Below, one piece after another: positions 1 through 64,000 of a DNA stretch of 64,000 bases. The DNA is taken from assembly GCA_944389895.1 (NCBI GenBank), contig CALXOA010000066.1, positions 1-64,000 on the forward strand, written 5' to 3'. Position numbers and translations under genes: made by a program. The DNA comes from an uncultured Victivallis sp. (GTDB lineage Bacteria > Verrucomicrobiota > Lentisphaeria > Victivallales > Victivallaceae). Within the stretch, counting starts at the first letter, position 1. Every line of letters begins with the position of its first letter. The notes below the pieces were generated by a model. The model made no database searches. It saw only the letters and a list, made by a program, of their open reading frames with translations, and was not told the origin of the DNA.

Positions 1-162
1 GGAGGCCTCAATGTTATGCCCGAAGACGAGCGGATTGATCTTCCCGTTATTGTGACTGATGTCGAGCGTCACCGACGCAGGATCGGCCGCCGGCAGCGCC
101 CGGACGAGGCAGAGAGCGAAAAAAAGGTTGACGAAATGGAAACGCAATGGTGTACTTTTCAT
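1..162 (-). CDS. Start of a secreted glycosidase, GH51-like N-terminus (partial)
   Basis: Only the first 54 codons are inside the window; the gene runs off the left edge. The N-terminus has a signal peptide (basic KSTPLRFHF, then a hydrophobic core NLFFALCLV and an ALPAA cleavage region). After it comes VTLDISHNNGKINPLVFGHNIE, split here as VTLDIS and GKINPLVFGHNIE. This resembles the first strand of GH51-type alpha-L-arabinofuranosidases and related clan GH-A enzymes, where the G-x-I-x-P-x-x-F/Y-G-x-N-x-E pattern is common. I infer an exported glycan-degrading enzyme. The family call rests on about 15 residues, so another clan GH-A member is possible. The start is supported by a GGAGAG about 11 bases upstream and by the signal peptide. 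Confidence 0.5.
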   Translation of the reverse strand, partial: MKSTPLRFHFVNLFFALCLVRALPAADPASVTLDISHNNGKINPLVFGHNIEAS

Positions 163-222
163 GGTCGGATATTCTCTCTCCTGGTTGTTTCAGTGGCCTG
201 GCCTTTACTTTGAAATATTGGA

Positions 223-250
223 AATTTAACATGTAAAGCGGCAATGTCAA
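223..250 (-). promoter_or_regulatory. Putative sigma-70 promoter for the left-edge glycosidase
   Basis: Read on the minus strand: TTGACA (245-250), 16-bp spacer, TAAATT (223-228). It would give a leader of about 54 bases before the start at 162. The -35 is a perfect match and the -10 matches 4 of 6. Confidence 0.5.
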
Positions 251-364
251 ACGGACGGCGGGAGTTTTTCCTTGATTTTGGCCGGAGATGGGAGTACGTT
301 CACTGCCGCCGCATTAAAACGTGTCGGAGAACGAAAACGGTGGATTCATGCTTCGATCGGAAGC

Positions 365-2188
365 TCACGGCGTTCTGTTTCTTCGTGATGAAGGAGTTAC
401 GTTGCCGTTCAGTTCCCGGAAACTCAACGGCGTGAATTTCGCTCGTTCCGCGGCGCGCCGTGCCGGATCGACCGTCAGATATTTCCAGCGTGCAAAAGCA
501 AAATCGTGCGGCAGGTAGTTCTCCAGCCAGCCGTGATTCAATTGATAGGCGATCGGAAAGCTTTCGAAAACCCAGGGGCACTGCTCTGCCAGATAGGCGA
601 CCATCTCCTGATAGCGCCGGGTGCGTTCCGGGGAATCCGGCATCGGCAGGATTGCTTCAAACATCCGGTCGTAAACCGGATCGCTGAAGCCGACCCGGTT
701 GCAGCCGCCGATGTTTCCGCTGTAAAAGAGTTGCAGAAAGTTCTCGGCATCCGGATAGTCCCCGACCCATGAGAGCCGGAAGAGTTGCAACTTCCCCTGT
801 CGGAGCTTTTCATAAAAACGTGGATTGTTGTTCAACACCGGTTCCACTTCAATGCCGATCCTGCCGAGGTCGGCGGCGGTGAGTTCACCGAGTTGACGAT
901 AGGCCGAACTGTTCCCGGTCTGATCGAATGTGAAACGCAGGTGTTCTCCGGTGGCCGGATCAATTCCATCCGGATATCCTGCTTCGGCCAGCAGTTTTGC
1001 TGCAAGCACCGGATCATCTGCCGCGTTGGGGTTCCGGAACTCCGGATCATATCCCGCTACTCCGGGGGGAATCGGCCCCTGCGCCGGGATCAGCTGGTAG
1101 TTGGTGTGCTCCACCCGCCGCCCGACGTCGTAGGCCAGGCTGATCGCCCGCCGCAACGCTAGGTTTCCGCCGAGACGCGGGTCGGAAAAATTGAACCCGA
1201 CATAACGTACTTCGAACTCCGGGGTCCTCAACAGCTTGATCCCTCGTGCCGCCAGCGCCGGCGCGAGCTCTTCCCCGCCGCCGGCGACCAGATCGAGATT
1301 GTCTTTGTCTAGGGTGTTGAGATCGAGTTTCCCCTGCAGGAAAAGCAGCCATGACGACATCGGCTGCTTGATCAGGTAGAGCACCACCCGATCGGCCAGA
1401 GGCAGCGGCCGCCGCCGGTCCTCCGGAGTTTCGGCGGCGTCGAAATATTCAACCCTGTAGTCGGGATTGCGGTCGAGAATCAGCTTGTAGTCATTGATCC
1501 AGCGGGTGAGGCGGAACGGTCCGGAACCGACCGGTCGGCGGGCGAACTCCTCGCCGTAATGTTCCACTGCGCGCCGTGGAACCACCGCCGCATTCGGCAT
1601 CGCCAGCATGTAGAGAAAACGTGGGTCCGGTCGGGTCAGACGGATCGTAAAATTGAGGTCGTCATGGATTTCGAACCCGGCGGGATTGCGGTCGTAGACG
1701 GAGTTGTCTCCTTTCGGCAGCCTTTCCGTTTCCGCGTGAAATTCATCCAGCCCGACGATCTTCCCGCGAAACAACCAGTAGACCGGACTGTGAAGCCGGG
1801 CATCGGCAATCCGCAGAATGGAGTAAAGGACGTCCCGCGATGTGATCCGTCTTGCTTCCGGCGGCAACCCGGCGAAAACCGGATCATCGGCAAAACGGAG
1901 GTCGTCACGCAACCGGAAGGTGTAGCTTTGGGAAACGGCATCCGCCACCGGCATCTCCGCCAGCATCGAGGGGATCAACGTATAGGGCCGCCTGACGTAG
2001 TCATACTGCAACAGGGTATCGAATACGGCTCCGACCAGGTTGCGGCTCGAGAGATCGTCAGCCTGTGCCGGATCGAGTGTCTTGACCCGGCTGCCGCCGG
2101 AAGTGTGAAGTGTCCGCAGCTCTTCCGCCCCCAGCGGCAGCAACAGAGCGGCCGCCGCACAAAATGCAGCGGCCATCCAGCGCATCAT
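365..2188 (-). CDS. Family 5 ABC transporter substrate-binding protein
   Basis: Periplasmic solute-binding protein of the SBP_bac_5 family (OppA/DppA type), about 607 residues, the usual length. It has a Sec signal peptide (RWMAAAFCAAAALLLPLGAEE) with no lipobox cysteine, so it should be free in the periplasm. Family features are TLDPAQADD near the mature N-terminus, GSGPFRLTRW in the middle, and the lobe-closing VGDYPDAENFLQLFYSGN near residue 490. Family members bind peptides, nickel or oligosaccharides; the ligand cannot be read from sequence. No permease or ATPase gene lies next to it here. A GTG at 2212 overlaps the rhaB stop (GTGA), which would couple translation; I prefer ATG 2188 because it begins directly at the signal peptide. 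Linkage to rhaB suggests a sugar or glyco-conjugate ligand (inference). Confidence 0.85.
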   Translation of the reverse strand: MMRWMAAAFCAAAALLLPLGAEELRTLHTSGGSRVKTLDPAQADDLSSRNLVGAVFDTLLQYDYVRRPYTLIPSMLAEMPVADAVSQSYTFRLRDDLRFADDPVFAGLPPEARRITSRDVLYSILRIADARLHSPVYWLFRGKIVGLDEFHAETERLPKGDNSVYDRNPAGFEIHDDLNFTIRLTRPDPRFLYMLAMPNAAVVPRRAVEHYGEEFARRPVGSGPFRLTRWINDYKLILDRNPDYRVEYFDAAETPEDRRRPLPLADRVVLYLIKQPMSSWLLFLQGKLDLNTLDKDNLDLVAGGGEELAPALAARGIKLLRTPEFEVRYVGFNFSDPRLGGNLALRRAISLAYDVGRRVEHTNYQLIPAQGPIPPGVAGYDPEFRNPNAADDPVLAAKLLAEAGYPDGIDPATGEHLRFTFDQTGNSSAYRQLGELTAADLGRIGIEVEPVLNNNPRFYEKLRQGKLQLFRLSWVGDYPDAENFLQLFYSGNIGGCNRVGFSDPVYDRMFEAILPMPDSPERTRRYQEMVAYLAEQCPWVFESFPIAYQLNHGWLENYLPHDFAFARWKYLTVDPARRAAERAKFTPLSFRELNGNVTPSSRRNRTP

Positions 2189-2208
2189 CCGTTGTCCACA
2201 GCCTTCCG

Positions 2209-3690
2209 TCACGACTCTTTCGCAAGTGCCCGGAAGCGTTCGATTTCCCCGTTATAAAGGGCGTGCATCGCCGGATTCGGGGGATAGGTCTTCACTTCAA
2301 AGGAGTTCTTTACCACCTGTCGTGCGGCCGCGAGATCGGCAACATCGCCGACCGTCATCGCCTGCGCGAGCAGATTCCCGATCGCGGTCGCCTCGACCGG
2401 CCCGGCAACCACCGGAATGTTCAATGCATCGGCAGCGAGCTGCATCAGCAACCCGTCCTTGGTGCCGCCGCCGACCACGTTGAGGCACTGATATTTGACG
2501 TTGAGGAGCTCCTCCAGGGTCTCAAGTTTGCAGCGGAAATAGAGCGCCAGCGAGTCGTAAATGGCCCGGACCACCGCGCTTTCGCTGCCCGGGGTTCCCT
2601 GGCCGGTTGCCACGCAGAAATCCGCGATTCTCCGGGGCATGTCACCCGGTGTCACGAAGCTCGGGTCGTTCGGATTGATCAGGTAACGGCATGGCTCGGC
2701 CGAGCGGGCCATGGTCTCCATTTCGGCAAAGGTGACCGGACCGCTGGTTTCATTCCAGACCCGGCGGGTCTCCTGAAAGAGCCAGCTGCCCATGATGTTG
2801 GTCAGGAAGCGGATCTTGTTGTCGAGGCCACCTTCGTTGGTGAAACTGTTCGCCGCCGATTCCGCGGTACGGATCGGCTGGGGAATTTCAGCTCCCAGCA
2901 GCGCCCAGGTCCCTGCACTGATGTATGCCCAGCTCCCTTCCGTGGGGGCGGGAACCGCTGCGACCGCGCTCGCGGTGTCGTGACTGCCGATCTTGATGAT
3001 TGGAATCGGCCCGCAGCCGAGTTCCTTCTGCAACTCCTTCGACAGTGTACCGCCGAAGGTACACGGTTTGACGATTTTCGGGAACACGCTCCGCGGTAAC
3101 CCGAGCTTGTCGATCACCTCATAATCCCAGTCGCGCTTTTCAGGGTCGAGAAGATCTGTGGTCGAACAGTCGGTGTATTCACTTGTGTCGTCGCCGCCGA
3201 GAGCCCGCGCAAGCGCATCCGGCATGGTCAGAAAGTGGCTGCCTTCGAAATCCTCGGGATGTTCACGGAAATGGGCTGCGAGCTGATAGACCGTATTGAG
3301 CGTCATACACTGGATTCCGGTATGACGATAGAGCTCCTCTCGGGGAATCTTGCTCCAGACATCACTGTCTGCATTCCCGGTACGTACATCGCGGTAGTGA
3401 TAGGGCCAGCGGCGGATCGCCCCGGTGGCGTTATCGAAAAACACATAGTCCACACCCCAAGTGTCAATGCCGATGCCGCTGAGAGCCGGCTCCACCGCGA
3501 GTGCCTTTCGGAGACCGGTTTTCAGTTCTTCGACCAGTTGCGGGTAATTCCAGTAAATGGAACCTTCCTTTTCCGTCGGTCCGTTTGCAAACCGGTGCAC
3601 CTCGGTCAAGGAAAGCCGCCCGGATTCGAGTTTGCCGATGATGGCGCGCCCGCTGGAGGCACCGAGGTCGAAGGCGAGAAAACTGCTCAT
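2209..3690 (-). CDS. rhaB: Rhamnulokinase
   Basis: FGGY-family sugar kinase, 493 residues, that phosphorylates L-rhamnulose at O1 in L-rhamnose breakdown. The N-terminus SSFLAFDLGASSGRAI is the RhaB-type phosphate-binding strand. GIDTWGVDYVFFD and SHDTASAVAAVP are typical RhaB active-site segments, and VVGGGTKDGLLMQLAAD is the C-terminal ATP-binding motif. The start at 3690 is set by AGGGGA six bases upstream; an upstream in-frame ATG lacks a site. The stop overlaps a possible GTG start of the following binding-protein gene. No rhaA, rhaD or regulator gene is next to it. It fits the rhamnosidase near 56 kb and fucI near 51 kb. Other FGGY kinases for 6-deoxyketoses are the only realistic alternative. 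Confidence 0.92.
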   Translation of the reverse strand: MSSFLAFDLGASSGRAIIGKLESGRLSLTEVHRFANGPTEKEGSIYWNYPQLVEELKTGLRKALAVEPALSGIGIDTWGVDYVFFDNATGAIRRWPYHYRDVRTGNADSDVWSKIPREELYRHTGIQCMTLNTVYQLAAHFREHPEDFEGSHFLTMPDALARALGGDDTSEYTDCSTTDLLDPEKRDWDYEVIDKLGLPRSVFPKIVKPCTFGGTLSKELQKELGCGPIPIIKIGSHDTASAVAAVPAPTEGSWAYISAGTWALLGAEIPQPIRTAESAANSFTNEGGLDNKIRFLTNIMGSWLFQETRRVWNETSGPVTFAEMETMARSAEPCRYLINPNDPSFVTPGDMPRRIADFCVATGQGTPGSESAVVRAIYDSLALYFRCKLETLEELLNVKYQCLNVVGGGTKDGLLMQLAADALNIPVVAGPVEATAIGNLLAQAMTVGDVADLAAARQVVKNSFEVKTYPPNPAMHALYNGEIERFRALAKES

Positions 3691-3808
3691 GATCTGTCCC
3701 CTATGGTTATGAAACGACAATCCGTCGTGATCTTCATCTCCGGCGTACCGTCACCGCTGAAGGTACACATATCTCATCCTCCCCGGAAAGGAGTTCGGAT
3801 TTTCCGGT

Positions 3809-4879
3809 TCATTGTTGCGCGGTTCTTCCGGAACGCACTTCCCCGATTGTTTTACAGGCGTGCCGGATCAACTCCGCGGTTTCCTCCCAGCCGATGCAGC
3901 CGTCGGTGATGGAGACGCCCGGTTCCGGGCGGCAGCCGGCGATGATTTTCTGGTTGCCCGGCTGCAGATTGCTTTCAAGCATCACACCGGCGATCGCGTT
4001 TTCTCCGTCGGCGATCTGCCCGAGTACGTCCTCCAGGGCGATGTGCTGTTTCCGGTAGTCCTTCCCCGAGTTTGCGTGGCTGCAATCCACCACGATCGCC
4101 GGTTTCAGCCCGGCCTTGCGCATCGCCACTTTCAAAAAGGCGATGTGTTCCGCTCCGTAGTTGGATTGGCCCGCGCCACCACGCAGAACAATGTGCGCGT
4201 AAGGGTTGCCCCGGGTTCGGAAGACCCCGACGTGCCCGTCCTCCAGAACTCCGATGAAACTGTGTTCGCTGCGGGCGGTTGCAATCGCGTCCAGCGCGGT
4301 CTGAAAAGAACCGTCGGTCGCGTTTTTGAACCCGACCGGCATCGACAGGCCGCTGCCGAGCTGACGATGGGTCTGCGCTTCCGTGGTCCGTGCTCCGATC
4401 GCCGCCCAGGCGACCGCGTCCGCGATATATTGCGCGATGATCGGGTCGAGCATTTCGGTCGCCACAGGTAATCCGAGATCGACGATTCGGAGCATCAGTT
4501 TACGGGCGATGAAAATCCCCTTTTCGATATTGTAGGATTTGTTGAGATCTGGATCATAAATCAACCCCTTCCAGCCGACAGTGGTTCGCGGCTTTTCAAA
4601 ATAGACACGCATCACCAGCAGGATATGCTCCTTGACCTCTTCGCTCAGCTGGCGGAGCCGTTCCGCATATTCGATGGCGGCCTCCGGATCGTGGATGGAA
4701 CAGGGGCCGACAATCATCATGAACTTGCCGGAGTTGCCGTCGAGAATATCGCAGATTTCGCGGCGGGCGTTCATGACCTTGAGCACCGCGTCAAGCGAAA
4801 GCGGCAACTCGGAGCGGATCGCTCCGGGACTTGAAAGCACACTGCGACTTGCAATGTTGATATTATTGCTGCTGATCAT
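3809..4879 (-). CDS. aroG: 3-deoxy-7-phosphoheptulonate (DAHP) synthase, class I AroG type
   Basis: First enzyme of the shikimate pathway: condenses phosphoenolpyruvate and erythrose 4-phosphate to DAHP in the cytosol. Length is 356 residues, as in AroF/G/H. Recognisable blocks are FMMIVGPCSIHDP, MRVYFEKPRTTVGWKG, IGARTTEAQTHRQ, GFKNATDG and VDCSHANSGKDY; metal and substrate ligands lie in these. The paralogue (AroF, AroG or AroH) and so the amino acid that inhibits it cannot be told from sequence. It is a single gene with its own promoter, about 120 bp upstream of rhaB on the same strand. The start ATG 4879 has AAGGA about 10 bases upstream. No attenuator-like leader peptide is visible in the short leader. 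Confidence 0.95.
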   Translation of the reverse strand: MISSNNINIASRSVLSSPGAIRSELPLSLDAVLKVMNARREICDILDGNSGKFMMIVGPCSIHDPEAAIEYAERLRQLSEEVKEHILLVMRVYFEKPRTTVGWKGLIYDPDLNKSYNIEKGIFIARKLMLRIVDLGLPVATEMLDPIIAQYIADAVAWAAIGARTTEAQTHRQLGSGLSMPVGFKNATDGSFQTALDAIATARSEHSFIGVLEDGHVGVFRTRGNPYAHIVLRGGAGQSNYGAEHIAFLKVAMRKAGLKPAIVVDCSHANSGKDYRKQHIALEDVLGQIADGENAIAGVMLESNLQPGNQKIIAGCRPEPGVSITDGCIGWEETAELIRHACKTIGEVRSGRTAQQ

Positions 4880-4905
4880 CAGAGAAAAATCCTTTCAGAT
4901 GAAGT

Positions 4906-4934
4906 AATATACTATCGGTCCGGGGCATTTACAA
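4906..4934 (-). promoter_or_regulatory. Putative promoter of aroG
   Basis: Minus strand TTGTAA (4929-4934), 17-bp spacer, TATATT (4906-4911). Predicted leader is about 20 bases. One of several promoters here with TTGTAA at -35. Confidence 0.6.
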
Positions 4935-5101
4935 GCTCTTCCCCCTTCCGGTTTCGGGGGAAAACGGCCGATTCCGGCCAACCCGGAGCCCGGATGGCTC
5001 CCTGTCGGTGAAAAGATGTTTCCCGGGCTTCTTCCTTCTGTTTGTCATTTACAGAGAGTATGGAGGACAACCGTTCTTTGATTAACCAGTTAAGCAAAGA
5101 G

Positions 5102-5134
5102 AGCTGAAACTGGGTCGAATCTCAGCTTTTTTTT
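5102..5134 (+). terminator. Orphan rho-independent terminator
   Basis: AGCTGA (5102-5107) pairs with TCAGCT (5122-5127) around a 14-base loop, followed by eight T. It points along the plus strand, but no plus-strand gene precedes it, so it may end a small RNA, a transcript antisense to the aroG leader, or stray transcription. Confidence 0.55.
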
Positions 5135-5201
5135 GAAAAAAAAGGCCGGAACACTTGCTTTTTGAGTGTTTTTCTGCCATAATATAAAATGTTAACCTAA
5201 A

Positions 5202-5230
5202 TTGACATCATAATTGAAATCTGTTATGAT
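5202..5230 (+). promoter_or_regulatory. Near-consensus promoter of the pseudopilin array
   Basis: TTGACA (5202-5207), 17-bp spacer, TATGAT (5225-5230). The start of transcription would fall near 5237, leaving a 14-base leader that holds the AGGAG site (5243-5247) just ahead of ATG 5251. Confidence 0.8.
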
Positions 5231-5250
5231 TTCGGGAAAACGAGGAGAAC

Positions 5251-6000
5251 ATGAAAAAATTCAATTTTACATTGATCGAGTTGCTCGTAGTGATCGCGAT
5301 CATCGCGATCCTTGCGGGAATGCTGCTGCCGGCGTTAAACCAGGCGCGGGAAAAGGGGAAGTCGATCAGTTGCGCCAGCAACCTCAAGCAGATCGGCAGC
5401 GCGGCTTCGATGTATTCCGGTGATTACGACGATTTCATCGTTCCTGCGGCGGCTCCGAGTGCCGAGGGCGGCGGCGACAACAAAAGCCGTTCGGCATACC
5501 AATGGCATGCGAAGCTGGCCAATTATCTCGGGACCAGTGCCAATACCTCTTTAACCAGCAATATGTTCAGTTCCGCTTCCGAATTGAAGGCTGCGGTTTG
5601 TCCGTCGCACCCGGATCGGTTCGGTTATGGGCATAACGGGCGCTGGCTGGGAATGCATAATGGTGCCGATCCGGTTTCCAGCGGTGGGCAGAGTTCCATC
5701 AATCACTATGAGAAACTCGGGCGTTTCCCGCGGGCCAGTTCCGTGATCCTGATCGGCGACAACTACCGGTACGACATCACCGGCGAGACAACCTTTTCCA
5801 ACTGGAACTCCTGGCTGAGTCCGCTCAACTCCGGCGGGACCGGCTGGAACGGCTGGGGCGCACTCAATTACACCCATGCCAGAATGGCCAATATTGTCTG
5901 GCTCGATGGACATGTCAGCAGCGTGGCGCAGCATGTCGTTGATCTGGTCGACGGTGATCGCGATACTCTCTACTGGGGAAATAACTACGGTAAATTCTAA
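5251..6000 (+). CDS. Type II secretion-like pseudopilin, H-X9-DG type (array copy 1)
   Basis: 249-residue pseudopilin-like protein. The N-terminus [14 protein letters not shown] carries the prepilin methylation motif (F at +1, E at +5) and one hydrophobic helix ending in LLPALNQAR. Residue -1 is Asn, not the usual Gly. The globular part has [12 protein letters not shown] and the family's C-terminal H-X9-DG pattern ([13 protein letters not shown]) before YWGNNYGK. Such proteins (DUF1559-like, TIGR04294-type tail) are present in very high copy in Lentisphaerota and Planctomycetota; their role is not established. It is the first of three tandem paralogues and lies directly behind a strong promoter, so expression is probably high. 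Start ATG 5251 follows AGGAG. No assembly gene for a classical type II system is adjacent. Confidence 0.85.
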
Positions 6001-6011
6001 TGGAGGCAGAT

Positions 6012-6761
6012 ATGCGTTTTCCTGTCTGTAAATCTTTTACATTGATCGAGTTGCTTGTTGTGATCGCAATTATTGCAATTCTGGCTGCGATGCTTCTTCC
6101 TGCCCTGAACATGGCCCGTGAAAAGGCGAAGTCGATCAGTTGTGCCAGCAATCTCAAACAGCTTTCGACCGGATGTGCGATGTATTCCGGCGATAACAAC
6201 GACATTATTGTTCCGGGAATCCAGCCCACCGATGTCGGTGATCTGAAAGGGGGAACCTGGATGGGGCGGATTGCCACCTACTCCGGTGGAACCGCACGCG
6301 AGATCAGTGAGAGCTATACGGAAACCTCGGAGTTCAAAGCCGCGGTCTGCCCGAGCGTGGCCGATCGTTTCGGTTACGGGCACAACGCCCGCGGTATGGG
6401 GATCATCACCAATGTCGCTTCGCTCAGTTCCACTCCCTGGAACGTGAACCATGTCCAGAAAGCCGCGCGTTTCAGCAGTCCCGCTTCGAAAGTGTTGCTG
6501 GCCGACAACTTCATGTATGAGAAGAACGCGATGGAAAACCAGAAGTTCAGCGGTTACAATGCGTGGCTCACTCCCCTGTCGCAACCGATGACCGGTACCG
6601 GTTGGGAAAACTGGGGGGCGGTTGAATACCGTCACGGCAATCAGGCGAATGTCGCCTGGCTGGCCGGAAATGTGTCGTCGGTCAACTCCTCCTTCGGGCT
6701 CGATCGTTCGGGAAGCGAAGATTGCCTGAAAACCTACTGGGGGCAGAACTGGGGGAGATAA
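6012..6761 (+). CDS. Pseudopilin, tandem copy 2 (degenerate H-X9-DG)
   Basis: 249-residue paralogue of the gene before it, 11 bases downstream, so almost certainly in the same operon. N-terminus [17 protein letters not shown]: Ser is at -1 relative to F+1, again not Gly. It shares [18 protein letters not shown] with copy 3 and ends YWGQNWGR. The C-terminal motif has decayed: the conserved His is kept ([12 protein letters not shown]) but DG-His has become AG-Asn. I place the start at ATG 6012 because GGAGG (6002-6006) lies five bases upstream; an ATG at 6000 overlapping the previous stop has no site. Function is unknown; it is probably a minor variant subunit or a paralogue kept for diversity (inference). 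Confidence 0.83.
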
Positions 6762-6807
6762 TCCGGAAAATTCAGGATACGAGGAAGAGGATAGCGGGAG
6801 GATGATC

Positions 6808-7563
6808 ATGGTACGGAAATTTACATTGATCGAGTTGCTCGTTGTAATCGCGATCATCGCGATTCTGGCCGCGATGTTGCTGCCGGCTTTGAACCAGGCG
6901 CGGGAAAAGGGAAAGGCGATCAGCTGCACCAGCAATCTCAAGCAGCTGGGAACCGCCGCCGCCATGTACGGTAATGACAACAATGATTTCATCGTTTCCG
7001 GCATGAGTCCTTCTGACACCGGCTGGCGTTCCCCGAACTGCTGGCTTTCGAAACTGGCAGTTTATGCCGGAGGAAAACCAGCAGCATCCGAATGGTTCAG
7101 CGAGGATCAGGTCGTGGCCCTGAGTCAGTTCCGGGCGGCGGTCTGCCCCAGCGTAAGCGGGCGGTTCGGCTATGGTCACAATGCCCGCGGTATGGGGATC
7201 AATATCGCCTCCGATCCGGTGACTTCGGCCCCGATGGAAGGAGACAAACAGATCAACCGATATAATAAGATCTCCCAGTACCGGGAACCGGCCAGAAAAA
7301 TTCTGATCGGCGACAACTATCGTAACGGCGGACTTACCAACGACTCTTTTGCGAACTACAATCCCTGGATCAGCCCGTTGTCATCTCCGATGGCACCGAC
7401 CGGCGGCTGGGGCGGCTGGGGGGCGCTCGAGTACCGTCATTCTTCGCGGGTGAATGTGGTCAATCTCTCCGGCAACACCTCCTCTTACGGCATTGCCGAA
7501 AATATCGATGCCGGGACTGATGCCGACTATATCTACTGGGGGCGAAACTGGGGTAAAAAATAA
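6808..7563 (+). CDS. Pseudopilin, tandem copy 3 (degenerate H-X9-DG)
   Basis: 251-residue third copy of the array. N-terminus [13 protein letters not shown] with Lys at -1. [18 protein letters not shown] and YWGRNWGKK mark common descent with copies 1 and 2. The C-terminal motif is further worn: His ([12 protein letters not shown]) is kept, DG-His is now SG-Asn. GGGAGG (6796-6801) abuts an ATG at 6802 but sits six bases before ATG 6808, so 6808 is the likely start. The gene is followed by a hairpin and T-rich run at 7584-7627, which closes the array. The first 20 bases encoding the FTLIELL segment are identical in the three copies while the globular parts differ. Confidence 0.83.
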
Positions 7564-7583
7564 TCCGGCAGAACTTCGGGGTT

Positions 7584-7627
7584 TTCCGCGATGGCGTTGG
7601 GATTCGTCACCGCGGAATTTTATTTTT
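7584..7627 (+). terminator. Terminator closing the pseudopilin array
   Basis: TTCCGCG (7584-7590) pairs with CGCGGAA (7611-7617) around a 20-base loop, followed by TTTTATTTTT. Confidence 0.6.
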
Positions 7628-7636
7628 CAGAGGAAC

Positions 7637-7664
7637 TTGTATTTTGAGCAACTTCATATATATT
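7637..7664 (+). promoter_or_regulatory. Possible promoter of argD-argF-mntP
   Basis: TTGTAT (7637-7642), 16-bp spacer, TATATT (7659-7664), about 45 bases before argD. The -35 match is weak. Confidence 0.4.
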
Positions 7665-7715
7665 ACTTTTTTCCACTGATGAAAACAGGTTTGATTCAAC
7701 AGGAAGAGTGCAAAG

Positions 7716-8924
7716 ATGGAAAGCCTTTACGAAACCACCGTGGAACGGTACCGGAAGTATGTGATGCCGACTTACGCCCCGAAGATTCTCTTCACCCGCG
7801 GGCGCGGCGCGCGCCTCTGGGATGCCGACGGGCGCGAATATCTTGATTTCGCTGCGGGGATTTCGGTCTGCAATCTCGGGCACTGCAATGAGCGGGTGAC
7901 CCGGGCGATCCAGCACCAGGCGGAGACTCTGGTCCATGTATCGAACCTCTATCTCAACGAGGTGATGCCGCGCCTCGCCGAGAAATTGATTTCCAACTGT
8001 TTCGATGGTGTCGTCTTTTTCTGCAACTCGGGCGCCGAGGCCAATGAAGGGATGATCAAGTTTGCCCGGAAGCACGGCAACGCCACCGGACGCAATGAGA
8101 TCATTTCGATGGACAACTCCTTTCACGGTCGGACACTGGCGACGCTGGCCGCCACCGGGCGGGCGAAGTACCGCAAGGGATTCGAGCCGGATGTGCCCGG
8201 TTTCAAGCAGGTTCCTTTCAATGACTTCAGCGCGCTGGAGGCAGCTGTCAGCGACCGCACCTGCGCTGTTCTGCTCGAGCCGGTGCAGGGGGAGGGCGGT
8301 ATTCTGCCTGCCGATCCCGGGTATCTGAAGAAGGTGCGGGCCTTGTGTGACGCGAAGGGAATTCTGCTGCTGTTCGATGAGGTCCAGTGCGGGATGGGCC
8401 GGATCGGGACCCGTTTTGCGTGGCAGAGCTTCGGGGTCGAACCGGACGCTTTCTCGATGGCCAAAGCGATTGCCAACGGTTTGCCGATGGGCGGATTCAT
8501 TGTCCGGCGGCGTTATGCCGACGTGTTGACGGTCGGGATGCATGCGAGCACTTTCGGTGGTACGCCGCTGGTGAGTGCCGCGGCGCTGGCGGTGCAGGAG
8601 GCGTTCGATCAGGACGGCGTGCTTGAGAATTGCCGGGAACAGGGGGAGTATCTGCGGCGGCGACTCGCGGAAATCAGCAGTCCTTACTCCTTTGTCAAAG
8701 GGGTGAGGGGCATGGGGCTGATGATCGGCGTTGTCCTTGACCGTGAAGCCGCGACGCTGGCCGGGATACTTCTGAAACACAATCTGGTGGTGCTGACCGC
8801 GGGTGAATGTGTGCTGCGGCTGCTGCCGCCTCTGATTATCAGCCGTGCCGATGCCGACGAGGCGCTGGAAAAGATCGCCGCCGGCATGGCGGAATTGGAT
8901 CGGCTGATCAAGGAGGGGAAATAA
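7716..8924 (+). CDS. argD: Acetylornithine aminotransferase
   Basis: Class III PLP-dependent aminotransferase, 402 residues, that converts N-acetylglutamate 5-semialdehyde to N-acetylornithine in arginine synthesis. Diagnostic blocks are FAAGISVCNLGHC, FCNSGAEANEGMIKFAR, SFHGRTLATLAATG, EPVQGEGG, LLLFDEVQCGMGR (Asp holding the PLP nitrogen) and SMAKAIANGLPMGG with the Schiff-base Lys near residue 249. It lies four bases ahead of argF, which fixes the pathway. Start ATG 7716 follows GGAAGAG. ArgD enzymes often also serve lysine synthesis as the succinyldiaminopimelate transaminase; that cannot be decided here. Confidence 0.95.
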   Translation: MESLYETTVERYRKYVMPTYAPKILFTRGRGARLWDADGREYLDFAAGISVCNLGHCNERVTRAIQHQAETLVHVSNLYLNEVMPRLAEKLISNCFDGVVFFCNSGAEANEGMIKFARKHGNATGRNEIISMDNSFHGRTLATLAATGRAKYRKGFEPDVPGFKQVPFNDFSALEAAVSDRTCAVLLEPVQGEGGILPADPGYLKKVRALCDAKGILLLFDEVQCGMGRIGTRFAWQSFGVEPDAFSMAKAIANGLPMGGFIVRRRYADVLTVGMHASTFGGTPLVSAAALAVQEAFDQDGVLENCREQGEYLRRRLAEISSPYSFVKGVRGMGLMIGVVLDREAATLAGILLKHNLVVLTAGECVLRLLPPLIISRADADEALEKIAAGMAELDRLIKEGK

Positions 8925-8928
8925 CATC

Positions 8929-9831
8929 ATGAAAAAAGATTTATTGACATTGAGGGATCTTACCTCTGATGATCTTCAGACCATTTTCGAACTGGCTTCA
9001 AAGCTGAAGGCGGAGCGTGGCCGGGTGCCCTTCACCCCGCTGGCGGGAAAAAGCGTCGGGTTGATCTTTGCGAAGTCTTCAACGCGGACACGGGTTTCTT
9101 TTGAAGTCGGAGTCGGGGAACTCGGCGGACGTCCGCTCTATCTGGATCAGGCGCGGATGCAGGTCGGGCGCGGCGAGACCGTGGCGGATACCGCGAATGT
9201 CCTGAGTCGCTATCTGCATGGAATCGTGATCCGGACATTTGCGCATGCCGATGTGGCTGAACTTGCCCGTGTTGCAACGATTCCGGTCATTAATGCGCTG
9301 ACCGATGAATATCATCCGTGTCAGATTCTCGCCGATCTTCTGACGATTCGGGAGTATTCGGGGCGGGTTGACAAGTCGATCCGGATGGCGTTTTACGGGG
9401 ACGGGCGCAGCAACATCGCCAATTCGCTGATGCTGGCTGCCCGGTTGACCGGGATGGAGTTGGTGATTGCCGCGCCGAAAGAGGAGCGGCCCCGGGAAGA
9501 ACTTCTGGACGGCTGCCCCAATATCCATTGGGAGCTTGATCCGATCAAGGCGGCCGAAGGGGTTGATTACTTCTACACCGATGTCTGGGTCAGCATGGGA
9601 TTTGAGGATGAGAAAGAGCGGCGGATGCAGATTTTCCGTCCCTATCAGGTCAATGAAAAGCTCTTTGAACATGCCCGGCCGGAGGCAAAGTTCCTGCACT
9701 GCCTGCCTGCCCATCGCGGGGAGGAGGTCTCCGCCGGAGTTATGGATGACCCGAAGCGTTCGATCGTATTCGACGAGGCGGAGAATCGTCTCCATGTGCA
9801 GAAAGCGGTCATGGCGCTCCTGATGAAGTGA
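8929..9831 (+). CDS. argF: Ornithine carbamoyltransferase
   Basis: 300-residue cytosolic enzyme making citrulline from ornithine and carbamoyl phosphate. The carbamoyl phosphate loop SSTRTR is near residue 49; DEYHPCQILAD and FLHCLPAHRGEEV (ornithine-binding Cys) are characteristic and separate it from aspartate carbamoyltransferase. AGGAGGGG (8911-8918) inside the end of argD supplies the ribosome site for ATG 8929. A near-exact operon with argD argues for the biosynthetic rather than the catabolic role. The catabolic arginine deiminase form is otherwise similar in sequence. Confidence 0.95.
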   Translation: MKKDLLTLRDLTSDDLQTIFELASKLKAERGRVPFTPLAGKSVGLIFAKSSTRTRVSFEVGVGELGGRPLYLDQARMQVGRGETVADTANVLSRYLHGIVIRTFAHADVAELARVATIPVINALTDEYHPCQILADLLTIREYSGRVDKSIRMAFYGDGRSNIANSLMLAARLTGMELVIAAPKEERPREELLDGCPNIHWELDPIKAAEGVDYFYTDVWVSMGFEDEKERRMQIFRPYQVNEKLFEHARPEAKFLHCLPAHRGEEVSAGVMDDPKRSIVFDEAENRLHVQKAVMALLMK

Positions 9832-9836
9832 GGCGA

Positions 9837-10436
9837 ATGGGGGCGCTTGAAACATTGCTGATCGCCTGCAGTGTCTCGATCGATGCCTTTGCCGTGTCGG
9901 TCGGAGGTTCCCTGTGCGACCGCAGTGGCCGCCGGTATCGCAATGCGATGCGGGCGGCGCTTTTTTTCGGCGGTTTCCAGATTCTGATGCCGTTGATCGG
10001 TTATTTCGCCGCACAGTTGCTGGCCCGGGTGGTGGCGCAACTCGACCACTGGATTGCGTTTCTGCTTCTTGGAGTGGTCGGCGGCAGGATGATTTTCGAG
10101 GGCCTGAAGGCTTCTGAGAATGTCGCTCCATCCGGACAGCCTTGCTGTGGCGAGGACTCCGGCAGTTTTTTTGATTGGAAAGCGTTGTTTGTTCCGGCGG
10201 TCGCCACCAGTCTGGATGCGCTGGCGGTCGGCGCGGGCATTGCTTTTGCCGGTGCTCCGATCTGGGGTGCGGCACTGGCCATGGGAGTCGTCACTGCGGC
10301 GACGTCGATCACCGGAGTTCTGATCGGTAACCGGATCGGGTCGCTGGCCGGGGAACGGACCATGTCTGTGATCGGCGGTGGCGCCATCATTCTGATCGGG
10401 GTCAAGATTCTGCTGGAGCACCTGGGAATATTCTGA
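9837..10436 (+). CDS. mntP: MntP-type manganese efflux pump
   Basis: 199-residue membrane protein of the MntP (former DUF204) family, which exports Mn2+ from the cytosol. It has two repeats of three helices each; the repeat-defining acidic motifs SIDAFAVS (helix 1) and TSLDALAVG (helix 4) are intact. There is a short cytosolic loop with CC in the middle. The start is most likely ATG 9837 with GAGG just upstream; a GTG at 9828 overlapping the argF stop is possible. It is apparently cotranscribed with argD-argF, with no metabolic link that I know of. No yybP-type riboswitch is visible, which would be the usual control of mntP genes. Confidence 0.85.
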   Translation: MGALETLLIACSVSIDAFAVSVGGSLCDRSGRRYRNAMRAALFFGGFQILMPLIGYFAAQLLARVVAQLDHWIAFLLLGVVGGRMIFEGLKASENVAPSGQPCCGEDSGSFFDWKALFVPAVATSLDALAVGAGIAFAGAPIWGAALAMGVVTAATSITGVLIGNRIGSLAGERTMSVIGGGAIILIGVKILLEHLGIF

Positions 10437-10500
10437 CTTCGGCGCGATTTCCCCGTGACATTCTCGTATGGTTTCCCTCGAAGCATTTTTTTATTTAAAT

Positions 10501-10518
10501 AATTAGATTAATCTAATT
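10501..10518. promoter_or_regulatory. Operator-like palindrome 1
   Basis: AATTAGATTAATCTAATT is a perfect 18-bp inverted repeat. It differs from the copy at 10613-10630 only at the two symmetric positions 7 and 12. Centre-to-centre spacing is 112 bp. The paired symmetric change is what one expects of sites for a dimeric regulator rather than of chance AT-rich sequence. Confidence 0.6.
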
Positions 10519-10612
10519 CCCTCCCTTGATTTTTCCCGTTTCTGAATTATTTTATAGAACTGCAAACAGATATCCTCCCCTATATTCCGGACGAGGGTGA
10601 TCGGCGTCAGTA

Positions 10613-10630
10613 AATTAGTTTAAACTAATT
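10613..10630. promoter_or_regulatory. Operator-like palindrome 2
   Basis: AATTAGTTTAAACTAATT, the second perfect 18-bp palindrome of the pair; consensus AATTAGnTTAAnCTAATT. It has no CG centre as LacI-family sites usually do; a MarR- or TetR-like protein would be a guess. Confidence 0.6.
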
Positions 10631-10859
10631 GTATGTCTGATGAGCGTGACTTTTGGAAAAGACATGAAGTCATTCTGGAGGGATAACGGCAGTGTGTTTC
10701 CAGAAAGGAAGGTGTGAGAGGCAAGGGAAAAAGTAGAAAAGTCTCCATGGAGTACGGTTTTTTCATGGAAGAAGAGTGATTGTATGGATTTTGTGACGGA
10801 ATGGATGATTCAATGAATCGGTATGGAACAATATTCTGAAGCTGATTTGGAGGAATGGG

Positions 10860-11702
10860 ATGAAGAGCGGAAGTGATGTACATGGCAACAAAAACAGGTC
10901 GTACCGGAAGTTTACATTGATAGAATTGCTGGTCGTTATTGCGATTATTGCGATTCTGGCGGCGATATTGCTGCCGGCGTTGAATCAGGCCCGGGCCCGT
11001 GGGGTGGCGGCTTCCTGCGTGTCGCGATTGAAGCAGATAGGAAACGCCGATATGTTTTACCTGAACGATTACGGCTGGATCACCCCGATGTCACAGGCGA
11101 TGAGCATGACCAGCCGGGTCGGTGCGAAATTGTGGTGCGGCACCAAGGCGAGCAGCAACATCAATTTCACCGGAGAGGGGTTTTTGACGCCGTATCTGAA
11201 AAAGGCGGGGGTCGACGATATGGTGATGCGTCAGCAGTCGAGCAATGTGTTTTTCTGCCCTGATCCTTCGTTGCAGCAGTTCTGGCAGGGAGGGGATATC
11301 GAGGATTCCCCGGGGGGCGGTTACGGTTGCAACGGCGATGTGCACGGTTTTGCGGAATCGATGAGCATGATGGGGATGACCTTGAACTTCGCTGCGCGTG
11401 AAATCAGGAAACCCTCCGAAATCGTCAGTTACGGGGATTGTCTCGGCAAGGCGGGAATGAGTGGACCCGGCAGTGCGATTTCGGATGCCAATTTGATTCT
11501 CAGTTATCAGATCAACTCCCAGGTCACCCATTTCCGGCACAACGGCATGGCGAATATTGTCTGGGCGGATGGACATGTGTCGGCGGAACGCCCCGGGATT
11601 CTGACGGTCGGAGAGAACGCGGCGAGATACCGGATAGGCAGTCTCGGCGTTGCCGTCGATGATGATCGACCGTACAATCCGGACAGCGACTATGCGGATT
11701 GA
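10860..11702 (+). CDS. Pseudopilin, H-X9-DG type (solo copy)
   Basis: 280-residue pseudopilin-like protein, diverged from the three-copy array. A longer leader ([16 protein letters not shown]) precedes FTLIELLVV, with Lys at -1. One hydrophobic helix ends [12 protein letters not shown]. The tail keeps an intact H-X9-DG motif ([13 protein letters not shown]). Internal segments rich in Met, Ser and Gly differ from the array. Start ATG 10860 has GGAGG six bases upstream. It is followed 28 bases later by a small anchored protein and then a CobN-like chelatase on the same strand. Whether the three form one unit is open; the long operator-bearing region upstream suggests regulated expression. Confidence 0.83.
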
Positions 11703-11730
11703 AACAGACTGAAAGGAGGTCTTTGCGGAA

Positions 11731-12207
11731 ATGAAATGGAAGATTATCGCTTTGCTGCTGGTGATTTCTGGTTCCCTCTGGGCGTGGTTTTCCGCCGGCG
11801 GAGATGAGGTGCCGGAGGAGTTGATCCTCAAGCCGGTTCCTGTGACGTCGAAGACGCAGCGGGACGAATTGAGAAAATTGGTCGAGCATGTGGCGGAGTC
11901 GTGTAATCGCCATGGCCCGGGATCGCTGAAGAGGGTATTCGGATATTCTCCGAAGGAGTTGGCGCGCTACCGGTTCGCGGAAGGTGCCGATCCCGTTACC
12001 AGGAGCATCGATGTGTTGCGGAAACATGGCCGCAACCTGGCCTTCGGCAGGTTGCACATCTGGAATTACGGCGACAAAGGCGGGGGCTGTTACTATGTCG
12101 ATGCGGAATGTGCACAGGGGGGCACGTTACGTTTTACCTTCCTCAGAAATAACAGAGGATATCGGCTCGGTGAGGTGAGTGAATTGCACGCGGAGACGGT
12201 GGACTGA
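11731..12207 (+). CDS. Small anchored or secreted protein of unknown function
   Basis: 158 residues. The N-terminus (KWKIIALLLVISGSLWAWF) is a signal anchor or signal peptide; the rest is soluble, with a conserved-looking block FGRLHIWNYGDKGGGCYYVDAECAQ split by glycines, and FTFLRNNRGYRLGEV near the end. I do not recognise a family. It has a very good ribosome site (AAAGGAGGT) ten bases before ATG 11731. Its position between a pseudopilin and a membrane chelatase suggests an envelope role. There are only two cysteines, and no lipobox. Confidence 0.65.
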   Translation: MKWKIIALLLVISGSLWAWFSAGGDEVPEELILKPVPVTSKTQRDELRKLVEHVAESCNRHGPGSLKRVFGYSPKELARYRFAEGADPVTRSIDVLRKHGRNLAFGRLHIWNYGDKGGGCYYVDAECAQGGTLRFTFLRNNRGYRLGEVSELHAETVD

Positions 12208-12215
12208 ATTTCCCT

Positions 12216-12248
12216 CCACGGCGGAAGGTTGTCGTTCCTCCGCCGTGG
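12216..12248 (+). other. Strong hairpin between the small protein and the chelatase gene
   Basis: CCACGGCGG(A)AGG pairs with CCTCCGCCGTGG with a single bulged A and an 8-base loop. There is no T-run right after it; a T-rich stretch begins about 17 bases later. It could be a weak terminator or attenuator, or a stabilising structure that sets the ratio of upstream to downstream protein. Confidence 0.5.
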
Positions 12249-12312
12249 CCGGTGCATCCTCAACTTTTTTGTTTGTCAACTTTCATTTATCCCGCCGGGG
12301 AGGGGGATTTTC

Positions 12313-15300
12313 ATGCGGAAAAAGTGGAAAAGGATTTTCCTGTTTGTTGCTGCGGCAGTGGTACTGTCGGCACTGTTGTCTGCCGCCTACCGGAAGTATG
12401 CGTCACCGACCAGAATCGCTTTCGTCAATTATCCGGAATACATTCTTGCGCAGGAGATGGATCAGAAGCTCAATTCGTCAATTGAGGTGACTGCTCTCAA
12501 GTGGACAGAGGAGTCCGGTGACGAGTTACGTGACTACGACATGATTCTCTTTTTCGGGATGGGACTTGCGCTGACGGAACGACAGCAGGAGATCCTCGAT
12601 AAACTTGAAAAACCGTTGTATGTTACCGCTTCGACCCGTGTTGAAACCGCACTGAACACGCTTACCGGTGAACAGAAGGAACAGCTTGTCGCCTATCTGC
12701 GCAACGGCGGCCGGGAGAATTTCCGTCGGATGCTGAACTTTGTACGGCGTGAAATCGACGGCAAGATTCTATGGGCCGACCCGGTCGAGCCGCCTCAGGT
12801 GGTCCCCCGGGTCGTCTTCTTTCACGAGGATGAGAGCAAAGGATTCGAAACCTATGGGGAGTATCTGGAGTTTTACAGGAAGTCGGGGAAATACCGGCCC
12901 GGCGCACAGACGGTGTTGATCTTTTCCGGCAACGGCGGAGGCGATCTTCCGGCGCTGGTCGCCGCGCTTGAGAAGCGGAAAATCAACGTTGTGGCCGCGA
13001 ATCGTGGCCCGAAGCTGCTTGAATTGCTGGAGACGGTTCGCCCCGATTTGATCGTTTACCAGCCGCACGGTCGTTTCGCCGGGGGGGATGAAAAGATCCT
13101 GAACTTTCTGCGTGACAACAATGTTCCCCTGCTCTGTCCGGTCAAAGCGGAACAGCCTTATGAGGAGTGGCTGAAGGATCAGCGGGGTATGGACGGCGCA
13201 CTCCTGAGTCAGAGTGTCACCATGCCGGAACTTGACGGGGGAACGGTGCCTTTTGCTCTGTCGGCGTTGTTCCGTGATGAACGCGGTCTTCTGGCCTTCC
13301 GGGCCATCCCGGACCGGTTGGAGCGGTTCGCCGACCTGGTCGGAAAAATGCTGGAGCTGCAACGCAAGGCGAATGCCGACAAGAAGGTGGCGATCGTCTA
13401 CTACAAGGGACCAGGTAAAAACGCTCTGACCGCCGGCGGACTGGAGGTCGGCGAATCGTTGCTCAACACGCTGCGCGGTCTTCGAAAGGCCGGTTTCAAC
13501 ACCGGGGACCTTCCGGAAGCCGCCGAAGAATTGATCCGGCAGATTCAGGAGAACGCCGCGGTTTTCGGGAGCTATGCCGAAGGGGCGATGCAGGATTTCA
13601 TGAAGCGGGCGAAAACGGTCAAAATTTCAGGTGCGGATTATGCGGACTGGGTCAGCCGGAGTATGCCGGCCGATCTCTATCAAACCGTAGTCGATCAGTA
13701 CGGCGCATTCCCCGGCCGTTATTTTGCCACGCCGGACGGGGGGATGTTGCTCGGGATGCTCCGCTTCGGGAACATCGTGCTGATGCCGCAGGCGCTCTCC
13801 GGCGAAGGAGGAGACACCAGTAAAGTGATTCACGGTGTCAAGATGGCGCCGCCGCATACCTACATCGCAACCTATCTCTGGATCCGCCATGGATTCAAGG
13901 CCGATGCGCTGATCCACTTCGGTACTCACGGCAGCCTTGAATTTACGCCGTGGAAACAGGTGGTGCTGTCGAGTTACGACTGGCCGGACGTCCTGATCGG
14001 TGAGATTCCCCACTTCTACCTCTATATGATGAACGACATGGGAGAGGCGCAGATTGCGAAGCGCCGCAGTTATGCGACGATGATCAGCCACCTGACCGCC
14101 CCTTACATGAACTCCGAACTCTACGGCCCGATCCGTGAGCTCGATGACAAACTGGAGAAGTTTCTCGAGATCGAAGATCCGGGACTCAAGGCGGAATATG
14201 AAAGATCCGTGATTGAACTGGCAAAACGTGACAAGTTCGATCATGAACTCAAATTCACCGCTGATTTTGCCGCCGGAAAACTCAATGAAACGGATGCCGA
14301 GTTACTTCACAACCATCTTCACGCCATCGGCGGCGAGAAGATCAATCGCGGACTCTATGTGATCGGGCGGCCCTATACCAAGGCGGAAGCGACCGAAACC
14401 GCAAAGCTGATGATGATCGACACCGTGGCTGAAGAGTTGTTCAAGGCCGACGTCGCGGCGGGGCGGGTCGAGGAACGCGGAAATGCCGACGAGCATTTTT
14501 ATCAGGCCAACTATCTGAAACCTGCCGGTGAGAAGATCGACCGGGTTTTCGCCGGAATCGACGACGGTTCGATCCGGATCCCGGAGAGGGGGCCGGCGGT
14601 GTCCGTCGGTACTCCGGAGGCACCGGCCGGAAACGCCCAGGAGGAGATCCGGCGGATGATGAGCTCCGGAAAACTTCCTGACGGGCGGCCGATTCCGCCG
14701 GCAATGGCGGCGATGCTTTCCCGGGGCGGGACACCCCCGCCGGAGATGGGAATGTCGGTTGCTCCTGCCGGGGAGCGGAAAATGGAACAGCTGCCGCCGG
14801 AGTTTCTGGCAGTCGAGGCGAGGGAGAATCTGCTGCGCTCGACGGAACTTGAGATTGCGGGACTGGTGCGGGCGCTGTCGGGCAGCTACCTGCCGGCGAC
14901 TTCCGGAGGGGATCCGATCGGCAATCCGGACAATGTACCGACCGGGCGCAACATGTACGGAATCGATCCGGAACGCACTCCGACACGGGAGAGCTTTGCT
15001 CTTGGCAGGAAGCTCGCGGAAGCGCTGATCGAGGCGAAACTGAAAAGTACCGGCGAATATCCCCGTAAGGTGTCGTTTACCGTCTGGGGGGGCGAGTTCA
15101 TCAACACCTACGGTTCCGACATCGGTGAGATCTTCTGGCTGCTCGGTGTCGAGCCGATCTGGGATTCGCGTGGCCGGGTACGCGACGTAAGATTGATTCC
15201 GTCGGAGGAGTTGAAACGGCCGCGCATTGACGTGATCGTACAGACTTCGGTCCAGTTCCGCGGCGCGGCGGCCAGCCGGATGTTGTTGATCGACAAAGCG

Positions 15301-16455
15301 GTCCGACTGGCTGCCGCGGATAAGGCCACGCTGTTTGCCAACTATGTGCTCGAGGGGTCCGAGGCGGCGGTCAAGGCACTGGTTTCCGGCGGCATGTCAC
15401 CAGAGGAAGCGCGCACTTTCGCTCATGCGCGGCTGTTCGGCGGTGGTAACGGCGAGGACAACGGGCCCGGTGTCGGCGGGCTGACCCGGGCCGGAGACAA
15501 GTGGGATGATCCTGCGGTGATCGCCGAGGCGTTTCTGCGCAGTCGCGGCACGCTCTACACTGCGGATCATTGGGGGATCAATGTCCCCGGCGTCTACAAG
15601 GCGGCGATGAGCAACACCGATACGGTGGTGCAGTCGCGTTCCTCCAATCTGTGGGGGCCGCTTTCGCTCGATCACGTCTATGAGTTCACCGGTGGTGCGA
15701 ACATCGCCGCGAAATATGTGACCGGCGAGGAACCTGAGGTTTATTTCAACGATCTCCGGATCAAGGGGCGGCCGAAAATGCAGACTGCGGCCGAAGCGTT
15801 GATGCTCGAGGCGCGCACGACGGTTCTGAATCCAAAGTACATCAAAGAGATGATGGAGGAGGGGCCGACCGGAGCCGGAACCTTTGCCGCTTTCTTCAGC
15901 AACACCTATGGATGGGAGGTCACCAAACCGGATGTGATCCAGGATTATCTGTGGGAAGAGTACAAGAAGGTCTACATCGACGATGAACTTGATCTCGGCA
16001 TGCGCGACTACTTCGAGAAGAAGAATCCTTATGCGCTGCAGGAGATGACCGCCGTGATGCTTGAGACGATCCGCAAGGGATACTGGAAAGCGGATGAGGA
16101 TACGATCCGGCAACTCGTTGATCTTCATGTCGAGCTGGTGGAGAAATTCGACCCCGGATGCAGCGGCTTCGTCTGCAACAATGCGAAGCTGCGCGAAATG
16201 ATCGCCGGGAAACTGTCTGACCCCGAACTGCGCAGAGAGTATCAGGAGAAAATCGAAGAGGTGCGTACCCCGAAGGTGGAATCCCGCGAGGAGGTCTCCG
16301 GACAAACGCTTCGCGAGGAGAAGATTCAGCCTGACGAATCGAAGCTTGTCGAGCGGGCGCCGGGAATTGCGCTGATCGCTCTCGGCGTAATTGTTCTGAT
16401 CGGAGTTGTTTCACTGGTCATCGGCAGCGTGAGAGGGCGGCGATCGCAGGAGTGA
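12313..16455 (+). CDS. Membrane-anchored CobN/HmuS-like chelatase
   Basis: 1380-residue member of the CobN/BchH large chelatase-subunit family. Family blocks are KVAIVYYKGPGKN and GLEVGESLLNTL, HFGTHGSLEFTPWK (near residue 535, counterpart of CobN HxGxHG-x-LEW), EAQIAKRRSYATMISHLT, WGGEFINTYGSDIGEIFWLLG (near 925) and the C-terminal DPGCSGFVCNN. Unusual are a helix at residues 8-25 and another near 1349-1370, followed by a basic tail, so it is anchored at both ends with the body probably outside the cytoplasm. A proline/methionine-rich insert lies near 765-820. Bacteroidota HmuS, a CobN relative reported to act on heme, shares such anchoring as far as I recall. No ChlI/ChlD partners, cobalamin genes or TonB receptor are nearby. 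Substrate (cobalt, heme or other) is not determined. Start ATG 12313 follows GGAGGGGG. Confidence 0.8.
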   Translation: MRKKWKRIFLFVAAAVVLSALLSAAYRKYASPTRIAFVNYPEYILAQEMDQKLNSSIEVTALKWTEESGDELRDYDMILFFGMGLALTERQQEILDKLEKPLYVTASTRVETALNTLTGEQKEQLVAYLRNGGRENFRRMLNFVRREIDGKILWADPVEPPQVVPRVVFFHEDESKGFETYGEYLEFYRKSGKYRPGAQTVLIFSGNGGGDLPALVAALEKRKINVVAANRGPKLLELLETVRPDLIVYQPHGRFAGGDEKILNFLRDNNVPLLCPVKAEQPYEEWLKDQRGMDGALLSQSVTMPELDGGTVPFALSALFRDERGLLAFRAIPDRLERFADLVGKMLELQRKANADKKVAIVYYKGPGKNALTAGGLEVGESLLNTLRGLRKAGFNTGDLPEAAEELIRQIQENAAVFGSYAEGAMQDFMKRAKTVKISGADYADWVSRSMPADLYQTVVDQYGAFPGRYFATPDGGMLLGMLRFGNIVLMPQALSGEGGDTSKVIHGVKMAPPHTYIATYLWIRHGFKADALIHFGTHGSLEFTPWKQVVLSSYDWPDVLIGEIPHFYLYMMNDMGEAQIAKRRSYATMISHLTAPYMNSELYGPIRELDDKLEKFLEIEDPGLKAEYERSVIELAKRDKFDHELKFTADFAAGKLNETDAELLHNHLHAIGGEKINRGLYVIGRPYTKAEATETAKLMMIDTVAEELFKADVAAGRVEERGNADEHFYQANYLKPAGEKIDRVFAGIDDGSIRIPERGPAVSVGTPEAPAGNAQEEIRRMMSSGKLPDGRPIPPAMAAMLSRGGTPPPEMGMSVAPAGERKMEQLPPEFLAVEARENLLRSTELEIAGLVRALSGSYLPATSGGDPIGNPDNVPTGRNMYGIDPERTPTRESFALGRKLAEALIEAKLKSTGEYPRKVSFTVWGGEFINTYGSDIGEIFWLLGVEPIWDSRGRVRDVRLIPSEELKRPRIDVIVQTSVQFRGAAASRMLLIDKAVRLAAADKATLFANYVLEGSEAAVKALVSGGMSPEEARTFAHARLFGGGNGEDNGPGVGGLTRAGDKWDDPAVIAEAFLRSRGTLYTADHWGINVPGVYKAAMSNTDTVVQSRSSNLWGPLSLDHVYEFTGGANIAAKYVTGEEPEVYFNDLRIKGRPKMQTAAEALMLEARTTVLNPKYIKEMMEEGPTGAGTFAAFFSNTYGWEVTKPDVIQDYLWEEYKKVYIDDELDLGMRDYFEKKNPYALQEMTAVMLETIRKGYWKADEDTIRQLVDLHVELVEKFDPGCSGFVCNNAKLREMIAGKLSDPELRREYQEKIEEVRTPKVESREEVSGQTLREEKIQPDESKLVERAPGIALIALGVIVLIGVVSLVIGSVRGRRSQE

Positions 16456-16511
16456 ACTCCCGAAGCCGGGAAGCCGATTGTACCGGCTTCCCGGGAGACA
16501 GAGCCGTCGGA

Positions 16512-17768
16512 TCAGAGCTTCACCGCGGCGAGAGCGGCGGCAAGCACGGTTTTCAACGGAACTCCGGCTGAGGCCGCGATGCTGCGGCAGGTTTCGTATT
16601 CCGGCTTCACCGCGACGATCCGGCCGTTTCTGCGGCCGAGCTTGACCTCGACCGCGCCCCAGGCGGTTTCGACGTGGATGAACTCCCGTTCGAGCACCTG
16701 ACGCTCGACCGGAAGAATCCGGACCCCGAATGTCGTGCTTTCGGCGAAGACCAGGTCGATCAACTGATCCCGCCGGTCCGGCGTGGTCAGAACGCCGAGT
16801 TTGACTCCGGGACGCTGTTTTTTCATGACCAGAGGTTCGTACCAGGCGTCGAGAGCGCCCGCCTTCAACAGGAGTTCCAGCAGATTGCCCAGCAATTCCC
16901 CGGGGGCGTCGTCGAGGTTGCATTCGATCAGTTCCGCCTGCTGAACTTCCGCGGAGGAAGTCGCTGCCGGGGATGACTCGAACAGTATGGCGCGCAGCAG
17001 GTTCGGGCGGCTCTTCAGTTCCCGTTGTCCGAATGCGTTCGCCACTGCCGCAACCCGTCCGCCGGCGGGGATTTCCCGCTTCGGCCAGGCACTCAGCAGT
17101 GCCGCTCCGGTCGGCGTCAGCAGTTCCGACGCCTCATCACAGGGGGCGATGGCGAGTCCGTGCTTCAGAATTTCCGCAGTCGCCGGTGCCGGGACCGGGT
17201 AACAGCCGTGCTGGCAATGCACGGTTCCGGTTCCGGTCGGAACCGGCGACACCGATATCCCGTCAAGCCCGAGCCGGTGATAGGCGAGGCAGCAGCCGAC
17301 GATATCCACGATCGAATCGACCGCGCCGACCTCGTGAAAACACACCTCGTCGGCCGGTTTCCCGTGGATCGCTCCTTCCGCTTCGGCGAGCAGCGCGAAT
17401 ACTGCGACGCTCATCGTGCGCACCGCCTCCGGCAATTCCGAGTTTTCGATCAGTGCGCGGATCTCCCGGAAGGCGTGATGGTCATGGTGGTGATGTTCGT
17501 GATGGTGGTGATCGTGATTCGTGTCTCCGCCGCCGTCCCCGTGTTCGTGTCCGTGATGATGGTGATCTTCCGGCTCACAGACGACGCGCGCGGATATTCC
17601 GGCGATCGCCCATGAACTCTTCGGAGTCACTTCCAGGTGGAAATGACCGGGAAGCAACCGGGCGAGTTCCCGCTCGAGTTCCGCCGCATCGAGGCCGAGT
17701 CCGATCAGCGCTCCGAGCAGCATGTCGCCCGACGCGCCGCCGACCGAATCGAAACGCACGATCCTCAT
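16512..17768 (-). CDS. larC: Nickel-pincer cofactor biosynthesis protein LarC
   Basis: 418-residue LarC (DUF111) that inserts nickel into the pyridinium bis-thiocarboxylate precursor to make the NPN cofactor of lactate racemase (LarA) and relatives. It opens with [20 protein letters not shown], and a histidine-rich tract at residues 67-100 ([23 protein letters not shown]) fits nickel handling. [16 protein letters not shown] and [12 protein letters not shown] are family blocks. It is one continuous frame; in Lactiplantibacillus plantarum larC is made by programmed frameshifting. ATG 17768 overlaps the malic enzyme stop by four bases (ATGA), implying translational coupling. LarB, LarE and a LarA-type enzyme are not in the window. 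Confidence 0.92.
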
Positions 17769-19096
17769 TTGCGAACCCGCGCCGCCACTGCGGTTTCATA
17801 GGCGTCGAGATTGTCGATCCGGAGCTGCGCCACGCCGCTCTTCATCGCCGCTTCCGCAACACGGCGGGCGACGCGGGGCACGACGCGCGGATCGAACGCT
17901 TTGGGGATCACGCAGTTGATTTTGAGCTGCGGTTCTCCGTCGAACATTCCGGCGGCGGCATCCGCCGGATAGGCGGCGGCCAGTTCCGCTTTCACATCGG
18001 CAGGAATCGGTTCGCCCGCCAGTTCCGCCAGCGCGGCGGCGGCGGCGAGTTTCATCTCTTCATTGATGTCGCTGGCCCGGACATCGAGCGCTCCGCGGAA
18101 AATTCCCGGGAAGCCGAGCACATTGTTGATCTGGTTCGGGAAGTCGCTGCGACCGGTACCGACCACGGCGGCCCCCGCTTCCAGTGCGACGTCGGGGAAG
18201 ATTTCCGGCACCGGGTTCGCCATCGCAAAAATGATCGGCCGGCTGTTCATGGACCGGACCATTTCAGCTGTCACGCAGTTCGGGGCGGAGAAGCCGAGGA
18301 AAATGTCGGCGCCCTTCAGCGCATCAGCCAGAGTGCGGGCGTCGGTGTCGGCTGCGAACTCCGCTTTTTCCGGATTCAGGTCGGTACGCCCCTTGTGGAT
18401 CACCCCTCTGGAGTCACACATGATGAAGTTCTCACGCTTCGCTCCGGCGGTGATGTAGAAGCGGCTGCACGAAATGCCCGCAGCTCCGGCGCCGTTGACC
18501 ACGAAACGGCACTCCTCGATCTTCCGGCCGGTCAGTTTCAGCGCATTGAGGATCGCGGCCAGCGAGATGATCGCGGTCCCGTGCTGATCATCGTGGAATA
18601 CCGGGATGTTCATCCTGCTTTTCAGCGTCTGCTCGACTTCGAAACAGGCCGGGGCCCCGATATCTTCGAGATTGATTCCTCCGAAGGTCGGCTCCAGCCG
18701 CTCGACCGTCTCGATCAGCCTGGCGGCATCGGTACGACCGTTCGGGCCGAAGACACGGCCGATGCAGAGCGGTACCGCGTCGATGTCTGCGAAACGTTTG
18801 AACAGAACCGCCTTCCCTTCCATCACCGGCAACCCGGCTTCCGGGCCGATGTTGCCGAGGCCGAGCACCGCGGTACCGTCACTGACCACTGCGACCAGAT
18901 TGCCGCGGGCGGTGTAGTTCCAGACCTCGGCGGGAGTTTCCTTGATTGCGAGGCAGGGCTGGGCGACACCGGGCGTGTAGGCAAGAGACAGCTCGTCGGC
19001 GGTCCGGCACGGTTTGGTCGGCACGACGGCGACTTTGCCGGGCTGACCGTCATGATGATAGGCGAGGGCGAGTTTTCTGAGTTCTTCCTGAGTCAT
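17765..19096 (-). CDS. Malic enzyme, short form
   Basis: 443-residue oxaloacetate-decarboxylating malate dehydrogenase: malate plus NAD(P)+ gives pyruvate, CO2 and NAD(P)H. Blocks: [28 protein letters not shown] (metal and substrate), [11 protein letters not shown] (nucleotide loop near residue 195) and AMANPVPEI. It lacks the C-terminal phosphotransacetylase-like domain of long MaeB proteins. NAD versus NADP use cannot be read with confidence. It sits between hisF upstream and larC, which overlaps its stop. A link to larC through lactate or 2-hydroxyacid metabolism is possible but inferred. Confidence 0.93.
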
Positions 19097-19149
19097 AAGA
19101 TCGTTTCTCCTGAATGTTGTCGCAACATGAATCTTTCATCGGGGCGGGG

Positions 19150-19941
19150 TTATTCCCCGTCGGGCGGCGGCTGTACGATTCCACGACGTACCGGAATGCC
19201 GTGGGCCGCGAGATACTCCTTGGCTTCTGGGATCGTGTAACTGCCGAAGTGGAAGATGCTGGCCGCCAGCACCGCATCGGCCCGGCCGGAATCGAACACT
19301 TCGACCAGATGGTCGAGTGTACCGGCGCCGCCGGACGCGATCACCGGAACTCCGACCGCCTCGGAAACCGCCCGGGTCAGTTCGCAGTCGTATCCGGCGC
19401 AGGTCCCGTCGGCATCCATGCTGGTCAGCAGGATCTCACCGGCGCCGAGAGCGACGCCGCGGACCGCCCACTCGATCGCGTCCAGTTCGGTTGCATTGCG
19501 TCCGCCGTGGGTGAACACTTTCCAGCGCTGCTCGCCGGGAATCCGCCGGGCATCGATTGCCAGCACGATGCACTGGCTGCCGAACCGTTCCGCCCCTTCC
19601 CGGATCAACTCGGGCCGCAGAACCGCCGCTGTATTCAGAGAGGTTTTGTCGGCACCGGCCAGCAGCATCCGGCGAATGTCCTCGACCGTGCGGATCCCTC
19701 CGCCGACCGTCAACGGGATGAACACCTGTTCCGCCGTCCGGCGTACCACATCGACCATGGTTTCGCGGGCGTCACTGCTCGCGGTGATGTCGAGAAATAC
19801 CAGTTCATCGGCGCCCTGCGCGTCATACTGACGGGCGATTTCCACCGGATCGCCGGCATCGACCAGCCCGATGAAATTCACACCCTTGACCACGCGGCCG
19901 CCGGTGACGTCGAGACACGGAATAATTCTTTTCGCCAGCAC
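19150..19941 (-). CDS. hisF: Imidazole glycerol phosphate synthase, cyclase subunit
   Basis: 263-residue TIM barrel that, with glutaminase HisH, converts PRFAR to imidazole glycerol phosphate and AICAR in histidine synthesis. [11 protein letters not shown] (Asp11), [25 protein letters not shown] (second catalytic Asp) and [13 protein letters not shown] are diagnostic. It stands apart from other his genes; in many bacteria of this group the pathway genes are scattered. The malic enzyme starts about 50 bases after its stop on the same strand, so the three genes hisF, malic enzyme and larC may share a transcript. The promoter is probably just upstream, where TATAGT lies on the minus strand at about 19990, with only a weak -35. 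Confidence 0.95.
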
Positions 19942-20150
19942 CGCAGCACCTCATTGTCCTGGAATGGTTCGTTCGGATTTTTCACATGGCTATACTATAA
20001 CACCGGATTCGCTTTTTTGCACGGAGGAAAAGCCGGAAAAGCGGAAGGAAAAATTTGCTTTTTCTCTCAAGATCCAGTAAATTTATGCCGGTGCGGTTTC
20101 TCCGCGCTCAGTCAGCACATTTCAAATCAAGAAAAAGGGAGAGACCCGGA

Positions 20151-20660
20151 ATGGAATTTTACGATCTTCTGAAAAAACGTCGCAGTATCCGCGGGTACAA
20201 AAACGATCCGGTGCCTGATGCCGCGCTTGCGAAAATCGCCGAGGCGGTCAGCCTCGCTCCCTCCGCCTGCAACCGGCAGCCGTGGAAGGTGATTGCGGTC
20301 CGCGATGCCGCGCTCCGGGCGAAAATCTGCGCTGCCTGCCCCGCCATGAAATTTCTTGCGGAGGCTCCGGTGATTCTCGTCGGTCTCGGTGACGCTTCGG
20401 CCGCGTGGCAGCGTCCCGGCGACGACCACTCGATTTTCGAGCTTGATTTCGGCATCATGTTTGAGCACGCGGTACTCGCCGCGGCGGAAGAGGGGCTTGC
20501 CGGCTGCTGGGTCTGCTGCTTCGAGCGTGCCGCGATGGATGCCGCTCTCGGGGTTCAGGCGCCGTGGACGGTCCTCGCCGTGTCGCCGCTCGGCTATGCG
20601 GCAAAACCGGCCGGCCCGTTCTCCCGGAAGCCGTCAGCCGACACTTTCGAGATCCGGTAG
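20151..20660 (+). CDS. Nitroreductase family protein
   Basis: 169-residue FMN-dependent nitroreductase-fold enzyme. The N-terminus MEFYDLLKKRRSIRGYK carries the RRSIR FMN-phosphate motif, followed by LAPSACNRQPWKVIAV, the flavin-contacting block. AAAEEGLAGCWVCCF near residue 120 and VSPLGYAA near the end are typical. It is short, as in single-domain members; substrates of these enzymes are usually unknown and include quinones and nitroaromatics. The start at 20151 follows AGGGAGAG, and the homologous N-terminus begins here. The stop is four bases from the next gene, so the two are probably cotranscribed. Confidence 0.85.
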   Translation: MEFYDLLKKRRSIRGYKNDPVPDAALAKIAEAVSLAPSACNRQPWKVIAVRDAALRAKICAACPAMKFLAEAPVILVGLGDASAAWQRPGDDHSIFELDFGIMFEHAVLAAAEEGLAGCWVCCFERAAMDAALGVQAPWTVLAVSPLGYAAKPAGPFSRKPSADTFEIR

Positions 20661-20664
20661 ACGT

Positions 20665-21771
20665 ATGGCTGTGGAGGAAAAAGTACTCTCCGGACCCGAT
20701 TTCGCGGTCCGGTGTCTGCCGGATGGGAAATATGCACTCACGCTTGAAATTGCCGGTCGGACCCGGTTCCGGCTCGGTCGGCTTGCGGTCGGCGAGTTCA
20801 GTGAACTCGGTGCATTGCCGAAAAAACTGCGTCTCCATCGTACGGGCGATGCTCTTTCCGGCTCGTTTGAAACCGCCGCGGTGATTCCGTTCGGAAACGA
20901 GTTTCTGGTCGAACGTGATATTGAGTTCTGCGATGGATTCGGTCAGTCTACGGTTGATGTCAGCGCGGTCAATCACGGTGCGGTCGGCGACCTCGCTCTC
21001 GGTGATGTCTTTTTTGAGGGGCCGTGGAAGAGGCTCGAGTTCCTGTTGTTCGGCGAAACGGCGTTTCGCCGGGTTGAAACCGGGGACGGGGAGACCGAGT
21101 TCTATCGCGGAGCGGAAATCCCGTTGATGGTCCGGCTTGTCTCCGACGACGGAGTCCGGGTCGAGTTTGCGACCGGTTGCGATCTGTGGCGCCATCGCGC
21201 TGCGTTCCGGACCCCGGGAACCCGTTCGGAGTTTGCGCTCACGGGCGGAGCCGGGCAGGTGATTTTTGAGCGGCGGGTGCTCAGTTATGCCGCGGATGTC
21301 GAGATTGAAAAACGCCCGTGGCGCTTCACGAATCTCTTCGCGTGGAGTTCCGGTGCGACGCGATCGGCGGCATCGCCCTCCGACATGGTCTTCGATCTTG
21401 CCGCGGCAAAGTTGCCGGAAACGGCCCGAAGAACACTGCCGGGCGGTGGTGATGCCGGTTCCCCCTGCCTGACCGGTGCCGGGAGCCGACGGTTTCTGCG
21501 TGATCTGATCCGGCGGAACCGGGGGGCCGTCGAGCTGACCGGTGCGGCTCCCGGGCTCTGCTTTGCCGCAGGCCATCTTGAGCGGCCCGGAAAAGGAGAA
21601 CTGGAACATCTCGATCTCGAAGATTACCTCAACTTCTATTTGTGGGGCAACCGGCAGCTCGCCAGGTCAGGCGGCAGCCTCAGAATGACCTCGCGCGGGA
21701 CCGGACTTTTTGACGATTCGGTCTGCGTCGCCAATCTTGCCCGGATTCCCCGGGCTCTCAGACAGGATTAG
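20665..21771 (+). CDS. Unrecognised 368-residue protein, beta-rich
   Basis: Cytosolic-looking (no signal peptide or membrane helix). The sequence is rich in alternating hydrophobic strands (YALTLEIAGRTRFRLGRL, SFETAAVIPFGNEFLVERD split), which suggests a beta-sandwich or supersandwich, then a less regular C-terminal third with DYLNFYLWGNRQLARSGG. I do not recognise the family. The start ATG 20665 lies four bases after the nitroreductase stop and lacks a good ribosome site, so translation may be coupled. The next gene, a sugar-phosphate mutarotase with a supersandwich fold, begins seven bases after its stop. A carbohydrate-linked role is a guess from that neighbour. Confidence 0.6.
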   Translation: MAVEEKVLSGPDFAVRCLPDGKYALTLEIAGRTRFRLGRLAVGEFSELGALPKKLRLHRTGDALSGSFETAAVIPFGNEFLVERDIEFCDGFGQSTVDVSAVNHGAVGDLALGDVFFEGPWKRLEFLLFGETAFRRVETGDGETEFYRGAEIPLMVRLVSDDGVRVEFATGCDLWRHRAAFRTPGTRSEFALTGGAGQVIFERRVLSYAADVEIEKRPWRFTNLFAWSSGATRSAASPSDMVFDLAAAKLPETARRTLPGGGDAGSPCLTGAGSRRFLRDLIRRNRGAVELTGAAPGLCFAAGHLERPGKGELEHLDLEDYLNFYLWGNRQLARSGGSLRMTSRGTGLFDDSVCVANLARIPRALRQD

Positions 21772-21778
21772 ATACAAA

Positions 21779-22675
21779 ATGGATCTTCAAACGCTCAAGG
21801 AAAAATTCAATCTGAAAACCGTCGAATTTACTGAAGGAGAGGGCGGTTTCATCTTCATCGACGTGCAGAATCCGCTGGCAGACGCCCGGATTTCCACCTA
21901 TGGGGCCCACGTTACCAGTTACACTCCGAACGGACAGCGTCCGGTTCTCTGGATGAGCAGAATGTCATGGTTCGAATCCGGCAAACCGATTCGAGGGGGT
22001 GTCCCGATCTGCTGGCCCTGGTTCGGCGCCGCGCCGGTCGAAGGGCAGCCTTCCCATGGGTTCGCCCGAATTTCGCAGTGGGAGGTCGGAAACGTCCGCG
22101 AGCTTGAATCCGGCGAAACCGTCGTGACGCTGGAACTGCCGGAGGCGGCCGTCGATCCTGCTCTCCTCCGTTTCTCCTTCCGGCTCGAGCTGGAGATCAT
22201 CGTCGGGCGTTCGCTGGAATTGGTCTTGACGATGGTCAACGCTTCCGATTCCCCGCAGCAGGTTACCGGGGCGCTCCACAGTTACTTCTCGATCGCGGCG
22301 GCCGAGGAGATTGTCGTCCGCGGGCTTTCTGATGTCGGTTATGAGGACCGGGTGGTCGGTGCGCCCGTGGTCTACGGGCATATTCAGAAGGGGGATATCG
22401 GAATTGATCGTGAGGTGGACCGGATCTACCACGGCACCGGCGCGGTGGAAATTTTCGATCCCGGCTTCAACCGGGTGATCCGGGTTGAGAAATCCGGCAG
22501 TGCCGCCACGGTGGTCTGGAATCCGTGGATCAGAAAATCCCATGCGATGCCGGATTTCGGTGACGAGGAATACCACACGATGGTCTGTATTGAAGCCGCC
22601 AACGCCAGTGTCGATGCACGTACTTTGATGCCTGGCGAAATCCACCGGCTCGGGCAGAAGATCACCGTTCTCTGA
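21779..22675 (+). CDS. D-hexose-6-phosphate mutarotase (YeaD type)
   Basis: 298-residue aldose-1-epimerase superfamily protein of the YeaD/glucose-6-phosphate 1-epimerase branch, interconverting alpha and beta anomers of hexose 6-phosphates. Landmarks: ISTYGAHVTSYTP, PIRGGVPICWPWFG, the catalytic-His segment PSHGFARISQWEV, LHSYFSI, and CIEAANA carrying the catalytic Glu (usually CVEPAN). The length is normal. Start ATG 21779 is taken from the family N-terminus; the ribosome site is weak (AGG). It ends an operon of three genes and is followed by a hairpin at 22702-22728 shared with the convergent permease gene. Confidence 0.9.
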   Translation: MDLQTLKEKFNLKTVEFTEGEGGFIFIDVQNPLADARISTYGAHVTSYTPNGQRPVLWMSRMSWFESGKPIRGGVPICWPWFGAAPVEGQPSHGFARISQWEVGNVRELESGETVVTLELPEAAVDPALLRFSFRLELEIIVGRSLELVLTMVNASDSPQQVTGALHSYFSIAAAEEIVVRGLSDVGYEDRVVGAPVVYGHIQKGDIGIDREVDRIYHGTGAVEIFDPGFNRVIRVEKSGSAATVVWNPWIRKSHAMPDFGDEEYHTMVCIEAANASVDARTLMPGEIHRLGQKITVL

Positions 22676-22701
22676 CGGGAGGAGAAAATGCCGGAAACTC
22701 A

Positions 22702-22728
22702 GGCCGCCGGAGAGCTTTTCCGGCGGCT
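22702..22728. terminator. Hairpin between convergent genes
   Basis: GCCGCCGGA (22703-22711) pairs with TCCGGCGGC (22719-22727) around a 7-base loop. T-rich but interrupted sequence follows on the plus strand, so it is a likely but imperfect terminator. Confidence 0.5.
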
Positions 22729-22741
22729 GCTTTCCGTTCTT

Positions 22742-24511
22742 TCAGTTGTTGCCGGTTTTGGGCGGCAGTTCAATTTTTTCAACCACCATCACGCAGGGAT
22801 ACTCCCCGTCGCGGATTGAGTAGAGCCGCCCGATGAAACGGCAGCTGCCGGAAGCGGTAAATTCTGCAATCCGGTTTTCCAGTTCCGGCGGCAGTGCGGC
22901 GGGAATCGAGGCCTCCGGGCCGCTTTCCGAGCGGATTGAAGCGGGCAGGAAACTGCCTTCGCGCATACCGGGGAATATGGTGCGCCTGCCCGTCTCCGTC
23001 GCAGGCCCGATCCGCCCGGTGAGAATCACGTTCTTGCCGTCATACTTTCGGCCGGCGTCGCGGTGGAGCATCTGGAACTTCACATTGGCGTACCGATCCG
23101 GCATCAGCGGTTCGAGCAGCAGCAGACTCCCGATACTGACCGCACTGGCGACCGCCGTCGACAGCAGGCCGATCTTCAGCCAGCCGAAGAAGGTGATGCT
23201 GCCTCCTGAACGTTTTTCGAGCATCCCCAGTGCAACGATGTTTGCCGTGCTGCCGATCATTGTGATGTTGCCGCCGAAACAGGCGCCGAACAGCAGTGCC
23301 CACCAGAGCGGAAGATCCTTGACGCTTCCTGAGAGCTGTTCGATCACCGGGCAGAACGCCGCCACGAAGATCACATTGTCGATGAAGGCCGATCCTACCG
23401 CGGATACCATGAAGATGAGCGGCACGAGAATGGTCACCGAACTGCCGCAGACGCTGGAGAAATATTTCGCCATCACCTGGTCGACGTGGGTATATTCGAG
23501 GGTACCTGCCACGGCGAAGAGCAGCATGAAGAAGAGCAGGGTCCACCAGTCCACTTCATGTTCAATGTAGTGGCGGGCGCGATTCTGCTTGAGGATCATC
23601 ACGATTCCGGCACAGATCAGAGGTGTGATCAGCAGCACGCTGTTCTTTGCGAGACCGAACGCGCTCTCCAGAGGATGGTGCGAGGCGATTGCGAGAATGG
23701 TCAGCGTGATCAGGATCAATCCCTGCTTGTACGGTACTTTGACCACCGGAGCGAGAGTCAGTCCCTGATCGAGGCGATCCTTGAGTCTGAGGTCAAATTC
23801 TCCGAGCTGCCGGCGGTAGAACAGCAGCGTCACCGCGATCGTCGCGGCCAACGCGGCGAGCATGATCGGGAATGACCAGGTCATGAAATCCCCGAAGGTC
23901 AGTCCCCCCTTGTTACCGATATAGATGCCGACCGGATTGCCCATCATCGTTCCCGCGCTGCCGACGTTGGTGGCAAGCACCGCGATCAGAATGTACGGAG
24001 TCGGATTGAGTTTCAACCGGTCGCAGACCTGGAAGATCAGGGTCGAAACGAAGATGATCGAAGTGACCTCGTCCACCGCGCAGGCGAGCAGTGCCGAGGC
24101 GACTGCCGTGACTGCGATGAATTTTCTTCCGGTCAGATTCGGCATCGACACGATCAGCTGAACGATCCAGGTGAAGAAGCCCAGATCGCGCAGTGCGCCG
24201 ACGATCACCATCATGCCGACCAGAAACAGAATCACCTCAAGCGAGGAGGAGCTTACGAACTGCGGGATATTCAATGAGTTGGTGAAGATCAGGACAGCCA
24301 GCCCGAGAAAGGCGATTGCGAGCCGGAAACTCCAGAAAAAAAGCGTCCCGAAAATAATCGCCACAAAGACCGCGCAGGCGGTCGCCTGATGTGACTCAAG
24401 CACCGTCATTCCGCCGACGAGCCCGACGGCACAGCTGGCAACCAGCAGAATCGAAAAACGTGACAGCAACGCCCTGACGGAGAGCGATTCGGCTCCGGAT
24501 TCATCATGCAT
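22742..24511 (-). CDS. Ion-transporter superfamily permease (ArsB/NhaD/CitM type) with soluble tail
   Basis: 589 residues: about 12 membrane helices over residues 15-460, then a soluble tail of about 120 residues. Internal-repeat signatures of the ion transporter superfamily are visible: ACAVDEVTSIIFVSTLIF with GNPVGIYIGNKGG in the first half, and GSAFIDNVIFVAAFCPV with GGNITMIGSTANIVALG in the second. These resemble NhaD-type Na+/H+ antiporters and ArsB-like proteins; the ion is not determined. The tail (YDGKNVILTGRIG ... GSCRFIGRLYSIRDG) looks like an OB-fold of the tRNA_anti-like kind, an uncommon addition. It lies 21 bases downstream of an EIIA-CBS gene, which probably encodes its regulator. 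Confidence 0.8.
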   Translation of the reverse strand: MHDESGAESLSVRALLSRFSILLVASCAVGLVGGMTVLESHQATACAVFVAIIFGTLFFWSFRLAIAFLGLAVLIFTNSLNIPQFVSSSSLEVILFLVGMMVIVGALRDLGFFTWIVQLIVSMPNLTGRKFIAVTAVASALLACAVDEVTSIIFVSTLIFQVCDRLKLNPTPYILIAVLATNVGSAGTMMGNPVGIYIGNKGGLTFGDFMTWSFPIMLAALAATIAVTLLFYRRQLGEFDLRLKDRLDQGLTLAPVVKVPYKQGLILITLTILAIASHHPLESAFGLAKNSVLLITPLICAGIVMILKQNRARHYIEHEVDWWTLLFFMLLFAVAGTLEYTHVDQVMAKYFSSVCGSSVTILVPLIFMVSAVGSAFIDNVIFVAAFCPVIEQLSGSVKDLPLWWALLFGACFGGNITMIGSTANIVALGMLEKRSGGSITFFGWLKIGLLSTAVASAVSIGSLLLLEPLMPDRYANVKFQMLHRDAGRKYDGKNVILTGRIGPATETGRRTIFPGMREGSFLPASIRSESGPEASIPAALPPELENRIAEFTASGSCRFIGRLYSIRDGEYPCVMVVEKIELPPKTGNN

Positions 24512-24532
24512 GAAAAGTTCCCCCCGGTGTGA

Positions 24533-25453
24533 TTATTCCCAGAACAGCTTGGCGCAGAACTCCTTGAGTTCGACCACCCCGGCAAGCTTTCCTCCGGGGC
24601 CGGTGATCACCAGCTTGTGCACGTTGTTGACCAGAAACAGTTTTGCCAGCTGGATCGCCGGCACCTCCCGGTCTACGGCGAGGAACTCCTCGCGCATCAC
24701 ATCGGCGACCCGGGTGTCCCCGGAGGATTTCAGCATGTCGGCGAAAGGCTGGAAGCGGTAGATCGGCGTCAGATCCTCCATCCAGAGGAGGTGTTCCGGC
24801 AGACTGAACTTCAGAAGGTCGGTCAGGGCGATGACTCCGCGCAGATCTCCGGTCCGATCAATCACAATCAGTTCGTCGATTCCGGTTGTGGCGAAAAGAC
24901 GGATCGCCCGCTGCAACGTGTCGTTTTCATACACCGTCACCACCTTGTCGCGCATCACGTCGGCCGCCTTCAGATAGGTCGGCATGGAATTTTCACTGCC
25001 GGTGAAGCAGGCGATCACCTCGGCGGGAGAATCCAGCGCACCGACCCGGTCGATCATGCCCGCCTCGCCGAAGTCTCCGGCCAGCGCGGCGAGAAGCTGC
25101 ATGTGAAGATTCGGTTCGTCGATCGGGGTCAGCAGCAGGATCGTGACTTTGACCGGACCGAGTTCGGAATGGAAATCGATCCCTTCCGGCGAACAGGCCA
25201 TTGCGACCAGCGGTGCGTCCATTCCCGGAATCCGGGCGTGGGGAACCGCCAGCCCCGGAGCGATTACGGTGGGAAAAAGCTCCTCGCGTTCCGCGACTTC
25301 ACGGGCGGCGAGATCGAGATCGAGCGATGGTTCGTGGCGTTTCAACAGCGCCAGCAGAAGGTCGAGCAACGCGCCGCTGTCGTCGGCTTTCACATGACAG
25401 AGGATGTTGTTCGGAGTCAGGAAATCGTGGAAGTGTCGTTTACTTTCGGTCAT
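24533..25453 (-). CDS. PTS EIIA-like domain fused to a CBS pair
   Basis: 306 residues. Residues 5-150 form a PtsN/EIIA-fructose-type domain with the phosphorylatable His72 in GLAVPHARIPG and the VTILLLTPIDEPNLHMQLLAAL block. Residues 165-305 are two CBS motifs (VMRDKVVTVYENDTL ... LRGVIALTDLLKF; VMREEFLAV ... LAGVVELKEF), which typically sense adenine nucleotides. No EIIB or EIIC domain is present, so a regulatory rather than sugar-transport role is likely. It is cotranscribed with the permease that follows, and I infer that phosphorylation state and nucleotide level set transporter activity or expression. The HPr-like protein near 55 kb could be its phosphodonor. Confidence 0.85.
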   Translation of the reverse strand: MTESKRHFHDFLTPNNILCHVKADDSGALLDLLLALLKRHEPSLDLDLAAREVAEREELFPTVIAPGLAVPHARIPGMDAPLVAMACSPEGIDFHSELGPVKVTILLLTPIDEPNLHMQLLAALAGDFGEAGMIDRVGALDSPAEVIACFTGSENSMPTYLKAADVMRDKVVTVYENDTLQRAIRLFATTGIDELIVIDRTGDLRGVIALTDLLKFSLPEHLLWMEDLTPIYRFQPFADMLKSSGDTRVADVMREEFLAVDREVPAIQLAKLFLVNNVHKLVITGPGGKLAGVVELKEFCAKLFWE

Positions 25454-25779
25454 GGCGATGCTGCCCTCCTGCCGGTCCCGGCGCTTGCGTTGATTGTTGG
25501 AACCCTGCCGCCGGTAATATAGAACGGGCCGCGTGAGAATACAATCCCGGGCGGAGAAAAATCATTCAAAGATGGGATCCGTCCCGGACGGAGTTGGCTC
25601 TGCGGTCCGCTTCCCCGCGGAAATCGCCCGGCAACGGATTACTTCGACGGCGCTTTTTCGATTTTTTGCCGCCTTTTTCGACAAAAGCTGTTGACTACGG
25701 GCGGTTTTGGCGTAATATTATCTAATTGACAGGTGAAACTTTATCAATAACATTCTTAGTTTTCAGGAGACACGAGAAA
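25454..25779. other. Divergent control region of the HU gene and EIIA-CBS operon
   Basis: 326 bases with no supported gene. The right part holds the HU-family promoter and a second TTGACA at 25726. The left part, upstream of EIIA-CBS on the minus strand, shows no convincing promoter to me. Confidence 0.45.
25691..25718 (+). promoter_or_regulatory. Promoter of the HU-family gene
   Basis: TTGACT (25691-25696), 16-bp spacer, TAATAT (25713-25718) inside TAATATTATC. The same TTGACT and TAATATTATC pairing is seen before secG. A second TTGACA at 25726 with a poor -10 may add a start. Confidence 0.55.
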
Positions 25780-26079
25780 ATGACCAAGCGCGATTTGGTA
25801 GTCAAGATTGCCCGTAAAACCGGATTTATTCAGAACGAAGTGGCCGATGTCGTTCAGAAGACGCTTGACTATATCGCCGAGGATCTGATCGCCGGCAACA
25901 CCATTGAGTTGCGCAATTTCGGCGTATTTGAGATCAAGGTGCGCAAGAGCCGGAAGGGGCGGAACCCGAATCAGCCGAAGAATGAGGTGATCATTCCCGA
26001 GCGCGCCGTGGTGAAGTTCCGCGCCGGCAAGGAGCTCAAGGAAGCGGTCGAAAAGCTCAACCCCACCCGGTTCAAATAA
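25780..26079 (+). CDS. HU/IHF-family DNA-binding protein
   Basis: 99-residue nucleoid protein. TKRDLVVKIARKTGF is the N-terminal helical dimer part; RNFGVFEIKVRKSRKGRNPNQ is the family signature with the Pro-containing arm tip that bends DNA. It has the IHF-like length and lacks an obvious alpha/beta partner in the window, so a homodimeric HU is likely. The start ATG 25780 has AGGAGA nine bases upstream. It is a monocistronic unit: own promoter, then a terminator at 26104-26146. Confidence 0.93.
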   Translation: MTKRDLVVKIARKTGFIQNEVADVVQKTLDYIAEDLIAGNTIELRNFGVFEIKVRKSRKGRNPNQPKNEVIIPERAVVKFRAGKELKEAVEKLNPTRFK

Positions 26080-26103
26080 CCCGGTTCCCCGATGACGGGA
26101 CAG

Positions 26104-26146
26104 CACGCCTGACGGATCGATTCTTCGTCGGGCGTGGTTTATTTTT
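26104..26146 (+). terminator. Terminator of the HU-family gene
   Basis: CACGCCTGACG (26104-26114) pairs with CGTCGGGCGTG (26126-26136), one T-G wobble, 11-base loop, followed by TTTATTTTT. Confidence 0.8.
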
Positions 26147-26219
26147 GAGAGAAAACGGATTCCGGGCCCTCTCTCCGGATTGAGAGGCGGAGCCCTTGAG
26201 GTAACAGACGGGATTTCAT

Positions 26220-27503
26220 ATGGCGAACTTTGCCCCACCGCCGGGTACGGCGGATATTTTCGCGGCGGAAGCGCGACGCTGGCGCAATCTCGAAAATACC
26301 GCCGCGTCGGTGTTTTCGCGATACGGCTACGGCGAGTTGCGCACCCCGATCTTTGAATATACCGAGGTATTCCAGCGCGGCCTCGGGGGAGAGACCGAAG
26401 TGGTCCAGAAGGAGATGTATACCTTCGAGGATCGCGGCGGGCGCAGTCTGACGCTGCGTCCCGAGGGGACGGCCGGCGTGATGCGGGCACTCTCCAACAC
26501 CGATGTGATGAACGGCGTCGAACAGCGGGTCTACTACTGCGGGCCGATGTTCCGCGGGGAGCGTCCCGCGGCGGGCCGCCGCCGCCAGTTCCACCAGGTC
26601 GGTGTCGAAAATGTCGGGCGGGTTGCTCCGTTGATTGACGCTGAATGCATTTCGATGCTGATGGAGTTTCTGGCCGAGATCGGTATCCATGATGCAAAAC
26701 TGGCGATCAACACCCGGGGTGTCGCGACCGATCGCGGTCCCGCCGGAGAGCTGTTACGTGACTATTTCGGGCGGCATATCGACTGTATGTGTGACGACTG
26801 CCGGGTTCGTCTGGAACGCAATGTCTGGCGTATTCTCGACTGTAAACAGGAAGGGTGCCGCCGCATCATCGCCGACGCCCCCGATTACGTCGCCTCGTTC
26901 AGCACGGAATCGTGCACCTATTTTGATGAGGTCAAGGCGGCGTTGAGTGCGCTTGGCGTGCCTTTCACGGTGGATCCGCTGCTGGTTCGGGGGCTTGATT
27001 ATTATGTGCATACCGTCTTTGAAGTCTCCCATTCCGGACTCGGCGCCCAGACGGCGATCGCCGGTGGCGGGCGGTACGAACTCTTTCTCCCCGGTCAGAA
27101 CCGGCCGGTTCCCGGCGTCGGATTTGCCGCCGGCATGGAGCGGTTGATGATGGTGCAGGACGCTCTCGGCATGGCGGATGCTCCGGAGGCGGGTGTTCCT
27201 GTCTACCTGATTGGACTCGGGGCTGCCGCGAGACTGGAAAATCTGAAACTGGCCGACGCTTTACGACGCGACGGGCTTCCGGTCGGGCTGGAACTTGAGG
27301 AGCGTTCGTTCAAGGCGCAGTTGCGCGGAGCGAATAAGTCCGGTGCGGCGTATGCCGTGGTGCGGGGTGAGGCCGAACTGGAGAGGCAGGTCGTGGTGAT
27401 CAAGACGATGGCGACCGGCGAGCAGCGGGAGGTGTCCGTCGCCGGCCTTGCGTCGGAGATTATGAAGCTGGTGCGTGGCAACGAATCCGTGACGTTGGGT
27501 TGA
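26220..27503 (+). CDS. hisS: Histidine-tRNA ligase
   Basis: 427-residue class II aminoacyl-tRNA synthetase charging tRNA-His. Motif 2 region SLTLRPEGTAGVMRAL, the histidine-specific segment LVRGLDYYVHTVFEV and AIAGGGRYE identify it; the C-terminal anticodon-binding domain starts near residue 330. The insertion with four Cys (CMCDDC ... CKQEGC) occurs in many HisRS. A small hairpin (CCTCTC/GAGAGG) lies in the leader, but I see no T-box consensus. The ribosome site is weak. It heads a same-strand run hisS-adk-map-infA-ackA-pta. Confidence 0.95.
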   Translation: MANFAPPPGTADIFAAEARRWRNLENTAASVFSRYGYGELRTPIFEYTEVFQRGLGGETEVVQKEMYTFEDRGGRSLTLRPEGTAGVMRALSNTDVMNGVEQRVYYCGPMFRGERPAAGRRRQFHQVGVENVGRVAPLIDAECISMLMEFLAEIGIHDAKLAINTRGVATDRGPAGELLRDYFGRHIDCMCDDCRVRLERNVWRILDCKQEGCRRIIADAPDYVASFSTESCTYFDEVKAALSALGVPFTVDPLLVRGLDYYVHTVFEVSHSGLGAQTAIAGGGRYELFLPGQNRPVPGVGFAAGMERLMMVQDALGMADAPEAGVPVYLIGLGAAARLENLKLADALRRDGLPVGLELEERSFKAQLRGANKSGAAYAVVRGEAELERQVVVIKTMATGEQREVSVAGLASEIMKLVRGNESVTLG

Positions 27504-27539
27504 TCCATCCTATCAATAAATTTTCAGGAAACGAAAAAA

Positions 27540-28190
27540 ATGCTCAAACAGAAAAACCTGATTTTCGTCGGCGCTCCCGGCGCCGGCAAGGGAACCATCT
27601 CCGGCCTGATGCTGGCGAAGTATCCGATGGCTCACATTTCGACCGGAGACATTCTCCGCGACGAGGTCAAGCGCGAGACGCCCCTGGGGCGGGAGGCTGC
27701 GGTGCTGATGAAGGCGGGAAAACTGGTTCCCGACGAGGTGGTCGCCGGCATGGTCCGCGCCCGGCTGGCGCAGCCGGATTGCCGGAACGGTTTTATTCTT
27801 GACGGCTTTCCGCGCACCGTCAACCAGGCCGATCTGCTGGCCGCGGCGTTGAAGGAACTCAACAATCCGCTTGACCGGGTGATCTACTTCAAGGTGGATG
27901 ATGAGACGTTGCTTGCCCGGTTGACCGCCCGGCAGAACTGCCGTAAATGCGGTGAGATCTACAACAAGCTCTTCATGCCCTCGAAGGTGGAAGGGATCTG
28001 CGACAAATGCGGCGGGGAACTTTTTCAGCGGCCGGATGATTCTCTCGAGACCGCCAAATCCCGCCTCGAGGTGTTCTATCGGCAGACTCGGCCGCTGATC
28101 GATTATTATGAAAAGCAGGGACTGCTTCTGACCGTCACCGAGACGGACAAGGAGCGGATCATGGCGCTGCTTGAACGGGAGCTGGCATAA
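27540..28190 (+). CDS. adk: Adenylate kinase, zinc-LID type
   Basis: 216 residues; interconverts AMP plus ATP with two ADP. P-loop GAPGAGKGT at residues 10-18, AMP site HISTGDILRDE, and LDGFPRTVNQAD. The LID domain carries CRKC and CDKC about 18 residues apart, a structural zinc site found in many but not all adenylate kinases. It starts 36 bases after hisS and ends three bases before map. Adk-map-infA is the classic tail of the spc ribosomal operon, here separated from secY and the ribosomal genes. Confidence 0.95.
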   Translation: MLKQKNLIFVGAPGAGKGTISGLMLAKYPMAHISTGDILRDEVKRETPLGREAAVLMKAGKLVPDEVVAGMVRARLAQPDCRNGFILDGFPRTVNQADLLAAALKELNNPLDRVIYFKVDDETLLARLTARQNCRKCGEIYNKLFMPSKVEGICDKCGGELFQRPDDSLETAKSRLEVFYRQTRPLIDYYEKQGLLLTVTETDKERIMALLERELA

Positions 28191-28193
28191 ATC

Positions 28194-28964
28194 ATGTCGC
28201 GCGGTCCGGTCATTCATACGGAGGATGAGATCCGGCGGATTCGCCGCGCCGCCGAGCTGACCGCCGGCGTCCGCGATGCTCTCCCCGGCCTGGCCCGACC
28301 CGGAATGACAACTTTTGACCTCGACCAGCTCGCGGGGGAACTGATCCGCGAAACCGGCGGCAAAAGCGCGTTCCTCGGTTACTACAACTATCCCGGAAAC
28401 ATCTGTATTTCCGTCAACGACGAAGTGGTGCACGGCATCGGCCGGCCGGATCGGATTCTGCTCGACACCGACATCGTGAGCATTGATGTCGGGGTGGCGA
28501 TTGACGGTGGAGTCGGTGACACCGCGCTGACATTCGGCTTTCGTGAGCAGCCGGAAGACATTGCCCGGCTCTTCAAGGGAACCCGCGAGGCGCTGATGGC
28601 GGGAATCGCCGAAGCGCGTGCCGGCAATTATGTGCAGAACATCAGCCAGGCGGTCGAACGGGTTGCGAAGAAGTACCGTCTCGGCATTGTCCGGGAGTAC
28701 GTCGGGCACGGCTGCGGAACCCGGTTGCACGAACCGCCGGAGGTCCCGAACTTCGTCGGAAACGGCCGCGGCCCGAAACTGGTGCCCGGCATGGTCCTCT
28801 GCATCGAGCCGATGCTCAATCTGGGCACCGCCCGTGTGACCACCGACCGCAACGACCACTGGACGGTCAGAACGCAGGACGGCGCCCCGTCCGCCCATTT
28901 CGAACATATGGTGCTGATAACCGATAACGAACCGGAGATTTTAACGTGGCCAAAGACGATGTGA
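28194..28964 (+). CDS. map: Methionine aminopeptidase, type I
   Basis: 256-residue cytosolic metalloprotease removing the initiator Met. The five metal ligands are visible in order: Asp in SIDVGV, Asp in VGDTALTF, His in [14 protein letters not shown], Glu in VLCIEPM and Glu in AHFEHMVLI; the substrate-binding His is in EVVHGIG. There is no N-terminal SH3-binding or zinc extension. The 3' end overlaps the infA start by 19 bases, which favours coupled translation. Its start is four bases after the adk stop. Confidence 0.95.
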
Positions 28965-29164
28965 TCCGAGTGGAAGGCGTGGTCAGGGAACTGCTGCCGA
29001 ATACGATGTTCAAGGTGGAAATCCAGACCGGGCATATGGTCAACGCCCATATCTCGGGAAAGATGCGGATGAACTTCATCCGCATCCTCCCCGGAGATGC
29101 GGTGACGCTTGAGATGTCGCCCTACGATCTGACGAAGGGGCGGATCGTGTTCCGCAAGAAGTGA
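28946..29164 (+). CDS. infA: Translation initiation factor IF-1
   Basis: 72-residue OB-fold factor that binds the ribosomal A site during initiation. [22 protein letters not shown] and the [22 protein letters not shown] block are the family core; it ends [13 protein letters not shown]. It starts with GTG 28946, supported by GGAGA seven to ten bases upstream, inside the end of map. A weak start embedded in the previous gene may keep its level tied to map. Confidence 0.95.
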
Positions 29165-29207
29165 TGTTTTTCAAATTTAATTTTTTTCGCACAGGGAGAT
29201 GGTTTCG

Positions 29208-30413
29208 ATGAAGGTTCTGGTGATCAACGCCGGCAGCAGTTCGATGAAATTCACGCTGTTTTCGATGGCGGACGACACGATTCTGGCGAAGGGGCTGTTC
29301 GAGCGCCTCGGTACTGACAAGCCGAACATGATCTACAAGCGCATCGCCGACGGCTACAAGTTCGAAGGGGTCGTGCCGGTGAAGGATCATGTCGAGGCCT
29401 TGAAGGAGATCTGCGGCAAGCTGATCGATCCGAAGGACGGCGTGATCGGTTCGCTTTCCGAGATTTCCGCAGTGGGGCATCGGGTGCTCCTCGGCGGAGA
29501 GAAGATCACCCGGCCGGTCAAGGTTGACGAAGAGGTCAAGGAGATCATCCGTGAATATTTCCCGCTCGGCCCGCTTCATAATCCGGCCAATCTCGCCGGG
29601 ATTGAGGCCTGTGAGAAGGCGATGCCCGGGGTTCCCAACGTCGGTGTGTTCGACACCCAGTTCCATCAGACCATGCCGCCGGAAGCATATCTTTATGCGA
29701 TTCCCTACGAATACTATCAGAAGTATGGTATCCGCAAATATGGTTTCCACGGCACCAGCCACCACTATGTCACGCTGGCGACCGCCAAGTTTCTCGGCCG
29801 TTCTCTCGAGGATACCAACATCATCACCTGCCATCTCGGCAACGGCTGCAGCATGGCCGCAGTCAAGGGCGGCAAGGTGATCGACACCACGATGGGGTTG
29901 ACGCCGCTTGAAGGGCTGATGATGGGAACCCGTTCCGGAGATGTCGATCCCGCCGCCGTGATCCGGTTGATCGATCTCGGTCATACCACCAAGGAGGTGG
30001 ATACGATCTTGAACAAGAAGTCTGGCCTCTACGGTGTCGGGGGGATCAATTCCGGGGATATGCGCGACATGCTCGCCGCGGCGGAGAGCGGCAATCCGCA
30101 GGCGGAACTGGCGATCAGGATGTTTGTCCGCCGCATCGTCAAGTATATCGGCGCTTATTTTGTGTTGATCGGCTGCACCGAGGCGATTGTGTTCACCGGG
30201 GGAATCGGTGAGTTTTCAATTCCGATCCGCCGCCGCATACTCGCCGAGCTCGGCGCTCTCGGCATCCGCATGGACGAGGCGCGCAACCAGGAGTGTTTCG
30301 GCAAGGCCGGTGTGATCTCGACCGATGACAGCAAACTCAAGGCGATCGTGATGCCGACCGATGAGGAGCTGATGATTGCCCGCAGCACCGTTGAAACGTT
30401 GAACCTCAAATAA
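29208..30413 (+). CDS. ackA: Acetate kinase
   Basis: 401-residue ASKHA-fold kinase making ATP and acetate from acetyl phosphate, the last step of acetate fermentation. MKVLVINAGSSSMKFTLF, FGFHGTSHHYV-like KYGFHGTSHHYV, CHLGNGCSMAA, GLTPLEGLMMGTRSGDVDP and VFTGGIGEFS are diagnostic. ATG 29208 is the likely start: the GGGAG site abuts an ATG at 29199 but is well spaced for 29208. It precedes pta by 26 bases, giving the usual ackA-pta pair and pointing to substrate-level ATP formation. Confidence 0.96.
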   Translation: MKVLVINAGSSSMKFTLFSMADDTILAKGLFERLGTDKPNMIYKRIADGYKFEGVVPVKDHVEALKEICGKLIDPKDGVIGSLSEISAVGHRVLLGGEKITRPVKVDEEVKEIIREYFPLGPLHNPANLAGIEACEKAMPGVPNVGVFDTQFHQTMPPEAYLYAIPYEYYQKYGIRKYGFHGTSHHYVTLATAKFLGRSLEDTNIITCHLGNGCSMAAVKGGKVIDTTMGLTPLEGLMMGTRSGDVDPAAVIRLIDLGHTTKEVDTILNKKSGLYGVGGINSGDMRDMLAAAESGNPQAELAIRMFVRRIVKYIGAYFVLIGCTEAIVFTGGIGEFSIPIRRRILAELGALGIRMDEARNQECFGKAGVISTDDSKLKAIVMPTDEELMIARSTVETLNLK

Positions 30414-30439
30414 CAGACCAAAGTGAAGGATTTGTGGAA

Positions 30440-31450
30440 ATGGCTGTTCTGAATACTCTGATCGGGCGCGCCCGCCGGGCCGCCAAGGCGATCGTTCTGC
30501 CCGAGGGGCAGGACTATCGTGTCGTCGTCGCCGCCAACAAGGCGGTTGAGGAGAAGGTCGTCAGCAAGGTGATCGTGCTCGGAACCGAGGCTGAAATTGC
30601 CGCCGCCTGTGCGAAGGGTGGAATTTCCGAGCGTAAGTTTGAATGTCTCGACTACCTCGCCAGCCCGCTTTTCCAGGAGTTCGCCGATGAGTTCTGCGAG
30701 ATGCGCAAGGCCAAGGGCATGACGCCGGAAAAGGCCGTGGCCACGATGAAGAGCCGGATCTATTTCGGTGCGATGATGTGCCGCCGCGGCATGGTGGATG
30801 GTCTTGTCGCAGGCAGCATCGCCTCCACCGCCGATATGCTTCGCGCGGCGTTTCACTGCATCGGGACCGCTCCCGGCATGAAGATTGCCAGCAGCTGTTT
30901 CGTGATGGATCTCAAGAGTCCGACGCCCTCCGGTGACGACGTGCTGCTTTTCGCCGACTGCGGCGTCAATCCGAATCCGGACGCCAATCAGCTTGTCGAC
31001 ATCGCGCTGGCCACCAGCGCCACCTACCGTGCGTTGCTTGGTGGACAGCCGAAAGTGGCTTTTCTCTCCTTCTCGACCAAGGGCAGCGCCAATCATGAGA
31101 TCCTCGACAAGGTCGTCGAGGCCGCGCGCCTGATGAAGGAGAAGGTCGAGGCCGAAAAGCTCGATATCATCTGTGACGGTGAGCTCCAGAGCGATGCTGC
31201 ACTGGTCCCGTCGGTTCAGCAGGCCAAGGCTCCCGACAGCCCGCTCAAAGGTGCCGCCAACATTCTGATCTTCCCGGATCTGAATGCCGGAAACATCAGT
31301 TACAAGCTGGTGCAGCGTCTGGCGCATGCCGACGCGTATGGACCGATTCTGCAGGGACTTGCCAAGCCGCTCAACGATTTGTCCCGCGGTTGCAGCAGCG
31401 ATGATATCTTCGGCCAGATCGTCGTTACCGCCTGTCAGGCCGCGAAGTAA
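30440..31450 (+). CDS. pta: Phosphate acetyltransferase
   Basis: 336-residue short Pta (only the PTA/PTB domain, no N-terminal DRTGG or P-loop part), converting acetyl-CoA and phosphate to acetyl phosphate. IVLPEGQDYRVVVAANKA, GMVDGLVAGSIASTADMLRAAF, FADCGVNPNPDANQL and LSFSTKGSANHE are typical; FPDLNAGNISYKLVQRLA is the C-terminal signature. ATG 30440 has AAGGA nine bases upstream; a GTG at 30434 is too close. It is followed by a clear terminator. With ackA it makes acetate from sugars. Confidence 0.95.
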   Translation: MAVLNTLIGRARRAAKAIVLPEGQDYRVVVAANKAVEEKVVSKVIVLGTEAEIAAACAKGGISERKFECLDYLASPLFQEFADEFCEMRKAKGMTPEKAVATMKSRIYFGAMMCRRGMVDGLVAGSIASTADMLRAAFHCIGTAPGMKIASSCFVMDLKSPTPSGDDVLLFADCGVNPNPDANQLVDIALATSATYRALLGGQPKVAFLSFSTKGSANHEILDKVVEAARLMKEKVEAEKLDIICDGELQSDAALVPSVQQAKAPDSPLKGAANILIFPDLNAGNISYKLVQRLAHADAYGPILQGLAKPLNDLSRGCSSDDIFGQIVVTACQAAK

Positions 31451-31470
31451 TTCCATCCGCAGATTGGAAG

Positions 31471-31504
31471 AAAAAGGAGGCTCCGGAAACGGGGCCTCCT
31501 TTTT
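31471..31504 (+). terminator. Terminator after pta
   Basis: AAAAAGGAGGC (31471-31481) pairs with GCCTCCTTTTT around CTCCGGAAACGGG, with inner CC/GG pairs and a run of five T. It closes the hisS to pta run. Confidence 0.85.
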
Positions 31505-31553
31505 CAATGTGGTGCAGAATGTACTTTTCACGCTGCCCGCGTATCGGGACGGT

Positions 31554-33257
31554 TCATTTCTTTCCGGGATCGAGCAGATACTGATTGAAGAAATGGCGAT
31601 TACCGTTGCCGGCGTCGGCGACGTCGGCCTTTATCCCGTCGATGCGTCTGATGCTGCCGCCGTCCGGAACCGATTCCGGGTAGACGTATTGGCATTCGGC
31701 GACGAGTACGAGCCGGGAGTTCCGGGAGGACTCCGATTCGGTCTGGAAGAGATAGCCGAGCAGCGGAATATCCTTCAGGAAGGGAACCCCGGTGGACCCG
31801 CGCACGATCTCCCGCTTTTCGAGTCCACCGATCACAAATCGGTTTCTTCTGGTGGAGATCATCACCTTGTTGGTGACGGTGTTTCCCTTCTGGATCCGGG
31901 GGGCTCCGCTGGACTGATAGCCGATCAGGGAGGAGTTTTCAAGCGTAAGCTCGAGCAATGCGGCTTCCGGAGTGATGGACAGTGCTTTCACCGTCATTGT
32001 GAAACCGAAGGAATCCGGGTTGCGGGTGACGAGCTCCTGATTGTCCTTGCCGATCACGATGTCGTTTCCAGCACTCTCTTCATCGAAGGCGTCCAGAATG
32101 GAGGAAAAGGCTCTGGCGAACCATCCGTCGGGCTGTTCGGTGGTATCCTCGGCGGGAACCGTTGTGTCCATGTAGAAGATTTCCATCATCCGTTTCAGAG
32201 TACTGGTGGAGTTCTGGCGGACGGTGACCTCTCCGGAGTGGGCGATCTTTGCTTTCCCTCTGGAGGTCAGGAAATCGAGGTAACGTGTGTTCCACTTCGG
32301 ATTGAAATTGTAGAAACTCGTCCGCTCGGTTCCCTGTGCCCGGTCCATGGTACCGCCGTAGGTGGCCGCCCAGTTGTCGCGGAAGCGGGCTCCGGCGCTG
32401 AAGAGGTCGGTCCCGGCATTGTTTTTCCACGCCTGAAAGTCGAGGCCGAGTTTGTCATCATTCTCATCGTAAAGTTCATACACATCGAATTTCAGCTTGA
32501 TCTCCGGCATCGGCCGATCGTATTTCGCAAGCATCTCCTCGATGTTTTTCCGCGAGTAACTGGCGGTGTTGAAGAAGAGGCAGTTCAAGTCCGGATCCTG
32601 CTTCACCTTGTCTTTGCCTCCGGTCAATTCCGTCGTGTCGCCGGAGACATTCATCCCCACGTTCCTGATCATCGGCAGCAGAATTTCCGCGGGTACGTTT
32701 GCCGGGAAGTAGACATACTTCGGCTGTCCGGAACTATGCAGGATACCCGGTTGATCGAGCCGCTTCACGATGGAATCGATTCCCATACCGGTTGCCTGAT
32801 CGTGGAACCGGTACTCTTCCGCGGAGATGAAAAGCATCGCAGTTCCGTCTTCGAACTTGATTGTCTCCACAGCCGTATTGCTTCCGAATACCCGGCGGGT
32901 CTGGACCATCTCGCGCAGAAACGTCCGCAAAGCATAGGGTTCCGCATGTTTGAGCACATAGGTCTTTGTCACCACTCGGGGGTCGTTGTTGTCACGAATG
33001 AAATGGACGGCATCGGTATCCTTATCGAGATCGAGCCGGAGTTGAGCCTGCACCTGGGAATCCATATAGCCGGCGGTATCGTTGTTGTTCTCATCGCGTG
33101 GAATCCCGGGCGACGGCAGACTGGTTGTTTGCGTATCAACTTTGCCGGATAAGAGATTCTGCATGTAGTAGGGTGAAGTTGAGGAATCTCCGGGCGCGGC
33201 GAAGAGCGGCAGCGTGACAGCTCCGGCGAGTGGAAGGAGAAATGTTTTTCTGATCAT
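31554..33257 (-). CDS. Secretin-like protein A (type II/III secretin C-terminal domain)
   Basis: 567 residues with a Sec signal peptide (RKTFLLPLAGAVTLPLFAAP). Two or three N-type ring domains precede a secretin-like C-terminal half; the hallmark GVPFLKDIPLLGYLF is near residues 490-504, after NRFVIGGLEKREIV. The last 63 residues (to DPGKK) lie beyond it. Such proteins form outer-membrane gates of type II, type IV pilus or phage systems. It is shorter than GspD/PilQ and lacks the TPR-like N-terminus of the large secretins at 42-47 kb. It follows secretin-like protein B by 49 bases on the same strand, so the two probably act together. No ATPase, platform protein or other gsp gene is adjacent. 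Confidence 0.8.
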   Translation of the reverse strand: MIRKTFLLPLAGAVTLPLFAAPGDSSTSPYYMQNLLSGKVDTQTTSLPSPGIPRDENNNDTAGYMDSQVQAQLRLDLDKDTDAVHFIRDNNDPRVVTKTYVLKHAEPYALRTFLREMVQTRRVFGSNTAVETIKFEDGTAMLFISAEEYRFHDQATGMGIDSIVKRLDQPGILHSSGQPKYVYFPANVPAEILLPMIRNVGMNVSGDTTELTGGKDKVKQDPDLNCLFFNTASYSRKNIEEMLAKYDRPMPEIKLKFDVYELYDENDDKLGLDFQAWKNNAGTDLFSAGARFRDNWAATYGGTMDRAQGTERTSFYNFNPKWNTRYLDFLTSRGKAKIAHSGEVTVRQNSTSTLKRMMEIFYMDTTVPAEDTTEQPDGWFARAFSSILDAFDEESAGNDIVIGKDNQELVTRNPDSFGFTMTVKALSITPEAALLELTLENSSLIGYQSSGAPRIQKGNTVTNKVMISTRRNRFVIGGLEKREIVRGSTGVPFLKDIPLLGYLFQTESESSRNSRLVLVAECQYVYPESVPDGGSIRRIDGIKADVADAGNGNRHFFNQYLLDPGKK

Positions 33258-33306
33258 TGTAATCCTATCCTGTTGTTTTTATCCTTGTCTGAATGGTTGA
33301 GGAAGA

Positions 33307-34827
33307 TCAATTGCTGGTAACGGCCGTCGTGACCGGCTGGATCTCATCGAAGGCACGAAGCTGTCCGCCAAAGGTCGGCGGCAGACTCTCAGGATGGGCC
33401 AGGACGGTACGGGCGGTTACGAAGAACCAGCTTTTTTCCCGATTGGTGGTTGTGGTGGAAAAGAGGTAGCCGAGAATCGGAATCTCCGATAGGAAGGGCA
33501 CTCCGATGGTCTGCTCCACGTCGCTCTCCTTGCTCCATGCGGTCAGGATTTTTTCCTCTTCGGACAGCAGATTGCAGATCCCGGTGACGGAACTTACTTC
33601 AGCGAGTTCCGCTCCGTAGTTGTTCCGTTCCACCACGTTGGAAACCTGAATGGTATATTGGAATGTGACCAGCGCCTTGAGAACCGTGTTGTAGTCGGCG
33701 CACGCGTCCGGCAACAGACCGGTTGAGGTCGCGGCTGGCCCGCGCAGGCAGATGCGCGGCGCGGTAATCCGCAGTGCCAGCGGCGGCGGAGGTGTCGCCG
33801 CATTGAGCAGTGGATCCTCTGCTCCCGTGGCGGATTCCGGTTGATTGATGCCGCCGGACATGCCGACACCGGAAACTCCCACCTGGAGCTGGTCGTTGTC
33901 ACGCTTGAAGATCGCCTGGGACTGTGGCGCAAAACCGATGGAATAGCTCGCCGTGTCGCTGTTGACCATGGTCAGGCTGGCGGTGTTGGCGATGCTGGCC
34001 CGTCCATCCTGCTGGAGAAGCCGGATGAAACTCGCATCGAACTGCGGCGCGAAGAAAAAACCGCCGAAGGCATTGCTGGCCGCCTGAACCGCCGCACTGC
34101 CGGCTGACGAGAGGCTCATCGCGTCAAATCCGACGGAGAACAGGTTCAGTGCCGGACCGTTTCGCCAGCTGAGATAGTCGACCCCGAGGTCGCGCAGTTC
34201 GCTTTCGCGAACCTCGTAGACGGTCAGGGCCAGGTTGACCATTGGAATCGGGCGGTCAAGCCAGGCGAGATATTTCAACAGGTCGTTGTTCTTGTTGATG
34301 TCGTCTTTCCAGTAGATCATGTTGGTATCCGGGTCGTGGGTGATGAAGGAATCTCCCCCCGCGTTGATCCCTGTTCCCTCCATGATGTCGACCATCGTCT
34401 GCGCCGATCGGAACCGGGCGGGATAGACTGTCCGGACAATGCCTGTGCCGCGGATCGGATCGCCGGGGTTCCGGCCGACGACTCTCGAGGGGCGGTCGAG
34501 CTTTGCGATCATCTCGTCCACATAGGGCATCATGCCGACCGGACAGCTGACGGTCAGCAACTGTTGATTCCCCGCCTTGTAATTGATCCGATTCACCGTC
34601 GACTGGGCGTTGTAGCGCTTGACCACGCCGAGGACGAACGGGGTCACATCATTCGCCTTCAGATATTTAAGCTCATAGACCTTTGAAACCATGTAGTCCT
34701 GGGCGTCATCCTGAATCAGATGAATGGTGCGGACGTTTTCCGATTTCTGCGCCGTGTTGCCGGCCGCCGGTGCTGCGAGGGGAAGGATCATGGCTCCCAG
34801 CGTGAATGTGATGAGTTTTCGATACAT
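33307..34827 (-). CDS. Secretin-like protein B (type II/III secretin C-terminal domain)
   Basis: 506 residues, with a signal peptide (MYRKLITFTLGAMILPLAAPAAG). N-terminal modules contain VYELKYLKANDVTPFVLG and VRTVYPARFRSAQTMVDIMEG, the secretin N1/N2-like folds. GVPFLSEIPILGYLF near residues 442-456 is followed by REKSWFFVTARTVLAHPE. The centre has an unusual Pro/Ala/Ser-rich insert (AATPPPPLALRI, ATSTGLLPDACADY). It is a diverged paralogue of protein A downstream, and the first gene of the pair. The start ATG 34827 follows AAAGGA on the minus strand. Divergently, 226 bases away, is a small lipoprotein that could be its pilotin (inference). Confidence 0.8.
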   Translation of the reverse strand: MYRKLITFTLGAMILPLAAPAAGNTAQKSENVRTIHLIQDDAQDYMVSKVYELKYLKANDVTPFVLGVVKRYNAQSTVNRINYKAGNQQLLTVSCPVGMMPYVDEMIAKLDRPSRVVGRNPGDPIRGTGIVRTVYPARFRSAQTMVDIMEGTGINAGGDSFITHDPDTNMIYWKDDINKNNDLLKYLAWLDRPIPMVNLALTVYEVRESELRDLGVDYLSWRNGPALNLFSVGFDAMSLSSAGSAAVQAASNAFGGFFFAPQFDASFIRLLQQDGRASIANTASLTMVNSDTASYSIGFAPQSQAIFKRDNDQLQVGVSGVGMSGGINQPESATGAEDPLLNAATPPPPLALRITAPRICLRGPAATSTGLLPDACADYNTVLKALVTFQYTIQVSNVVERNNYGAELAEVSSVTGICNLLSEEEKILTAWSKESDVEQTIGVPFLSEIPILGYLFSTTTTNREKSWFFVTARTVLAHPESLPPTFGGQLRAFDEIQPVTTAVTSN

Positions 34828-34969
34828 CGGGAATCCTTTCTGAGAAGTTGTGTTTCCTGAGGGCGGATTGTCATGACCGGCACCTCTCCGGTTCTGTCAC
34901 CTAATGTATTGCGGCAATGTTTCGATCCGGTTTACAGAAAGCTGATTTTCTGTTTAAGAAATGAAAGGC

Positions 34970-34998
34970 TTGTAAAAACGGCGGATCCGGATTAGATT
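34970..34998 (+). promoter_or_regulatory. Putative promoter of the small lipoprotein gene
   Basis: TTGTAA (34970-34975), 17-bp spacer, TAGATT (34993-34998). Its -35 surroundings (GCTTGTAAAAACG) recur exactly upstream of rpsD at 47499. Confidence 0.5.
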
Positions 34999-35053
34999 AT
35001 CCGGAAAACCCGAACATCGATTTTGAAAAACGAAAGATAAGGAGAGATGAGCG

Positions 35054-35455
35054 ATGCGGAAAATCTCAGTGCTGCCGGTGATTTTGCTGATCGTGGTATT
35101 TTTCGCGGGGTGTACCACGTCACAGGTGAGCCATCTGCCGGCGGTGGCGGGGCAGAAAAGTTCGACCGGACGGGAGGTCGTGGCAAATCTCAAGGGTAGC
35201 AACAACGGACTCTTCCTCTTTTATTACATTCCGCTCTGGAGCGGTTCTGTGACCCGCCCGAACCGACGCAACTACGAATGCTTTGAAAACCAGCTCCGAC
35301 CCAAGTATCTCATGCGGATGCTGAATGCCCGTGCCGAGAAGCTGGAGGCGACGGGCATTGATGATTTCACCATGACGGAGCGTTCCACCGGCTTTTTCAC
35401 GCTGTGGATTTTGTGGCACCGCGAGGCCAGCGCCTCGGCGGTGGCTGTAAAATAG
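35054..35455 (+). CDS. Small lipoprotein, divergent from the secretin pair
   Basis: 133 residues. MRKISVLPVILLIVVFFAGCTTS is a type II signal peptide with the lipobox FAGC; Thr at +2 suggests the outer membrane. The mature part has about 113 residues, with FLFYYIPLWSGSV and NRRNYECFENQLRPKYLMRML. I do not know the family. Size, lipidation and the divergent position to two secretins resemble secretin pilotins, but no sequence motif proves it. Start ATG 35054 follows AAGGAGAG. The gene appears monocistronic, ahead of tpiA, which has its own promoter. Confidence 0.7.
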   Translation: MRKISVLPVILLIVVFFAGCTTSQVSHLPAVAGQKSSTGREVVANLKGSNNGLFLFYYIPLWSGSVTRPNRRNYECFENQLRPKYLMRMLNARAEKLEATGIDDFTMTERSTGFFTLWILWHREASASAVAVK

Positions 35456-35501
35456 GGATGGGAAAATCTTCGGGGACCCGGGTTGTATCTTTGTTTCGCA
35501 T

Positions 35502-35530
35502 TTGCAAAAAAGCCTTTTTGGTGCTATGTT
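35502..35530 (+). promoter_or_regulatory. Putative promoter of tpiA
   Basis: TTGCAA (35502-35507), 17-bp spacer, TATGTT (35525-35530); leader about 56 bases. Confidence 0.55.
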
Positions 35531-35592
35531 CTAGATCGGCGTTTTGTCGCTGTTTTCATTAAACTTTTTAGTTTCGATAGAGAGGTATTATC

Positions 35593-36363
35593 ATGAGTCG
35601 TAAAGTGATCATCGCCGGCAACTGGAAAATGAACAAGACTGCCGCCGAAGGGAAAGCCCTGGTCGAGGCGCTGAAACCGCTGGTCGCGGATGTCTGCCCG
35701 GATGTCGCCGATATCGTGGTCTGTCCGCCGTTCACCACTCTGGCCGCGGTGGTTGAGGCTGCTAAAGGCAGCAATATCAAGGTCGGCGCTCAGAATGTTC
35801 ACTGGGCCGCCAGTGGTGCATTCACCGGGGAAATTTCCGCTGCGATGCTGAAAGAGGCCGGGGTCGAGTATGTGATCATCGGGCACAGCGAGCGTCGCCA
35901 GTATTTCGGTGAAACCGATGCGACGGTCAACCAGCGTCTGAAGGCGGCCCTGGCCGCCGGTTTGAAGCCGATCGTCTGCGTCGGAGAGTTGCTTGAGGAG
36001 CGCGAGGGAGGCCGCACGGAGCAGGTGCTTGCGGCTCAGCTCACCGGCGGTCTGGCCGGATTGACTCCGGAGGAGATGACCCGGGTTGTGATCGCCTATG
36101 AGCCGGTCTGGGCCATCGGCACCGGAAAGACGGCGACTCCGGAGATGGCGGAGTTGACTCACAATTTCATCCGCTGCACGCTGAACGATCTCTTCGGGAA
36201 GGAAGTCGGCGAGGGGGTCCGGATTCAGTACGGCGGCAGCATGAAAGCGGAGAATGCCGGGGAACTGGTCGCGCAGCGCAACATCGACGGCGGCCTGATC
36301 GGCGGCGCGGCACTCAAGGCCGACAGTTTTGCAGCCCTGATTCATAATGCGATCGCGAAATAA
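35593..36363 (+). CDS. tpiA: Triosephosphate isomerase
   Basis: 256-residue TIM barrel interconverting dihydroxyacetone phosphate and glyceraldehyde 3-phosphate. The start IIAGNWKMNKT holds the catalytic Lys, YVIIGHSERRQYF the catalytic His, AYEPVWAIGTGKTA the catalytic Glu and the flexible loop 6, and IQYGGSMK and GLIGGAALKADSF bind phosphate. It has its own promoter and sits just upstream of the secG-led pilus operon; I see no terminator between them, so read-through into secG is possible. It would also handle triose products of rhamnose and fucose breakdown. Confidence 0.97.
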   Translation: MSRKVIIAGNWKMNKTAAEGKALVEALKPLVADVCPDVADIVVCPPFTTLAAVVEAAKGSNIKVGAQNVHWAASGAFTGEISAAMLKEAGVEYVIIGHSERRQYFGETDATVNQRLKAALAAGLKPIVCVGELLEEREGGRTEQVLAAQLTGGLAGLTPEEMTRVVIAYEPVWAIGTGKTATPEMAELTHNFIRCTLNDLFGKEVGEGVRIQYGGSMKAENAGELVAQRNIDGGLIGGAALKADSFAALIHNAIAK

Positions 36364-36419
36364 TTCCGGGCTGAAAAGAAAAATTCTTGATAATATTGGC
36401 GAAAGTGGCCGGATAGGGG

Positions 36420-36448
36420 TTGACTTTTCCGGTGCCCGGCGCTAATAT
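36420..36448 (+). promoter_or_regulatory. Promoter ahead of secG and the pilus-like operon
   Basis: TTGACT (36420-36425), 17-bp spacer, TAATAT (36443-36448) in TAATATTATC. I find no comparable promoter between secG and the six genes that follow. Confidence 0.6.
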
Positions 36449-36527
36449 TATCAATGAATTATTGCGGATCGGTGGGGCGTGGTGCTTCCTCTCATCGATC
36501 GATACAAGTAAAAAAGGGTATATTTTG

Positions 36528-36917
36528 ATGGCTACTTTGACCGTGTTTTTGTATGCGCTGGTCGTTGTCGTTGCGTTGCTGCTGATCGGGATTATCATGA
36601 TCCAGCCTTCCAAAAGCGGCGGCATGGGGGCGGCTTTCGGCGGAATCGGGGAATCGGTATTCGGCGGGCAGGCCGGCAGTCATTTGACCAAGGCGACAGT
36701 GGTGATGACGGCGGTCTTTTTTGTTTTGACGCTGATCCTTGCCTCGCTGATCGGTCACGGAGTCAGCGTCAATGCTGTTGATACCGGAGTGAGGGCTCAA
36801 CTTGAGGAGGCCGCGGAGAAGGCTGTTCCAGCGGCGCCAGAGGGAAGCTCTGAGGCTGTTCCAGCGGCTCCTGCTTCGAAGGATGGCAAGGCTGAGGCGG
36901 CTCCGGTTCAGAAGTAA
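36528..36917 (+). CDS. secG: Preprotein translocase subunit SecG
   Basis: 129-residue inner-membrane subunit of SecYEG. Two helices (residues about 4-26 and 53-76) flank the conserved cytosolic loop IIMIQPSKSGGMGAAFGG with SVFGGQAG, which is the SecG signature. The C-terminal tail of about 45 residues is Ala/Pro/Glu-rich and low in complexity, commonly seen in this phylum. ATG 36528 follows AAGGG; the homologous region begins there. It stands at the head of a run that encodes a pilus-like envelope complex, all of whose secreted parts would pass through Sec. Confidence 0.92.
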   Translation: MATLTVFLYALVVVVALLLIGIIMIQPSKSGGMGAAFGGIGESVFGGQAGSHLTKATVVMTAVFFVLTLILASLIGHGVSVNAVDTGVRAQLEEAAEKAVPAAPEGSSEAVPAAPASKDGKAEAAPVQK

Positions 36918-36949
36918 TTTGCAGGGAAACCAGAATTCAGGTGTCCGGA

Positions 36950-37627
36950 ATGGGTAAAAAAATCGGTGTGCTGCTCGGCTTCCTGCTTGCGGTGGTGGCG
37001 ATGGCTGCTCCGGATGACAACATGATCTTTACCAGGATGAAGATCTCGTTATCATCCAAGGGGGCACCCACCGATCGGTCTGAAAGCGCTTTTTACAGCA
37101 GTGGTTCCGTGCGCAACAAGTGGGCGGTGTTCACGATTGATTACGTTCCCCAGATTCCCGAGGGTAACCGCGGCGGCAACCGGGCAAGTGCCTGGATCGA
37201 CGGCGTGATCTTGAAATTGACCGTCGCCTTCGATGGCGTCAGCGGAGGGCGGCAGATACTCTGTGTCTTTACCGGGGAGACCCGTTTCTGGTCAATTCCG
37301 CTCGACGGCCGCAAGCGGCATGAGGTGATGGCGATTCCCGCCCATCTGCTGGATCGCTATCTTCCGGTTTCAGGTACCTCCAGTACATTTGGCTCCAATA
37401 CCTTCAATGCGGAGGCCGTTTTCATGGATCGCGGAGGCCGGGTGATCGGGCGTGCATTTTATGCCCCGCGGATGTCGGATGCCGATGCGATGCAGTTTTT
37501 CGAGGCGGTCAGCCGGACCCAGCAGAAGCTGGTGGTTGAAAATGGTGTGTTCGATCGCAGCAGCACTCCCTGGCGTGATCGGAATGTGGACACGTTTGAC
37601 CTGATTAAGCCGAACAAAGTGAAGTAG
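36950..37627 (+). CDS. Amuc_1102-like pilus-associated protein
   Basis: 225 residues with a signal peptide (KKIGVLLGFLLAVVAMAAP). The mature part is beta-rich: IFTRMKISLSSKGAP, KWAVFTIDYVPQIPEG, ILKLTVAFDG, FWSIPLDGRKRHEVMAIPAHLLDRYLP. The call rests on its length, its export signal and its place immediately upstream of a PilM-like gene, as Amuc_1102 lies next to Amuc_1101 in Akkermansia; I cannot confirm homology by alignment here. Its role in that system is not well established. Start ATG 36950 with AGG upstream is preferred over GTG 36941. It is separated from secG by 32 bases. Confidence 0.65.
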   Translation: MGKKIGVLLGFLLAVVAMAAPDDNMIFTRMKISLSSKGAPTDRSESAFYSSGSVRNKWAVFTIDYVPQIPEGNRGGNRASAWIDGVILKLTVAFDGVSGGRQILCVFTGETRFWSIPLDGRKRHEVMAIPAHLLDRYLPVSGTSSTFGSNTFNAEAVFMDRGGRVIGRAFYAPRMSDADAMQFFEAVSRTQQKLVVENGVFDRSSTPWRDRNVDTFDLIKPNKVK

Positions 37628-37690
37628 TTTTATTTTTTTGATAGAGAATTGCCGGACTTGCCCCGGCAGGATAAAGCGGAACAATCAACG

Positions 37691-39505
37691 ATGGCAAAAG
37701 AAAACACGGTTTTGACGATCGACGTCGGCGGGGATAATCTGAAGATGGCGGAATTTGCCTTCCCCGCCGGCGGCGCGATTGAGCTGCGGGCATTTGCATT
37801 CCGCAAGCTGGAGATGGAAGAGGAAAATCCGGGTATCGCTTTCGCCCATGCTTACCGTGAGATGATTGCTGAAAACGGCTTCACCGCCAAGCGGGTCCGG
37901 CTTTCGCTTTCCGGCCAGTCTTCCTTCTCGCGTCTGAGCAAGTTGCCTCCGCTGATGGGCGGCAAGGGTGCGAGCCGCATTGTCGAATTTGAGGCCCGTC
38001 AGACGGTGCCGTACCCGATGAATGAAGTGGTCTGGGACTACCAGCTGATTCGTCACACCTGGGAGGAGCACCGGGTGGAAACGCAGGAGGACGGGAGTAC
38101 TCTTGAGATCGACGATACCCACGAGGAGTATGAGGCGCTGTTCGTTGCGGTCAAGAATGATCAGATTACCTGTTACACTGATGTGATCCAGGATTCCGGC
38201 AAGGACATTGTCTCCGTGGAGATTGCGCCGGTTGCATTGTTCAATGCCGCCAAGGGCGGCGGGCAGTGCCGCGATGATGAATGCGTGTTGCTGCTGAACA
38301 TCGGCGGACAAGGCTCCAACCTGATGATTGCCGACCATAATCGCGCGTTCATCCGCAGTATTCCGATCGCCGGTGATTCGATTACGCATCAGGTGGCGAA
38401 AGAGTTCGGCATCGGCTTTGCCGAGGCTGAGGAGTTGAAACATCGCCACGGTTTCGTTGCGCTTGGTGGAGCCTACGAAGAGCCTGAGTCGGAAGTCGCG
38501 GCCACAATCTCCAAGATCGCCCGGAATGTGATGACCCGGCTTCACGGCGAAGTCAGCCGTTCGATCAACGTCTGGCGTGCCCAGCACGGAGGGAATGCCC
38601 CGACGCGTGTGTTGCTCTCCGGCGGTGGTTCGACCATGCTCTACATCACGGATTTCTTCCATGAGAAGTTGCGGGTTCCCGTGGCTTATCTGAATACTTT
38701 CGGTGCGATTCAGATTGCTCCGGCGGTCGACAAGGAAGCGCTCCAGGCGGTTGCTCCGATGTTTCAGGAGTTGATCGGGATGAGTCTGCGCGATGTGACG
38801 CAGTGCCCGATTGATATTTCGTTGATTCCGCGTTCGATTCGCAAACAGAAGGAGTTGAACCGGAAGAAGCCGTATTTCTACATTTCGGCGTTTTCGTTGA
38901 TCGTCTGTCTGTTGATTTTCTCGGTGGGGGTGCACAAACGGTTGAATTTCGATAAATCGCGTGTGGAGCGTGTCCGAGTCCGGGTGGATGAAACAACCCG
39001 GAAGATGGACGAGGTCAACCGGTTGATGAGCTCTTTCAATGTGGCCAAAGGTCGTTATGATGAAGCTATGGCCTTTTTGAAGAGCCGCAGTGTCTGGACG
39101 GATATGCTCACAGAGCTGCAGAGTCTGATCCCGGATAAGATGTGGCTGACGACGGTGGAGGGGTATGATGAGAATGCCGCGGCCGCGGCCTCCGGGGGAG
39201 AGGCTGCTCCCGGAGGACCGTTTGGTCCTTTCGGAGGACCTCCCGAGGCGAACGCTGATGTTTCCGATACCGCGATTCCGGATCTTACGGAAGTTCAGCA
39301 GCTCCGCCTGGTCGGCTATACGATGGTGATCGACGGCAATGATCTTCTTGAGACCAAGTTCCGGAACAAGCTCAAAACTTCGAAGTTTTTTTCCTCTGAG
39401 GAAGATGGTTCAGTGCAGCTGAAATATGTGCCGGACAAGCCCGGTTTGTTCAACCTCACTTCCTTTGAGATGCTGGTCAAGCTCAAGGAGCCGATTAAGA
39501 AATAG
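37691..39505 (+). CDS. pilM: PilM-PilN-like fusion (Amuc_1101-like)
   Basis: 604 residues. Residues 1-365 are an actin-like PilM domain: VLTIDVGGDNLKMAEF (phosphate 1), VRLSLSGQSSFSRL, RIVEFEARQTVPYP with VVWDYQLI, LLLNIGGQGSNLMI, and VLLSGGGSTMLYI (adenosine loop). A membrane helix at about 394-415 follows, then a coiled coil (VRVRVDETTRKMDEVNRLM) and a periplasmic PilN-like domain with a Gly/Pro-rich insert (GGEAAPGGPFGPFGGPP). In classical type IV pili PilM and PilN are separate proteins linking the cytosol to the secretin. The fusion fits the Amuc_1101 position in the Akkermansia locus. ATG 37691 is the family start. A gene for a PilB/PilT ATPase is not nearby. Confidence 0.85.
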   Translation: MAKENTVLTIDVGGDNLKMAEFAFPAGGAIELRAFAFRKLEMEEENPGIAFAHAYREMIAENGFTAKRVRLSLSGQSSFSRLSKLPPLMGGKGASRIVEFEARQTVPYPMNEVVWDYQLIRHTWEEHRVETQEDGSTLEIDDTHEEYEALFVAVKNDQITCYTDVIQDSGKDIVSVEIAPVALFNAAKGGGQCRDDECVLLLNIGGQGSNLMIADHNRAFIRSIPIAGDSITHQVAKEFGIGFAEAEELKHRHGFVALGGAYEEPESEVAATISKIARNVMTRLHGEVSRSINVWRAQHGGNAPTRVLLSGGGSTMLYITDFFHEKLRVPVAYLNTFGAIQIAPAVDKEALQAVAPMFQELIGMSLRDVTQCPIDISLIPRSIRKQKELNRKKPYFYISAFSLIVCLLIFSVGVHKRLNFDKSRVERVRVRVDETTRKMDEVNRLMSSFNVAKGRYDEAMAFLKSRSVWTDMLTELQSLIPDKMWLTTVEGYDENAAAAASGGEAAPGGPFGPFGGPPEANADVSDTAIPDLTEVQQLRLVGYTMVIDGNDLLETKFRNKLKTSKFFSSEEDGSVQLKYVPDKPGLFNLTSFEMLVKLKEPIKK

Positions 39506-39521
39506 AGTACGGAGAACGACA

Positions 39522-40934
39522 GTGAATCGACTGATAAAACACAATATCCTGCTGATCCTGGTGGTCAGTCTTTCGGTGATTGCAGCGTGTGTGCTTCTGG
39601 TCTGGATTGCGATGGAGCACTCGGAGATGTCGGGTTACATGAAGGAAACCGATACTCTGCGCACCAAGATCAAGGAATTGATTGAAAAAACTCCGGCTCC
39701 GGTTGAGGGGAACAAGGCTCCGATCCAATTCAATACCCGGCTTTATGCCAGGGCCGCAGATGAATTGGAGAAGCATTTCGGGCATCCGCTGCAGGATGCT
39801 CTTGTGAAGTTCATTGAAACGATCCGGCTGCGTGAGCCGCGTGACGGCAAGAATACGATTACACTGGAGCAGTTCCGGCAGGAGTTCCGCGAAGGGTGGG
39901 GTAACGGAGAAAGGAATAACGCCCAACAGGGACTTTTCTACAAGGAGTTTCAGCGGAAGTTTGTCAACTGGGCAGACGCCATGCGTGAGTTCAGTAACGT
40001 CGCCAAGACAGTGACGCTGGAGCCGATCTCCGAGTTCACTATCGACGATATTTTCCGTTCCGCGCTGGGGTTGGAGCGGATGTTGCCTGATGAAGGGCAG
40101 GCGGAGACTGTTTCACGCTTTGTGATGGATTACCGCAGCAAGCTGATGGAGACGCTCGGAAATAAAGTTACGGTTTCCCCGCAGGCGGCGAATTTTTCAT
40201 TTGACATCGCAAGTTTCGACAAGGAGAACACCGGCGGTACCCCCGCACCGGGTGGTTTCGGCGGTTTCGGCGGCTTCGGTGGTGGAGAGGCGGCTGCTTC
40301 ATCGGGAGTGACCGTGGCTGACTATACCTTGATTGCCAAGCACCTTGATGTCATTGGTGAAATCATGCAGCACCTGCTCAGTTCGGGCGTCAAGGAATTG
40401 ACTATGTTCCGCAAACGCAGTCTGGCCGGAGAGACGGTGGGGAATTATCTGGTGTTTCACTACTCGTTTGAGGTGGTCGGGACGATGGAAAGCATCCGCA
40501 AGCTGGTGAAGTCTCTTGATGAAGGATTCCGGAAGAACCGGCTTTTTGTGGTCAGAAGCGTTTTCCTTTATGCGATGAGCGATCCGGCCAGGGAGCTGTT
40601 TGAACCCGAAGCATTGACAGGAGAGAGTGAAGATGACAATACCCGGGTGCGGGCGCGCCAGGGGCGGGGGCGTCGTGGTCAGATGATGAATCCGATGATG
40701 CAGCCCGGAATGATGGGGCCGGGAATGGTGGCTCCGGGGGCGTTTGGCGGGGTTCAGGAGTCGGAAGAGGAGATGCGTGCCCGCGAGGCAGCTGAGCTTC
40801 AGGCGCGGATAGAGCGGGAGAAGAAGCTGCCCATGAATGAACGGACAGGCTATGGCAAAGTGATTATCGGCGGAGATAAAAGTGTCCGCGCTCTGATCGA
40901 CGTGGATTATGTGATGCAGAATACGACGAATTAG
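39522..40934 (+). CDS. Amuc_1100-like pilus-locus protein
   Basis: 470 residues. One N-terminal helix (residues 8-30, LLILVVSLSVIAACVLLVWIA), then a coiled coil (YMKETDTLRTKIKELIEK) and a periplasmic domain with PilO-like strands near residues 270-350 (YTLIAKHLDVIGEIMQHLL, VGNYLVFHYSFEVVGTM split). There are low-complexity inserts: GGFGGFGGFGGG near 245 and a Met/Pro/Gly-rich stretch (MMNPMMQPGMMGPGM) near 388. The bitopic layout is that of PilO and of Akkermansia Amuc_1100, which acts on host TLR2; this version is about 150 residues longer. It starts at GTG 39522, fixed by GGAG seven bases upstream. It lies between PilM-PilN and the Amuc_1099-like gene, the same order as in Akkermansia. Confidence 0.72.
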   Translation: MNRLIKHNILLILVVSLSVIAACVLLVWIAMEHSEMSGYMKETDTLRTKIKELIEKTPAPVEGNKAPIQFNTRLYARAADELEKHFGHPLQDALVKFIETIRLREPRDGKNTITLEQFRQEFREGWGNGERNNAQQGLFYKEFQRKFVNWADAMREFSNVAKTVTLEPISEFTIDDIFRSALGLERMLPDEGQAETVSRFVMDYRSKLMETLGNKVTVSPQAANFSFDIASFDKENTGGTPAPGGFGGFGGFGGGEAAASSGVTVADYTLIAKHLDVIGEIMQHLLSSGVKELTMFRKRSLAGETVGNYLVFHYSFEVVGTMESIRKLVKSLDEGFRKNRLFVVRSVFLYAMSDPARELFEPEALTGESEDDNTRVRARQGRGRRGQMMNPMMQPGMMGPGMVAPGAFGGVQESEEEMRAREAAELQARIEREKKLPMNERTGYGKVIIGGDKSVRALIDVDYVMQNTTN

Positions 40935-40955
40935 TGAACGGCACGGAGGTTCATT

Positions 40956-42254
40956 TTGGAATTTTTGAAGCGACATTACGAAAAGTTGATTCTGCTGATA
41001 TTGCTGCTTGTATTTATTCTGTCGATGATTTACGTGCTGCGGATTATTCAGCAGACCGGTGAGATCACCGAGGCGAGCCTTCAGATTCCGACGCGGGAGG
41101 CCGATGTCAAGAAGGAAGATCCCAAGGCGCCGTATTTCAATGTGGCGAAAATTTACGAAGGAACGGCGTTGCGTTGGGTTGCGAACGGGCCGCGTGAGAA
41201 GGGTAGTTCCCCGAAAGCTTCTTCGGATCTGGTTCAGGCGTTCGAGATGGCGCGGTGTCCCAATGCGAATTGCAAGATGATCATTCCCCGTGAGATTTTT
41301 TCCGGTCAGAAATGCCCTTTTTGCGGGCTTGAGCTGCCGACTCCGAATGTAAAAGAGGAGCAGAGACCGGTCGGAAGTGCGGGGGACCTTGACGGTGATG
41401 GTCTGGGGAACGACGAAGAGACGAAGTTCGGCCTGGATCCGCGGAATCCCTATGATGCGCGTCTGGACAATGACGGTGATGGATTCTCGAATATTTTCGA
41501 GATCAAGAATAACTTTGATCCGAACAACGTGCACAACCATCCGCCGTTCTGGTTCCGGCTTTATTTGAGAGAGATCGCCCGGGTACCGCTTCCGATTTCA
41601 TTCAAGTCTTTGAACACCAACGGAACGGAAGATCAGAGCAAATGGTTGTTCCAAATCAACCGCACCCGTAGAAATCGACCGGATGCGACTGAGCTTCTCG
41701 GCCTCGGCGAGACGCTTTTCCTCGGGGAAAATATGACGGGCAAGGAGTATAAGATCGTCAAGGTTGTGCTGAAACGTACGGAGACTCCGTCGAAAAACAA
41801 GGATGGGTCCCCGGTCTATGATGACAAGTCCGAACTCTACCTGGAGGAGGTCGGCGGCAATGATAAGATCACGATGGTGATCAATAAGACTGTTTACTCC
41901 TCGGATAAAAAAGCGATTCTGATCGATACTGGAGACGACAATGCCGAGCTTTATGTCGACGTGAATGATGAGTTTCGTCTGGATGCGATTGATCGGCGGT
42001 TGCGTCCCCGTTCGGAGAGTTATCGGGTCAAAGCCATTGATCCGGAAGCCAAGACCGTGTTGCTGGAGGATCCTTCGAAATTCGAAGGGGATACCACCGT
42101 GGATAAGCTGAATAACAAGATGCTGATCGATGTCAACGGCAAGGTTCCGGAAGATATGCGGATCAAGGTCGTTGAGGGCGGAGGTTTCCCGATGGGAATG
42201 CCGGGGGAATATCCTGGTGCGATGCCGGTTGTTCCCCGCGGGCGTGGCAGGTAA
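40956..42254 (+). CDS. Amuc_1099-like protein with zinc ribbon and calcium-type repeats
   Basis: 432 residues. Helix at residues 10-29 (LILLILLLVFILSMIYVL); a four-Cys zinc-ribbon-like knuckle near 100-125 (CPNANC ... CPFC); then two TSP3/calcium-type repeats at 145-190 (DLDGDGLGNDEE, DNDGDGFSNIFE) with FGLDPRNPYD between; then a beta-rich C-terminal half (TLFLGENMTGKEYKIVKVV, KAILIDTGDDNAELYVDV) and a Pro/Gly/Arg tail. It begins at a TTG codon (40956), chosen because GGAGG lies six bases upstream and the membrane helix follows. It is probably an inner-membrane-anchored periplasmic part of the secretin complex, PilP-like in position. The combination of modules is unusual. Confidence 0.7.
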   Translation: MEFLKRHYEKLILLILLLVFILSMIYVLRIIQQTGEITEASLQIPTREADVKKEDPKAPYFNVAKIYEGTALRWVANGPREKGSSPKASSDLVQAFEMARCPNANCKMIIPREIFSGQKCPFCGLELPTPNVKEEQRPVGSAGDLDGDGLGNDEETKFGLDPRNPYDARLDNDGDGFSNIFEIKNNFDPNNVHNHPPFWFRLYLREIARVPLPISFKSLNTNGTEDQSKWLFQINRTRRNRPDATELLGLGETLFLGENMTGKEYKIVKVVLKRTETPSKNKDGSPVYDDKSELYLEEVGGNDKITMVINKTVYSSDKKAILIDTGDDNAELYVDVNDEFRLDAIDRRLRPRSESYRVKAIDPEAKTVLLEDPSKFEGDTTVDKLNNKMLIDVNGKVPEDMRIKVVEGGGFPMGMPGEYPGAMPVVPRGRGR

Positions 42255-42311
42255 ATTGTATGTACGGATGCATTTTTGAATACAGATCAATAAACAAGGT
42301 AGAAGAAGAGC

Positions 42312-44891
42312 ATGGAAATCTCTAACCGGAAGCTTTTTTCTCGGGGAATGGCTGCGATCAGTCTGCTGGTCGCGGTTTCCGGAACCGCCGCCGAGACGCT
42401 GGCTGTAACGGAATCGGAGGATGCTGCGGCCAACCGGCTGGCGGCTTATCTCGATGACCGTACCGACCTTTCAATCAAGGAAGCCGAGCAACGCCGTGAG
42501 CGTTACGTCGCCCAGGACAAGAAGCTGGAGGAAGCCCGTAAACTTCGTTCCGAGGAGAAGTTTGCAGAGGCGGTGAAAATTTACGAAGAGATCATCTTCG
42601 ACCTTGACAAAGAGCTCGCCGTCTCCGAAAGTGTGGTTGCAAGGAGTCGTCGGAATGCTCTGGCGCAGGAGAACAGTGAGACGCGCGGAGAGTGGGGGCG
42701 GGCGTTGCTGAAGCGTGCCGAACGCGCTTTGATAGACGGTCGTTACAGCGATACGATTTCGCTTGCCACCGATGTGCAGAATGCGGATCCCGCGGCCAAG
42801 GATGAGGCGACGGAGCTGGTCGAGGAAGCCCGTGCCAGACAGCGTGCCGAGGAGGCGGCAAATGCGGTGAAACTTTCCACCTTTGATCCGAAAGTGGAAC
42901 AGAATCTTGAAATGATCAAGAAACTGCTGGCCGAGGCGGAGACGTTCTATCAGAACCGGAAGTTCGAGGAGGCCAGGAATCGGCTGGAACGGGTTTATCT
43001 GCTCGATCCCTACAATGTCAAAGCCATTGCGATGATGGGGGATATTTACAGGCAGTTCTATACCTATGGGCTCCACAGGCATCTGGCCGATACCGAAGGG
43101 ATGGTGGCCTTTGCGGATTGGCAGTGGGCCGAGCCGGTGTTTGTTGTCAATCTCGATGCTCAGCAGGTTCCGCAGGGGGAGGTTCGGACGGTTGAGAAAC
43201 AGGGAATCGCCGCCAAGCTGGATCGTATCATTTTCCCGAGTATCGCATTCGATGATGCGGACATCATGGCGGTGATCCGCTTCCTGAATTCACGCAGTAA
43301 GGTATTCGATCCGGACAAGGAGGGGGTGCGGGTGTCCGCCGGTCTGGATGCCGCCGCTCGTGATTCGATCAACCGGTTGACGTTGAATCTGCCGGCCCCG
43401 TTGCCGATGAGTGATGTGATCCGGTATGTTTGTCAGTATACCGGGCTCAAGAGTCGCATTGACGCCGATGGAGTGTTTCTTGCTCCTGAAGTGGCGCGTA
43501 TGCAATATCGCATTTTCCAGGTTCGCGGCGATTTGATTTCACAGATTCCCGAAGGTGGGGATGTGGATAATGCAATGGGAGGAGGCGCTCCCATTGATAT
43601 GCCCGTTGAGGCTCCGCGTGTGGGCGGCGGTGGCGGCGGTGGCGGTGGAGAAGGCGATGACGGCTTCCTTTCCGGCCCAGGTGGCCGCAAACGGAGCATT
43701 TCCGATGCGGCTTTGATGCGGTTCTTCGAGTCCCTGGGGATTGAGTTCCCTCCCGGATCTTCCATCACTTATAATGTGCGCGGAGGAAAGTTGACTGTGC
43801 AGAATACCGCCGAGAACCTGACTTTGCTCGATGATGCGTTGCGGCGGCTCGATGCCGGGACCAAACCGATGATCATGGTTGAGATCAAGGCGATTGAAAT
43901 TTCCCAGACCGATGTTCAGGAGCTTGGATTTGACTGGTCTCTTTACAATCTCGGTTCCAACATGGGCAGCGATGGAACTCTGATTGATGAAAGCAAGAAC
44001 GGCTGGATTTTCGGCCAGGGAGCAAACCGGCTTCCTGTGATTCGGGGTGGTACGGGGGAAAGTTCCACCAGTACCGGCACTGAAAGCAGCGGTGGGTCTT
44101 CATTGATCAACGGGTTGAATATTTTTCCGGCACTGTTCGGTTCCCGGCATCCCTTCGGTTCGGACCTGCCGTTGAACATCACTCTTTCGGTCAATGCATT
44201 GAGTCAGAGTACCAGAGCGGAGACGCTTTCTGCACCCAAATTGCTGACGGTCAATGATAAGGATGCGACGATCGACATGGTGAAAACCTATTGGTTCCCC
44301 CAGAGCTGGGATGAGTACGAGATCGAGGATGATGACAATGGTGCTCGTACATTGACGGCTCCTGTCCCGGACTTCAGCGAGGATGGGGAGGACATCGGTG
44401 TCAAATTCAAGGTTCGGGCCAGGATTAAAGCCGATAACTACACGATCAATTTGAAAGTCACTCCGGAAGTGACAAATTATATCGGACGCGACACCTATTC
44501 GATGACTGTCAGCGGTGAATTGCGCAGTTATCAGCCGGTTACCAATCCGGTGCCGGGTGGACCGACCACGCAGCTTGTGGTCACTCCGACCACGGATATC
44601 TTCGAGGTCTGGAAGCCGATCATCACCAAGCGCAAGCTGGATGTCAACGTCGATGTGTATGACGGTGAAACGATTGTTCTCGGCGGCATGATCGACAACA
44701 AGACCACCACGCGAACCGATAAATGGCCGATCCTGGGCGATCTGCCGTTGATCGGGCGTTTCTTCCAGTCGCAGGCTGAGGATACGGAGCGGACGAACCT
44801 TCTGCTCTTCGTCACTGCGCGTCTGGTGAATAACGACGGTATTCCGATCCGACGCAACAAGCAGGACGGGTCGCCGGAATTCAATCGGTAA
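42312..44891 (+). CDS. Large secretin, Amuc_1098-like (copy 1)
   Basis: 859 residues with a signal peptide. Residues 55-240 are alpha-helical TPR-like repeats (EARKLRSEEKFAEAVKIYEE, QNRKFEEARNRLERVYLLDP). N-type domains follow, then a Gly linker (VGGGGGGGGGEGDD, near 440), and the secretin domain: IMVEIKAIEISQTDVQELGFDW, AETLSAPKLLTVNDKDATI, DVYDGETIVLGGMI and PILGDLPLIGRFFQSQ near residue 810, ending LLLFVTARLV. It would form an outer-membrane ring. The TPR-like head and pairing with PilM/Amuc_1099-1100-like genes match the Amuc_1098 family of type IV pilus outer-membrane proteins. It is followed 25 bases later by a second, diverged copy. Confidence 0.88.
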   Translation: MEISNRKLFSRGMAAISLLVAVSGTAAETLAVTESEDAAANRLAAYLDDRTDLSIKEAEQRRERYVAQDKKLEEARKLRSEEKFAEAVKIYEEIIFDLDKELAVSESVVARSRRNALAQENSETRGEWGRALLKRAERALIDGRYSDTISLATDVQNADPAAKDEATELVEEARARQRAEEAANAVKLSTFDPKVEQNLEMIKKLLAEAETFYQNRKFEEARNRLERVYLLDPYNVKAIAMMGDIYRQFYTYGLHRHLADTEGMVAFADWQWAEPVFVVNLDAQQVPQGEVRTVEKQGIAAKLDRIIFPSIAFDDADIMAVIRFLNSRSKVFDPDKEGVRVSAGLDAAARDSINRLTLNLPAPLPMSDVIRYVCQYTGLKSRIDADGVFLAPEVARMQYRIFQVRGDLISQIPEGGDVDNAMGGGAPIDMPVEAPRVGGGGGGGGGEGDDGFLSGPGGRKRSISDAALMRFFESLGIEFPPGSSITYNVRGGKLTVQNTAENLTLLDDALRRLDAGTKPMIMVEIKAIEISQTDVQELGFDWSLYNLGSNMGSDGTLIDESKNGWIFGQGANRLPVIRGGTGESSTSTGTESSGGSSLINGLNIFPALFGSRHPFGSDLPLNITLSVNALSQSTRAETLSAPKLLTVNDKDATIDMVKTYWFPQSWDEYEIEDDDNGARTLTAPVPDFSEDGEDIGVKFKVRARIKADNYTINLKVTPEVTNYIGRDTYSMTVSGELRSYQPVTNPVPGGPTTQLVVTPTTDIFEVWKPIITKRKLDVNVDVYDGETIVLGGMIDNKTTTRTDKWPILGDLPLIGRFFQSQAEDTERTNLLLFVTARLVNNDGIPIRRNKQDGSPEFNR

Positions 44892-44916
44892 ATACTAACG
44901 CCGGAGGCTGAAAAAT

Positions 44917-47427
44917 ATGTTGAACAGAGAGACTGGGGTGCTTCTTGGATTTGCTGTTGCGCTCGGCGTTGGATTGACGCCCGCGACTGCAGCCGATTCG
45001 GCGTCCGAAGTAACCGGGCAGATTCGGGAGGCGATCAACCGCGCCGATCAGGGGATGCAGGAGATTGAGCGCAACGCGACGCTGCTGGTCGAGAAAGCGA
45101 ATCAATTGCTGATCGACGGCAAATACTTCGAGGCGAGAGATAAATATCTCGAAGCGATCAAGGCTTTTGAAAAATTCAATTCCGCCGTATTCAAGGCGAA
45201 GATAGAACAGTGTCGCCAGCAGATCAGTCGCTGCTACGCCTACAAGGCGGAGGAGGCGATCCTGCAGGCCGACCGTTATGCCCGGGCCCGCGATTTTGAA
45301 GAGGCGATCAAGGTCTGCAAGGAAGCGATCGAGTATTATCCCGAGGGCGCCTCAAAACTTCAGGCAAAGATTGCCGAGTATGAAAAGAATCAGGCGCGGT
45401 TGCTGACCCAGTCGGAGAGTTCAACCGAAAAGCTGTTGCCCAGCAAGAGTTCGCAGGACTATCAGATTCAGGTTCTGATGGAGCAGGGGATCCAGCTCGA
45501 ATCGGTTTCCGAATACGGCAAGGCGTTGCGGAAGTTTGAAGAGATCCTGTTGATAGATCCTTTCAATGCCGAGGCGTTGCACAACATTCGAGCGATTCAC
45601 AGGCGCGTTTCCAAGGCCGGCTTGAAGCGTTACGGTGACATGCATCGTCGGACTATGGCGGAGGTGGAATGGAAATACGCAATCCCGATTGTGCCGGAGG
45701 GGAACAGTTCTGCTGCGGTCAATATGATTGACAATCTGCCGAAAGTGAAAGTCGAACAGGAGCTCACTCCCTTCCAGAAGAAACTCAAGAGTATCATTTT
45801 GCCCCGTGTGGCGTTTGAAGATGTTTCCGTTACTGCCGCGGTGAACAACCTGCGAGAGCAGAGCCGTCGTCAGGATCCGGAACGGGTCGGGGTGAACATT
45901 CTGGTTTTGCCGAGTAATGTTGGTCAAAGGCTGGCGCAGGAAGCTGCCAATGATGCAATGGGAGGTATGGTGGATCCTAACCAGCAGTTCCCCGGTATGC
46001 AACCTCCGGGGGTGCAGGTGCCCGGGCAGCAGCGGTTTCCCCGTCAGCAGCCGGGAGCAGAGGGTACGGGAGAGGTGATTTCTCCCGATGACCAGCCGGT
46101 CTCGCTCTCCATCGAGAACAGTTCTCTGCTCGACATCATCGAGAAACTTTGTGACACCGCGAAGCTTGAGTATGTGATCGACGATCATGCTGTGATCATT
46201 GCTCCCAAGGGCGTTTCTCTGCAGAACATGGTGACCAAGTGGCTGCCGGTGGATGAGAGTCCCGTGGATGATCCGAATCGTCCCGGCGCGCTTCAGGAGT
46301 TCTTTGAGAAACAGGGAGTCTCCTTCCCGGTCGGAGCAAGAATTGGTTACAGCGCCACCATCAATACGCTGGTGGTTACCAATACCGCAGCCAATATCCG
46401 GAAGATTGAAGAAATCATTCATACTGTGCTGGATCGGCAGGAGCCGATGATCCAGATCATGGCGAAGTATATTGAAATTTCTCAGAATGACCTCAAGGAG
46501 CTGGCTTTCAACTATCAGCTCTCCGTGAATAACCAGGCGCAGAACGACTCTACTGATGTCTATTATACTGCTGACGGTGAATTACGCCGTTCCGTTGTGA
46601 TGAAGGAAAATTCCAATGAGTTGATGCGATATTATGTTGACGATGAGGGCAGTGCTTCGACAACTGCACGCGATCCGCTCTCTGACGGGACTTTCTCGCT
46701 GGCCTGGCAGAATGCCGACGGTACCCGGATCGTTGCGAGCATGTTCGCTTTGAATTATGCTGACAGCGCCGATGTGCTGGGGTCGCCGCGGGTGGTAACC
46801 ATTCCCGGGCAGGCAGCACGTGTGGAAATGGTTACCCAGCGTTATTATCCGTCAGACTGGAACGTTATCGACATCGATATGGACAGCGGCAGCGATGGCG
46901 ACAGCGACAGCGAAACGATTACCCGGTGGCGGGCGATCAGTGCCGATCCCCAGCCGAATCTTGAGAATCAGCAGGATACCGGTATCACTTTTGAAATCAC
47001 TCCGTACCTGGATGATCCTGAGCGTCGGTTGATTTCCGCACAGGTTGTATTGCCGATCAAAACCTTCTCCGGCTGGATGGAGTTTGATGCGCGTACGTAT
47101 GACAGTGACGGTGAGGTCGATGGTGAGTACTATAAGATGCCGATTTTCGACTTCCGCAAAATCGACACGAACATCAGCCTCTATGATGGAGAGACGATCG
47201 TTCTCGGCGGTGTGGCGTCGGATCAGGTGGAAACCGTTGATGACAAGATTCCGATTCTCGGAGATCTGCCGCTGATCGGGCGGTTCTTCCAGTCCAAGTA
47301 CACCAACTCCGAAAAACGTAACATTCTGGTGTTTCTGACCTGCCGGCTGGTCAAGCCGGATGGCTCAGCGTTCTATCCGGACGAGGATCGTTCGCGCGGG
47401 TTGCCGGAATTCAGCCGGAATCGCTAG
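44917..47427 (+). CDS. Large secretin, Amuc_1098-like (copy 2)
   Basis: 836 residues, same plan as the preceding gene: signal peptide, helical repeats at about 45-245 (YFEARDKYLEAIKAFEKF, ARARDFEEAIKVCKEAIEYY), N-type domains, a Pro/Gln/Gly-rich linker (QQFPGMQPPGVQVPGQQ) and the secretin domain with MIQIMAKYIEISQNDLKELAF, ADVLGSPRVVTIPGQ, LYDGETIVLGGVA and PILGDLPLIGRFFQSK near 785. An acidic Asp/Ser tract (MDSGSDGDSDSE) is unique to this copy. It is the last gene of the operon, ending at a perfect-stem terminator. Two full-length secretins in tandem may form mixed rings or serve different substrates (inference). Confidence 0.88.
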   Translation: MLNRETGVLLGFAVALGVGLTPATAADSASEVTGQIREAINRADQGMQEIERNATLLVEKANQLLIDGKYFEARDKYLEAIKAFEKFNSAVFKAKIEQCRQQISRCYAYKAEEAILQADRYARARDFEEAIKVCKEAIEYYPEGASKLQAKIAEYEKNQARLLTQSESSTEKLLPSKSSQDYQIQVLMEQGIQLESVSEYGKALRKFEEILLIDPFNAEALHNIRAIHRRVSKAGLKRYGDMHRRTMAEVEWKYAIPIVPEGNSSAAVNMIDNLPKVKVEQELTPFQKKLKSIILPRVAFEDVSVTAAVNNLREQSRRQDPERVGVNILVLPSNVGQRLAQEAANDAMGGMVDPNQQFPGMQPPGVQVPGQQRFPRQQPGAEGTGEVISPDDQPVSLSIENSSLLDIIEKLCDTAKLEYVIDDHAVIIAPKGVSLQNMVTKWLPVDESPVDDPNRPGALQEFFEKQGVSFPVGARIGYSATINTLVVTNTAANIRKIEEIIHTVLDRQEPMIQIMAKYIEISQNDLKELAFNYQLSVNNQAQNDSTDVYYTADGELRRSVVMKENSNELMRYYVDDEGSASTTARDPLSDGTFSLAWQNADGTRIVASMFALNYADSADVLGSPRVVTIPGQAARVEMVTQRYYPSDWNVIDIDMDSGSDGDSDSETITRWRAISADPQPNLENQQDTGITFEITPYLDDPERRLISAQVVLPIKTFSGWMEFDARTYDSDGEVDGEYYKMPIFDFRKIDTNISLYDGETIVLGGVASDQVETVDDKIPILGDLPLIGRFFQSKYTNSEKRNILVFLTCRLVKPDGSAFYPDEDRSRGLPEFSRNR

Positions 47428-47444
47428 AAATCGATTGTGCTTTC

Positions 47445-47477
47445 GGCCGGAAGTTTTTAGAAACTTCCGGCCTTTTT
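47445..47477 (+). terminator. Terminator of the pilus-like operon
   Basis: GGCCGGAAGTTT (47445-47456) pairs perfectly with AAACTTCCGGCC (47461-47472) around TTAG, followed by five T. Confidence 0.92.
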
Positions 47478-47500
47478 CTCATTTTCTTCATCCGGCTCGC

Positions 47501-47529
47501 TTGTAAAAACGACAGAAAGAGATTATGTT
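47501..47529 (+). promoter_or_regulatory. Putative promoter of rpsD
   Basis: TTGTAA (47501-47506), 17-bp spacer, TATGTT (47524-47529), overlapping TTATAAT just downstream. Confidence 0.55.
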
Positions 47530-47624
47530 ATAATTTTGTATTCCGTCGGATCCGGGCCCCAATTTCATTTAAGGCTTGACACCCGGTTCCGGTTGCAACA
47601 AACAGTGAAAGAAAGGGATTGGTT

Positions 47625-48227
47625 ATGCCAACCACAAGTCGAGCAAAGCACAAATTCTGCCGTCGGGTCGGCCAGTGCATCTGGGGGGATCCGAAGTGTC
47701 CGAGCGTCAAGCGTCCGTATGCGGCGGGGCCGCACGGCAAGGGACGCCGGGTGAAACTCTCCACTTATGGGGAACTCCTGCTGGAAAAGCAGAAGCTTAA
47801 GAATTACTACGCGATCAGCGAGAAGCAGCTCCAGATTGCCTACGCGAAGGCGAAAGCCGGTATCGGGCACACACACGAGAAGCTGTTCCGCAGCCTTGAG
47901 CAGCGGCTCGATGCGATGGTTTTCCGCGCCGGTTTTGCGCCGACCATCTTTGCCGCCAAGCAGTACGTGAACCATGGTCACATTCTTGTCGACGGCAAGC
48001 GGGTTGACCGTGCGAGCTGCCTGGTCAAGGAAGGGCAGACCATTTCAATCAATGCGGAGAAGTCTCCGGCAATTGCCGAGATGGCCAAGAAAGGCAATGC
48101 GACGATTCCGCCTTATATGGAAGTGGATCTCGAGAACCTCAAGGCTACGTTGACCCGTGCTCCCCAGATCGAGGAGATTCCGGTAAGCGTCAAGATCATG
48201 AGCGTGATCGAATACTACGCCCGTTAA
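47625..48227 (+). CDS. rpsD: Ribosomal protein S4
   Basis: 200-residue primary binding protein of the 30S subunit. The S4 N-terminal part (RVKLSTYGELLLEKQKLKNYY) and the S4 RNA-binding domain (RLDAMVFRAGFAPTIFAAKQYVNHGHILVDGKRVD) are intact. Three Cys in the first 25 residues recall the zinc-binding C+ version but one expected Cys is missing or shifted. ATG 47625 follows AGGGA; an upstream TTG is less likely. It stands alone between two terminators, away from the S13-S11-alpha operon in which rpsD often lies. Autoregulatory leader structure is not evident. Confidence 0.95.
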   Translation: MPTTSRAKHKFCRRVGQCIWGDPKCPSVKRPYAAGPHGKGRRVKLSTYGELLLEKQKLKNYYAISEKQLQIAYAKAKAGIGHTHEKLFRSLEQRLDAMVFRAGFAPTIFAAKQYVNHGHILVDGKRVDRASCLVKEGQTISINAEKSPAIAEMAKKGNATIPPYMEVDLENLKATLTRAPQIEEIPVSVKIMSVIEYYAR

Positions 48228-48250
48228 GGTCTCTTTGCAGATCTTTTTCA

Positions 48251-48283
48251 AAAAAACCGGTCGGATATTCCGACCGGTTTTTT
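48251..48283. terminator. Bidirectional terminator after rpsD
   Basis: ACCGGTCGG pairs with CCGACCGGT around ATATT, with AAAAAA before and TTTTTT after, so it can end rpsD (plus) and the GH38 gene (minus). Confidence 0.92.
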
Positions 48284-48313
48284 ATTGGATCTTTGCTGAC
48301 CGGGGCATTCGTT

Positions 48314-50467
48314 TCAGTTGCGTCGTTTCATCCCGCGGGTGGTTTCACTGTAAAATACCGGTCGGCTTTGGCGGATAACCTCTGCGGCAATCGGAGTGGT
48401 TTCTCCGGGTAACAGGGGCAGCAGGGTGATTTCGTATTCATGTTCCCCGAGATCTGTTACCGGGAAGTTGTGTTCTGCCGGGAGCTGATACGGGTCGTGA
48501 TGGGCGTAACAGGGGGTACGAAGCAGTGTCAGTCGCAATGTGCCGTCTGGTTGGACGTCGGCTGAGAAAAGATCGCGGCTTACGATGGCGAGTGCAGCAG
48601 CTTCCCCCTTCAGCAGCACGGTATTGAATACCGGATACTCCTCCCCGTTGAGTCGGCGAGGTACCGTTCCTCCGGGGCAGCCATCTTCCCGGGCGGTTAC
48701 CGGAAACGCCGGTTTGATCAGGAGTTTGACCAGATGGTGCGGTTCCCTGACATTCAGGCGAAGCCGGAGTGTGACTCCCCGTGCCTGTCCGGAAATGGTG
48801 GTGGTCCAGCGCAGCGTGTTGTCGTCGGCACGTTGATCGGTAAAGCGGGCGGCAAACAACGCCCCCTCTTCCCATGGATGCCAGATTCCATCTCCGCGAA
48901 AGAGAGTCGATTCCGAAGTCTCATAGCTGTTGAGACCATGGGACCATGTATCGCTTTTTTCCTCTGCGATGATTGCCTGAAGAGGGGTCTCGAGATATTC
49001 GACCCCGTCGCGGCGAAGTGCGGAGACTCCCTTTTCCGTGCATTCCACCTCAAGATATCGGTTGGCAAGCCTGGGGCCGTCAACGATCACGTCACCGGTA
49101 CATTCAGCGGCAGCAGTTTCGACGACCCGGAGAATCCGGCGTCCCCCGGCCGGGATCTCCAGTCTGATTGCGAGGCGCAGTATCATCTCTCCGGCTGCTT
49201 CCGAATGAAGTTGCTGGTATGGAATTTGTCTTCCCTGCTCATCAAGCAGAACAAAAGATTTGACGGCTGCGTCAGGGATCCAGCGGTACCCCAGCCAGGG
49301 TTCAAATTCAACGAGTCCCTCGAATCCGGCTTCCGCCGTGTTATCGAAGATCAGTCGCTGACAGGGATCGGGCTGCAGTGCTGCATTGAGGCGGCGGGTA
49401 CCCGTGACGATGATGTTCCGGGCATTCGAACGGGCAGCTCCGAGATCCTCATAGATCTCCTCGTAGGCGGACCGGATCGAACTGCCGGGGAGAATGTCGT
49501 GGAACGCGGCAAAAAGGACCTTTTTCCATGCATCCCGGAGCAGATTTTCCGTATCGGAAGGAACGGCATCCATGTGGCGGCAACTGAAGTGCTCCGCCTG
49601 GCAGAGCATTTCCTCGGTACGGCGCAGTTCGCGCTTGATCCGGCTGACGGCTGAATAGCAGCCGATTGCGTGGTGCTGCAGTTCCCCGCGAAATCGGGGC
49701 AGCACTGCGCCGGATTTCCGCACTGCTTCAAAGAAGGCGTCAGGGTGACTGAAGCGGAGTTCCACATCCTTTGCGTAGTTGAGATGACGGCGGAGAAATT
49801 CGATTTCCCCGTGAACCGGACCGCCCCCATGATCCCCCAGACCGACGAAAAACATTGCATGCCCGAGGGCGGGATTGGATTCGGCGACCACGCGTGCAAG
49901 ATTTTCTTCCAGAGAGTTGATATTGGTGCAATAAGTTCCCAGCGGAATGCGCCCGACCGTGACGGTGGCGCCGTGCTGCGATTCCCATTCAAAAACTTCG
50001 CCCGGGAGCTCCATTTCGTGGCTCGCGGGGCGCATCATGATATAGTTTTCAAGACCGGTGGCCCGCTGGAAGTCCGGCAGATTGGCTCCGTGGCCGAAAC
50101 TGTCGACGTTGTAACCGGTTTTTACTTCGACCCCGAATTTTTCTCGGAAATAACGCTTGCTGTACTCCCCCTGGCGCAGGTAATTTTCCGGCGAAGCGAG
50201 GTTGCAGTCAGGCTGGATGTACCAGCCCCCGACGATGTGCCAGCGGCCGGCGGAGATGTGCTTCCGGATTCGGTCGAAGAGGGCCGGATCGAGAGATTCC
50301 ACCGTTTCATAGAACCATGCTTCTCCGCGGGTCAGATGAATTTCCGGATAGAGGTCGAGGAGATCACACGCTGTTCTGGCGGTATTCAGTACTTCGTCAA
50401 TACCTTGTTCACGTTTCCACAACCAGACCGGATCCAGATGAGAATTCAGGATAATATGAATGACCAT
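48314..50467 (-). CDS. GH38 family alpha-mannosidase
   Basis: 717 residues, cytosolic (no signal peptide). The zinc- and substrate-binding start HLDPVWLW (His10, Asp12) and NVDSFGHGANLPDF, with the nucleophile Asp near residue 121, mark GH38; FFVGLGDHGGGP and AFHDILPGSSIRSAYEE (third zinc His) complete the active site. The C-terminal half is the family's beta-sandwich. It would release mannose from short oligosaccharides after import. It is shorter than lysosomal-type enzymes (about 1000 residues), as some bacterial members are. Start ATG 50467 has AGGA upstream, and the catalytic strand begins at once. It follows the fucI terminator, so it is probably transcribed alone. Confidence 0.92.
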   Translation of the reverse strand: MVIHIILNSHLDPVWLWKREQGIDEVLNTARTACDLLDLYPEIHLTRGEAWFYETVESLDPALFDRIRKHISAGRWHIVGGWYIQPDCNLASPENYLRQGEYSKRYFREKFGVEVKTGYNVDSFGHGANLPDFQRATGLENYIMMRPASHEMELPGEVFEWESQHGATVTVGRIPLGTYCTNINSLEENLARVVAESNPALGHAMFFVGLGDHGGGPVHGEIEFLRRHLNYAKDVELRFSHPDAFFEAVRKSGAVLPRFRGELQHHAIGCYSAVSRIKRELRRTEEMLCQAEHFSCRHMDAVPSDTENLLRDAWKKVLFAAFHDILPGSSIRSAYEEIYEDLGAARSNARNIIVTGTRRLNAALQPDPCQRLIFDNTAEAGFEGLVEFEPWLGYRWIPDAAVKSFVLLDEQGRQIPYQQLHSEAAGEMILRLAIRLEIPAGGRRILRVVETAAAECTGDVIVDGPRLANRYLEVECTEKGVSALRRDGVEYLETPLQAIIAEEKSDTWSHGLNSYETSESTLFRGDGIWHPWEEGALFAARFTDQRADDNTLRWTTTISGQARGVTLRLRLNVREPHHLVKLLIKPAFPVTAREDGCPGGTVPRRLNGEEYPVFNTVLLKGEAAALAIVSRDLFSADVQPDGTLRLTLLRTPCYAHHDPYQLPAEHNFPVTDLGEHEYEITLLPLLPGETTPIAAEVIRQSRPVFYSETTRGMKRRN

Positions 50468-50599
50468 GTTTCTTCCTCGACACGTGATTTGATTGCTGTT
50501 TGGGTGAATATAATCTGTAACCGGGAAGAAGCAAGGTGTGGACTGGAAAAACTTGTAATTTTCCTGTTCCCTGCCGGAGAAAAGCTGCGGCGGTGAAAA

Positions 50600-50632
50600 T
50601 AAAAAAGCACCGGCTTTGTTACAAGCCGGTGC
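50600..50632 (-). terminator. Terminator of fucI
   Basis: On the minus strand GCACCGGCTT pairs with AAGCCGGTGC (50607-50632) around a 6-base loop, followed by a T-run (A at 50600-50606 on the plus strand). Confidence 0.9.
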
Positions 50633-50651
50633 GCTCCGAGATGGAGTGACG

Positions 50652-52454
50652 TCAGCGGTAGAGTGGTCCGAAGTTGGCACAGGCGCGGTAGTCGGCCCCT
50701 TCCGGATCCATGCCGAAGGCAGCCCAGGCGTTCGGCCGGAAAATCCGATCCGCAGAGACATTGTGCATACAGACCGGGATGCGCAGCATCGAAGCGAAAG
50801 TGATCAGGTCGGCTCCGATGTGACCATAATTGAACGCGCCGTGATTGGCGCCCCAGTTGGCCATCACGCTGTAGACGTCTTTGAATGCGCCGCTGCCGGT
50901 CAGATTCGGTACGAACCAGGTGGTCGGCCAGCCCGGATCAGTCCGCTTGTCGATGATATCGTGGATTTCGCGCGGAGGCTCATAAGTGTAGCCTTCGGCA
51001 ATCTGGAGAACCGGACCGAGCCCCTTCACCAGATTGACGCGACTCACCGTAATCGGCATGCCGCCGCGGGTCAGGAAACGGCTTGAGAAACCGCCGCCGC
51101 GGAAATAACCGAGGTTGGCGGGGACCCAGCTGGTTGCATCGAGACAGCTTTTCGCTTCGTCGGCAGTGATTTCCCAGAAAGGTTTCATCACCGGTTTCCC
51201 GTCACGGGTCTGGCGCCCGGTGGCATCCATCGTCGTTGCACCTGAATTGATCAGGTGGATCATGCCGGGCACTTCAAGGTCGAATCCGGTCGCTTTCTTG
51301 ACGGCGGCCGGGCTCCAGTAGGTTCGAACGTCGCTGAAACCGGAGGCGCTGCCGGAAAGCAGATGGCCGAAGAGCATTGCCAGACCGTTGAGCGCATCAT
51401 TTTCCGTCGCCAGAACGAAAGCTTCGCGGATTCCATTCCAGTCGAAGGAGGAGTTGAGCACGGTCTCCATGAAGTCGCCGTTCGGCATATGGTCCGTCCA
51501 CTGCCGCTGTCCCTGGAAGCCGCCGGCGATCGCATTGTGACCGAGTGCTTCCTCGCCGAAGCCGAGTTCGGCCAGTTTCGGATTGCCGATCATCAGGTCA
51601 CGGCCGATGATGACCATCTTCGCGACATACTCCCAGATCTTCCGCTGTTCGGCCGCGCTCTTGCCGTTCGCACCGTTGTAGATATCTTCGTACTGCCTGC
51701 AGTGTTCACCGATCCAGGCCATGGCCCGCGTATACTCTTCGGGGTCGAAGATGTTCTCGTTGACACGGCGGATGAACTCGCTCATGTCAACCGAGACGCA
51801 GCGCATGTTGAAATAATCTTCAAAAAACTCCGGATCGACGATCGAACCGGCAATTCCCATTGCCACAGAGCCCATCGACAGATAGGATTTCCCCCGCAGC
51901 GTTGCCGCCGCGATGCCGGCGCGGGCAAACCGGAGGATCTTCTCGCGCACGTCGTCCGGAATGGTGGTGTCGTCGGCATTCTGGACATCATGCCCGTAGA
52001 TGCCGAAAGCAGGCAGCCCCTTCTGCGCATGAGCGGCCAGCACCGCGGCGAGATAGACCGCGCCGGGACGCTCGGTACCGTTGAAGCCCCAGACTGCCTT
52101 CTGGGTGAGCGGATCCATATCCATCGTTTCCGAGCCGTAGCACCAGCAGGGGGTTACGGTCAGAGTGACCATCACATTGGCCTTCTTGAATTTCTCAGCG
52201 CACATCGCCGCTTCGGCTGCACCGCCGATGGTCTGGTCGGCGATTACGCATTCGACCGGCAGCCCGTTGGGGTGGCGCAGATTGGTGGTGATCAGTTCGG
52301 CGGCGGCTTTCGCCATGTTCATCGTCTGGACTTCAAGGGATTCACGGATGCCGCGACGGCGGCCGTCGATCGTCGGCCGGATGCCGATCCGGGGCATTTC
52401 TCCATGCAGACGGTTGATCGGAGCATTCATCTGAAAAGCGTTGTTGTTTGCCAT
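50652..52454 (-). CDS. fucI: L-fucose isomerase
   Basis: 600-residue Mn-dependent ketol isomerase turning L-fucose into L-fuculose (also D-arabinose). The three metal ligands are in ATENDALNG (Glu), SDVRTYW (Asp) and [13 protein letters not shown] (His); [18 protein letters not shown] is the start block. ATG 52454 is preferred because AGGAGAG touches an ATG at 52460 but is well spaced for 52454. No fuculokinase or fuculose-phosphate aldolase is nearby; the rhamnulokinase at 2-3.7 kb might act downstream, which is speculative. Flanked by its own terminator and a long empty leader region. Confidence 0.95.
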
Positions 52455-53135
52455 TTCCATCTCTCCTTGATGATCGAAAGGTTGCGGTTGTTTTAACATT
52501 AGACCCGACCTCCGGGAAATGCAACCCGAAATTCAGGATGCAATGCGTTTTTTTTGCAAAAAAGTTGTTTCTGAATCGATCCAGTTAAGGTAAAAAATTT
52601 TCGCTATTATAACTTAATATGTTTAAAGAAAACAATTTACGTTAATTTGACGGTAATTCTGTCGTTCCGAACGGAAAAACGACAAATCCGGTACGGGGTT
52701 TGTTGTCACTTCCTCTTCCGGAACGGTTGCGGAGAGTTATTTTCTCTCCTTTCCCCCGCTGGTCCCGGAATGGTGGAATTTTCCCTGCCGGGAGGTCTCC
52801 CCGAACCATGCGGAACGAGGCAGGAGGCGGGACCGCTTCCATTTCTCGAGAGTCTGTTCATAGAGCATGTGACGGAGACAGGCGGGAGCTTCCGATATAC
52901 CACGTCACAGATTTTCATGATCCCTTTTCCGGAATGGAATCACTCTTCCTGGTTGATCCGATCCGGTTGGGTGAGGCGGGCATGGTGCGCGGTGGTTCAT
53001 CCGGTCTCCCGGGGAGGGTGGGAGTGATTCAGGAGTATCGACAGCCAATACCCTCTCCAAGCCATGCAGATGCGAAAAAAAGAGGATCCGGAGCAGATTC
53101 CGGATCCTCCTGCTGCAGGAATGCGACAAGCCGTG
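52455..53135. other. 681-bp gap without a supported gene
   Basis: The left 180 bases are AT-rich and should carry the fucI promoter (minus strand TTGCAT, 17 bp, TAATGT is a weak candidate ending near 52495). A small hairpin (GTCGTT/AACGAC, 52661-52683) follows. From 52690 to 53070 base composition is like coding DNA, but no frame has a ribosome site, a recognisable product or consistent codon use. It ends in the gdhA terminator. It may be a decayed gene or an unknown RNA. Confidence 0.4.
53075..53109 (-). terminator. Terminator of gdhA
   Basis: GAGGATCCGGA and TCCGGATCCTC form a perfect 11-bp stem around a 6-base loop; on the minus strand it is followed by seven T (A at 53075-53081). Confidence 0.92.
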
Positions 53136-54479
<1,344 letters not shown>

Positions 54480-54539
54480 GTCAATACCCTCTGTTGTGTT
54501 TGAAGAAAATGCCGAAGCAATTGTTTATTTAAAGATAAT

Positions 54540-54557
54540 AAGCATGTTGGATGCCAA
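54540..54557 (-). promoter_or_regulatory. Sigma-54-like -24/-12 promoter of gdhA
   Basis: On the minus strand TTGGCATCCAACATGCTT: GG and GC are separated by exactly ten bases, as in TGGCACG-N4-TTGCA, with TGGCA and TGC matching. The predicted start is near 54530, a 51-base leader. I see no better sigma-70 promoter in the region. The match is partial at the -12 side (ATGCT). Confidence 0.5.
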
Positions 54558-54623
54558 ATAATTCAACTCGTTGTGGTTAAATGGATTTCCCGTTTTGGGG
54601 GAGGGGCGGAGTCTCCTTTTTTT

Positions 54624-54740
54624 GTTACGAAAATGTTATTTGATTTCAAATATATTACATTTTTGTAATTTTTCAATTGTTTTCTCGATAAAAATTGGTT
54701 CTCTGGCTCTTTTAAGGATTGTTTATTACAATTTTGTCAT
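54624..54740. promoter_or_regulatory. Three related palindromes, possible enhancer sites for gdhA
   Basis: ATTACA-TTTT-TGTAAT is perfect at 54654-54669; ATTACA-ATTT-TGTCAT (54725-54740) has one mismatch; GTTACG-AAAA-TGTTAT (54624-54639) is a weaker third. Centres are about 101, 131 and 202 bases upstream of the predicted gdhA start. The sequence is not the NtrC consensus (TGCACC-N-GGTGCA), so another activator is implied if they are enhancers. Confidence 0.5.
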
Positions 54741-54746
54741 TTTCTG

Positions 54747-54771
54747 AAAAAAAGAACCCGACGGTATCGGG
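54747..54771 (-). terminator. Terminator of the HPr-like gene
   Basis: On the minus strand CCCGA and TCGGG around TACCG, with an outer G-T pair, then TTCTTTTTTT. The stem is short. Confidence 0.55.
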
Positions 54772-54831
54772 CTTGAAATGCGGGATCACTCAGATGGTTT
54801 TCCAGCTGAACAGGGCAATGGAAACCACTGC

Positions 54832-55113
54832 TTAACGGGGCGGGAAATCAAATTCATATTCGAAGAGGTCGCCGATTCGTGCGATCGCTTTTTCCTCGTC
54901 CGGCCCTGTGACTCGCAGAATGGCCTTGGAACCGACGGTCAGACCGAGAGAGATCAACGTGAGAATGCTGTTGAGTTCAGTTTCCTGCCCGTCACTGGTT
55001 TCTATGACGAAAGTGTGGTAGGGGAATTCCTTGTTGATCGTATTCAGGATGACACTCGACGGACGGCAGTGGATTCCCGCCTTGTTTCTCACTGTGACAA
55101 TACGTTCTTTCAT
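54832..55113 (-). CDS. HPr-family phosphocarrier protein
   Basis: 93 residues. VRNKAGIHCRPSSVILN carries the phosphorylatable His15 (usual context GIHARPA; here Cys follows His). ELNSILTLISLGLTVGS matches the regulatory helix with a Ser at position 49 (Ser46 of classical HPr). GPDEEKAIARIGDLFE is the C-terminal helix. The acidic C-terminal tail EYEFDFPPR is extra. It could pass phosphate to the EIIA-CBS protein at 24.5 kb or take part in HPr kinase signalling; EI and HPr kinase are not in the window. The start at 55113 gives the normal N-terminus, although the frame is open for another 110 codons upstream. GGGGGTG lies just before it. Confidence 0.85.
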   Translation of the reverse strand: MKERIVTVRNKAGIHCRPSSVILNTINKEFPYHTFVIETSDGQETELNSILTLISLGLTVGSKAILRVTGPDEEKAIARIGDLFEYEFDFPPR

Positions 55114-55313
55114 CGGCACCCCCAGTTTGGACCCAGCTCTGAAAACGAGGCATTCCGCAGTTGCATGAATACCGGCGCCGCAGTCGGCGGCACCCAAAAA
55201 TATCACCGTTTCCCCGGGAAAGCAACCCTGTGCAACCCGGTTTTGAGAAAATATCATCAAATTTTCGGGGATCGGGAGAGCAGCGGGACCGACTTCGATG
55301 ATTCCCGAGTTTT

Positions 55314-57665
55314 TCAGTTCACCTCCCGACGTCGGCCGTTCACCGTAAAACGGACCACCGGAAATTCCGGATAGGCGACCAGCTCCGGTCTGCAGCCGGA
55401 CGGACAATCGACGGTGAGTTCCAACCCCTCTTCCCCCCGACGGCATCGGACGGCGATCGGACCGGAGGGGGTCGGAATTGTCCCCGAGAGCATCTGGTGA
55501 ACTCCCGGGTACGGAGCCACCCGGAACTTCCGGAATCCCTGTTCCAGCGGCCGGACTCCCAGTTCACACGCTCCGTTGAAATAGACCGAAACGCTGCTCC
55601 ACGCGTGGCAGAGGCTGCCGGCACCGTCAAAATCACGTTCCCCACGCTGCGTTTCCCACAGCGTGTCGTGTCCGCTGAAGAGCATCGGCGTGAATGCCTC
55701 CCGGATCCGGTTCGCCGCGAGCACCCGAGCCTCGGGGCCGAACTCCATCAACATGTCGATCACAAAGGGGAGCGGACTGGTTCCCGCCTTGATCAGCTTT
55801 CCCGAGTGGCAGGCCGTCCGGACTCCGGAGATGTCACGATGGTCGGCGACTTTCGTCGCGAAGGCGAGAGCATTGGTGTGTTCGTGCAGACCGTAGAGTT
55901 CTCCTTTGTTGCGAAACGTCATGAAGCACTCTTCGCGGTCGTTGCGGAATCCCCGCCGGATCGCCTCTGCGAGTTGCGGCGCACCGACCGCCGTCTCCCG
56001 GTGATTGCGATTGCACATCGCGGTGTATCCCTGCAGTGCAAGCAGCAGATAGAGGTTGTAGGGTGCACTCAGAGTTCCCGGAGGCAGTGCGGTGGTTCCG
56101 CTGAGGTCGGGGAGCCATTCGTAGAAGTTCCAGATTCCCTTCCCCTCGGGGGTATGACAGAGTCCGGTTTCCGGATCGGTCCGGTCGAGTGCCGCTTGCA
56201 GCATCGCTTCCATCTGGGAGGCGAATTTGAAGAAAAGCCGGTCATCGCCACTGTAACGGCCGAACTCTTCCAGCGCGGTGATCCAGATGAAGGAGAAGAT
56301 CGGGATTGTGACTCCGCAGCGGGCCGGTGCACAGAGTTCCAGCAGCAGATCGGGGCGGATGCCGCGCCCGAGCAGGTCGAATGCGGTTCCGGCAAACGCA
56401 TAATTCCCCCACACCTGATACCCGTAGAGCGCCTGGTTGCGCGAATCATAGGCATAGAGCGCCTGTTCGCGCCACGGACAATCCTCATAGTGCTCATGCA
56501 TGCAGAGACGGAGCGTATTGATGGCAACTGCGCGAAGCCGTGAATCGAGCGTGTCCCCATTGGAGAAACAACTCTCCTCCGGCAACGGAAGCGTCAACGG
56601 GACCAGGCCGATGTAGTGCAACGTCACGTTCCGTTCTGCTCCGGTAATCGAGAGTTCCAGGTAGCGGCAGCCGAGCCGCCGGAACGGATGTCGGAAGCGG
56701 TTGCGCCCCTCTCTGCAGATGTAGCGGTCGGTGAAGTGGCGGTTTCCCACCCGGCAGCGGACGCGCCCGTCTGCGAGGTGTTCGCCATGGGAGACGTCAA
56801 GCACGGTTCCGGCGGGTGCGTCGAGTTCAAGTTCCAGCAGACCGGCTTTTTCACCGCCGAGGTCGACGATCACGAAAGAGCCGTTTTCGGGTGCCTCCGG
56901 GGGAGGGATGACATAGGAGACTGTGCCGTCAAACCGCAGTGGTGTACTGCCGAACTCAAACGCCAGACCGAAAAGAACGCCGCCCGGCACCTGGCGCATC
57001 GCCGTGGCACGCACCTGATCGGCGAAGGAACCTTCCCCGGCGGCCCGGAAAAGGCGTCCCTGAGTGGCGATTACACCGGCGATTCGCTCTCCCTCGTGTT
57101 GCTGCGGCACCGGCCGCTTCACCGGTACCGGGCGTGCCACCGGTTCCGCGAAGGCCCAGCCGGAGTCATCGAACCCGGCACGGAGCCAGCCGTCCTCGTT
57201 GCGGGCATCGTAACAGAATGTGAACGCGAGCTGGCTGGTCACATGTTCGATCGGCCCGGAACGATAGGCCGGGTTCGGCCGGGAGCGCCAGGTGTGATCT
57301 GTGGGGATGGCGATGGAACCGAGTTCCAGCAGTGCACAGAGGCCCGGAGGGCCGTCGCGAAAGGTCGAGAAATCCGTACCGGGCCGGTAACCGGTGATCG
57401 CGATCACATGACGCCCCGCCGCAAGTGCCGACGGCAGCGGAAATTCGCTGAAAGTCGGCGCCTCCGGATAGTCGCTGAATTGTCCTCGTCCGATCGGAAT
57501 CCCGTCGATCTGCGCGAGAAAGTCGCCGATTGCGCTGATCTGCAGCAATCCGGCGCCGACCGGAGTTTCCAGCTCAAACTCTTTCCGGAAATCAATGTAA
57601 GAGTTGACGGCATGACAATCCGGGCTGAGCCAGATCCATTGAGCGGCTCGCTGTATTTTTTCCAC
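55314..57665 (-). CDS. GH78-like alpha-L-rhamnosidase
   Basis: 783 residues, without a signal peptide. An N-terminal beta-sandwich (AAQWIWLSPDCHAVNSYIDFRKEFEL, shown here only as WIWLSPD and FRKEFEL) and a second sandwich (SFVIVDLGGEKAGLLELELD region) precede an (alpha/alpha)6 barrel with HEHYEDCPWREQALYAYDSRNQ in parts: EDCPWREQ and YAYDSRNQAL. This corresponds to the DCPxREE/GWxGDAQ region of GH78. The C-terminal sandwich includes APYPGVHQMLSGTIPTP. It likely removes rhamnose from imported oligosaccharides. The start is taken as GTG 57665 (AGGA about nine bases upstream); a TTG at 57737 is possible. It is downstream of the unclassified glycosidase in one operon, divergent from a regulator. 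Confidence 0.82.
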   Translation of the reverse strand: MEKIQRAAQWIWLSPDCHAVNSYIDFRKEFELETPVGAGLLQISAIGDFLAQIDGIPIGRGQFSDYPEAPTFSEFPLPSALAAGRHVIAITGYRPGTDFSTFRDGPPGLCALLELGSIAIPTDHTWRSRPNPAYRSGPIEHVTSQLAFTFCYDARNEDGWLRAGFDDSGWAFAEPVARPVPVKRPVPQQHEGERIAGVIATQGRLFRAAGEGSFADQVRATAMRQVPGGVLFGLAFEFGSTPLRFDGTVSYVIPPPEAPENGSFVIVDLGGEKAGLLELELDAPAGTVLDVSHGEHLADGRVRCRVGNRHFTDRYICREGRNRFRHPFRRLGCRYLELSITGAERNVTLHYIGLVPLTLPLPEESCFSNGDTLDSRLRAVAINTLRLCMHEHYEDCPWREQALYAYDSRNQALYGYQVWGNYAFAGTAFDLLGRGIRPDLLLELCAPARCGVTIPIFSFIWITALEEFGRYSGDDRLFFKFASQMEAMLQAALDRTDPETGLCHTPEGKGIWNFYEWLPDLSGTTALPPGTLSAPYNLYLLLALQGYTAMCNRNHRETAVGAPQLAEAIRRGFRNDREECFMTFRNKGELYGLHEHTNALAFATKVADHRDISGVRTACHSGKLIKAGTSPLPFVIDMLMEFGPEARVLAANRIREAFTPMLFSGHDTLWETQRGERDFDGAGSLCHAWSSVSVYFNGACELGVRPLEQGFRKFRVAPYPGVHQMLSGTIPTPSGPIAVRCRRGEEGLELTVDCPSGCRPELVAYPEFPVVRFTVNGRRREVN

Positions 57666-57765
57666 TTTCTGATTTTCCTGCGCTATGCCCTGACATGGTG
57701 ACCAGATTAACGTAGCGTTGTTTCCGGTGGTTTGCAAGGCGGCATCGGGGACTCCGATGGTTTTT

Positions 57766-59793
57766 TCACCGCTTCCCCGGCGGATCGATCAACAATACCT
57801 CGAGCGACCAGGCCGGCAGACCGGGGCAGGTCAGCGTGGTTCCGTCGCCGGTATTCTGCGTTTCCAGCGTTTGTGCAGCAACTCCCCTGCGCAGACAACG
57901 GACGCCGCTGCCGGATGGTACATGCCGCAGAGTGATTCGGGTCGGCGGCAGCGGCGCGATGGATGGGTTGACGATCGTAACCCCGGCGAGAGAACCGTCG
58001 GGGAGACTCAGCGGAATCGGCCAGAGCAATGCTCCGGAGGCCGGGAGCACCGGCAACGTTCCGCGGGTGATGAAGTCGGCCATCCGGAGAAGCTGTCGCT
58101 GTTTTCCGAAGGTGAGCTGCCGGTTGAATCGGCCCGGAAGGCCGGTGAGGGCGAGTCGGCCTCCGTCCGGAAGTTCGAGCAGCAGCGACGAGATACCCAG
58201 GTCGCTGCCGTCTGCGCGGTTGAGCAGGTGACCAAGTTCCCGTATTTTCGTTCCGGAGGCGTGATATCGGAATGCCCGGCCGAAGTTGGCGGGATAGAAA
58301 TACCGGAATCCCGCACATTCACCGTTGAGAGGATCGTCGGTAAAGAGTTCATGGTATCCAATCCGTTCGGGTGCCGGTTCCGAGATGATGCCGGTTTTCG
58401 CGGTCAGCCCCTTCTGTTGCAACAGATGGAAACTTTCCCCATCGAGCAGAACGCCCTGCCGCAACAGTTGGTCGAATGCTGCTTGGTCAAGTCCGTCGGC
58501 GGTGGCTGCCGTCAGCACGGCGGGGCCGCTGCCGAAGACCGAATCTCTCCATACGGCCGGGATTCCGCACTGGACCAGAGGCAGAAGATCGTTGTAGTCG
58601 GTCCAGGTCCAATTCATCTCCGTGGCGTCCACATTGTCCACATGAGCCGGAGTACGCCCGAAATCAAGTCCCGACGGGCGTGCCCCCTCCCGAATCAGAC
58701 CCGACAGCGCTTCGTAGATCGGACGGAACGCGGCGATCTCCTGAAAATATTGGACTTCCTCTTCAAAATTTTTACTGGGGATCGGCCCCAGTACGAAGGA
58801 GAGCGCATTGCACCCGGTCGCGAGGTAGAGTGCGCCTTCGAAAGCGGTTGCATAAGCACTTTTCCCGAGCGTATCGTGCGGATAGTTTTCAACCTCGGCC
58901 GGAATGAGATCGACGGCACCGCCATCCAGCGCCGCGCAGGCGGTTACCTGCAGCGCGATTGCCTTGTTGATGAACTCTTCCGGTTGAAATTCCGTATAGG
59001 CTCCGCCTCCCGGTCGAACCCCCGCCGGCCTTCCGGTCACCGCTGCGAACTCCCGGAACATCGCGTTGAAATCACCGCAGTTGTAGAGGAAGGCCCCGGT
59101 ACAGTTCTGGATGGCCAGCCTGCTCTCCGGTGCTACGGCATGAGCCGCTTCGGCGACACCCCTTGCGAAACGGAGCAGACGTTTCCGGTTGAAATCGATC
59201 CATTCCATCCGGCATTTGGAGCGGGGTCTGCCGAGTTCTGCGACGAGGTCGGGCCGGTTCCGGAACCGGCCCGAGAGAGCGGCGAACTCCTCCAGACAGC
59301 GATCGCAGAAACAACCGAACCGGATCTTTCCATGATTGTTGAGACGCAGGTCATCGTCGTACCAGATCGTTGTCGGCCGGATCGCGGCGGCATACAGCCG
59401 GATCAATTCCATCTCGTAGGAGAGGAAATCCTCGTCGAATGGACAGGGAACATGTGGATTGGTCGCCCCGTCATGACCGACCATCGGGTGCCAATCGTGC
59501 CAGGCTGCATAGCTCGCCGCCCCGTAGCCCCAGTGACCGAATGTTTCGCACACCTGAAGCGACACACCGACCCCGAGTTTACGGAACTTATCCGCAGCGA
59601 GCGCATTTCTGCGGGCGCATTCCGCATGTTGTTCCAGAGGCGGCAGTCCGGTCAGGGTTCCCAGCCATACCTCATCGAATGCGTCCGGACAGGCTGAAAA
59701 GAGAGCAAGCTGGCGCTCCAGCTCGGAAGGTTCGGCGGTTGTGAGGTCCCAATAGCGCAGTTCGGTCAGGGGGAATCGGACTTTTTCCATCAT
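57766..59793 (-). CDS. Putative glycoside hydrolase, TIM-barrel, family not recognised
   Basis: 675 residues, no signal peptide. The first 400 residues look like a clan GH-A barrel: FDEVWLGTLTGLPP, GVGVSLQVCETFGHWG, TTIWYDDDLRLNNHG, followed by the knuckle FGCFCDRCLEEF and then NRKRLLRFARGVAEAAHAV, SRLAIQNCTGAF. C-terminal portions (ELPDGGRLALTGLPGRFN; ASGALLWPIPLSLPDGS) look like Rossmann-like and beta-sandwich domains, as in GH42-type or DUF4838-type enzymes. Substrate unknown; the neighbour suggests rhamnose-containing glycans. The start ATG 59793 follows AAAGG, preceded by a good promoter at 59834-59861. It is the first gene of the operon with the rhamnosidase. Confidence 0.6.
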   Translation of the reverse strand: MMEKVRFPLTELRYWDLTTAEPSELERQLALFSACPDAFDEVWLGTLTGLPPLEQHAECARRNALAADKFRKLGVGVSLQVCETFGHWGYGAASYAAWHDWHPMVGHDGATNPHVPCPFDEDFLSYEMELIRLYAAAIRPTTIWYDDDLRLNNHGKIRFGCFCDRCLEEFAALSGRFRNRPDLVAELGRPRSKCRMEWIDFNRKRLLRFARGVAEAAHAVAPESRLAIQNCTGAFLYNCGDFNAMFREFAAVTGRPAGVRPGGGAYTEFQPEEFINKAIALQVTACAALDGGAVDLIPAEVENYPHDTLGKSAYATAFEGALYLATGCNALSFVLGPIPSKNFEEEVQYFQEIAAFRPIYEALSGLIREGARPSGLDFGRTPAHVDNVDATEMNWTWTDYNDLLPLVQCGIPAVWRDSVFGSGPAVLTAATADGLDQAAFDQLLRQGVLLDGESFHLLQQKGLTAKTGIISEPAPERIGYHELFTDDPLNGECAGFRYFYPANFGRAFRYHASGTKIRELGHLLNRADGSDLGISSLLLELPDGGRLALTGLPGRFNRQLTFGKQRQLLRMADFITRGTLPVLPASGALLWPIPLSLPDGSLAGVTIVNPSIAPLPPTRITLRHVPSGSGVRCLRRGVAAQTLETQNTGDGTTLTCPGLPAWSLEVLLIDPPGKR

Positions 59794-59811
59794 GCATCGC
59801 CTTTCAGTTGC

Positions 59812-59911
59812 TTGCAAACGTGACCGGTGAAATAGTATAACATCGTTTGCGGAAAGGTCAATTGATTTTCGCCGATTCAGAAGGTGTTCTCGAAAAATTT
59901 TGTTGTAAACG
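59812..59911. promoter_or_regulatory. Repeated half-sites in the divergent promoter region
   Basis: GCAAACG at 59814-59820, its inverted copy CGTTTGC at 59844-59850, and GTAAACG at 59905-59911. Centres are 30 and 61 bp apart, about three and six helical turns. They flank the glycosidase -10 and overlap the regulator's -35, as expected for a regulator that represses both directions. Confidence 0.5.
59834..59861 (-). promoter_or_regulatory. Promoter of the glycosidase operon
   Basis: Minus strand TTGACC (59856-59861), 16-bp spacer, TATACT (59834-59839); each box matches 5 of 6. Confidence 0.7.
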
Positions 59912-59931
59912 CATCGGGTCGGCTGTATAAT
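59903..59931 (+). promoter_or_regulatory. Promoter of the GntR/LacI-type regulator (leaderless)
   Basis: TTGTAA (59903-59908), 17-bp spacer, perfect TATAAT (59926-59931). The predicted start of transcription is within one or two bases of ATG 59939, and no ribosome site precedes it. Confidence 0.7.
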
Positions 59932-59938
59932 ATGCAGT

Positions 59939-61018
59939 ATGGAAAAGAAACTGATTATCAGACCGGATTCCAGCATCCGGTCGCAGATCATCGAATTTTA
60001 TCGGTCGGGGATCCGTTCGGGCGAATTTCCCGAAGGATATGTGCTTCCGCCTGCGCGGAAGCTGGCACGGGAGATCGGTACCGCCGAGGCCAATGTGCAC
60101 CACGCCTTTGCCGCCCTGGTGCGCGAGGGGTTGATTGTACGGCGACCGCGGGCGGGCTCGGTTGTGATCACTCCCCGCCGGCTCCATCGGGTGGCGTTCT
60201 TCTTTTCAAGTTATTACACGTTGCGCGGGGAACGTTTTTCCCGCCCCCTGATCGAAGGGGTCGAGCATGAACTCGACTCCCGCGGCATCGAGTGCCAGGT
60301 GATCTATGAAACCGGTTCCGGGGAGGGAATCCGGCTGCTGAAACAGCTGGCGGCGGAGCGGCAGATTCAGGGGGTGATCATGCGTTCCGCCGCGGAGGAG
60401 GACCTGGCGTGGCTGGCACGTCTGCCGATTCCGTTTGCGGCAATTTCGGCGTTACGGATTCCCGGCGCGGTGAATTTTTCCTCCCGTCTGCTGGCGCGCG
60501 AGATGGTGCTGGGGTTGGCGGAGCAGGGGTGTCGCCGGATCGGCGCCGTCTCGACGGTTTTCCGGTCGGGGACCAGAATGTTTCAAGAGGAGTTACGCCA
60601 TGCGGCGCTGGAATGCGGGCTTGATTTCGATCCGCTCCGGTTTGTGACGCCCCGCGAGGGAGAGGCACGGGTTGAGGATTACGACTGTTTCGCGGTCCGG
60701 GCGCTGGACAGCCTGTTGTCGTTGCAGGAACCGCCGGATGGTGTGATGGTTTTTTCGGACAACCTGGTGCCCGGAGTCACGATGGAACTCTACCGGCGAC
60801 GGCTTGCCGTCCCGGAACAACTGAAACTCTCGATTCACCACACGGTTGAAAATCCGCTCTCGTTCCCATTCTCTTGCGTCCTGGTCGAAAACCGGATCAG
60901 TGAACTTGCCGCTCTGCTGGTCGGCCGGTTGACCGATCTTTTCGAGGGGAGGCCTCCGCGCCCCGGCGAACTCGGGGTGACGCGGCGGCGGTGGGAACCC
61001 GGAACGGGACCGGCCTGA
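59939..61018 (+). CDS. GntR-type transcription regulator with LacI-like sensor domain
   Basis: 359 residues. Residues 5-78 form a winged helix of the GntR type (IRSQIIEFYRSGIRSGEF, VLPPARKLAREIGTAEANVHHAFAAL in parts, REGLIVRRPRAGSVV). Residues 85-345 are a periplasmic-binding-protein-like sugar sensor (RVAFFFSSYYTLRGERFSRPLIEGVEHEL; IQGVIMRS; GCRRIGAVSTVFRSG; PPDGVMVFSDNLVPGV). This layout is that of AraR-like repressors that release DNA on binding a sugar. It is divergent from the rhamnosidase operon and very likely controls it and itself through the GYAAACG half-sites. The mRNA seems leaderless: the TATAAT box ends eight bases before the ATG. Confidence 0.88.
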   Translation: MEKKLIIRPDSSIRSQIIEFYRSGIRSGEFPEGYVLPPARKLAREIGTAEANVHHAFAALVREGLIVRRPRAGSVVITPRRLHRVAFFFSSYYTLRGERFSRPLIEGVEHELDSRGIECQVIYETGSGEGIRLLKQLAAERQIQGVIMRSAAEEDLAWLARLPIPFAAISALRIPGAVNFSSRLLAREMVLGLAEQGCRRIGAVSTVFRSGTRMFQEELRHAALECGLDFDPLRFVTPREGEARVEDYDCFAVRALDSLLSLQEPPDGVMVFSDNLVPGVTMELYRRRLAVPEQLKLSIHHTVENPLSFPFSCVLVENRISELAALLVGRLTDLFEGRPPRPGELGVTRRRWEPGTGPA

Positions 61019-61040
61019 TGCGGTTTCCCGGGAAAAGTGG

Positions 61041-61069
61041 TTGCAAGTTGGCACCGATTGATCTATATT
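61041..61069 (+). promoter_or_regulatory. Promoter of the membrane glycosyltransferase (leaderless)
   Basis: TTGCAA (61041-61046), 17-bp spacer, TATATT (61064-61069). The -10 ends nine bases before ATG 61078, so the transcript should begin at or next to the start codon; there is no ribosome site. Confidence 0.6.
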
Positions 61070-61077
61070 AAACGTTT

Positions 61078-62709
61078 ATGGGAATTTATACCGAAAAAAA
61101 CATACCGCGCTGGGCCGGGGTCATGATTCTGATCGCGGCTTTTCTTGCCCTGTACCAGCCGTGGCAGTTGACTTTGCGTGAATTTTTCGGGCTTGAAGGG
61201 CTCTACGCGGTTGAAGCGTCGGAGCTTGATCCGACGCTTTCGATCGTGACAGCCCATGGCGTGGCGATCCAGAACACTTTCCCGCTGTTTCCGGCGCTGG
61301 CGGCATTGGTCGTGGAGTTGTTCGGCGTGCCGATGGAGCTGGCGTTGCGCGGCCTTTCCCTTCTGATGCTGGCGGCGACTGCGGTGATTGTCTATATTGC
61401 GGCGGCCAGCGAGCGTTCGTCACGGGCCGGATTGGTCGCCGCCGCGATGTATATCAGCACCTTCCTTGCGCTGGAGAAGGCCGGCGACGGATATCCGGCG
61501 ACGATGAGTGCCTTCTTTCTGCTGGCCGCACAGTTGACGTTTTTTCAATTCGGAGTGCGACGGGTCAACTGGAATGCGGCGTGGGTGGTCAGCCTGCTGT
61601 TGCTGGCGCTCGGATTTTACTCCGGCGGTTTTCTGGTGATCCTTTATTTTGTATTCCCGATGCTGTTCTTCCGGCGGCCGCTGTCGGTCAAGTCGAAATT
61701 CCGCAAGCCCGGTTTCATCGTCGGGCTGGTTCTGATCGGAGCGGCGATTCTGGCCTGGGGGATTCCCTACTGGGTGATGTCGCACCGGATCCCCTTCCAG
61801 TATGTCAGCTGGACGGAAGCGACACTCGGCGGTTACCTGAAGGAGCTTCTGCTGTTTCCGCTGATGCTGCCGCTGCGGCTGCTTCCCTGGGCGGTGATCG
61901 GCTGGATTCCGTTCTGTGTCGCATTGCAGGCGCTGGATACAACGCCGATTCTCAGCCGTTATTTACGCACGCTGGCCCTCTCCACGTTGGCTTTGCTCTG
62001 GTTGCTGCCGGGCGGGGAACCACGCGAGATTCTGTTCCTGCTGGGGCCGTTGTCGATTCTGGTCGGGATCAACTATGAGCTGGGAATGCGCCGTTACGGC
62101 CTCAAGGTACGCAAGGTTCTGGTTCTGGGCGAATATTTCGCAGTTGCGGCAGCTGTGGCGATCGGAGTGGTCTGTTTCGCTCCGGGAGAGTGGCTTGAGA
62201 CGGTCATCAGCATCAGCAATTCTCTCGCATTTCGCGATTCCGGCTATTTCCGGATTTCCGCAGCGCTGGCCGGTGTGATTGTGGTGATGATTACGGTTCT
62301 GCTCTCGCGGGGGCGGTTGTTCTTGCCGATCTGGCTTTTCCTGCTGCTGGTTACGGTGGCGGGTGGAGTATTCTACGGTTCCGTGATGTTGCCCTACCGG
62401 GCGCAGGAGCGCAACAAACGCGAGTTCGGGGCGATGATCGCCGCCGCACTGGCGAGGGAGACTCCGGGGAGGCTTTATAAGAGTAATATCCTTGATCTGT
62501 ATGGGGAAATCTACTATGCAGGCGTCGGGGCGCGCAAGATTCAGACATTGGAGGAACTCCCTGCCGATGAACCGGTAGTCTATCTGCTCAGCACGGAGTT
62601 CCCGCTGTTTCCCGACCGGAACTGGACCAATCTGCTCGCTCCCGGCTACACCTACCGGAGCCATCGGCTGGCTCTCTGGAAGGGGGAGTTGCGTCCCCGC
62701 GAGGAGTGA
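61078..62709 (+). CDS. ArnT/PMT-like polytopic glycosyltransferase
   Basis: 543 residues with about 12 membrane helices up to residue 440, then a periplasmic domain (FGAMIAAALARETPGRLYKSN, TLEELPADEPVVYLLSTEF). The first periplasmic loop has GLEGLYAVEASELDPTLSI, in the place of the catalytic acidic loop of GT83/GT39 enzymes (E-x-x-YA-x-x-x-E), and LRGLSLLMLAA follows. Such enzymes transfer a sugar from a polyprenyl phosphate to lipid A, proteins or glycans. The usual KPP motif is replaced (NTFPLFPAL), so the donor is uncertain. It appears leaderless. It stands alone between the regulator and a convergent gene. Confidence 0.72.
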   Translation: MGIYTEKNIPRWAGVMILIAAFLALYQPWQLTLREFFGLEGLYAVEASELDPTLSIVTAHGVAIQNTFPLFPALAALVVELFGVPMELALRGLSLLMLAATAVIVYIAAASERSSRAGLVAAAMYISTFLALEKAGDGYPATMSAFFLLAAQLTFFQFGVRRVNWNAAWVVSLLLLALGFYSGGFLVILYFVFPMLFFRRPLSVKSKFRKPGFIVGLVLIGAAILAWGIPYWVMSHRIPFQYVSWTEATLGGYLKELLLFPLMLPLRLLPWAVIGWIPFCVALQALDTTPILSRYLRTLALSTLALLWLLPGGEPREILFLLGPLSILVGINYELGMRRYGLKVRKVLVLGEYFAVAAAVAIGVVCFAPGEWLETVISISNSLAFRDSGYFRISAALAGVIVVMITVLLSRGRLFLPIWLFLLLVTVAGGVFYGSVMLPYRAQERNKREFGAMIAAALARETPGRLYKSNILDLYGEIYYAGVGARKIQTLEELPADEPVVYLLSTEFPLFPDRNWTNLLAPGYTYRSHRLALWKGELRPREE

Positions 62710-62717
62710 CTGCGCAC

Positions 62718-63425
62718 TCAACGTCGTCTGAAACCGCCCCCCGGAGTCGCCGGCATCGAACTGAAGGAGCTGCGTCCCGTCCCCCCGGGTGTCGTCAGTG
62801 TCGGTCGTTCCCGTGGTGCAGAGATGGTCGGCGGCGGCGCGGTTTGCGGGCGTGACGGCATGGAGCTGAAAGAGCTGCGCGGCAGTTCGCGGGGTTGATT
62901 GGGTCGCTTCGGCAGTTCCGACCGGAGAGAGGATGCTCCCGGGGAAATGGTCAACGGCCCGGTCATCTTCCCCTTTGAGTCGCGTACAAACATCGGCGGA
63001 CCGGATTCTCTCGTGGTCACGGCGGCTCCTGATTCATCCAGATAACTCTGCACGGTACCGCTCTGAACCAGCATCGGGGAGCGACCGCTGGAACCGGGTG
63101 GCAGAATCACAAGATCCCCGATGGTGACTGCCCCGGACAACAGATTTCTGCCGGGGGATGTCGTCCGCGTTGTTCCTCCGGTCAAAGCAGAGGGCGGTTC
63201 CGCTTTCGTGGCGTCTTTCTCGTCGCGCGTTGTCGTCACGGGGGCGGGAGCGGGGGACTCCCCGGCAGGCGGCGCAGGCTCTGGAGAGACCGGGGTTGAG
63301 ACGGACTTCGCCTCCGGTGGCGCGGGAACCGGCGTCGGAACCGTGGCCGATGTGGAATCGCCGGCTGCGACGACGGCGGCGTTCAGAAGCAGCAGCAAAA
63401 CAGCGGAAAGCGTGTTTTTCCTCAT
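62718..63425 (-). CDS. Proline/serine-rich secreted protein of unknown function
   Basis: 235 residues with a signal peptide (RKNTLSAVLLLLLNAAVVAAG). The mature part is low in complexity: Pro/Ala/Thr-rich (PVPAPPEAKS, PEPAPPAGESPAPAPV), then a short more ordered stretch (NLLSGAVTIGDLVILPPG, MLVQSGTVQSYLDESG), then repeats: SSFSSMP occurs twice near the C-terminus, which ends GGGFRRR. I do not recognise a family; it may span the envelope or be a cell-surface linker. A very strong ribosome site (GGAGGTGG) sits just before ATG 63425. Its stop is eight bases from that of the convergent glycosyltransferase gene. Confidence 0.6.
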   Translation of the reverse strand: MRKNTLSAVLLLLLNAAVVAAGDSTSATVPTPVPAPPEAKSVSTPVSPEPAPPAGESPAPAPVTTTRDEKDATKAEPPSALTGGTTRTTSPGRNLLSGAVTIGDLVILPPGSSGRSPMLVQSGTVQSYLDESGAAVTTRESGPPMFVRDSKGKMTGPLTISPGASSLRSELPKRPNQPRELPRSSFSSMPSRPQTAPPPTISAPRERPTLTTPGGTGRSSFSSMPATPGGGFRRR

Positions 63426-63518
63426 GAATCCACCTCCTTCGTTTCATTCCCCTCAAAGCAAAATATAAACGGTTGAAGCTGGAAAATCAAGTTCCGACCG
63501 AAGTTTGCCGCGGTTCCC

Positions 63519-63547
63519 TTGACAGCCGGAGGGGGACGGGATATATT
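63519..63547 (+). promoter_or_regulatory. Promoter of the LOG-family gene
   Basis: TTGACA (63519-63524), 17-bp spacer, TATATT (63542-63547), 48 bases before the start; GGAGG at 63582-63586. Confidence 0.75.
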
Positions 63548-63595
63548 CTTTCCCATCGGATCATAACTCTTTTCAGCAGGCGGAGGATATTGTTG

Positions 63596-64000
63596 ATGAA
63601 TGAGAAGAACGATGGTTTCCCGGAAATGGAATATCTCGGAAACAACGATTTCATGCCGGTCGATTCCTGGAGGATCCTGCGGATCATGGCCGAGTTTGTC
63701 GAATCCTTTGAGGCAATGGGGAGGATGCCGGAGCTGGTTGCGGTATTCGGTTCCGCCAGAACTGCGGAGGATGCTCCCGATGCCGATGCCGCCAGAAGAG
63801 TCGGCAAGTTGCTGGTCGAGGCCGGTTACGGTGTGATTACCGGCGGCGGGCCGGGGATCATGGGGGCCGCCAACCGCGGCGCTTTCGAAGCCGGTGGCCG
63901 GTCGGTCGGGCTCAACATCGAGTTGCCGATGGAGCAGCATCCGAACAAGTTTCAGACCGATTCCCTCTCTTTCCACTATTTCTTCGTGCGCAAGGTCTGT
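63596..64000 (+). CDS. LOG-family protein (cytokinin-riboside phosphoribohydrolase-like), 3' truncated
   Basis: The first 135 codons; the gene runs off the right edge. After a 45-residue N-terminal helical part (DSWRILRIMAEFVESFEAM) comes a Rossmann fold, LVAVFGSARTAEDAPDADAARRVGKLL, and VITGGGPGIMGAANRGAFEAGG, the nucleotide-binding PGGxGT-like region of the LOG/TIGR00730 family. Family enzymes hydrolyse AMP-type nucleotides to ribose 5-phosphate and base; many are wrongly named lysine decarboxylases. The catalytic PGGxGTxxE segment would lie beyond the edge. It has its own strong promoter and ribosome site (GGAGG, nine bases before ATG 63596). Confidence 0.87.
   Translation, partial: MNEKNDGFPEMEYLGNNDFMPVDSWRILRIMAEFVESFEAMGRMPELVAVFGSARTAEDAPDADAARRVGKLLVEAGYGVITGGGPGIMGAANRGAFEAGGRSVGLNIELPMEQHPNKFQTDSLSFHYFFVRKVC

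Follow-up and report, generated by a model that had tools for sequence, protein, structure and literature searches.

The locus and its transcription unit

The window analysed here, a stretch of 64,000 nucleotides, is part of one contig (C66) of an uncultured Victivallis genome that comprises 3.76 Mb in 131 contigs. Between tpiA, the upstream neighbour, and rpsD, the downstream neighbour, it carries a unit of genes and features that all lie on the plus strand:

36420..36448, plus strand: candidate sigma-70-type promoter, TTGACT-N17-TAATAT, between tpiA and secG, lying in a block that an alignment of seven Victivallis loci shows to be conserved
36528..36917, plus strand: secG, preprotein translocase subunit, gene 1 of the unit (TIGR00810, E 1.9e-17; PF03840, E 9.9e-17)
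36941..37627, plus strand: Amuc_1102 (MUL2A) homologue, predicted to be exported, matched to Amuc_1102 through an order-only HMM
37691..39505, plus strand: PilM-PilN fusion of the Amuc_1101 family (NF045709, E 2.3e-118; PF11104 PilM_2, E 5e-21)
39522..40934, plus strand: Amuc_1100 homologue with one N-terminal membrane segment, predicted to be periplasmic (NF038287, E 1e-8; putative GTG start at 39522)
40956..42254, plus strand: Amuc_1099 homologue with a C4 zinc-ribbon-like motif and TSP3-like acidic repeats (NF042425, 65.7 bits)
42312..44891, plus strand: secretin 1, with a TPR domain, N-domains, a long Gly-rich linker and a complete secretin barrel (NF042912, E 5e-87; PF00263, E 4.7e-32)
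44917..47427, plus strand: secretin 2, of the same architecture, with a long Pro/Gln-rich linker in the first N-domain and a short second linker (NF042912, E 8e-88; PF00263, E 5.3e-25)
47445..47472, plus strand: predicted intrinsic terminator, 12 perfect pairs followed by T5, with a hairpin at the equal position in most relatives within the order

Gene calls and profile matches bear out the order given in the initial annotation, which ran from secG through an Amuc_1102-like gene, the PilM-PilN fusion (Amuc_1101) and Amuc_1100- and Amuc_1099-like genes to two secretins. Its coordinates were right apart from 36420, where the promoter begins; the ATG of secG itself is at 36528. A single transcript from one promoter to one terminator had also been suggested, and this looks to be so: the gaps between genes inside the unit measure 17-63 bases here and are short in nearly all relatives, the conserved block in the tpiA-secG gap includes both boxes of the candidate promoter, -35-like and -10-like, and most of the order loci examined have a hairpin and T-run downstream of the second secretin. 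A search for a strong internal terminator inside the unit found none, and secG to the second secretin probably form one transcription unit. Elsewhere in the window, two further short secretin-like genes, missed at first reading, lie on the minus strand at 31554-33257 and 33307-34827.

The translocase gene at the head of the locus had been singled out as a new feature. Whilst secG does lead the unit here, it does so in only three families of the order, and through a different association: tpiA next to secG is a common housekeeping arrangement, and secG adjoins the locus in families f1, f2 (most members) and f4 but was not in the fetched region in f3, f5 or the rest of the class. The gene stands outside the ancestral locus and belongs to the tpiA-secG pair, which has become joined to it in those three families.

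Homology to the Akkermansia proteins

In order to compare the proteins with their proposed Akkermansia counterparts, HMMs were built solely from genomes of this order, with no Akkermansia sequence in them. Run against the proteins of an Akkermansia locus (L097) in which the identity of 1099-1102 was confirmed by NCBIfam, these recovered Amuc_1102 (E 1e-10), Amuc_1101 (E 3e-105), Amuc_1100 (E 1.6e-7) and Amuc_1099 (E 2.7e-20). Family profiles also reached the solved structures of Amuc_1100 (PDB 6lad, E 5.6e-52) and Amuc_1102 (PDB 7dsz, E 1.2e-39), although each of these profiles includes one Akkermansia row and is not independent. Together with the NF042912 matches of the secretins, the Akkermansia-free HMMs establish homology for each protein, as the initial annotation had supposed in likening them to the Amuc_1098-1102 families.

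The relationship is nonetheless a distant one when measured against the NCBIfam equivalog cut-offs, which only the 1099-like protein passes (65.7 against 50). The 1101-like protein (397 against 650), the 1100-like protein (35 against 180) and the two secretins (293 and 295 against 750) all fall below, and the Amuc_1102-like protein by itself has no NCBIfam match. By sequence, the small proteins are distant homologues of their Akkermansia counterparts and not equivalogs in the sense of NCBIfam curation. The MUL2 locus of Akkermansia muciniphila and the Akkermansiaceae shares the five families in equal order on one strand (1102, 1101 as PilM-PilN, 1100, 1099 and the 1098 secretin), whereas the Victivallis locus is headed by secG and ends in two secretins in tandem, and its 1100- and 1099-like proteins are longer, the latter with a zinc-ribbon-like motif.

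Two complete secretins with complementary linkers

Both secretins had been called full length, and the evidence agrees: each matches PF00263 over nearly its whole length, N-domains are present, and the AlphaFold2 model of each copy has the long strands of a complete secretin besides its N-domains and a TPR superhelix. These models are of monomers with a pTM of 0.34, and they speak to domain architecture and make no claim on rings. The best PDB match found by Foldseek for both copies is PilQ, the type IV pilus secretin of Vibrio cholerae (6w6m).

Within one genome the two secretins are approximately 28% identical. The core motifs are common to both, and the difference between them resides in two linkers, one in the first N-domain (linker A) and one before the last N-domain (linker B). 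Secretin 1 has a short linker A (median 34) and a long, Gly-rich linker B (median 66), secretin 2 has a long linker A (74) and a short linker B (24), and the single-copy secretins of the class have medians of 79 and 43, respectively. Linker B is longer in secretin 1 in 39/39 pairs (p 5e-8) and linker A is longer in secretin 2 in 34 of the 39 (p 4e-5), while the median sum of A and B is 101 in either secretin. The contrast in linkers that had been remarked upon, Pro/Gln against Gly, is thus real and its pattern is fixed across the order. A search for clade-specific residues found a single amino-acid position that differs consistently between the two clades (A/G) and no interface-specific positions. 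In close genome pairs dN/dS is 0.04-0.19 for secretin 1 and 0.05-0.21 for secretin 2, similar to that of pilMN, and on this measure both are working genes under purifying selection.

Spread through the class and history of the duplication

A match to the Amuc_1101 (PilM-PilN) family was found in 116 of the 119 class genomes sampled, and a synteny check found the core gene order kept in nearly all of 79 fetched loci. The cultured V. vadensis DSM 14823 also carries this locus. The second secretin had been regarded as a novelty of this particular locus, which it is not, since the pair is fixed throughout the order. Both genes are intact in 52/52 order loci uncut by contig ends (39/39 in a first set and 13/13 in a second), in each of which they stand next to one another behind a single set of inner-membrane genes. 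The short second secretins of the goat-rumen MAGs L053, L116 and L118 were considered as truncations, a notion we rejected because these genes stop at contig ends. Elsewhere in the class the locus usually has a single secretin. Tandem secretins turn up in family f9, with G154 carrying two and G146, G147 and G151 three each, on the named Verrucomicrobiota contigs L127 and L132, and, as pairs, in G078 and G125, members of other classes.

In trees from FastTree and from IQ-TREE with a mixture model, the first secretins of the order form one clade and the second secretins another, with mirrored branching. Each clade has an IQ-TREE support of 100 and the two stand together against all others with a support of 96, so a single duplication at the base of the order, with no loss since, is most likely. 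An older duplication, predating the divergence of the order from the other members of the class and followed by losses, is less likely, though the AU test does not reject it (p 0.18 and 0.12). The tandem secretins of the few other lineages arose separately. No gene conversion between the two clades was visible in the IQ-TREE analysis. Although the second copy had been described as the diverged one, the mean identity to the single-copy secretins of the class is 0.295 for secretin 1 and 0.304 for secretin 2, so that both are about equally distant and neither is clearly the original.

Correlated divergence

The divergence of secretin 1 is strongly correlated with that of secretin 2, the partial correlation being 0.74 given pilMN (35 genomes) and 0.67 when all four other operon proteins are controlled for. 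As a control we used GspD, the secretin of the type II secretion system, which shares the fold and serves a different machine; its values were 0.19 with secretin 1 and 0.16 with secretin 2 (16 genomes). A tandem pair of PilB ATPases encoded elsewhere in the genome gave 0.67 (21 genomes), nearly as high as the secretin pair. These patterns, drawn from protein comparisons, favour the view that the two secretins work jointly in one machine. They do not show contact, since two separate channels serving one pilus could produce an equal signal.

Pilus machinery elsewhere in the genome

The initial annotation had noted that no assembly or retraction ATPase, PilC or prepilin peptidase lies in the window. 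Of the window this is true, and the pilus unit yielded neither pilin nor motor gene, but other contigs of the genome supply such genes: PilB1, PilB2 and PilC are encoded behind thiI on contig C27 (the highest PilB score, 670.9, lies under the TIGR02538 cut-off of 675.65), there are three PF01478 matches to prepilin peptidases, and six PilT-family (TIGR01420) domains score over the cut-off. No PilM-type gene other than the PilM-PilN fusion of the window was found in the genome. Two GspD/GspE/GspF sets also lie on other contigs. We dropped the idea that the secretin duplication is tied to the tandem PilB pair, as that pair occurs across the class, even where there is a single secretin.

Measured against the type IVa pilus PilMNOPQ, the Victivallis system shares a PilM actin-like domain joined to a PilN-like part, PilQ-like secretins, and PilB, PilC and PilT in the genome. 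It differs in that PilM and PilN are one protein, that there are two secretins, and that a TPR domain starts the secretin. The topology and place of the 1100- and 1099-like proteins fit PilO and PilP, but neither has a sequence match to these families, and the 1102-like protein is likewise not detectable as PilO or PilP. The likeness to the type II secretion system (GspD, GspE, GspF) lies in the secretin superfamily; the partners of the window locus are of PilM type and not of GspL/GspC type, and its secretins group with Amuc_1098.

Discussion

The locus is a variant of an already known pilus locus; its pair of secretins is old, has been retained throughout and has diverged in step. A type IV pilus is the best reading of its genes, and we suggest that the operon would encode those components of a verrucomicrobial type IV pilus, of the Amuc_1098-1102 (MUL2) kind, that span the cell envelope. 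PilM-PilN would be placed at the inner membrane, bridging of the periplasm may fall to the 1100- and 1099-like proteins in roles analogous to those of PilO and PilP, the 1102-like protein would be exported, and a PilQ-type secretin would be the gate in the outer membrane. The motor parts PilB1-PilB2-PilC, PilT and prepilin peptidase could be supplied from elsewhere in the genome, and we infer that they serve this pilus. Following the duplication of the secretin gene in the order, both copies may have become indispensable partners in one machine, most likely as one joint mixed-subunit channel; we give this overall reading a probability of about 0.5. Its most specific part, an outer-membrane ring whose single barrel combines two types of subunit with complementary N-domain linkers, we put forward more tentatively, at rather less than even odds. 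To our knowledge the solved secretin rings are all homo-oligomers, and no relevant paper appeared among those listed by a literature search on hetero-oligomeric secretins.

The closest competitor, somewhat less probable again, is that two separate homomeric rings stand on a single inner-membrane platform and have specialised, for example with one as pilus gate and the other serving another filament or cargo. Consistent with this, the copies are reciprocally monophyletic and deeply diverged (around 28% identity within a genome), their linkers differ and the genome has two PilB ATPases. However, the PilB pair is class-wide and occurs with one secretin too, so its distribution does not track the duplication of the secretin, and there is a single set of PilMN, 1100 and 1099 for two rings to share. 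The strongly correlated divergence of the secretins also argues against separate rings, as do linkers that are complementary and have not changed independently.

The initial annotation had suggested that the locus may be a non-retracting complex for signalling or secretion in place of a pilus. This fits a unit in which neither pilin nor motor gene was detected, and in Akkermansia signalling to the host is a known role of Amuc_1100 (PMC5332112). The proposal loses its main support because motor and peptidase genes (PilB1-PilB2-PilC, prepilin peptidases and PilT domains) exist elsewhere in the genome; the fold of both secretins is nearest to PilQ, and the homologous locus of the Akkermansiaceae has been described as a type IV-like pilus system, for which attachment to and uptake of glycan or mucin have been reported (PMC13174399). 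We now regard it as improbable. Least likely by some distance is that the two secretins are interchangeable copies, as their adjacency in one unit and the rise of tandem secretins in other lineages might suggest, given their low identity, their two old clades without visible gene conversion and the clade-specific linkers that have been kept.

Returning to the reading of two secretins partnered in one machine, what is new here is a pair of paralogues, about 28% identical and both under purifying selection, which carry their long N-domain linkers in opposite places and have diverged in step. An order of gut and environmental bacteria in which such a pair is fixed offers a natural test for two-subunit rings. 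A mixed ring, if true, would be the first natural mixed-subunit secretin of which we are aware, fixed at the base of the order, and the tandem secretins of other Verrucomicrobiota lineages would then become independent test cases. More broadly, the Amuc_1098-1102 locus, studied in Akkermansia for its host effects, is extended by these data to nearly the whole class of Victivallis, and the pilus core becomes accessible in another cultured gut bacterium, V. vadensis.

Further secretin-like genes in the window

Besides the two secretins of the operon, the window holds two short secretin-like genes, which lie back to back, are divergent from tpiA, and are both shorter than the operon secretins and devoid of a TPR domain:

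31554-33257, minus strand: short secretin-like gene (PF00263, 57 bits)
33307-34827, minus strand: short secretin-like gene (PF00263, 36 bits)

The secretin-family genes in the window thus number four, and the short pair recurs in five of the seven Victivallis loci.

The Amuc_1099-like protein of the operon (40956-42254, plus strand) harbours a C4 zinc-ribbon-like motif together with TSP3-like acidic repeats. Many members of the class share the C4 motif, which was absent from the one Akkermansia Amuc_1099 protein compared.

Pilus-type ATPases elsewhere in the genome and secretin number in the class

Loci on other contigs of the same genome encode paired ATPases or ATPase domains:

L137:10175-13677 (contig C27), minus strand: PilC and a tandem pair of distinct PilB-type ATPases
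L146:4928-7102 (contig C80), plus strand: single frame of 724 aa with two PilT-family ATPase domains
L148:6134-8413 (contig C44), minus strand: single frame of 759 aa with two PilT-family ATPase domains

All four PilT-family domains exceed the cut-off (TIGR01420), as do two lying side by side in separate frames on contig C52. The tandem PilB pair occurs across the class, and its two members, like the operon secretins, diverge in step (partial r 0.67, 21 genomes, controlled for PilMN protein distance). Within the class, family f9 (loci L079, L221 and L222) has one pilus gene set followed by three tandem Amuc_1098-type secretins.
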